DNA from: a virus
Direction: 5' to 3' (one strand)
Length of the DNA: 27,034 nt
Virus record (IMG/VR): IMGVR_UViG_3300042479_000566
Coordinates: 1 to 27,034 of that record
Position 1 is the first letter of the stretch; each line of letters begins with the position of its first letter. Of the stretch, positions 1 through 27,034 are shown piece after piece. The position numbers and the translations under genes were made by a program. The notes under the pieces were generated by a model that saw nothing but the letters and a program-made list of their open reading frames with translations, was not told the DNA's origin and did no database searches.

Positions 1-456
1 CACTTGTTGTGTTTCCCACGGCGATATGGTCAAATCTCTGCCATCATATCGTTGTGCCAATATAGTATCATATGCAACAACATCATCCAACAAGATTGCT
101 CCGCCACGCCCAATGTGCAGGGGTTTGCCGTGACCAAAACTCAAACACTGCATGGTGCCTTCACGATACATGTCCTTTTCGAGTCTGCGAGCACTGTCCC
201 AAATGCGTGTTTCGAGTATGGGATATTCACCAACCCATCGTTGCCATTCATGATCCAGTAGTTCGTACTTGATGCCTAGTTTGTGCATGGTCATTGGAAT
301 ACTCAAATAAGTGTAAGGAGTAAACTTGCACTCTGTAACTTGATCATAGCGTAAACACAGTTCAATAGCGTGTGTACAGCAATCAGTCATGACAGCATAA
401 GGTGCTCCAGTAAACTCTGCCAGTGCTCTTTCAAACTGTAGTATTTTATCGAACAT
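1..456 (-). CDS. DegT/DnrJ/EryC1-type sugar aminotransferase, partial (C-terminus beyond left edge)
   Basis: The frame is open from ATG at 456 down to base 1, giving 152 codons; the 3' part lies outside the window. The N-terminus (FERALAEFTGAPYAV, residues 8-22) is the usual opening of PLP-dependent nucleotide-sugar aminotransferases. Around residue 87 the pattern IWDSARR fits the Asp that binds the pyridine nitrogen of PLP. The segment LSFGHGKPLHIGRGGAIL has a Lys (111) where the family carries its Schiff-base lysine. Such enzymes transfer an amino group to a keto-sugar nucleotide in the cytoplasm. The start overlaps the end of the epimerase gene by 11 bases, so both belong to one leftward operon with the glycosyltransferase. 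The substrate cannot be inferred. The family call is fairly firm; the exact role is inference. Confidence 0.85.
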   Translation of the reverse strand, partial: MFDKILQFERALAEFTGAPYAVMTDCCTHAIELCLRYDQVTECKFTPYTYLSIPMTMHKLGIKYELLDHEWQRWVGEYPILETRIWDSARRLEKDMYREGTMQCLSFGHGKPLHIGRGGAILLDDVVAYDTILAQRYDGRDLTISPWETQQV

Positions 457-1393
457 ACCATGCCCAAGCGTGTTGAATCATATCATCTAAACTATGCGAT
501 TGCCATGTACCGGCCACAGCATTAAACTTATCTGCACTGGCTGTCAGCATGGGAGGATCACCCACACGTTGTTCACCTACTGTGACCGTTAATGTCTTGT
601 TGGTAATGCGTTCAGCAGCCGCAATGATTTCGCGATTGCTGGTGCCCATGTTCGATCCAAGATTGTAAATGCCTGCAAGAATTGTTTGATCCAACGCCAA
701 CACATGAGCCCGAGCAATATCATCCACGTGTACATAGTCTCGAACGCAAGTGCCATCTGGTGTGGGATAGTTGTCACCATACAGTGTGAACTCTTGATTG
801 TCGCGAATGCTTTCTAACACACGAGCAATGATGTGTGTGGCACCGGGCTCTTGTCCATGACGCCCTCGGGGATCTGCACCACAGGCGTTGAAGTAACGAA
901 ACGAGACATAGTCAAGCCCATATGCTCGATGGTACGATTCCAACATCATGTCAATCATCAGTTTACTTTCGCCATACGGGCTAACTGGCTCAGTAGGATC
1001 AACTTCGTCACACGGAACCATCACAGGTTCACCGTATGTGGCCGCACTGGAACTAAAGATAAACCTAGTTTGAGGCATGGCTCGTGTTATGAAAGTAATC
1101 AACTCCAGTGTTTTGGCCACATTGTTAAAGTAGTATTCACTTGGATTCTTAATACTAGGACCAACCAAGCTGGTTCCTGCACAGTGTACAATAGCATCAG
1201 GTCGTACGTTTAATAACTTTTTAAATGCAGTATCACTATCAAAGTCTGCCAGCACAAAACTATCAAGCAGACCTTTTTGATGTTTTTGTAAAGGTCTGCG
1301 ATCGATGCCTACAACTGTATGCCCTGCGTCTTTTAACTGCAAGGCAACTTGTCCACCAATGTATCCAGCAACGCCTGTGACTACTGTGTTCAT
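446..1393 (-). CDS. galE: UDP-glucose 4-epimerase-like NAD-dependent sugar epimerase (GalE family)
   Basis: This 315-residue protein is an extended short-chain dehydrogenase/reductase. It has the NAD-binding GxxGxxG at residues 7-13 (GVAGYIG), the catalytic serine region SSSAATYG near 114-121, and YxxxK at 140-144 (YGESK). The GalE signature with VRDYVHVDDIARAH lies near 218-230, and the C-terminal RVGDPPMLTASADK pattern is also typical. The length is slightly short of the usual ~330-340. The known reaction is interconversion of UDP-glucose and UDP-galactose or their N-acetyl forms. Its ATG overlaps the stop of the upstream glycosyltransferase by 4 bases (ATGA), which suggests translational coupling. 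In a phage it probably supplies a sugar nucleotide for glycosylation of virion, DNA or host surface; which of these is not shown by the sequence. Confidence 0.9.
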   Translation of the reverse strand: MNTVVTGVAGYIGGQVALQLKDAGHTVVGIDRRPLQKHQKGLLDSFVLADFDSDTAFKKLLNVRPDAIVHCAGTSLVGPSIKNPSEYYFNNVAKTLELITFITRAMPQTRFIFSSSAATYGEPVMVPCDEVDPTEPVSPYGESKLMIDMMLESYHRAYGLDYVSFRYFNACGADPRGRHGQEPGATHIIARVLESIRDNQEFTLYGDNYPTPDGTCVRDYVHVDDIARAHVLALDQTILAGIYNLGSNMGTSNREIIAAAERITNKTLTVTVGEQRVGDPPMLTASADKFNAVAGTWQSHSLDDMIQHAWAWYVR

Positions 1394-2592
1394 TCTTCGA
1401 TTCTTCTCACTTGGTACTTCTCATGTGCAACGTGATCACGATAGCGATTGCCTGCACGATTCCATTGCTCGCCTTGTCCAGTCATAATATCAATCACCCG
1501 ATCAATAGTGCCGTTGTTCCAGTCTGATATCAAGCCCATGTTGTGATGTGGTTCACGCAATAGATTTTGCATCTTGTGATAGGCATCATCTATGCTCCAA
1601 GGCACGTAGAGCCTATTAGGGTCATTAGAGAATGTTTCGGGGAAACTGCGATAAGCAGGATATAACACATTACACCCAAGAGTATCGGCTTCAGAAACAG
1701 TGTTAGATACCCAGTCTTGTAAAGCACAATTGAATAGCACCCGAGTATCATTAACAAGATTATAGTAGTCATTTTTGCTTAGATTATCATAAATTTTTAA
1801 CTTGCCTTCTCGTTCGTACATTCTAGCACGTTCAAGATACTTGGGATTGTTACTGCGCAATGGACCACCAGAGAAGATGGCAAACTCGCAGGGTTCTTTG
1901 GTCATGTATCCATACATTTCAATCAAGTCCATGTAGAAGTCCGGTTGCTTCTCTTGGTCAAACCGTGCGGCAAAGCCTACACGACGTTTGCGCTCTTGGA
2001 AGGGCTTAATGTTTGTAGTACCGCCAATTCGCTCTAGTACTTCTTCTTTGCCAAATGCTAGGCCACTGATATTGTATATAGGAGCACGCCATCCAGCAAT
2101 GCGCATATGAGCAACCATCTCTTCGTTTGTGGCGAGAACTCCTGTAACGAACTCATTAACCATGTGTTCGTAGAGGCCCATCCACTTTGCCATACCCCAT
2201 ACATGTACGAAATCATCAGGATCAATGGACTGAGCAAGACAGCGCACATATACCCTGGGACGTTGATCAGCAGGAATTTGATCAAATATATATGGTAAAC
2301 TCTCAATGCCGGGTTGAAACATGTCCTCAAAGTAGATAACATCTTCACTTGTAACTTCTCCTTTGCGCATCATTTGAACCAAGTTCATCATCTGGCTCAT
2401 GCTGAAATAACTGCGACCATGTGCGTCTAGTACTTGTCCTACAGAGATTGCTTGCGAGTTATCAATGGTTGTGCCAGGAACATAAACTACATCGAGTCCA
2501 CGTCTATCAAATACACGCCGGTTCCACTCTGTGAGTTGTAGAGTGTATCTTGCTTCATACGACTCCAAACCACAATAAAATAACTTACGCAT
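1390..2592 (-). CDS. GT-B fold glycosyltransferase (group 1/GT4-like)
   Basis: The 400-residue protein has two halves. The first ~180 residues would be the acceptor domain. The second starts with RVGFAARFDQEKQPD (204-218), matching the glycosyltransferase group 1 pattern that follows the interdomain linker. Near 300-310, SEADTLGCNVL resembles the E-x7-E donor-binding region of GT4 enzymes, followed by a proline-rich loop with an SFPETFSND segment. Such enzymes transfer a sugar from a nucleotide donor to an acceptor. It overlaps galE by 4 bases downstream and the HNH gene by 8 bases upstream. With galE and the aminotransferase it forms a small sugar-modification cassette. Donor and acceptor are unknown. 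Confidence 0.8.
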   Translation of the reverse strand: MRKLFYCGLESYEARYTLQLTEWNRRVFDRRGLDVVYVPGTTIDNSQAISVGQVLDAHGRSYFSMSQMMNLVQMMRKGEVTSEDVIYFEDMFQPGIESLPYIFDQIPADQRPRVYVRCLAQSIDPDDFVHVWGMAKWMGLYEHMVNEFVTGVLATNEEMVAHMRIAGWRAPIYNISGLAFGKEEVLERIGGTTNIKPFQERKRRVGFAARFDQEKQPDFYMDLIEMYGYMTKEPCEFAIFSGGPLRSNNPKYLERARMYEREGKLKIYDNLSKNDYYNLVNDTRVLFNCALQDWVSNTVSEADTLGCNVLYPAYRSFPETFSNDPNRLYVPWSIDDAYHKMQNLLREPHHNMGLISDWNNGTIDRVIDIMTGQGEQWNRAGNRYRDHVAHEKYQVRRIEE

Positions 2593-3298
2593 TATTACAC
2601 CTTTCTAATAGTTCTGCAGGAGAGATTTCACTGCGATAACTTTTGCTTCTATTCATTTGTCCATCTAACATTTGAAGATTATGAATACTACCCATTACTT
2701 CCGGAGGCACATTATTTCTAAATCCTTCAACTATTGATAATACATGATCTAAATGATTATGTCTATCTCGTATTTGTTCAGACATATATTTTTTGTAAGA
2801 ACGATTAGAGAATCTCCAAACTGCCCGTCTATATCTTTCGTAATCTGTTTTGAGAACTGGATCTATAACACTTTTACTATTTGATAGTTTGGTAGATATG
2901 CTTTTTTCTACAATGCATTCTGGGCATAGAACATGACCGGATAGTAGTTGATTTGGCATAGTTTCAAACTTGTGTTTATGTGTATTGCATTTGAACAAAA
3001 GTTTAGTTTTGGCAGTTTTGTATTGTTCGCACACTTCAAGATGTGGGAAAAGTGTTTCAACCTCTATAACAAAATGATCATGCGTTTTATGAAAACTTTT
3101 GTTGCATTGAGGGCATCCACCTTTCCCGTTTTTCATATCGTTTGGATATTTTTCAAAGTATCCGTGTTGTTTGCATCCAATAATAACTTTGATATTGCAG
3201 TTTTTATATTCAAATTTATCAAACAGCAAATCTGGATGATATTGTTTGATTTCTGCTAACACTGTTGTTGTATCCTTGCCGTGTGTTCTTCCGCCCAT
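2585..3298 (-). CDS. HNH-type homing endonuclease with zinc-ribbon repeats
   Basis: This 237-residue protein begins with two zinc-ribbon-like units: Cys42/His45/Cys62/Cys65 (GCKQHGYF, GGCPQC) and Cys104/His107/Cys125/Cys128. These resemble the DNA-binding repeats fused to phage HNH nucleases. The C-terminal part has RHNHLDHVLSI near 179-189, then GF, VPPEVMGSIHNLQML (197-211) and NRSKS, the usual order in phage HNH endonucleases. The gene is visibly AT-richer than its neighbours and sits between the sugar cassette and a block of small conserved genes, as expected for a selfish inserted gene. It has its own TATAAATA box and an AAGGAA ribosome site just upstream. The nuclease family call is good; the target site is unknown. 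Confidence 0.8.
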   Translation of the reverse strand: MGGRTHGKDTTTVLAEIKQYHPDLLFDKFEYKNCNIKVIIGCKQHGYFEKYPNDMKNGKGGCPQCNKSFHKTHDHFVIEVETLFPHLEVCEQYKTAKTKLLFKCNTHKHKFETMPNQLLSGHVLCPECIVEKSISTKLSNSKSVIDPVLKTDYERYRRAVWRFSNRSYKKYMSEQIRDRHNHLDHVLSIVEGFRNNVPPEVMGSIHNLQMLDGQMNRSKSYRSEISPAELLERCNNA

Positions 3299-3316
3299 AA
3301 TAACTTTCCTTTGCTG

Positions 3317-3324
3317 TATTTATA
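3317..3324 (-). promoter_or_regulatory. T4-late-type promoter box TATAAATA
   Basis: On the minus strand this reads TATAAATA, an exact match to the T4 late promoter -10 box. It lies 18 bases before the ATG of the HNH endonuclease at 3298, with AAGGAA as ribosome site in between. It sits in the 68-base gap after the 73-codon gene. The assignment rests on the match and position only. Confidence 0.55.
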
Positions 3325-3366
3325 AAGCAACGCAAGTTTCGTAGGTTTCAAATCCCAAATCTCATG

Positions 3367-3588
3367 TTAGATATTTCTATTCAAACGACGAGCGTCCTCT
3401 GCCCACATGTCACGAGCATTCTTGCCCTGTGAAAACTTGTTGTATTGTTGCCATGCATAACTCTTAAAGTTATACAAGTCTGCTTCGTTAAAGCGATATC
3501 CATAATCGCGACAGAAGTCTAGAAAGTGATCCAGCTCATCCTGTGCGGCCTGGGCCTTGGGGTTAGAATATACTGCTTGTTTACCCAT
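3367..3588 (-). CDS. Small conserved phage protein of unknown function
   Basis: This 73-residue protein is mostly polar and aromatic, with a central YNFKSYAWQQYNKFSQGKNARDMW stretch split over about residues 41-62 and a basic C-terminus (ARRLNRN). No catalytic motif, membrane segment or signal peptide is visible. From memory it resembles small hypothetical proteins of T4-like aquatic phages, but I cannot assign a function. It starts 11 bases after the stop of the T-fold-like gene and is the last of that leftward group before the inserted HNH gene. Confidence 0.7.
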   Translation of the reverse strand: MGKQAVYSNPKAQAAQDELDHFLDFCRDYGYRFNEADLYNFKSYAWQQYNKFSQGKNARDMWAEDARRLNRNI

Positions 3589-3599
3589 GGTAGTTCCTT

Positions 3600-4052
3600 T
3601 TAAATTTTAATGTTAAGATTGGGACGAGAAATTTCATATTTGATCAAAGCACCGTTCTCGCCATCCTCGGCCACTTCGATCCACACTGCACGGTCAGGAT
3701 ACCGAGCGGCAATTTGCAAGTACAGATCATCGCTGATCATTTCACAACTCTTAAAGTTCAATTCCAGTGTTCCGCCTGCGTAGAGATTCTCTAGCCAGCG
3801 TTTAAACTGAATAAATTCAATGTCACGATCATTGTGAAACACATCAATCCAAATACGGAAATGAAAGATGTGTCTATGCGGCACCCCAAGAAAGCTGACA
3901 TCATACTCGTCGCCTGTGGCCAGTGCAGGATCAGTTGCGGCAGACGGGTACTTGTGGATGCCTTCTTTACGGAATGTGATCCAGATTTTTCGTTCTGCCT
4001 GGCTCATAATCCTAATAGATTGTTCTACCAGTGCTTGTTCTCTTTGTGTCAT
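3600..4052 (-). CDS. Possible T-fold protein related to QueD/6-pyruvoyl-tetrahydropterin synthase
   Basis: This is a 150-residue protein. Residue order resembles the QueD/PTPS fold. An early His (H33, in EGIHKYP) is followed by an H-x-H pair (H59-H61, in PHRHIFHFRIWIDV) leading into a beta strand. Next comes DIEFIQFKRWLENL (77-90), then SDDLYLQIAARYP and WIEVAED (124-130), where the family has its WET glutamate. These would be the zinc ligands and base-binding Glu of that family. The catalytic Cys usually just before HGH is not evident, so the enzyme may have lost or changed its reaction. The start overlaps the upstream gene by 4 bases (ATGA), and a TCTAAATA box and AAGGA ribosome site precede it. 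The fold assignment is inference; the coding call is firm. Confidence 0.6.
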   Translation of the reverse strand: MTQREQALVEQSIRIMSQAERKIWITFRKEGIHKYPSAATDPALATGDEYDVSFLGVPHRHIFHFRIWIDVFHNDRDIEFIQFKRWLENLYAGGTLELNFKSCEMISDDLYLQIAARYPDRAVWIEVAEDGENGALIKYEISRPNLNIKI

Positions 4053-4588
4053 ACTGTTTTGTCCTTTGTGTATTTAGACCATGGAGTGAATTTGTTTCGA
4101 TTTTGTAGTGTGTGTAGGCTATGACACCACACACCCGGATTGGTTGCCGCAAAGTCTCGATCGTCTATTTTGAGCGTGGCGTTATATCCAAGTTGACGGA
4201 TGTAAGGAAGTTTTACAGAGATCATTGGAATAAAGTTATTGTGCTCACAAAACCCACCTTCAAGCAATCCCTCAACACACTTGACATCAATGTCTAGTGT
4301 GCATAGATGTCCTTTGTTTAAAAAATGTTGGATCATCTGTTCCCAGGGCGACCAAAACACAGAATCATTGGTTTGTATGCTGGAAGGAAAACTCTGATTG
4401 GCACCAAAGTAAATGTGTTCAATGTGCTGTGCGGCGTCTTCATGCAAAGCAAAGTCATCTAACCAATCTTGAATTTCACTGACTGGCTGTAACCCCACTA
4501 CAAACAATGTTTTCTTGCCATAGGCCGGAGTGTGTTCTACTTCTGTGCCTGTGAAAAACTTAACATTTTCGTGGCCTTCTCGATTCAT
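4049..4588 (-). CDS. Conserved phage hypothetical protein in the TGT-like operon
   Basis: This is a 179-residue protein of unknown function. The first third contains FFTGTEVEHTPAYGKKTLFVVG (split across residues 11-32) and then YFGANQSF near 80. Later segments include WSPWEQMIQHFLNKGHLCTLDID, MISVKLPYI and DRDFAATNPGVWCHSLHTL. The alternation of short hydrophobic strands and helices suggests a compact alpha/beta domain. No CX3CX2C radical SAM motif or P-loop is visible. I recall similar proteins in T4-like cyanophages, also unnamed. It overlaps the TGT-like gene upstream and the T-fold-like gene downstream by 4 bases each (ATGA), so the three are probably made in a fixed ratio and may act together. 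Confidence 0.75.
   Translation of the reverse strand: MNREGHENVKFFTGTEVEHTPAYGKKTLFVVGLQPVSEIQDWLDDFALHEDAAQHIEHIYFGANQSFPSSIQTNDSVFWSPWEQMIQHFLNKGHLCTLDIDVKCVEGLLEGGFCEHNNFIPMISVKLPYIRQLGYNATLKIDDRDFAATNPGVWCHSLHTLQNRNKFTPWSKYTKDKTV
4071..4078 (-). promoter_or_regulatory. Late-promoter-like box TCTAAATA
   Basis: Minus-strand TCTAAATAC differs from the T4 late box by one base and lies 18 bases before the ATG at 4052, with AAGGA in between. This spacing equals that of the TATAAATA box before the HNH gene. It lies inside the end of the upstream gene (4049-4588). The same 8-mer occurs inside coding regions at 6229, 6547 and 9062, so chance is possible. Confidence 0.35.
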
Positions 4589-6153
4589 TTAGATTGTTCC
4601 TGTTCAAGTTTATCCAAATTGTCCACAGACAATTCCTCTTCATCTGATTGTACACTATCTTCGGTATCTGTGTCAACAGTTTCGAACAGGCTGTTGAATT
4701 GCGTGTGTGCGTTCTTGGCCTTTTTGCCTTTGAACCCACGTGTGCCCACAATGTCCATCCAATAACGATCGTAGGATTCAATAATGGCTTCTGCTTCGGC
4801 ACGATCAGGCGTGGCAAAGATTGCTTCTACAATGTCCTCAAACTTGGTATGGTCACCGCAGGTGTCCCACATCATCCGGGGCCTATTGCCAGCATCAAAC
4901 TCACGATTGGCTCGTTGCACTGACTCTAAGTGTAACCAAACATTATGGCCCATAAGCAACGCATACGAGAAACTGTCCCAACTGGTCTTGCCTTCTTTAC
5001 CAATCTTATTTAGGTCACCCGGCTTGTAATAGCAAATATCTTTCATTTGTAAATGCCGACTGATAGGACTGTCTTCAAATGTATCAACCAATCCATCTGC
5101 CACAACGCCTTGACTAAACGGGCGTGTGTCTGCGGCATATTTCTTGTCATCCACAATAGGATTCATTCTGTAACTCCACTTGCCGTTGTGTGGCAACACA
5201 ATCTCGTGGTACACTTGTCCATTGGCTGTGGCAAGGAATGGGCTGGCACAATCAAAGGAAATAGTAAATTGTGGATTCACATACTTACGAACTGCCCTTT
5301 GAATCACGGTGAGTAACACAGCCCATTCCAACTTGCTTGTGCCCAAGAAGTGCATCCAATCATGAACGCCCGGCTGTAGCAGGTTATCATGACGCAGTGC
5401 TACTAAACGTCGTAGCACCAGGTGCACATCGCACATGTTCTGACCGCCCATTGACCATCCATTAAAGTGTGTGTCGGGGTATTTTGCAGGATCACAGTAC
5501 TCTTTCATCATGTCGTACCAACGATCTGCATCAGCATGATTGGCACCTTGCAACACGTTCAAGAACTTGGCACCACCGTTCTTGACACCTTTACGATGCT
5601 TCATAAAGTAATCGTTGTTGAACTTGGTAGCGTCAACTGCTTCTTGCAGTGTGGTAATTTGACAAGCCGCAGATGCTTTTTTGTCGTGAATAACCCAGGT
5701 TGGAATATCCAAGATCATACCATAATCAGAAACACCGTCCAACCACTTTAGCACAGCGTCACGCTTCTTCTGTGCCTTGGCACAGCCTGAGTTGGCTTTC
5801 CAGTCGCCTTCCCACAGGCCCTTGGCAATCTGGAATCCGCCTGAGTCGCCTAATATTACAGTTCCAGGTTCGCGATTACGAACCATGTCCTCTGACCAGT
5901 CCTGCTTGGTCAAATCCAGATTAGCATGACCACCGGAATACAGGCTCCACCGGTATGGAAACAGACCCGTTTGACTGTTGAGCCAATTCATCTGCTCCAT
6001 GTCCGGCATGCCCTGTGGCATACGTGCAGGCTCTATGTAAGGTCCGTTTACCGGATCACGTTGCTTGCCTATGAACGTGGCATAGAATCCTGAAATGGCA
6101 GGCAAGAACACAGCATAGTCATTCTGCTTGGCAGTTAAGTTATCTTGCGTCAT
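4585..6153 (-). CDS. tRNA-guanine transglycosylase-like enzyme (TGT/DpdA superfamily)
   Basis: The 522-residue protein carries the TGT core motifs in order: DSGGFQ at 103-108, MILDIPTW near 146-153, NVLQG at 199-203, GWSMGG at 232-237 and FDCASP at 300-305. D103 and D301 are at the positions of the general acid/base and nucleophile aspartates of bacterial TGT. Later, LMGHNVWLHLESVQ matches the helix with the zinc-ligand His. Only one Cys remains 29 residues before that His, so the family's CxCxxC zinc site is incomplete. The last ~40 residues are strongly acidic. TGT enzymes exchange guanine for a 7-deazaguanine in tRNA; the DpdA branch does this in DNA. Which of these applies cannot be decided here. 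The start overlaps the sulfotransferase-like gene by 14 bases. Confidence 0.8.
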   Translation of the reverse strand: MTQDNLTAKQNDYAVFLPAISGFYATFIGKQRDPVNGPYIEPARMPQGMPDMEQMNWLNSQTGLFPYRWSLYSGGHANLDLTKQDWSEDMVRNREPGTVILGDSGGFQIAKGLWEGDWKANSGCAKAQKKRDAVLKWLDGVSDYGMILDIPTWVIHDKKASAACQITTLQEAVDATKFNNDYFMKHRKGVKNGGAKFLNVLQGANHADADRWYDMMKEYCDPAKYPDTHFNGWSMGGQNMCDVHLVLRRLVALRHDNLLQPGVHDWMHFLGTSKLEWAVLLTVIQRAVRKYVNPQFTISFDCASPFLATANGQVYHEIVLPHNGKWSYRMNPIVDDKKYAADTRPFSQGVVADGLVDTFEDSPISRHLQMKDICYYKPGDLNKIGKEGKTSWDSFSYALLMGHNVWLHLESVQRANREFDAGNRPRMMWDTCGDHTKFEDIVEAIFATPDRAEAEAIIESYDRYWMDIVGTRGFKGKKAKNAHTQFNSLFETVDTDTEDSVQSDEEELSVDNLDKLEQEQSK

Positions 6154-6841
6154 AAAATTTCACTGACTCTATTAGATCGTAATCTATTTTATAGTATTCT
6201 TTGAGTTGGACCATATGTGTTGGACAGGTATTTAGATGTTCGGTAAGCATATCTTTTATTTGTTGTTGCGTCCAGCCAACAACTGTTTTAGATTTATCAT
6301 ACCACCCTGGAAATTGGTTAGCTTTTCCTAATGCAGATATATTGTATGGATTATAAATATCTGTATGCCATTTTGATTGTTTCCTAGGAACGATTTTATC
6401 AACCGCCCAGTGATTCCATGTTTCGGACAAAAAATTATCACAATTAAACCATACAGTTCGTGCATGATCTATATTGTCTAAAAACATGGTTTGTGGTGCC
6501 GTGTGCTCGTCAAACACTATATGATCAAATATATCATTGAATCCTATATTTAGAAAAAAATGAGGATTCTCCGGAGAGCAGCCAACAAAGGCCTGCGCCG
6601 CACCTGAGATCCATCGGTCTATCGGATCTTTAAGCACAACCACATACGTAGCATCATCAATGGGATCTTTAATATAATTAATATTATTTCCATTAAATTT
6701 GTCTTTCATCCAAGTACTAGCATTTTTTGGAATGTTTATATATATGTAATTTTTATTATTGACTCCAAGATGATGTATCCCTTTACCCCGGCCGTTCCAA
6801 TCGGTAATTTTCCAACCAAGAGAAAGAAGAGGATTACCCAT
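6140..6841 (-). CDS. Sulfotransferase-family protein
   Basis: The 233-residue protein has YINIPKNASTWMK (34-46), the 5'-phosphosulfate-binding loop of sulfotransferases. VVVLKDPIDRWISG (67-80) corresponds to the 3'-phosphate-binding segment with its conserved Arg and Ser. The rest is aromatic-rich with no other recognised domain. Family members transfer sulfate from PAPS to sugars or other acceptors in the cytoplasm or Golgi; a phage member might decorate a glycan. The ATG shares one base with the stop of the clamp gene (TAATG). The gene is clearly AT-richer than clamp and TGT and interrupts what would otherwise be a replication/base-modification run, suggesting later acquisition. The substrate is unknown. 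Confidence 0.75.
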   Translation of the reverse strand: MGNPLLSLGWKITDWNGRGKGIHHLGVNNKNYIYINIPKNASTWMKDKFNGNNINYIKDPIDDATYVVVLKDPIDRWISGAAQAFVGCSPENPHFFLNIGFNDIFDHIVFDEHTAPQTMFLDNIDHARTVWFNCDNFLSETWNHWAVDKIVPRKQSKWHTDIYNPYNISALGKANQFPGWYDKSKTVVGWTQQQIKDMLTEHLNTCPTHMVQLKEYYKIDYDLIESVKFYDAR

Positions 6842-7563
6842 TACTTGCTCTGTGCTGGTAAGATGTAGTTGTAAACAGCAAGACCAGAGTCGACTGTGAT
6901 CATTGCGGCACCATCATCGCTGATCTTGACAACTTTGTCGCCTGTTAAATCCATGATAGAAATAAATGTCTTGATGGGCCATGACCACGCACGTTTCAAT
7001 TGACCAGTGATGCCTGGGTGGAACACAAAGTTGCCTGCGTGTGTTGAATGGTCACCAAAGAAAAACATTAAATTGCCATTTTCTGTTTTTGCTTGGAAGT
7101 TTGTTTCTTCACTGTTGGCCTGTGCCTGCATTTTTAAACGCATGACGCTGGCATTGGTTGGCTCAAACTCAATGTGCCAGTTGACACCTTTGAACTTGAC
7201 AGTTTTAAGTTTCTCATTCACAATCTCACTGGCCATAAAGCGATAACTGTTTTTAAAGTCACCCAACTTGTTTTCAAAGTTGATGCCGTCAGGCTCGCCA
7301 GTGCCACGCCGTGTGATACTGAGTTTGGCATCCTCACGATACTCTTGCAAGTTCAACAAGATTTTTAGTTTGCTCAAGTTAGGCATACCGAAGTTGCCAA
7401 CGAAGTCTGGAACTGGATTGGCAAACTTGCCCTCAACTACCACAGACCTGTCTTCTGCTAGACCGGAAATAACTGTGTCTTCCTCGGTGCCTGTAATTTT
7501 TACCAAATCGATTACACCCAAATCAAGTGTGTGTTCAACTAAGTCTAATAAATGATCTCTCAT
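6841..7563 (-). CDS. 45: Sliding clamp, DNA polymerase processivity factor (T4 gp45-like)
   Basis: The 240-residue protein is close to the T4 gp45 length (228). Recognisable features are the N-terminal helix followed by strands, SVVVEGKFANPVPDFVGNFG near 39-58, the LSKLKILLNL segment, the central NWHIEFEPTNASVMRLK region, and the C-terminal VYNYILPA strand. Gp45 forms a trimeric ring that tethers the polymerase to DNA and, in T4, also activates late transcription together with gp33 and gp55. The neighbourhood (polymerase upstream on the same strand) supports the call. The gene has its own ribosome site GGAG 8-11 bases before the ATG and a sigma70-like promoter in the 50-base gap upstream. Its stop is fused to the sulfotransferase start. 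Confidence 0.88.
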   Translation of the reverse strand: MRDHLLDLVEHTLDLGVIDLVKITGTEEDTVISGLAEDRSVVVEGKFANPVPDFVGNFGMPNLSKLKILLNLQEYREDAKLSITRRGTGEPDGINFENKLGDFKNSYRFMASEIVNEKLKTVKFKGVNWHIEFEPTNASVMRLKMQAQANSEETNFQAKTENGNLMFFFGDHSTHAGNFVFHPGITGQLKRAWSWPIKTFISIMDLTGDKVVKISDDGAAMITVDSGLAVYNYILPAQSK

Positions 7564-7583
7564 GTTTAATTCTCCTATTGTGT

Positions 7584-7612
7584 ATTGTATATGGTTTATT
7601 TAGATTTTGCAA
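7584..7612 (-). promoter_or_regulatory. Sigma70-like promoter before the clamp gene
   Basis: On the minus strand TTGCAA (7607-7612) and TACAAT (7584-7589) are separated by 17 bases, the optimal sigma70 spacing. They match the consensus at 4/6 and 5/6 positions. A TCTAAATA box (7597-7604) lies in the spacer. The ribosome site and ATG of the clamp gene follow within about 20 bases. Confidence 0.5.
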
Positions 7613-7613
7613 G

Positions 7614-8579
7614 TTATTTGTTAACTATTTTTGCCAAAGTCTGTCCACCACGGATGCTTTCAAGCTCGCCAGGTTTACGCAGTTCTAGCCAGGTTAGATT
7701 GCCCATGTCTGTCCAACTGAACATTTGTCGGTATCCAATTGATTTTGCAATTGCTTTTACTCGGTTTCCCGGAGTATAGAAACAGAAATTCTTTTCAACC
7801 AACGCAACACAATGTGCTCGGTCGCAGTCGTTGAATGTCATTGCCAATATACCACCTGGGCGTAGTTTATTAAAGATGTTTCGTAAGTATTGCTCCACCA
7901 CTTCGAGTGTGGTAAACTCAAAAAAGTTAAATGCAAGACACATGCCAAATTGGTTATCTGGCAGTGTGTCTAGCACGTTGGTTGAACATGGATCTTGTTC
8001 GTACACTCGCAGTCGGCGTTGGTACTCTTCTGGAAAAGTACTCAATGCTGGCTGCAATAGTTCTGTGCTGTAGTCAACAAGGTATAGAGGATCCAGTGCT
8101 ACCAAGTCACTTATAAATGTTTCAACTCCGGGGCGTATAATTAATCCAGGGTATTTCCAATCAACATAACTCTTAATGCGGTTAGAAATCATTTGCTGAA
8201 CGTCTGCAGTCATTGGCATGCGACGATCTAGAATTTGTTGATTGACCTTTTTATTAGTAGGCTCGTCAAGTCGACCATACCGTGCTACCGCTTCATTGTA
8301 TAACCTGGTGCTTTCGGCATACTGTGTTTTTTCAGCCGTCTCAATCATGCTGTCTAGTTCGCTTATTAATTCAACCAGTGTAGAACTAAAATAATCAAAA
8401 GCAGTTATTACACGAGTTTGATCTTCCTGCAGAGTTTGTGTAAATGCACGTGGCTGTATCACACTGTTCTGTACATTATACACAATTTCTTCTAGCTTAT
8501 GCCGTGCAGTATATTGGATGGTGTTAACATCAAACCCTGACAAATGATTGCGGTATGCAACTAATTCACTAAGTTTCAT
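7614..8579 (-). CDS. Methyltransferase-like protein with degenerate SAM motif
   Basis: This is a 321-residue protein. Residues 1-145 are mostly helical and polar, without a known motif. Residues ~150-310 read like a class I SAM-dependent methyltransferase: an Asp-ending strand (YLVDYS, 166-171), then NQFGMCLAFNFFEF (209-222) where the motif IV strand should be, then KLRPGGILAMTFND (238-251), the very typical post-IV segment. The glycine-rich motif I (E/DxGxGxG) is absent; FISDLVALDPLYLVDYS stands in its place, so SAM binding is uncertain. It lies between polymerase (3 bases upstream) and clamp (50 bases downstream), in the place where T4 has regA and clamp-loader genes. Role unknown: a DNA or small-molecule methylase, or an inactive structural relative. 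Confidence 0.6.
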   Translation of the reverse strand: MKLSELVAYRNHLSGFDVNTIQYTARHKLEEIVYNVQNSVIQPRAFTQTLQEDQTRVITAFDYFSSTLVELISELDSMIETAEKTQYAESTRLYNEAVARYGRLDEPTNKKVNQQILDRRMPMTADVQQMISNRIKSYVDWKYPGLIIRPGVETFISDLVALDPLYLVDYSTELLQPALSTFPEEYQRRLRVYEQDPCSTNVLDTLPDNQFGMCLAFNFFEFTTLEVVEQYLRNIFNKLRPGGILAMTFNDCDRAHCVALVEKNFCFYTPGNRVKAIAKSIGYRQMFSWTDMGNLTWLELRKPGELESIRGGQTLAKIVNK

Positions 8580-8582
8580 AGA

Positions 8583-11240
8583 TCACCATTCAAATAAAGT
8601 TTGGAATGTATTCTCTGTGTTGGTGGCACTTGCCAAGTCCCAGTCCAGCACACCCAACAAGTTGTCAATTTTTTGATCCACCACAGTTGCCTCCATCAAT
8701 CCGTCATCAAATGGCAGTTCTGTGAACCAAGCAGGCAAGCGTTGTTCATCTGTGGGATAACCAATTGACGTCCACCCAAGAGCATTGCTTTTAAGTTTAC
8801 ACACAATAGTTTTCATACCATCAACAATTTGCATACTGTAGTTGTCGCCGTTCATTTTCCGCATGTTGTTCCAGTTCATGGCTGCTCGCACATGCCCTGG
8901 CATGTTGGCTTTGCCAAGTCTGGCTTCTTCTGCACCATACTTGGTCAAGTTGTTCACACGCTTGGGCGAACCTTTTTCCCAGCCCGGACGTTCCATAAAC
9001 TCATACTTGAATTCTCGGATACGTGCCACAATGGAATCTCTGTCAGCACCATGCAATGTACTATTTAGAATTTCCAACAAGAAGTCTTGAATTACCTTGG
9101 GTGTGTCACTACGCTTCAAGTCCAGGCCCATGGCCTTGGTCTTGCCCTTCTTGCCTTCCACATCCAATCGCTTGCCTTCCAAGTCAATGATGTTCACAGC
9201 ATAGCGTTTCTTTGTGATAAACAATCCACGATCTGCCACCAGTTCTCGACCAGCCGCAATTAATGCACCCATCTCTCTTGGGCAATGGAATGCCTGTTCC
9301 ATAAAGCCAGGGAAGCTGGCATTAACTTGCTCGGCAATGGAGTCATACAAGGCAATAGCAATATCCTTGCTCCACTCCATGCGACCTTCTGCTACTTCTT
9401 TCTTCAGCACTGGCCACGCAGTAAAGTAGCAGGAGTCTGTGTCACCATAGATAATGGCTTCACCTGTGTGGTCATATACACCTGTGATGCATTCGTTGAT
9501 GTGTGCATCCATGTGCCGGGCAATGGCACGACCAGTTAGTGTGGTACTCTGTCCAATACGATGATCAAAGAATCTACAACCAGGATTCAAAATAGCACCA
9601 TACAAACTGTTCAAGTTAATCTTTTTAACCAGCTGTCGCTTGTCCCAGAATGCTTCTTCTTTCTTGTCCTTGGCTGTTTTCTTTTTGGCCTGCAGTTCTT
9701 TGCGTTCTGAATACCAACGTTCCAGCAATCCTGGGATGATACCCTTCTTCTCATAGGTAAGTATTGTACCATTAGCACTCATGATCCAAGGCTGATTGCT
9801 GTCAAACATGATGGTCCAGATCTCTGCGGCACTGTGTGTGCTTTCTGTGCCATCTTGCCAGTCAATGGTGATCTCTGTGCCACGTTGCTGTTCCATCACC
9901 GCAGTGTATTCTAAACTGCCAAACAGGCCCTCCCAAGCAGCCGCAAAACTTGCGCCTTTGGCAATCTTTTCTTTGATGTAGTGATCAGTCATGATGGGAC
10001 GCAGTTGTCCTACCACAGTCTCCGGTCCCATGTTCATGGCACGAATGGCCGACGGATACAGACTGTTGATGTCGACAGATCCAATCCAGTCATGCAGGCC
10101 TTTCTTGGGGTACGCAACATACGCACCCGCCGCCTGTGTGTCGTCGTCTGTGAGACGTTGCTTGCGATTAGGAACCACCATTCCACGTTCATGTGCTTCA
10201 TTGATAATGGCCTGTTCAGTCACTGCCACAGCACCCATTGTGGTTTGTAGTAGCACAGTATTGGCGTGTGCCAGTTCGCTTGCCAATGATAAAAACTGTA
10301 GTTTGCGATCCAGTTTATGCAACAACAGCGTATCTTGTCTGTTGTATTCAATAAACTTTTTAAAGTGTTGGTTGTACAAAGCATCCAACGTGCCTTCAAA
10401 CTGGGTCTTACGCTCATTGAGTTCATACTCACCAATAGCATCCAGGCTATAGCTATGGCGTTCTTCATATGTGTACTTGCGATACAGTTGCATATAGTCC
10501 ATATGTACACGACCAATCAAGTCATATGTTTGGCTTTCACTGCCAAAGCGTTCAAACATACGCATCTTGGGCAGTTGTCCCCACAGACAGAACTTGCGTG
10601 TGTCGTCTTTGCTCAGCACACGAGTGCAACGATTCACAGTGTAAGGGATATCATATCCCTCTGAGTTCCAGCCACTCAGCACGTCTGCATCTTCGATCAA
10701 GTCCAGGAATGTTTTGATCATGTCCTCTTCTCGTTCAAACAAGATGGTATTTTCAAAGTCCTTCACAAGATCTTGTGCAGTTGCCCACGATAAGCCTTTG
10801 GGCGGAACTGCCAGTGTAACCAATTGATCCAACCAGTTTAGATAGACTGAGATTGCAGTGATGGGGTTGAATGGATCATCCACAGGCGAGAAACCTCGCT
10901 CTTTGTCAAAGTCTACCTCAATGTCGAAAAATGCAACATTGAGTTCCGGGGCGTCTTGGTCTTTGTAGTTTTCTTCTAAGCAACGAAAGATAGGGTTAAT
11001 ATCACTCTCATACAATTGCTTGCTGGAGTGCATGCGAACTTCCTTGCGGAACTCTTTGTTGTTGCGTGTGCTGAAGCGACTGACAGGTGTTCCATAGATA
11101 CTTTGGAACTTGCCTCTGGCATCGTCGTAATAGAAGATGTAGTTGGCAGGATACTCTTGGTATTTCCTCACGCCGTCTCGGCGTTCTACAACGTGAATGC
11201 GATCGTGTTCACGATCAAATAGTGCGTCAATATAACTCAT
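8583..11240 (-). CDS. 43: Family B DNA polymerase, T4 gp43-like replicase
   Basis: This is an 885-residue protein; T4 gp43 has 898. The 3'-5' exonuclease is intact: Exo I FFDIEV (D106, E108), Exo II WNSEGYD (N192, D197), Exo III YNRQD (Y299, D303). The polymerase domain is also intact: motif A DINSLYPS (390-397), motif B KINLNSLYG (540-548), motif C YGDTDS (598-603), and KKRY at 677-680. The C-terminus (TFQTLFEW) resembles the clamp-binding tail of gp43-type polymerases. It therefore appears to be a full, proofreading replicase working with the clamp encoded downstream. The ribosome site GGAG sits close to the ATG, and two small hairpins lie just upstream in the leader. It follows the DsbA-like gene and is probably read from the promoter at 11596-11624. 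Confidence 0.97.
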   Translation of the reverse strand: MSYIDALFDREHDRIHVVERRDGVRKYQEYPANYIFYYDDARGKFQSIYGTPVSRFSTRNNKEFRKEVRMHSSKQLYESDINPIFRCLEENYKDQDAPELNVAFFDIEVDFDKERGFSPVDDPFNPITAISVYLNWLDQLVTLAVPPKGLSWATAQDLVKDFENTILFEREEDMIKTFLDLIEDADVLSGWNSEGYDIPYTVNRCTRVLSKDDTRKFCLWGQLPKMRMFERFGSESQTYDLIGRVHMDYMQLYRKYTYEERHSYSLDAIGEYELNERKTQFEGTLDALYNQHFKKFIEYNRQDTLLLHKLDRKLQFLSLASELAHANTVLLQTTMGAVAVTEQAIINEAHERGMVVPNRKQRLTDDDTQAAGAYVAYPKKGLHDWIGSVDINSLYPSAIRAMNMGPETVVGQLRPIMTDHYIKEKIAKGASFAAAWEGLFGSLEYTAVMEQQRGTEITIDWQDGTESTHSAAEIWTIMFDSNQPWIMSANGTILTYEKKGIIPGLLERWYSERKELQAKKKTAKDKKEEAFWDKRQLVKKINLNSLYGAILNPGCRFFDHRIGQSTTLTGRAIARHMDAHINECITGVYDHTGEAIIYGDTDSCYFTAWPVLKKEVAEGRMEWSKDIAIALYDSIAEQVNASFPGFMEQAFHCPREMGALIAAGRELVADRGLFITKKRYAVNIIDLEGKRLDVEGKKGKTKAMGLDLKRSDTPKVIQDFLLEILNSTLHGADRDSIVARIREFKYEFMERPGWEKGSPKRVNNLTKYGAEEARLGKANMPGHVRAAMNWNNMRKMNGDNYSMQIVDGMKTIVCKLKSNALGWTSIGYPTDEQRLPAWFTELPFDDGLMEATVVDQKIDNLLGVLDWDLASATNTENTFQTLFEW

Positions 11241-11253
11241 AGTCTCCGTTTGT

Positions 11254-11289
11254 GGCCGGTAAGCCGTGATTCATGTTCCTTACGGGAAC
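11254..11289 (-). promoter_or_regulatory. Hairpins in the polymerase leader, possible translational operator
   Basis: The 72-base gap before the polymerase ATG holds a perfect 5-bp stem, GTTCC at 11275-11279 with GGAAC at 11285-11289, around a 5-base loop. Next to it is a weaker one, GGC at 11254-11256 with GCC at 11263-11265. Both lie directly upstream of the GGAG ribosome site. T4 gp43 represses its own translation by binding a hairpin in this position, so an analogous operator is plausible. The sequence differs from T4, so this is inference. Confidence 0.4.
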
Positions 11290-11312
11290 GACTCGCTGTT
11301 GTAAAACAGTAC

Positions 11313-11576
11313 TTATAGAGTTTTGCCAACAGTCTCAAGAATTGTTTCCAGTGTTTCGTGGTCTTGTTTTTCTTTGCCAAATTCAGCTTTGTGTGCCAAT
11401 TTAATAGCCTTCTTTAAAATGGCAGGCTTGACTTCTAGTTCCTCAGCAATGGCTTTGATGGTGTCGTTAAGACCACCCTGAAGTGTGTCAATCTCGTGCA
11501 TGACCTGCATGCCCTCGTTGATGATTTGAACGAGTTTGATCTTTTGATCGCCGTTGAATGATTTGGGTTGTGACAT
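11313..11576 (-). CDS. dsbA: DsbA-like double-stranded-DNA-binding protein
   Basis: The 87-residue all-helical protein is about the size of T4 DsbA (89). Its C-terminal layout is similar: a helix with repeated charged residues, then EELEVKPAILKKAIKLAHKAEFG (about 46-68) and a final acidic helix ending ILETVGKTL. T4 DsbA binds double-stranded DNA and stimulates late transcription. Similarity is by pattern and size, so the name is tentative. The gene has an excellent ribosome site (AAGGAG, 11583-11588) and is the first gene after the strong leftward promoter. DNA polymerase follows 72 bases later. Confidence 0.6.
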   Translation of the reverse strand: MSQPKSFNGDQKIKLVQIINEGMQVMHEIDTLQGGLNDTIKAIAEELEVKPAILKKAIKLAHKAEFGKEKQDHETLETILETVGKTL

Positions 11577-11595
11577 AAAATGCTCCTTGTTTTCT

Positions 11596-11624
11596 ATTAT
11601 ATACTTGTTCTAGCGCAAAGTCAA
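11596..11624 (-). promoter_or_regulatory. Strong sigma70-type promoter for dsbA-polymerase operon
   Basis: On the minus strand TTGACT (11619-11624) and a perfect TATAAT (11596-11601) are separated by exactly 17 bases. The predicted start lies near 11589, immediately before the AAGGAG ribosome site of the DsbA-like gene. This is the best host-type promoter in the window and fits early expression of the replication genes. Confidence 0.75.
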
Positions 11625-11648
11625 ATATTGTTTGGCTCAAGATTACCA

Positions 11649-11656
11649 AATAAATA
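11649..11656 (+). promoter_or_regulatory. Late-promoter-like AATAAATA box close to start codon
   Basis: AATAAATA lies only 5 bases before the ATG at 11662, in the divergent 85-base gap. It is one mismatch from TATAAATA. There is no clear Shine-Dalgarno sequence between box and ATG, so if it is a promoter the mRNA would be nearly leaderless. The AT-rich stretch may instead simply favour initiation. Confidence 0.3.
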
Positions 11657-11661
11657 TCTGC

Positions 11662-12543
11662 ATGCCAAAAATATATGTAGAAATAAACCAAGCAATTGAT
11701 TTTAACATTGATATTTACAATACCCCAATTGGTGAACAGTTCTTTAATCAGCATGTGGAAATTACCAAACAAGATCCGGTTCGTGCAGTGCCTGTTGTTA
11801 CAGATTTTACCAAATACACAATTAACTATTTTATAAAATTAATCGAAGAAGCACGTGACACCAATGCAGTAGACTGGTCTATGTACAATATTCAAGCCGG
11901 TCCGGAACATTACGAGTCTAACCAGTTGCATTTTAATTCAATGCATAAAGATTTAGAAGTAACAGCAGGAATTAACAAGTATGCTGGACTTGATAAAGAA
12001 CAAATAAAATTAGTTGACGAGCTACATTGTTGCCTGCACAGTTTAGAAACCACTGAAGCCCCTCTTGATTACAATTTTACAGGACGGTCGTTCGCTAACA
12101 TTAGTTATTTTATCAATGGCCCAACAGACAATCAAATGCCCGAGCTTGTAAAATTTGCCAGAGTAATCAAACCGGGCGAAGTACAGTTAGATTACCCGTA
12201 TGTAGGTAAAGAACCATTCTTTTGCATGATGCACAATGATAATTCTATGCTACAACAAACTTGTAAAATGATTGATCGTATCAGCCTTAATTGGAAATTA
12301 CATCTCAACAATTTCAATGGTACCAACTGGGGGCCATCGCCGTGGCCCGATGATGTGGATGCCGCACTCACTGAGTGGTACTATGCAAATCAACCTGATC
12401 TAACAATGTTAGGATACAGTTTAGAAAAAATAATAGACCATACTGGATTTTGTATCCCGGGTAGAATTGACAATCTGTCCAAACTTGAGTACATGAGAAA
12501 CACTCCAAACATCCAGATCACTGGGTACCAACTTATTAATTAA
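11662..12543 (+). CDS. Phage protein of unknown function, first gene of rightward island
   Basis: This is a 293-residue protein from ATG 11662. An upstream TTG at 11632 is in frame but has no ribosome site and would overlap the leftward promoter, so the ATG is preferred. Recognisable patches are NQLHFNSMHKDLE (about 93-105), ELHCCLHSLE (about 121-130), QLDYPYVGKEPFF (about 174-186) and ISLNWKLHLNNF. The clustered His and Asp residues could bind metal, but no known family motif is complete. There is no membrane segment or signal peptide. The next gene starts 3 bases after the stop, so the two form a rightward pair inserted between leftward replication and oxygenase genes. Function not recognised. 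Confidence 0.75.
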   Translation: MPKIYVEINQAIDFNIDIYNTPIGEQFFNQHVEITKQDPVRAVPVVTDFTKYTINYFIKLIEEARDTNAVDWSMYNIQAGPEHYESNQLHFNSMHKDLEVTAGINKYAGLDKEQIKLVDELHCCLHSLETTEAPLDYNFTGRSFANISYFINGPTDNQMPELVKFARVIKPGEVQLDYPYVGKEPFFCMMHNDNSMLQQTCKMIDRISLNWKLHLNNFNGTNWGPSPWPDDVDAALTEWYYANQPDLTMLGYSLEKIIDHTGFCIPGRIDNLSKLEYMRNTPNIQITGYQLIN

Positions 12544-12545
12544 TC

Positions 12546-13916
12546 ATGAATAAAGATTTTCCAAACATTGCAGTAGTACTGTACGACAATTTAAAACCTG
12601 AATGTGTTGATATTGCGCAAAACTTAATTGACTTGACTGAGTTTAAACTGTGCGGGCGATATCAGTTTAATCTATATCAAACAAAAATACTCACGGAAGA
12701 ATTAAAAAAACTGGCCGAGCAAGGGTACGAATGGGCCGGCGTAGTTGCCGCTGGAAACTTCTTGCAAAATCAGACATTGGTAATTGACACAATCGAACAT
12801 GCTAAATTAGAAAATGCACCAATGGCCTGTCACATATTGGATCGTGGCGGCTACTATCATTTACACCCACAATGGTTTGCACTTGATTTACGGGCATGGA
12901 CGGCAGTTGGTCAACCTGCATTCGAAGAACAGTCTGGCCCGGTCACGTTTACCACACGTAAAACACGTCGTGACACCAATAATGCACACAATGATTATAC
13001 TCCTTGGTGGGTAGCACCCGAGTCAGAAGAGTTGGTAGAATACACTAGCGATTATCAATACACCGGCATCAATGTTATTGCTGAGTTTATCCGTGCTGGG
13101 CACCGCATAACTAATATTCCCAATGAAATCAGACAGAAGAAAAATTATTGCTATCCTGATCATGGACATGACGATATTGTAAAACTGATTGCTGATAAAA
13201 ATCACGAGCCCCAGGACGAAGCATTGTGGTGGTTTGGATTTGCCATGCGGCAAATTACCAAAAACTTAGACACTGGTTATTATGTGTTGAACACCGAAAC
13301 ATTGATTGATCCGCAAGAGATGAAACGTCAGCCGCTTGATTGTTTTGTTGGGGTATGTGGCGGACTCAAGCCTGCTTGTATAACTGGCAATGATAATTTT
13401 GTTGCCAACACCAGTGTGTATCTATTTGATATCAGCCGAGCGGCAATAGAGTGGCAACAGTATCTGTTGGCAGAGTGGAACGGTGATTTTGATGTGTTTG
13501 AAAGTGTCTGGCATAAATTTCAATCAGCTCATCCAGACTATGGTCCTATGTATCACAGTCATCAGTCAATCGCTGACAACATAGATTGGTTCTTGAACAA
13601 TGCCGGATTGACAAGAGCTGATTTTTGCGCAAGATGGATCAAGTATTGTGGCATGACACACACATTTGTACACCTTGACCTTATGGACGCTGATGCCACT
13701 GCAAAAATACTAGAGATAACCAATCAATCTGCATTGGGATCCTATTTGTGGACCAGCAATGCATTTGTCATGGACTATCTGATGTTTTTTAAAACTCGGG
13801 CTTGGGCATTGAACAAGACTCAGAGCTTTATCAACGAACTTGCTGCCAATACTGCACAACCTATTTTGTTAGAGAATCAAGGTTCTCTTAAACACATATT
13901 ACCCAATGTGCAGTAG
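12546..13916 (+). CDS. Phage protein of unknown function, possibly GT-A-like, second gene of island
   Basis: This is a 456-residue protein. The first 60 residues read like a Rossmann-type strand/helix (NIAVVLYDNLKPECVDIAQ). GYEWAGVVAAGNFL (60-73) and APMACHILDRGGYYHLHPQW (about 90-109) follow. These resemble the nucleotide-sugar region of GT-A glycosyltransferases only loosely; no clear DxD motif was found in the expected place. A Cys-rich central part (DCFVGVCGGLKPACITGN) and an aromatic C-terminal half complete it. It begins 3 bases after the upstream stop. Its 3' end overlaps the converging oxygenase gene by 18 bases. I regard the function as unknown; the glycosyltransferase idea is weak inference. 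Confidence 0.7.
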   Translation: MNKDFPNIAVVLYDNLKPECVDIAQNLIDLTEFKLCGRYQFNLYQTKILTEELKKLAEQGYEWAGVVAAGNFLQNQTLVIDTIEHAKLENAPMACHILDRGGYYHLHPQWFALDLRAWTAVGQPAFEEQSGPVTFTTRKTRRDTNNAHNDYTPWWVAPESEELVEYTSDYQYTGINVIAEFIRAGHRITNIPNEIRQKKNYCYPDHGHDDIVKLIADKNHEPQDEALWWFGFAMRQITKNLDTGYYVLNTETLIDPQEMKRQPLDCFVGVCGGLKPACITGNDNFVANTSVYLFDISRAAIEWQQYLLAEWNGDFDVFESVWHKFQSAHPDYGPMYHSHQSIADNIDWFLNNAGLTRADFCARWIKYCGMTHTFVHLDLMDADATAKILEITNQSALGSYLWTSNAFVMDYLMFFKTRAWALNKTQSFINELAANTAQPILLENQGSLKHILPNVQ

Positions 13917-14564
13917 AATGATGTCTTTTTGATCAACCAACCGATGCTGTACCCAGTTGGAACTGCAATGTACATGTGTGCGATCAAACATGCCAATTGA
14001 CCCCAGCTGGTAGTTGTACACACCGTCCAACAGCCAGGTGTCCACAATAGACGGAGTTCCTGCCCAGCAATGATTGACTTCCTGAGTCTGACTGACAGTG
14101 CTTATAACAGGAAATCGACTGTTGTCGGCAATAAATTCTCTGAAGTATTGCTGTAGGTCATCATTGGTCAAGAATGCCCGATCCCATATTACAGTTTTAA
14201 ACACCCCGTTGATGTTTTCATCTAATGGAATGATTGCACTTTTGGCATAATTTAGATCTGTGGTAGGGTATACACCGTCAACATGCAGTTGGTGCGGCAA
14301 GTATTGTCGCTGATAGGCCATGTAAAAGAATGTACCGCGTGGCACGTATCTATATAAAATATCGCCCATTCGCCGAAATGCTTCATCGCCCGGTTGCAAT
14401 ATGTGTCTGCGATCAATGTTTGTAATTTCCTGTCCATAGATACGCAGTGAATCTTCAACACTGTAAGGACGATCCACTGGATCAACATCAATAAGTGCTG
14501 CCAGGTCAGATTTAAACCACACAATGTCGTCGGCAGTTAGTGCGTTTTCAAAAGTTTCAACCAT
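13899..14564 (-). CDS. 2-oxoglutarate/Fe(II)-dependent oxygenase-like protein
   Basis: This is a 221-residue protein. After FFYMAYQRQYLPHQ, an HxD motif (HVD, 94-96) is followed about 100 residues later by THVHCSSNW (196-204) and R208 in QHRL. This gives the facial triad His-Asp...His (H199 likely) and the Arg that binds 2-oxoglutarate. Family enzymes hydroxylate proteins, nucleic acids or small molecules using O2, Fe(II) and 2-oxoglutarate. The ATG overlaps the end of the next oxygenase gene by 8 bases, so the two and the radical SAM gene form one operon. Its 3' end overlaps the converging rightward gene by 18 bases. The substrate is unknown. Confidence 0.75.
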   Translation of the reverse strand: MVETFENALTADDIVWFKSDLAALIDVDPVDRPYSVEDSLRIYGQEITNIDRRHILQPGDEAFRRMGDILYRYVPRGTFFYMAYQRQYLPHQLHVDGVYPTTDLNYAKSAIIPLDENINGVFKTVIWDRAFLTNDDLQQYFREFIADNSRFPVISTVSQTQEVNHCWAGTPSIVDTWLLDGVYNYQLGSIGMFDRTHVHCSSNWVQHRLVDQKDIILLHIG

Positions 14565-15270
14565 TTTTTATCGCCTCTCGATAGCTGTTTACAACCAAGT
14601 GATTCCACTCTGGGTTACGCCATGCGCCGTGTACAATCATGTGGAATCGATCAGTATCACTGTTGTTATGTACTGCATGCTGATAGTGGTTGTTGAACAA
14701 AAATATGCTGCCGCTATTTCTAAAAGGCACAGTGCCATGTATGTTGGTTAGTCTGCAATTATCAGGATTGTTTAGAGAAATGTTTACAGCGGCACCAGGC
14801 GTGTTGTTTACATTGTCGCTATGCGGTGCAATGTATCCTCCAGGTTCAACCAACATGTATCGCAGTCGTTGATACTGATTGTACGGAAATACTTCTTTAA
14901 AAAATTTCACAGTAACCGGGCACTGATCTTGTATTTCAGTCCAGTTGTACTTGACTTTGTCAGGATCTAGGCCATATGTCTGCGGAACATTAGTCATTGT
15001 AGCACTTATGCCATGTATGGCCAAACTACGCCAGCCCTTCATTCCTGCTTCTTCGCCGCGATGGAATACAAACATGTCTCGCAAGGCCTGTGCTTCTTGG
15101 TACATTTCTGCGTAGGGTGCGTCAATGCCTAGGATTTCCAACCACGGTGCTTGACTGTGTTTTAAAATCCAATCAGCCTGGAAATGCACATCGCCTTCTG
15201 GAAGTGGCAACAACTCGAATGTATTCTTATCATTGTGTTGATCTAAAAATTCTTTAATCCACTGTTCCAT
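14557..15270 (-). CDS. Aspartyl/asparaginyl beta-hydroxylase-like 2OG-Fe(II) oxygenase
   Basis: This is a 237-residue protein. The C-terminal half has YMLVEPGGYIAPHSD with the HxD motif at 150-152, then AVNISLNNP and GSIFLFNNHYQHAVHNNSDTDRF split over 187-209. His198 and Arg208 are exactly ten residues apart, as in the Asp/Asn beta-hydroxylase family (H-x9-R). The 2OG, iron and oxygen-binding sites therefore look intact. Known relatives hydroxylate Asp or Asn side chains, or act on peptides in RiPP and non-ribosomal pathways. The gene overlaps the radical SAM gene by 17 bases upstream and the other oxygenase by 8 bases downstream. The substrate could be a phage or host protein; this is not evident. 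Confidence 0.85.
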   Translation of the reverse strand: MEQWIKEFLDQHNDKNTFELLPLPEGDVHFQADWILKHSQAPWLEILGIDAPYAEMYQEAQALRDMFVFHRGEEAGMKGWRSLAIHGISATMTNVPQTYGLDPDKVKYNWTEIQDQCPVTVKFFKEVFPYNQYQRLRYMLVEPGGYIAPHSDNVNNTPGAAVNISLNNPDNCRLTNIHGTVPFRNSGSIFLFNNHYQHAVHNNSDTDRFHMIVHGAWRNPEWNHLVVNSYREAIKNG

Positions 15271-16321
15271 TGCTTATTTCCTTGTTGTTTAACACTTGTC
15301 TTTCCCAGTGTTGATACTTTCTACCACAATGAGAATCACACAAGATTAATCTGCCATCTTTGTATTTTTCTATTTTCCAACGTTCTTCAATTTGATTGAA
15401 CCATTCTGTTGCAGCCTCTAGACCTATTTCAAGTGCATTGTTGTTGACATGGTCTACAATGGTCTTTAGTTGAGTGTGTACTAGGTCATACCAAGGTCCA
15501 TCCATAAATGTTCGGGGGAACGCACCAAGATAACAGCAAGGATACACTTCTCCATTGGCAGCAACAAAAATAGTTTCACTGCGGTTGCTATAACAGTCTA
15601 ATGTTTCTTTTTCTTCTGGCGGCAGCCGCGGAGTTGTATGGTGTTGCCATTGTATTATTTGATCAATAGTTCGTGGTCCATTACGGTCGTCGACGATGCC
15701 TAAGATATGCGTCATATTTCCTTGGCGATCAAACGCCGGTCCCCAGTCTCTGCCGTGATCAGTAAGATCAAATCTATAAAATCCCAAAGTTTTAGCCATT
15801 TCACGACAAGCATCAATTTGATGCAGGTTGTGTCGAAATTTGATCATCTTCCACACAGCACGACTGCCCGTGGTCATCACAGTCTCTGCATTACGAATGA
15901 TATTTTGCCAATGGGTGTCTACTCTATACATAGCATGAGTGTCTTCGAGTCCGTCTAAATCAAATATTACTTCAACATTGCATTTAGCAATACGTGTCCA
16001 AAATTCGCGATCTCTTGCACTGCCATTGGTGTTGATTGTAATTTTGGTAGAAGGATTGACGCTACGTAAATACTCAACAATTTCCACAGCGTCTGGCGCC
16101 ATTACAAAGTCGCCAAAATTACCGCAAAAATCAATGAGCCGCAATTGGCGAATAAAATCAACAGAAAATATCTGTTTGACTTGTTCCAGCGATAATGACG
16201 TTTCGGGATACCCAAAGTTGTGTGGATATCCGTTTGCGTTCCTTACACACAACGGGCATCGTGCGTTGCAAAGTGTCGTGAGTTCTAGGTGTATCTCTTT
16301 AACATTATCGATGGTGATCAT
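15254..16321 (-). CDS. Radical SAM enzyme with SPASM/twitch-type C-terminal Cys cluster
   Basis: This is a 355-residue protein. CNARCPLC (C18, C22, C25) is the CX3CX2C motif that binds the 4Fe-4S cluster for SAM cleavage. FCGNFGDF, TINTNGSARD and EVIFDLDGLEDTH are the usual barrel strands. The C-terminal part has DCYSN, GEVYPCCYLG and LCDSHCGRK, a set of cysteines consistent with a SPASM or twitch domain holding an auxiliary cluster. Such enzymes often modify peptides (RiPP maturation, formylglycine formation) or sugars. It is immediately followed by two 2OG oxygenases with overlapping genes, a pairing that suggests sequential modification of one substrate. No obvious short precursor peptide was seen nearby, though small frames were only scanned by eye. 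Confidence 0.9.
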   Translation of the reverse strand: MITIDNVKEIHLELTTLCNARCPLCVRNANGYPHNFGYPETSLSLEQVKQIFSVDFIRQLRLIDFCGNFGDFVMAPDAVEIVEYLRSVNPSTKITINTNGSARDREFWTRIAKCNVEVIFDLDGLEDTHAMYRVDTHWQNIIRNAETVMTTGSRAVWKMIKFRHNLHQIDACREMAKTLGFYRFDLTDHGRDWGPAFDRQGNMTHILGIVDDRNGPRTIDQIIQWQHHTTPRLPPEEKETLDCYSNRSETIFVAANGEVYPCCYLGAFPRTFMDGPWYDLVHTQLKTIVDHVNNNALEIGLEAATEWFNQIEERWKIEKYKDGRLILCDSHCGRKYQHWERQVLNNKEISNGTVD

Positions 16322-16339
16322 GATGTATATAGCTCACTT

Positions 16340-16371
16340 TTGGATTCCCGGTAGCGAATCGGGCCGTCCAA
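16340..16371. other. Stem-loop in the gap upstream of the radical SAM gene
   Basis: TTGGA (16340-16344) pairs with TCCAA (16367-16371), and inside it CCCG (16347-16350) pairs with CGGG (16360-16363) around a 9-base loop. It fills the middle of the 93-base gap between two leftward genes. There is no T-run behind it on the minus strand, so it is not a standard intrinsic terminator. It could be an attenuator or RNA-processing site. Confidence 0.4.
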
Positions 16372-16414
16372 GGCAGCAGCCGCCTCACACTTGAGTCAGT
16401 AACAAGTACTGGTC

Positions 16415-17275
16415 CTAAGGTAGTGTGATCAGAGGTTCATTATGATATTTAACTATTGTTTGACAAGTTACCTTTTTTATTGAATCTAAATCAAGATTTA
16501 AAAAATTATCAAAACTGATATCAGCATATTTTTCTATTAGACGAATGTTTGCCAGTTTATATGCGTGTATCACGTCAATTAATTCATAGTTAGGAGTTAT
16601 ATTTGCCCAAGAGCACAGTTCTGTGTACACTTGTTTTGTATCACCAAAATATAATTCATCTACATTGAACAACTTGGTACTGTTAAACATTAAATATTCT
16701 GCGTAGACACGTCTTCTTCTGCTTTCAAGTGCATCAATATTAATTTCTTTCCACGAGTCTAATGTTGTTGACAAATGATTTAAAAAATCGGGCACACAGC
16801 CGGCAACAGAAAATGCTTCTGCTTCGTACCAATAATAAAAATTCCTGTTAATTGCTTGTTTGAAATTGTCCCAAGTATTATTTTCTAACATTAGCGTTTT
16901 AATTCCGCTAGGAGTATTAACATTAAGTTTGAAGTATGTGGTCTTGAGTAAAAAAAGAATTGAATAATAAAAATGATACTTTGTCGAAACATCTGCAATA
17001 AACAAATTTGCCTGCCCTGTACGTAAAATTTCATTTAATGAAGGAGACAACTTAGGATGAACAGGTACAAATAACAATTGATCACTGCCGTCAGAATCAA
17101 TTTGCCATTGGGCATGTTCTTTGAGACTTACGGCAGCATATTTGTTATTTGGTAATTGTTTTATGTCAACTGTGGCGCACTCTTGGTGATGATTGAAAAG
17201 ATAACTTAAAAACTCTCCGCCTTGCCCGCCAATGTACATTATCAACTGTAATTTGTTAGGTTGAACGCAAATCAT
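16415..17275 (-). CDS. AT-rich phage protein with glycine-rich loop, function unknown
   Basis: This is a 286-residue protein. Near the N-terminus, LIMYIGGQGGEFLSYLFNHH (11-30) is a strand, glycine-rich loop and helix that recalls nucleotide- or PAPS-binding starts of sulfotransferase-like proteins. The classical P-loop lysine is missing and I see no second motif. The central region is rich in aromatic residues (FYYSILFLLKTTYFKL, about 102-117) and could be a buried core; no clear transmembrane helix pair is present. The gene is noticeably AT-richer than the neighbouring deaminase and radical SAM genes, which points to a separate origin. It starts 8 bases after the deaminase stop. Confidence 0.65.
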   Translation of the reverse strand: MICVQPNKLQLIMYIGGQGGEFLSYLFNHHQECATVDIKQLPNNKYAAVSLKEHAQWQIDSDGSDQLLFVPVHPKLSPSLNEILRTGQANLFIADVSTKYHFYYSILFLLKTTYFKLNVNTPSGIKTLMLENNTWDNFKQAINRNFYYWYEAEAFSVAGCVPDFLNHLSTTLDSWKEINIDALESRRRRVYAEYLMFNSTKLFNVDELYFGDTKQVYTELCSWANITPNYELIDVIHAYKLANIRLIEKYADISFDNFLNLDLDSIKKVTCQTIVKYHNEPLITLP

Positions 17276-17283
17276 CTAATACA

Positions 17284-17916
17284 TTATTTGCCAGCAACTG
17301 CCAGTGCGGCACCTTTGTTAAAACTTGGTGACCAAGGGCTATTGCCCTGCTTCAGACCTTTGCGCTTGCTCCATTCGTATCCAGCACGATGCCCGCTACA
17401 GTCTTTGGTACACTGCGATCCTAAGAATGATAGTTCGTCTAAGTGATCTTTTAAAAATGTATCAGCAAACGCCTTGCACAGTTCTTTGATACGTGGGTTG
17501 GTTGTGGTCTTGACATGAAACTTTTTGCGTGTTTCGTCCTGTGATGGATCTGCGTAGCCTGCATACACTTTGTGTACACCAGAACGATTGATCAAGTCTG
17601 TGCAACTTTCGCCATGGCGATCTGGCATGTCTTTTGTGCAAGGACTCAGCGTTGTGATTATGATGCTGCCTTCAGGAATGCTGCCAAACTGTTCCATGTA
17701 AGCATCCATTGCCGCACGTTCTGCGTGTACACGTGACCCATCTTCGGCAGGATAGTTTATGGCACTTACACAAACATCATTGGGATCCAACACTGCGGCA
17801 GCCACCATGCCTAGATCAGTATGGTCACGTTTGGCTCGAACGATTTCACTGCAGAGATCCACTAGAATGCGATCTAGTTTGTCTAGGTTCTTGATTCTGA
17901 AGTCACTTAACAGCAT
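17284..17916 (-). CDS. Cytidine/deoxycytidylate deaminase-family protein with C-terminal Cys/His tail
   Basis: This is a 210-residue protein. The zinc motifs are HAE (64-66, His ligand and catalytic Glu) and PC...C (C93 and C105, with an 11-residue loop between them, longer than the PCxxC of dCMP deaminase). Strands around MVAAAVLD and GSIIITTLSPC fit the deaminase fold. A second short module follows after about residue 165: CTKDCSGHRAGYEWSKRKG, then SPSFNKGAALAVAG. This tail recurs, from memory, on unrelated proteins of aquatic phages and may bind metal or nucleic acid. A nucleotide-pool role (dCMP to dUMP) is possible, but a nucleic-acid or other substrate is equally open. The start shares one base with the stop of the small gene upstream. 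Confidence 0.8.
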   Translation of the reverse strand: MLLSDFRIKNLDKLDRILVDLCSEIVRAKRDHTDLGMVAAAVLDPNDVCVSAINYPAEDGSRVHAERAAMDAYMEQFGSIPEGSIIITTLSPCTKDMPDRHGESCTDLINRSGVHKVYAGYADPSQDETRKKFHVKTTTNPRIKELCKAFADTFLKDHLDELSFLGSQCTKDCSGHRAGYEWSKRKGLKQGNSPWSPSFNKGAALAVAGK

Positions 17917-17993
17917 TATACCGGTGAGTAGGGATTGCGGAAACGATCGTATCCGTCATCTTCTGGATATACTGGATATTCGTTTGTGTTCAT
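17916..17993 (-). CDS. Tiny 25-codon gene between the array protein and the deaminase
   Basis: A minus-strand frame from ATG 17993 to TAA 17916 encodes MNTNEYPVYPEDDGYDRFRN followed by PYSPV. Its ATG overlaps the stop of the 698-codon gene by 4 bases (ATGA), and its TAA shares one base with the deaminase ATG (TAATG). Such tight junctions on both sides are the rule in this operon and support real translation. The peptide is acidic, rich in Tyr and Pro, and has no recognisable domain. It fills the whole gap between its neighbours. Confidence 0.7.
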   Translation of the reverse strand: MNTNEYPVYPEDDGYDRFRNPYSPV

Positions 17994-20086
17994 TTTTTAG
18001 GTTGCACCGCTACAGGAACGTTTCGGTACACACGTTTTTCGGGGTCGTACACAGTCTTTAATGGGCCTGCACCGGCCAACTGTTTAAGACGTGCCATGGC
18101 CGCGTCAAACTTGTCGGCATCCATGTCGCCAACTTTTTCTTGAGATTCATTAGCAGGTGCTCTGGTGTAAGTTCCGTTTGGGTTTAGTTCCACTTTGGTT
18201 GAGCCCATGCTTCTAGATCCAACAGCCATTGACGGCGCAGTGACAACTTCGCCTTGTCCGGTTGCTTGAGCATCTGAGTTCCATTTATATTGCTTGCCCT
18301 TGTACGTTAGTATCCGAGTATCAACATCGTACTGTGCCTGAGGTTTTGCAAGATTGATTGAAGACGTTGACTGAGTTGGTGCAGTATCAGTTGCCTGTTG
18401 AGTTGCAATCGGCTTGCCTGTTAAACGATTGATGCCAGGATCATCTCCAGGCATGACTCTAGCTTGTGCTCCGCCTGCGCCCAGTGCCATTGCACCTGCC
18501 AATGCCGCGCCACCTAATTTTTCTTTCCAGCCTTCCTCTAATTCAGGTTCTTGATTGGATTCAATGTAGTCAGCCGCTGTGTCAAGATAGTCAGCAGCCA
18601 GGGTAACTTTCATCTGCACCCACTCTGGCATGTTTTCGTTGTCATCCAACAGGCCGTCAAGTCTACGGGCCGCACGTACAATGGTGTTCATTTGATCTCT
18701 AGCTTGGTCGCCTTCGTAATCGTATTCGCCAGAGTCAGCGTGGTCAACCGAGTATCCGTCGCTGTCTACATCGCCTTCTGCTAGGCCTTCGCCTAACGCA
18801 TCTATCTCTGCTTGCATTGCAGCCGCAAGTTTAGGGTTCTTTGCCTTCATTGCATCAATCTTTGCCTGCATTGCTGTTTTCACTTGTGCAGGATCACCAT
18901 TTGCTATTTTTACATTGCCGGGCGCAGTAGATGTTTGCGTAATGTTATTTGTAACGTTAGATGGATTTTGCCTTACGCCTTGTCGGACCAGTTCGGCATT
19001 CTGTGCATCTCGTTCAGCGGCAGCGGCTTGTGATTTTTGGCGGTTTGCTTGATACTCTACTTCACGGGCTGCCTCTTGTTTGTCCAACTCTTTTTGCCAT
19101 TCAGGTGTAGGTTTACCGGTAACTCCGTCATACTTAGCACCCTTACCTGTTGCAGGATCATATGGTTTATCAAGCGTAGATGGTGCCTTCGTTGTAGGTT
19201 GCTGTTGTGCAGGTTGTGTTGCGGCTGGTTGTGCGGCAGTGGCCGCCGGCCGTTGTTGTGCAGTTTGTGCGGCGGCAGCTTGGTTAGCTTGTTTAGCTTG
19301 TTTAATCTGGTCAGGTTTCATGCCTGGAAATTTAGTTAGGTCTAAGGTACCACCTTTTGCCACTGCACCGGGTGCGGCTTTGGCAGCAACTTGCGGCTTG
19401 CCAGTGTTCGGATCATATCCTTGTGGAGCGGCTGCGATTCTTGCTTGTGTAGCCGCATCAGGGACTACTGGTGCCGGAGCGGCCGGAGTAGGTGCTGCCG
19501 CCGATTGTCCTGGCTTGGTAAACATACTTTTGGCTTTGTTGACCATGTTGCCTACAAAGCCTTCGTCCATGTCATCATCTGCTACACCTTGTTGGTCAGC
19601 AGTTTTACGACGAGCAACATCGCTCAAGTGTGTGACCACGCCACGTGGATCTTTGGGCTGACCTTGCTTGTTTTTTTCGACTGGGTGCCATTCTGAGTCG
19701 TCTTTCCAACTCACAACTTTACCTTGTTTGTCCTTGACTTCTGTGTGGCCTTCTGCTACACCTTGTTGCTTATCGTTGGGGTTGGTAGTCAACATGAACT
19801 CTTTGTCTTTGTTGAACAGCTTGGCCTGCATTATACGTGCGGCTTTGTTTGCGGCTGCCTTATCTTGGAATGCATAAGGATTGCCTGATTTATCTTTGAT
19901 CAGTTTGCCATTGAGGCGAATATACCAAGTATTTGATTGTTGATCAAGGCCGTGATTCTCATCATTGGCACCACCATCTGCACGATATGCTTGTGAGTCT
20001 TTGCCAAAGCCGCTGGTGCTATTGGCAACGTCACGTTCGTATGCGTCACGTGGGTCTCTCATTTCATATAGGTCATTTAGGTTCAT
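17990..20086 (-). CDS. Large modular low-complexity virion-type protein (698 aa)
   Basis: Regions are, in order: residues 50-100 a small module (WYIRLNGKLIKDKSG...AAANKAARIM); 108-112 QGVAE; 118-165 a WKDDSEWHPVEKNKQ module; 166-170 QGVAD; 190-430 an Ala/Gln/Pro-rich linker and helical stretch with repeated YDPxTGKx units (224, 309, 319); 433-437 EGLAE; 463-510 a helical module (NMPEWVQMKVTLAADYLDTA); 524-542 a short Ala/Gly hydrophobic segment; 583-603 a beta module; and 650-698 a DMDADKFDAAMARLKQLAG tail ending in basic residues. No enzyme motif is visible. The EGLAE/QGVAE motifs recur in neighbouring genes at domain borders. I infer a virion-internal or scaffold-like polyprotein. The start shares one base with the upstream stop. 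Confidence 0.75.
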   Translation of the reverse strand: MNLNDLYEMRDPRDAYERDVANSTSGFGKDSQAYRADGGANDENHGLDQQSNTWYIRLNGKLIKDKSGNPYAFQDKAAANKAARIMQAKLFNKDKEFMLTTNPNDKQQGVAEGHTEVKDKQGKVVSWKDDSEWHPVEKNKQGQPKDPRGVVTHLSDVARRKTADQQGVADDDMDEGFVGNMVNKAKSMFTKPGQSAAAPTPAAPAPVVPDAATQARIAAAPQGYDPNTGKPQVAAKAAPGAVAKGGTLDLTKFPGMKPDQIKQAKQANQAAAAQTAQQRPAATAAQPAATQPAQQQPTTKAPSTLDKPYDPATGKGAKYDGVTGKPTPEWQKELDKQEAAREVEYQANRQKSQAAAAERDAQNAELVRQGVRQNPSNVTNNITQTSTAPGNVKIANGDPAQVKTAMQAKIDAMKAKNPKLAAAMQAEIDALGEGLAEGDVDSDGYSVDHADSGEYDYEGDQARDQMNTIVRAARRLDGLLDDNENMPEWVQMKVTLAADYLDTAADYIESNQEPELEEGWKEKLGGAALAGAMALGAGGAQARVMPGDDPGINRLTGKPIATQQATDTAPTQSTSSINLAKPQAQYDVDTRILTYKGKQYKWNSDAQATGQGEVVTAPSMAVGSRSMGSTKVELNPNGTYTRAPANESQEKVGDMDADKFDAAMARLKQLAGAGPLKTVYDPEKRVYRNVPVAVQPKK

Positions 20087-20784
20087 TATGCTTCCTCAAT
20101 ATAGTCGGCTGACAGATCTTGTTTACGCTGTCTAGCCATGTACATTTCCAATGCCATCTGTGCTTGGTCCAAGTTCTTAAAGCGGCTCTTCATTGCACGT
20201 CCACCATGACGAATTTCAAATCCCGCACGTTCGTCTCCGTATATTTCGCAAGCACGACCATCTTCTAATGCAACGGTTTTAACCGGTGCCGATTCAGCAT
20301 AGGTTGGTTCTTGCACAGGTGTTGTGGGCATTTGTACAATGGGATTCTCGTCGGTGGGATCTTCTGCAACAGCAGTGATTTGTTTGGCAATGATGCTGGC
20401 ATCTTTCGCAGGCTTTTTACTGATGTCACGATCTACTTGAACCCGGTCTTTTAAGTCAGTGTCTTTCTTTTCGTCAGCAATACTGTCAAGGTAGTCAGCA
20501 AAGGACTTTTTAACCTTGTCTAACTTGTCTTCACTGGTCACTGCTTCTTCCAGTGCATCCTGTTCAGGTTCTTCACTTTCGTTAGAGCCAACCATGTAAC
20601 CAGCACTGGGAGCTTTCTTATCAGGATCGCCACCCAGCACTGGACCTTGATCGGGCATTTTAAATAATGCAGGCATTTGTGGCACAGACTTTTGTTGTGC
20701 GTTCAATCCTTTAGTAACCGTATCTGGGGTGATAGTGCTTTCAATCAATGCAAGCCTCTGCATTATTGTGTAAATTTCATCCAT
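20086..20784 (-). CDS. Acidic linker-rich protein with C-terminal 60-residue module
   Basis: This is a 232-residue protein. Residues 1-160 are polar and disordered-looking (GGDPDKKAPSAG, SNESEEPEQDALEE), with a charged helix around KKSFADYLDSIADEKKDTDL and an AVAED sequence near 138. Residues ~170-225 form a compact module (TVALEDGRACEIYGDERAGF, then MKSRFKNLDQAQMALEMYMARQ). This resembles modules seen, from memory, at the end of other aquatic phage proteins. Function unknown. It starts one base after the Dps stop and ends fused to the next start (TAATG), so it is coupled to both. I place it with the virion-type array. Confidence 0.7.
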   Translation of the reverse strand: MDEIYTIMQRLALIESTITPDTVTKGLNAQQKSVPQMPALFKMPDQGPVLGGDPDKKAPSAGYMVGSNESEEPEQDALEEAVTSEDKLDKVKKSFADYLDSIADEKKDTDLKDRVQVDRDISKKPAKDASIIAKQITAVAEDPTDENPIVQMPTTPVQEPTYAESAPVKTVALEDGRACEIYGDERAGFEIRHGGRAMKSRFKNLDQAQMALEMYMARQRKQDLSADYIEEA

Positions 20785-20785
20785 G

Positions 20786-21226
20786 TTATGCCCTCGCGTC
20801 CTTCAAATAACTTTTCAGTTGCCACTGATACTTGCCGTGTTGGCTTTGGCGTTCTGCGGCAAAGTTTGCAATGTCTTCACGACCTTCGGCAGCGGCAGCT
20901 TCAAAAACTTGCCGGCTCATGCCAATCATGATCTGTGTATCTGCGAGTAATTCTTCCAGCATCAAACGAGCACGTGGCACTTTGGTTTGATCCGGTATCT
21001 GTGTTAGTTCTAAGAAGCGGCTGAGACTGCCGGGAGCATATTCATCTGTGGTACGAATGTATTCAGCAATGGGATCTACTGCTGAATATGAATCTTCGTA
21101 GATGTTGGAAAAGAATTCGTGTAGTTCACCAAAGTCAGGTCCTTCTACATTCCAATGAAAATAGTGTGCCTTCAAATAGTACGAAAACGTACTGGCCAAA
21201 TAGGTCTTTAGTAAATCACTTAACAT
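20786..21226 (-). CDS. dps: Dps-like ferritin-family protein
   Basis: This is a 146-residue, four-helix-type protein. HYFHWNVEGPDFGELHEFF (21-39) is the Dps signature. H24, H36, D51 and E55 align with E. coli Dps H51, H63, D78 and E82 of the inter-subunit ferroxidase site. The residue matching D67 is Ser40, so one ligand is replaced. The protein lacks the Lys-rich N-terminal tail that E. coli Dps uses for DNA binding. Dps forms a 12-subunit shell that oxidises Fe(II) and protects DNA. A clear AAGGA ribosome site precedes the ATG, which overlaps the upstream gene by 11 bases. It sits within an array of proteins with capsid-targeting-like leaders but has no such leader itself. Confidence 0.88.
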   Translation of the reverse strand: MLSDLLKTYLASTFSYYLKAHYFHWNVEGPDFGELHEFFSNIYEDSYSAVDPIAEYIRTTDEYAPGSLSRFLELTQIPDQTKVPRARLMLEELLADTQIMIGMSRQVFEAAAAEGREDIANFAAERQSQHGKYQWQLKSYLKDARA

Positions 21227-21416
21227 TTGTTTTCCTTGCTTTCTTTCTCATACTTTTCGGTGTGTTTGGAAAAGGGTCATTGGTATATTTACCAGAAAAG
21301 AAACTATCGGGATTTCTTGCAATCATGCCACCCACGGGCATGGCCACTGTGGCAACGCTACCACTACTGGTGGCACCAACGGACGCATTTTCTTTGATAA
21401 ATTCCTGAGCTCTCAT
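21216..21416 (-). CDS. Small protein with capsid-targeting-like leader MRAQEFIKE
   Basis: This is a 66-residue protein. The first nine residues match the MRAxEFIxE leader shared with two other genes here and resemble the T4 internal-protein leader. Cleavage after Glu9 would release a ~57-residue mature peptide. That peptide has a glycine/serine/alanine-rich middle (SVGATSSGSVATVAMPVGG) and a basic tail (SMRKKARKTNVK). The basic tail would suit binding to packaged DNA. The ATG overlaps the upstream stop by 4 bases (ATGA), and the 3' end overlaps the Dps start. Function is inferred only from the leader and composition. Confidence 0.75.
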   Translation of the reverse strand: MRAQEFIKENASVGATSSGSVATVAMPVGGMIARNPDSFFSGKYTNDPFPNTPKSMRKKARKTNVK

Positions 21417-21694
21417 GTGAGTATCTTTAGTAGATTTCCTTTGATTTTTCCGGGACCGTAATCCACACGCATATTCAAAACACGTATGGTGGCACCGGGA
21501 GAATTGACAAGTTCGTAACTGATTACATATTCGCCCGGCTCTGCTTCGATCTGTATCATTTCTTCAAGATATTCATCCCGCCAACGCCAGGTTCTTTCAG
21601 CAAATAATTCGTCATCTACGTAAACGCGGTAAACAGGTGGAGTTTCAGTCCAACTGCAATCAACGTCACATAGCACACGAATAAACTGTTTCAT
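21413..21694 (-). CDS. Conserved beta-rich phage protein of unknown function
   Basis: This is a 93-residue protein. Alternating strands (YRVYVDDELFAERTW, YLEEMIQIEAEPGEYVISYE, ATIRVLNMRV) predict a small beta-sandwich like those of carbohydrate-binding or virion accessory domains. From memory, similar short proteins occur in T4-like cyanophages without a known role. Its ATG is only 4 bases after a minus-strand GCTAAATA box, with no Shine-Dalgarno sequence between. It is the first leftward gene after the divergent gap shared with the desaturase, and it overlaps the small leader-bearing gene by 4 bases. Confidence 0.7.
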   Translation of the reverse strand: MKQFIRVLCDVDCSWTETPPVYRVYVDDELFAERTWRWRDEYLEEMIQIEAEPGEYVISYELVNSPGATIRVLNMRVDYGPGKIKGNLLKILT

Positions 21695-21698
21695 ATTG

Positions 21699-21706
21699 TA
21701 TTTAGC
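21699..21706 (-). promoter_or_regulatory. GCTAAATA box facing leftward array
   Basis: Minus-strand GCTAAATAC resembles the T4 late box with two changes and lies 4 bases from the ATG at 21694. It mirrors CTTAAATAC on the plus strand (21765-21773), which lies 4 bases from the desaturase ATG. If both are promoters, transcripts would start at or near the start codons. Confidence 0.35.
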
Positions 21707-21721
21707 GTGATTAACTGTATA

Positions 21722-21740
21722 GTTAAATTAGCAATTTAAC
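21722..21740. repeat. Perfect inverted repeat in the divergent gap
   Basis: GTTAAATT and AATTTAAC form an 8-bp perfect palindrome around AGC, centred in the 82-base gap between the leftward array and the rightward desaturase. It lies between the two facing TAAATAC boxes. It could be an operator for a dimeric regulator or a weak bidirectional hairpin. Confidence 0.5.
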
Positions 21741-21746
21741 AGTGGG

Positions 21747-21754
21747 TATAAATC
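21747..21754 (+). promoter_or_regulatory. Late-promoter-like TATAAATC before desaturase
   Basis: TATAAATC is one base from the T4 late consensus and lies 22 bases before the desaturase ATG, similar to the distance at the HNH gene. No good Shine-Dalgarno sequence is visible downstream of it. Confidence 0.45.
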
Positions 21755-21776
21755 AGTAGTTCTACTTAAATACTCA

Positions 21777-22484
21777 ATGACTGAACTTATCTATACCCTA
21801 ATAGTCACACACATTACTATAATCTGTGTTACATTGTATCTACATCGCGGGCAAGCACATCGCGCGGTTACATTTCACCCTGCGGTGGCACATTTTATGC
21901 GCTTTTGGTTATGGGGAACTACCGGCATGGTGACCAAACAATGGGTTAGCACTCATCGTAAGCATCATCGTTTTACTGAGCAACCAGGCGACCCACATAG
22001 CCCACATGTCTACGGTATATGGACCGTATTTTTTAAAGGTGCATTTTTATATAATCAAGCAACTAAAGACAACACAATGGTTCAAGCGTATGGAGCAGGC
22101 ACCCCAGACGATTGGATTGAACGCAATGTTTATACACCACATAGTCGTCTTGGCATCGTGCTTATGCTTATTATTGATCTATGTTTATTTGGATTATGGG
22201 GATGGTTAGTTTGGTTAGTTCAGATAGTTTGGATTCCATTATGGGCTGCTGGTGTTGTCAATGGAGTTGGGCACTGGTGGGGGTATCGTAATACTAACAC
22301 CAAAGATTTTAGTCGTAATATAGTGCCTTGGGATTTTTGGGTGGGCGGCGAGCTTTTACACAACAACCACCATGCGGACCCAGCAAGTCCTAAACTAAGT
22401 CGTAAGTGGTATGAGTTTGATATTGGATGGTTATATATTAAACTATTAAGCTATTGTGGATTGGCTACGATCCGAACTACTTAA
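21777..22484 (+). CDS. Membrane fatty-acid desaturase (acyl-CoA/ACP delta-9 type)
   Basis: The 235-residue membrane protein has the three histidine boxes of the family: HRGQAH (23-28), HRKHH (60-64) and HNNHH (195-199), plus H166 in GVGHWWGYRN. Together these bind the di-iron centre. Hydrophobic segments lie near 4-20, 125-140 and 141-163. It is shorter than the typical bacterial enzyme (~280-320), with short termini but a complete catalytic core. Family enzymes introduce a cis double bond into acyl chains at the cytoplasmic face. A phage copy could adjust membrane fluidity during infection. It is the only rightward gene in this region, with its own TATAAATC/TTAAATAC elements. The 3' end overlaps the converging endonuclease gene by 39 bases. 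Confidence 0.93.
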   Translation: MTELIYTLIVTHITIICVTLYLHRGQAHRAVTFHPAVAHFMRFWLWGTTGMVTKQWVSTHRKHHRFTEQPGDPHSPHVYGIWTVFFKGAFLYNQATKDNTMVQAYGAGTPDDWIERNVYTPHSRLGIVLMLIIDLCLFGLWGWLVWLVQIVWIPLWAAGVVNGVGHWWGYRNTNTKDFSRNIVPWDFWVGGELLHNNHHADPASPKLSRKWYEFDIGWLYIKLLSYCGLATIRTT

Positions 22485-23054
22485 TTTGCATTTATTATGG
22501 TGCCGTTGATAAAATACATTAATAGGCAAGTCTTTTTTACAGCACAGACAACTTATCCTTACAGCTTTTTTTCCAAAGTTTGGACACAAAGGTCCTTTTG
22601 TTCCAAACATAGGATTGTTTTTGCCTGCTTTCTTGGCCCGTTGAACTGTTAAGGTTTCCTCACTGTGGCGCTTTCCAAAAAATGGGTTAAGCTCACCTTT
22701 TAATTTAGCACTTACTTCTGTACGCTTTTTACCAAAGTTTGGATGATTTTTTCCAGAGCGACTTGCTTTTTCTTCAGTTGACATAATACGGCCACTTATA
22801 CCGTCTCCACCATCTGTTTTATTTCTAAGTATTCCTGTGCCCGTATCTTTGCGACCATACCATCTTATTAATCGTCGTTCAATGGCCAGAGAGCCAACTT
22901 CAGTTAATCCAGATTCGACAATAATGATTTTAGAACGATCTTTTGGAGGATGTACTTCGCCCTTGCCTTTTATCCACGCACGTTTGCCTTTTCCTTTTCC
23001 GATGTAGTACGGAGTGTTGTCTTTTCTTAGATAGGCATAAACATAGTATTCCAT
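22446..23054 (-). CDS. GIY-YIG homing endonuclease with NUMOD3 repeats
   Basis: This is a 202-residue protein. YVYAYLR (4-10) and PYYIGKG (15-21) are the GIY and YIG elements; R25 and E59 (in IERRLIRW) are the likely catalytic Arg and Glu. Four NUMOD3-type DNA-binding motifs follow: HPNFGKK (104), NPFFGKRHSEET (123), NPMFGTKG (147) and CPNFGKK (157). A Cys cluster (CLCCKK, 169-174) with a later HH and C may form a zinc finger. It is a free-standing mobile nuclease inserted between the desaturase and the array. AT-rich spacer DNA with tandem TATAAT boxes precedes it. Its end overlaps the desaturase by 39 bases. Confidence 0.92.
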   Translation of the reverse strand: MEYYVYAYLRKDNTPYYIGKGKGKRAWIKGKGEVHPPKDRSKIIIVESGLTEVGSLAIERRLIRWYGRKDTGTGILRNKTDGGDGISGRIMSTEEKASRSGKNHPNFGKKRTEVSAKLKGELNPFFGKRHSEETLTVQRAKKAGKNNPMFGTKGPLCPNFGKKAVRISCLCCKKDLPINVFYQRHHNKCKLSSSDRSQSTIA

Positions 23055-23064
23055 AATAATACTT

Positions 23065-23075
23065 ATTATATTATA
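23065..23075 (-). promoter_or_regulatory. Overlapping TATAAT boxes before the GIY-YIG gene
   Basis: The minus strand reads TATAATATAAT, two overlapping perfect -10 hexamers 11-16 bases before the ATG at 23054. The region where a -35 box is expected shows no good match. The 54-base gap is very AT-rich, so the hit may be incidental. Confidence 0.35.
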
Positions 23076-23108
23076 GATAAACTTTATTATTCTGGCACGG
23101 TTGCGTGA

Positions 23109-23297
23109 CTAACGCAGTTCTTTGATTGAGCCCACGTGCCAATCTTCGATGCGGTACTGTGCTTTGATCATTTGTCTAGCCACATGTGTGTTGGGAGCCC
23201 ATACCACTGCATCGACCCAGCCCACATATCCAGGGTTCTGAACACGCACCTTGGCAGTCCATTGTTTTGCACCTCGGATGATTTCTTTGGCTCGCAT
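23109..23297 (-). CDS. Small protein with MRAKEIIRG leader variant
   Basis: This is a 62-residue protein from ATG 23297. That start is preferred over an in-frame TTG four codons earlier because it forms a TGATG junction with the upstream stop and yields MRAKEIIRG, aligned with the MRAxEFI leaders of nearby genes. Unlike those, it lacks the IxE cleavage motif, so it may not be processed. The remainder (QWTAKVRVQNPGYVGWVDAVV...ARQMIKAQYRIEDWHVGSIKEL) alternates strands and a helix, a small alpha/beta domain. Function unknown. Confidence 0.7.
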   Translation of the reverse strand: MRAKEIIRGAKQWTAKVRVQNPGYVGWVDAVVWAPNTHVARQMIKAQYRIEDWHVGSIKELR

Positions 23298-24250
23298 CAG
23301 CAGTTCCAACGTCTACGAGCTTTGCAAATGGCCTTGTCCGGAGTCTTGGCACATGAAATATTGTGCATCTTCATTTGTCCGCGACTGCGGCTACAATAGC
23401 TCTTTCTACGCTTGCTGGCCTTGCTACCACGCTTTAGTTTGCTGGGTTTGGTAGTCACAGCAGTCTTTAGCTTTGATCCTGGATTCTCTCTGCGATAAGC
23501 ATTCACAGCCTTTTGACTCATGCCCGCAGTGCGATCTCGTTTGTTGGCCTTTTGCCAGTCTTCGTTCAGTTGCGAAGTCACAGCAAACACATACAGTTCA
23601 TCTTCGGTTAGTGATTCTAAGTCCGCCCATACTGCTTCGGCGTCTACACCATTTTGTTCAGCAATACGATCGATAATAGATTCAATAAGATCAAACTCTT
23701 CTGTCAAGCCTTCATCGGCATTGGGTTTGTCACGGAGTGGGCCGCCTGTGACCCAGGCATCGCAGGTTCTACGGCTGGCACATTTGAATTTTAAGAACTT
23801 ACAATAACCCAGCTCACCTGCATCAATAACGCCGGCTGCATCCGCAGGAGAGTCACTGTCGATGCCTTGAGCAATGCAGTCCAAGGTTTCTTCTCGTATG
23901 TCAAACGCCGCACAGTTGCCGCATAGGCTTTGTTTGGCTTCCTCTGCTGAGTCCAAGTTCCACTCATCAACTTTTTTCATCCAGAACTTGGTGTTGGGCA
24001 TGTCTGGGTTCAGCGGCCCATAGCCATAGTCATTGATGGCTTTTTGTCTGTTCTTGAGATTGAGTGTAATGTCTTGTGTAGCAGGAGGGCACTTGTTGTC
24101 AGAGTCTTCTGCTATGCTTTCAGCAGGCACACAGTTGTTTACACGTACTCCGCCCTTCATTTTAGTTTTAGGGTTGCCAATCTTTTTGCCTGTCCAGCAC
24201 TTGGGATCCAAGCGGACTTTTTCTTCTACAATGAATTCGTTAGCTCTCAT
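23297..24250 (-). CDS. Modular protein with capsid-targeting-like leader, Cys-rich module and basic tail (317 aa)
   Basis: The protein begins MRANEFIVE (1-9), the shared leader ending in I-x-E. Next come a KCWTGKK...GGVRVNNCVP module (17-42) and SIAED (45-49). A Cys-rich module has C110-x2-C113 (CGNC), C125, C150, C157 and C163, spaced like a metal-binding domain. EGLTEE (180-185) marks the next border. The last ~85 residues are strongly basic (AVTTKPSKLKRGSKASKRRK, then QARRRWNC-like ending ARRRWNC) and resemble a tail module I recall as Pfam DUF6321 in cyanophage proteins. The order suggests a packaged protein cut into pieces, with a DNA-binding tail. The ATG overlaps the upstream stop by 4 bases; its stop is fused to the next ATG (TGATG). 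Confidence 0.8.
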   Translation of the reverse strand: MRANEFIVEEKVRLDPKCWTGKKIGNPKTKMKGGVRVNNCVPAESIAEDSDNKCPPATQDITLNLKNRQKAINDYGYGPLNPDMPNTKFWMKKVDEWNLDSAEEAKQSLCGNCAAFDIREETLDCIAQGIDSDSPADAAGVIDAGELGYCKFLKFKCASRRTCDAWVTGGPLRDKPNADEGLTEEFDLIESIIDRIAEQNGVDAEAVWADLESLTEDELYVFAVTSQLNEDWQKANKRDRTAGMSQKAVNAYRRENPGSKLKTAVTTKPSKLKRGSKASKRRKSYCSRSRGQMKMHNISCAKTPDKAICKARRRWNC

Positions 24251-26112
24251 TTTTTCTTACCTCGTCGCATATTTAGTTGCCACTGTGCCATCCTGCGACG
24301 CTCGCCTGTGCTGGATTGAGCAATCTTTTCCAGTTGGCCCAAGGTGGCTTTTTTAGGAATCCCTACTCTGCGACTCAGCCCTTTGCGTCCAGGATTTTTA
24401 CCATCCGCAAAGTTTTCATCTATCTCTTGTTCCCATACATTTTGTTCAGGACGATGCTTGTCCCAAAATCCAGCACCTGCATCAGTTTGCTGACCACTGC
24501 GGCGTATTTTATAGCCTTTGCTTTTTACATAGTCATACATTGTAGCGGCAATACCCTGACCTTGATAGCGTTCTTCTACTTCTAAATCTTGCGGCATTAA
24601 GTAATCGCCTTCTTGAACAAATAATACATGTCCAAGTTCGCGGCCGCCTGGCATCATGGCCGTTATTAAAATTTCGTCATCTTCTTTTTCCAAGGAGATT
24701 TCTATTCCATTATAATGTTCCATGCCTTCCGCCACACCTTGTTCTACGCTTTCACTTTTGTATGTGGCTCCAGTGCAGACCCAAGCAGGGCCTGTGTATC
24801 CTTGAGGGAATGCCTTCAAATGCTGAATAGTTCTATGCCAACCTTCAATCAAATCATAACCGTTTGCTAATTTAGCAACAATAATTGGTTCCGCACTCAC
24901 ACCCTTTTGCTGAATCATTTGTGATTGCAGTGCGTGTCTTTCAGCATCTTTTGGAACTTGAAAAGGATTAGAACTACCACCTTCACGACTTTGAATCATA
25001 CGCTGAGTTTTTGGTGTAAAGATATCTAGTGTGATGGGAATCTTAGTCAGTGTCCATTTACAATTACCAAAGTCTTGTTGTATTTCATCTAAAAAATCTT
25101 CTAAATCTTTTTGATTTTTATTACCTTTTGCCTTGGCATATAAAAAATCTCGTTGCACATATTCAGGCCATTGTGTTCTTGGAAATTTAGACTGAACCCA
25201 GGTCCAGAGTTGGTCACGATACTCACTTAGTGAGCCTTCCGCCACCGGTTGTTTTATTCTACTTAATTCGTATATAACTTTGTTGCCAGTGTCTGCACGA
25301 AAAGCTCTGAAACCCCATGCTCTAGCATAACGCTGTACTAAACTATCATATAGTCTAGCTCTACTTTGTGCGTTTTGTCCTTGTTCAACTTCTTTACTGG
25401 CAGTAAAGGTTATTCTATTAGGAGTATACTTTTTAATAAACGTTTGTATAGCACTTAACACAGTGGCAAACACACGTTGTTGATCGCCTTCACCTGTGAC
25501 TTCTTGGCTGTTGTTTCTATAGAATTCAACACTCCATGCTTCCTCTTTTGAATCTTTACTAAATCCCTTGTTAAACATAATACTTAGAAAAGTTCCGTCA
25601 TCTAATCGTGCTATTGCATCCACATCACCAAAGTCACCCTTTTCCCATCGAAGTAGTTCATACGGTTTATCAAATGCTTCTGTCAGACCCTGTGCAATTG
25701 CTTCACGGGCCTGGCGTTCATTCTCTACTTTGAATTTTTGTAAGGCTTGATTATCATTAATTTGTCTACGGTCCAATTGTTGCCAAATTGACAAGTCAAA
25801 TTTGAGAAGTTTTCGTTCTACTGCTTGTGCAAAACTAAGTTCATTATTACCTCGGCCTTGCCAATTAGGTTTCATGCCCCACACAACTGATACAGAATTA
25901 TCGTAATCGTTGGACAGTGTAATTCTCATACGTTCGCCATAAAATACGTATGTACGTCCTTGCCAAGTAAAGTAAAGATCACCATTACTTGTTTGTCCCG
26001 TGCTCCAGCCATGCTTTTTTTGCAGAGCACTAACTGCGGCTTGATCTGCATTTTCCGCCACACCTTGCCGAGTCTGTGCAACAACTTCTGTTATAAATTC
26101 ACTAGCTCTCAT
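24247..26112 (-). CDS. Multidomain internal-protein-like polyprotein with ParB-like and GNAT domains (621 aa)
   Basis: The leader MRASEFITE (1-9) ends in the I-x-E cleavage pattern. QGVAE (16-20), QGLTE (141-145), QPVAE (288-292) and QGVAE (458-462) divide the rest into four blocks of about 120-170 residues. Block 1 has a GDLYFTWQGRTYVFYGERM beta region. Block 2 has TGEGDQQRVFATVLSAI and a TASKEV...RARLYDSLVQRYAR helix. Block 3 ends in EPIIVAKLANGYDLIEGWHR (408-427), a ParB/Srx-like strand and GWHR loop. Block 4 is a GNAT acetyltransferase with ERYQGQGIAATMYDYV (514-529). The last ~50 residues form a basic tail (GRKGLSRRVGIPKKAT, GERRRMAQWQLNMRRGKKK). The ATG lies 2 bases after the upstream stop. 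Domain calls are by pattern; virion packaging is inference. Confidence 0.8.
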   Translation of the reverse strand: MRASEFITEVVAQTRQGVAENADQAAVSALQKKHGWSTGQTSNGDLYFTWQGRTYVFYGERMRITLSNDYDNSVSVVWGMKPNWQGRGNNELSFAQAVERKLLKFDLSIWQQLDRRQINDNQALQKFKVENERQAREAIAQGLTEAFDKPYELLRWEKGDFGDVDAIARLDDGTFLSIMFNKGFSKDSKEEAWSVEFYRNNSQEVTGEGDQQRVFATVLSAIQTFIKKYTPNRITFTASKEVEQGQNAQSRARLYDSLVQRYARAWGFRAFRADTGNKVIYELSRIKQPVAEGSLSEYRDQLWTWVQSKFPRTQWPEYVQRDFLYAKAKGNKNQKDLEDFLDEIQQDFGNCKWTLTKIPITLDIFTPKTQRMIQSREGGSSNPFQVPKDAERHALQSQMIQQKGVSAEPIIVAKLANGYDLIEGWHRTIQHLKAFPQGYTGPAWVCTGATYKSESVEQGVAEGMEHYNGIEISLEKEDDEILITAMMPGGRELGHVLFVQEGDYLMPQDLEVEERYQGQGIAATMYDYVKSKGYKIRRSGQQTDAGAGFWDKHRPEQNVWEQEIDENFADGKNPGRKGLSRRVGIPKKATLGQLEKIAQSSTGERRRMAQWQLNMRRGKKK

Positions 26113-26113
26113 A

Positions 26114-27034
26114 TCAACTCACAATTGGTAGCACAGTAACATCTGCACCATGGCTGTAGCCATTGTCGGTCAACCATTGTGTGGCCACACGGTTAGCATC
26201 ACGCTGTTGATTGCCTATGCCGGAGAATCGATGCAGTTCATTGCCATCAGAATCTACAATCTTCCAAGCACCTGTAAATGTACCTGGTGTGGCTCGTTGT
26301 TGTGCTAGGTCTGCGGTGGATCCTGCAGCAGGTGTAGATGCCGTTTCTTCTGCAGGTTCCACTTGATAGTTGCCATCCCAGTTGTATTCTCTAGCCCACA
26401 CTGCGGCAAGTTCGTTGGCCTTGGCTCTGGTATTAACTGCAGGACGGAAACGATATACTTCGCGGCCTAACCCGTCAATGATTTTCCATTGTCCAGTTGG
26501 GCTTGTGGCAGCACGACCTGCGGCTATTGGCATGTCTATATCAACAATTCCAACCCCACCGACGGTACGTATGCCAAACATACGTTCAGCCTGACCTCGT
26601 TGTAGGCTATGCGGACCGTGTTCAATGTAATCATTCAGGCGAACCAATGCCTCTTCATCATTGGTAATTCCATCAGCATCCTCTACTGAGTTGCCAGTTT
26701 GTTTGTTGTAAATTTCGTAGCGAACAGTTTTTGCAGATTGTTCATATGGACGCAATGGCTTTGCAGTCATATCATTAGCTGTGGCCCAATCTGGATATTC
26801 TGCACGACCTTTTTCAATGGCTTCTTCTTTGCTGGTAGCAACAACTTCAACACTGGCTCCATATCCAGGACGACCTACACTCCACCAGTATTTTTCACCG
26901 CCTGTTGGATCTTTCTTCAACTTGCGTTCCAATTGTGCCTGCTTAACAAAACTACGCAAGGCAGCCGCAGGAATCTTGCCTGCTACGTATTCACTGAAGT
27001 ACTTGATAGTGTCAGAACCTTTGTTGTCCTGTGT
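26114..27034 (-). CDS. Partial array protein with tandem WKI/RF repeats (N-terminus beyond right edge)
   Basis: The frame is open from the right edge to the stop at 26114, giving at least 306 residues. An internal TTG at 26959 is not a convincing start because the frame continues unbroken through the last 25 codons (TQDNKGSDTIKYFSEYVAGK...). Two copies of a ~48-residue module lie at 26354-26494 and 26123-26272. They share G-x-WKI-x-D...G-x-E...RF...N...AN..A..W. A related YWWSVGRPGYGASVEVVA element occurs earlier. An Ala/Thr-rich linker separates the copies. No enzyme motif is visible. It precedes the 621-codon gene by one base and is probably part of the same virion-type operon. Confidence 0.75.
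   Translation of the reverse strand, partial: TQDNKGSDTIKYFSEYVAGKIPAAALRSFVKQAQLERKLKKDPTGGEKYWWSVGRPGYGASVEVVATSKEEAIEKGRAEYPDWATANDMTAKPLRPYEQSAKTVRYEIYNKQTGNSVEDADGITNDEEALVRLNDYIEHGPHSLQRGQAERMFGIRTVGGVGIVDIDMPIAAGRAATSPTGQWKIIDGLGREVYRFRPAVNTRAKANELAAVWAREYNWDGNYQVEPAEETASTPAAGSTADLAQQRATPGTFTGAWKIVDSDGNELHRFSGIGNQQRDANRVATQWLTDNGYSHGADVTVLPIVS
26123..26494 (-). repeat. Two tandem protein-level repeats in the partial array gene
   Basis: The units at 26354-26494 and 26123-26272 encode modules with the shared skeleton GxWKIxD, then GxE, RF, N, AN, A and W. DNA identity is low while the protein skeleton is kept, suggesting an old duplication under protein-level selection. Confidence 0.7.

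Follow-up and report, generated by a model that had tools for sequence, protein, structure and literature searches.

We report here a 621-aa open reading frame (ORF) that is likely to encode a head-targeted polyprotein, in which the modules are joined at one standard seam and from which a gp21-type protease would cut about five cargo proteins. The ORF lies in the window, by which we mean the whole stretch of viral DNA that was analysed (27,034 nucleotides, IMG/VR record IMGVR_UViG_3300042479_000566). What points to this reading, as far as sequence can tell, is a repeated linker with frozen codons, break points of homology at its edges, a hydrophobic-x-Glu rule at module borders, and an N-terminal leader whose Glu is in register with the linker Glu. 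Judged from the relatives that share modules and seam, the phage carrying this gene would be T4-like and is probably a jumbo phage.

Organization and predicted structure of the 621-aa protein

The four linkers named in the preliminary description (QGVAE, QGLTE, QPVAE and QGVAE) are all present at the residues it had given (Table 1), and they do lie at module borders. Its division into four domains has to be extended to five modules, however, because EIDE566 sets off a separate basic C-terminal module, and the last product of about 159 residues, which it had treated as a single unit, is actually two modules of 104 and 55 aa. Further in-line sites are FITE9 at the leader end and SLSE297, five residues past the QPVAE of seam 3. 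In total, 13 [ILVM]xE tripeptides occur in the protein, some of them away from module borders: E282, E343, E423, E501 and E514 belong to, or border on, helices and strands predicted for the modules, and E561 precedes E566 by five residues. An identical 621-aa protein is also present in a 75-kb record.

Table 1. Features of the polyprotein gene and neighbouring ORFs (window positions)
Feature	Position	Strand	Remarks
621-aa ORF, interpreted as head-targeted modular polyprotein	24247..26112	-	ATG at 26112; stop at 24247-24249
Leader MRASEFITE, residues 1-9	26086..26112	-	capsid-targeting-sequence-like, ends I-x-E; stand-alone relatives have MRAxEFIxE directly before the same modules
Seam 1, QGVAE, residues 16-20	26053..26067	-	exact CAAGGTGTGGCGGAA
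Module D1, residues 21-140	25693..26052	-	without convincing family match
Seam 2, QGLTE, residues 141-145	25678..25692	-	4/15 nt mismatched to core CAAGGTGTGGCGGAA
Module D2, residues 146-287	25252..25677	-	DUF6934 PF22028 / phrog_16075; weakly GNAT-like fold
Seam 3, QPVAE, residues 288-292	25237..25251	-	3/15 nt mismatched to core CAAGGTGTGGCGGAA
Second site LSE, residues 295-297 (of SLSE)	25222..25230	-	directly before module D3
Module D3, residues 298-457	24742..25221	-	ParB/sulfiredoxin-like, weak, below Pfam cut-off
Seam 4, QGVAE, residues 458-462	24727..24741	-	exact core CAAGGTGTGGCGGAA + GGC
Module D4, residues 463-561	24430..24726	-	GNAT-like acetyltransferase, weak, below Pfam cut-off
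Additional site IDE, residues 564-566	24415..24423	-	before C-terminal module
C-terminal basic module NFADGK..., residues 567-621	24250..24414	-	pI 12.0
Next gene, 317 aa	23297..24250	-	ATGA overlap; leader MRANEFIVE, EGLTE junction, DUF6321 tail
Preceding gene, 3' part	26114..27034	-	1354 aa in L001; Amidoligase_2 by Pfam; by eye, an NTase-like start and an HExxH segment
698-aa ORF	17990..20086	-	leader MNLNDLYE, junctions QGVAEG and EGLAEG

Scanned on its own, D2 exceeds the DUF6934 cut-off, and distant relatives of D2 occur in KVP40-type Vibrio phages; Amidoligase_2, ParB_N and NTP_transf_2 domains are found in other members. At E 0.01, the C-terminal module was unmatched in the phages collection, and PADLOC returned no match for the whole protein. 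With at least two distinct effector-like domains in one chain, the protein agrees with the definition of polyvalent proteins. Family searches gave no peptidase match in it, which speaks for the absence of an embedded peptidase; the HExxH stretch, seen by eye only, belongs to the neighbouring 1354-aa gene and not to the 621-aa protein. A GIY-YIG-type ORF, likewise recognized by eye, is located near the polyprotein gene (22446-23054).

For structure prediction, the folding input consisted of alignments A5 (without D1 relatives) and A7, while A1, A2, A3, A6 and A8 were left out for their misplaced fragments (of modules other than D4 in A1, of D1 in the other four, and of D4 pieces in A3 as well). 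The expectation that the motifs sit in exposed linkers found support for seams 1, 3 and 4: the full-length model falls below pLDDT 50 at residues 1-22 (leader and seam 1), 288-293 (seam 3) and 455-462 (seam 4), and also at 539-577, a stretch that contains E566. Seam 2, by contrast, is contained in a low-confidence stretch (134-146) only in a second model of residues 1-292, and it is drawn helical in both models, at low confidence. The low-confidence stretches 66-92, 206-208 and 378-391 contain no site. The PDB fold search yielded nothing at E<=0.001; GNAT proteins were listed for both the full-length and the 1-292 models, none at that threshold, so that these listings do not single out one module. 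The BFVD fold search gave 41 matches at E<=0.001.

Frequency and DNA sequence of the seam

The pattern [QE][GP][VL][AT]E was absent from 19,711 of 20,000 shuffles of the protein; it occurred once in 287 of them and twice, the maximum, in 2. QGVAE is the top pentapeptide (36 copies) in open frames of at least 150 aa from the window and domain-selected relatives. Searches of IMG/VR revealed hundreds of such junctions, on contigs reaching 525 kb, where the modules of the 621-aa protein reappear in different orders; 380 junctions comprised 272 left module ends, 279 right module ends and 337 combinations. The reversed control pattern had no match in viral_contigs. Outside the viruses, the 20-mer seam has exact matches in three genome_contigs records, from Ramlibacter, Mesorhizobium and a member of the Rhizobiales; in each of them QGVAE lies in the longest frame of its strand, and the matches may be due to chance or derive from phages.

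The repetition extends to the DNA, which seams 1 and 4 share letter for letter. The codon-frozen linker CAAGGTGTGGCGGAA was found at 38 of 64 independent sites, where 0.27 would be expected, with GCG used in 54/64 (7.0% in the background) and GTG in 54/64 (22.4%). In pairs of ORFs sharing a module, homology stops at the seam edges; where the pair is alike on one side only, two codons beyond the seam are enough for identity to drop from about 0.9 to roughly 0.3. Sequence identity of the seam extends across 199 junctions whose modules are unrelated on both sides, in a set that the scan enriched in exact copies. Conservation is limited to about 20 bp around the seam, with nothing beyond. These frozen codons and break points place the near-identity of QGVAE largely at the DNA level, so that proteolysis alone, which the preliminary description had offered by reading the linkers as a cleavage motif, is insufficient as an explanation.

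The coding frame is preserved: QGVAE lies in the longest open frame of the strand's three in 217/217 distinct exact copies, and in 467 of 479 copies with at most three mismatches. Among 172 seams with one or two mismatches, the Glu codon had 4 non-synonymous against 22 synonymous changes, and non-synonymous changes of the Val codon led to M, L or I, plus one Ala; the Gln, Gly and Ala codons were less constrained.

Module borders and leaders

At the protein level, independent left contexts (the window's own included) have a tripeptide [ILVMF]xE (background 1.9% per position) that ends where the module starts, in 28/29 for D2, 30/33 for the C-terminal module, 9/9 for D3 and 3/3 for D1. Only 14 of 27 D4 contexts have it at a fixed offset, and 31/35 have a site within eight residues before or three after the border. 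The rule still holds at borders whose DNA does not resemble the seam (at least 5/15 mismatches), in 21/22 contexts for D2 and 21/24 for the C-terminal module. The likeness to prohead-protease sites noted earlier thus stands insofar as the hydrophobic P3 and the P1 Glu are kept while P2, P4 and P5 drift; T4, however, has L or I at P3, whereas V dominates the seams, and therefore we do not claim membership of the strict T4 consensus. Part of this conservation of Glu and the P3 residue could come from inheritance along with the right-hand module and not from selection.

Stand-alone copies of D1, D2, D3, D4 and the C-terminal module start with MRAxEFIxE or a similar leader, which resembles the T4 capsid-targeting sequence, and the leader Glu occupies the linker Glu position or one close to it. 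Within the first 17 residues, [ILVM]xE was present in 84 of 118 seam ORFs versus 306 of 1168 others, and, when a Shine-Dalgarno-like stretch was present, in 50/60 versus 100/344 others of at least 150 aa; a recognizable leader was missing in 34/118 seam ORFs. The idea that the linkers are fossil leaders was dropped: with a narrow pattern, none of 93 different leader-like stretches was located 40 or more residues into an open frame, which lends no support to whole genes having been fused with their leaders intact.

Head genes and relatives of the seam-bearing phages

The S77 prohead protease was detected in six of 12 large seam-bearing contigs, with no match in the other six, and of nine contigs searched for gp23 these same six had it; between the two lies an ORF that is gp22-like by gene order only. 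Six distinct capsid proteins of these contigs have L-[AKL]-E in common at residue 41/42, only a likely cut site because other L/I-x-E occur nearer the start. The window record, a fragment, gave no S77 match, and neither S77 nor gp23 was found in 12 records of domain-selected relatives, which are fragments too (the 75-kb one included); the control genomes were also blank. With the protease of one contig (L151) as query, the closest isolates were Sinorhizobium phage Phosso (60.7%) and PA5oct-like phages (55.9%). Of four isolates scanned, Phosso, Atu_ph07 and SCTP-2 had no QGVAE-coding DNA and PA5oct had one match, out of the annotated gene's frame; a seam-carrying isolate may exist beyond these four. 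Among the literature matches listed, titles and abstract openings do not describe this system, and among the 10 of 28 papers listed for 'QGVAE' in full text none is a phage paper by title.

Proposed mechanism and alternatives

Taken as a head-targeted polyprotein, the chain would be brought into the prohead by its short N-terminal leader, in the manner of the T4 capsid-targeting sequence. A gp21-type (S77) protease would then cut after the Glu of hydrophobic-x-Glu at E9, E20, E145, E292/E297, E462 and E566, releasing about five compact proteins of approximately 125, 147, 165, 104 and 55 aa, while the five interior [ILVM]xE sites would need protection by folding. The products would stay associated with the DNA and probably accompany it into the host. 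We infer, moreover, that recombination is the cause of the frozen seam: modules would be exchanged between phages at the in-frame nAG-CAAGGTGTGGCGGAA-GGC, and since this sequence encodes QGVAE(G), the cut site would be restored at every join.

The codons are frozen beyond what the peptide needs and the break points fall at the seam edges, which would also suit linkers that are recombination seams only, the mature chain staying an uncut multidomain polyvalent protein. We regard this as unlikely, for hydrophobic-x-Glu is kept even at borders that have no DNA seam, P1 Glu and P3 are spared in inexact seams, and the Glu residues of linker and leader are in register. Far less probable is a mobile or regulatory DNA element of 15-20 bp (a nuclease target, a binding site or a self-spreading repeat) in which the QGVAE reading is incidental. 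Identity across unrelated modules, albeit in a set enriched in exact copies, and the nearby GIY-YIG-type ORF would fit such an element, but the persistent QGVAE frame, the lack of conservation outside about 20 bp and the blank reversed control argue against it, as does a comparison of empty and filled sites (A-C versus A-B-C): in 290 ORFs its single case of apparent cassette excision was itself a tandem duplication. Equally little credence can be given to a flexible spacer peptide that duplication has spread and that has no role in proteolysis or at the DNA level; the sites do fall in low-confidence linkers, yet a spacer has no need for an invariant Glu, a hydrophobic residue two positions before it, or frozen rare codons.

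Beyond the cut polyprotein itself, we put forward, with a little more doubt than conviction, that one sequence of 15-20 bp serves both as an in-frame exchange point for modules and as the codons of a prohead-protease site, so that any module between two joints would be packaged, released and injected, and that hundreds of such modules pass as in-gene cassettes between T4-like jumbo phages.

Significance and comparison with known systems

If this scenario is true, tailed phages possess a genuine polyprotein strategy for head cargo, and a joint that carries the processing signal would let them trade internal effectors without breaking packaging. The seam would then serve as bait for hundreds of unknown phage proteins, already split into functional units and probably acting in the first minutes of infection. 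The scenario also predicts that new N-termini begin immediately behind each Glu, which virion proteomes would reveal.

In integrons, too, a standard DNA site joins many gene cassettes that can be exchanged, as proposed here for the modules; the modules, however, are in-frame parts of one gene, and the empty/filled site comparison gave no clean case. Polyvalent proteins, which occur in phages and conjugative elements, are chains of at least two effector-like domains, ParB-like and GNAT among those named, and their authors themselves liken them to polyproteins (Iyer et al. 2017, PMC5512222; PMC7824862). As portrayed in the parts of these papers drawn on here, they have embedded peptidase domains, in contrast to our repeated linkers, which fit a trans-acting prohead protease and whose joint is standard at the DNA level.

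The jumbo phages SPN3US and phiKZ cut several head proteins after the Glu of a short motif (A-X-E in SPN3US), but the portions of the reports used here describe terminal propeptides and not the serial cutting of modules at a linker that recurs (PMC5694885, PMC7411985). The T4 core proteins gp22, gp67 and gp68 are each, according to the relevant part of PMC9026906, a single chain that gp21 cuts into several pieces; those mostly exit the head, whereas the pieces here would be folded cargo. Another close parallel is T4 IPI-III and Alt, internal (ejection) proteins whose capsid-targeting sequence gp21 removes; the short N-terminal leader ending I/L-x-E is shared with the likely head cargo described here (excerpts of PMC9026906, PMC5694885, PMC7411985). 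T4 gp21 cuts after L/I-X-E, and in Alt at ITE-6 and LTE-619 (PMC9026906, PMC5694885). The S77 protease and gp23 of six large seam contigs, with the gp22-like ORF (gene order only) between them, add to this likeness. In those same accounts T4 cargo is encoded separately and trimmed at its termini, whereas here V is common at P3 and a single chain unites several modules and bears a site wherever two of them meet.

Modules and their genomic setting

The minus-strand ORF encodes a 621-residue chain composed of modules D1 (21-140), D2 (146-287), D3 (298-457), D4 (463-561) and a C-terminal module beginning NFADGK (567-621). The four pentapeptides which the preliminary description had placed between them, QGVAE (16-20), QGLTE (141-145), QPVAE (288-292) and QGVAE (458-462), here termed seams 1 to 4, are indeed all present at these residues, against a maximum of two in 20,000 shufflings of the protein. 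Family searches gave no convincing match for D1, while D2 scanned alone matched DUF6934 (28.3 bits, cut-off 27) and phrog_16075, with relatives at 32-33% identity in Vibrio phages, e.g., VH7D and nt-1. Weak resemblances, both below the Pfam cut-off, link D3 to ParB and D4 to GNAT, and the final 55 residues form a distinct basic module (pI 12.0). In viral_contigs, 27 loci match the whole protein, the window's own sequence counted; in the remainder the domains stand single, reordered or within chains of up to 1933 residues, bounded mostly by the same pentapeptide type. D1, D2 and D4 searched singly match 8, 55 and 36 loci (the window's own sequence again counted each time).

The upstream neighbour is truncated by the window end. 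In locus L001, which encodes a copy of the 621-residue protein identical over every residue, this neighbour has 1354 residues, with Amidoligase_2 (Pfam); inspection by eye adds an HExxH stretch and a start resembling a nucleotidyltransferase. Giant chains of the seam family in L017 and L001 (1935-5999) combine Amidoligase_2 with a nucleotidyltransferase-like start, the latter recognised by Pfam in L017 and by eye in the case of L001. The downstream gene carries a PF19846 (DUF6321) tail (Pfam), which recurs as a C-terminal module, like NFADGK, in this gene and, by eye, in L013. The GIY-YIG-type ORF might take part in seam recombination, the HNH-like ORF is a possible second homing endonuclease candidate, and the queuine tRNA-ribosyltransferase-like ORF possibly serves DNA base modification. 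The desaturase-like and Dps/ferritin-like genes would be metabolic cargo uncommon in phage.

Features in the window
Feature	Position	Strand	Basis
Polyprotein ORF, 621 aa, N-terminus MRASEFITE	24247-26112	minus	
Downstream gene, starts MRANEFIVE; ATGA overlap with polyprotein gene at 24247-24250	23297-24250	minus	
GIY-YIG-type endonuclease-like ORF, second gene downstream of polyprotein	22446-23054	minus	by eye
Fatty acid desaturase-like gene	21777-22484	plus	by eye
Dps/ferritin-like gene	20786-21226	minus	by eye
Queuine tRNA-ribosyltransferase-like ORF	4585-6153	minus	by eye
ORF with zinc-ribbon/HNH-like look	2585-3298	minus	by eye

Leader and module borders

The capsid-targeting sequence of T4 lies within the first 10 residues, and gp21 cuts after L/I-X-E (PMC9026906). 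Among ORFs with a defined N-terminus, [ILVM]xE falls in the first 17 residues of 84/118 seam-bearing ones versus 306/1168 others; with a Shine-Dalgarno-like stretch, the figures are 50/60 versus 100/344 others of at least 150 residues. In stand-alone copies the leader immediately precedes the module: D1 appears as MRAQEFIIE-NADP, MKAQEFIIE-NNDQ and MRATEFIVE-NADQ, and in the polyprotein as QGVAE-NADQ. D2, D3 and the C-terminal module are arranged similarly, and in D4 copies the Glu of the leader coincides with the border or is a few residues away from it. The polyprotein retains the leader site, with the seam Glu 11 residues further on.

Regardless of the seam DNA, the residue preceding a module start is Glu, and the one two positions ahead of that Glu is hydrophobic. 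When independent left contexts are counted (that of the window among them), hydrophobic-x-Glu occupies the border in 3/3 (D1), 28/29 (D2), 9/9 (D3) and 30/33 (C-terminal module) cases, versus a background of 1.9% for positions taken arbitrarily within these frames. D4 shows it at a fixed offset in 14/27 independent left contexts; its start is ragged, and the rule holds in 31/35 distinct contexts from 8 residues before to 3 after the border. P2, P4 and P5 are free, and borders without seam-like DNA keep the rule in 21/22 (D2) and 21/24 (C-terminal module) instances. In the 172 seams that carry one or two mismatches, changes in the Glu codon number 4 non-synonymous versus 22 synonymous, and Val changes to M, L or I (single exception Ala), the remaining three codons being more variable than these two.

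Seam DNA

The DNA itself is frozen. At 64 QGVAE sites retained as unrelated on both sides (from 112, in loci selected by domain, not seam), exact CAAGGTGTGGCGGAA occurs 38 times versus 0.27 expected from codon usage, and GCG and GTG are each used at 54 sites versus 7.0% and 22.4% elsewhere; an earlier, smaller set gave 22/32 exact copies. Conservation covers nAG-CAAGGTGTGGCGGAA-GGC and nothing beyond, in a set enriched for exact copies by the scan. The seam 17-mer matched at least 120 stretches in viral_contigs and its reversed pattern none. Pooling 17-mer-scan and whole-protein-search loci, the QGVAE frame is the longest open of the strand's three frames in 217/217 distinct exact copies and in 467/479 copies with up to three mismatches; the reversed core gave no match at zero or one mismatch, 1 at two and 22 at three. 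Three bacterial genome records (L266, L267, L268) each carry the 20-base seam once, in the QGVAE frame.

Junction pairs, which are not mutually independent, were classed by flanking similarity: 234 resemble each other just to the left of the seam, 100 just to the right and 65 to either side, while 402 are intermediate and 71,209 unlike. For the one-side-alike pairs, selected as unlike on the far side though not for the position of the drop, identity falls from ~0.9 on the shared side to ~0.3 within two codons past the seam. We read these joins as recombination break points. Repeated joining through the seam itself best explains its frozen DNA; direct selection for a DNA-binding function could also have produced it.

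Protease, capsid and predicted structure

Of 12 large seam-bearing contigs, six match S77, the gp21-type prohead protease family; gp23 (T4-type capsid protein) was searched for in nine and matched in these same six. S77 gave no match in the window's record, and neither family matched in the 12 records behind the whole-protein loci; all of these are fragments, and the control genomes gave no match either. At residue 41/42 the six distinct capsid proteins have L-[AKL]-E in common, yet further L/I-x-E precede it. Judged by the protease of one contig, the closest phages are Sinorhizobium phage Phosso and those of the PA5oct group. In 11 large virus records, which had been selected because they carry seams or modules, the QGVAE-coding pattern is present 1 to 6 times per record. 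One record (L183/L199, 524,565 bases) has five, including two pairs of equal 381-base spacing, one near 176.5 kb and the other near 524 kb, which may reflect a duplication or a terminal repeat. Going by relatives of this kind, the window's phage is itself probably T4-like and jumbo.

The leader and seams 1, 3 and 4, together with E566, a further candidate site before the C-terminal module, fall at pLDDT below 50 in the full model (1-22, 288-293, 455-462, 539-577); so do the site-free stretches 66-92, 206-208 and 378-391. Seam 2 is there a helix of pLDDT about 60, from an alignment lacking D1 relatives; only in a second model, built with them, does 134-146 drop below 50, still drawn as a helix. 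Both models are modest in quality (mean pLDDT 69.3 and 64.3), and the low values fit exposed linkers without proving them.

Proposed mechanism and known systems

We propose that the leader would carry the chain into the prohead core, where the S77 protease would cut after each hydrophobic-x-Glu in exposed linkers, releasing pieces of about 125, 147, 165, 104 and 55 residues that would stay with the DNA and, by analogy with the T4 IPs and Alt, may be injected. Early host takeover or counter-defence would be compatible with acetyltransferase-like, ParB-like and small basic pieces. The literature surveyed, mostly titles and abstracts, showed no description of folded cargo modules chained via prohead-protease sites or of a standard DNA joint coding for a cut site. 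The ingredients do have precedents, namely the capsid-targeting sequence, gp21 cutting, polyvalent proteins and multi-fragment core proteins.
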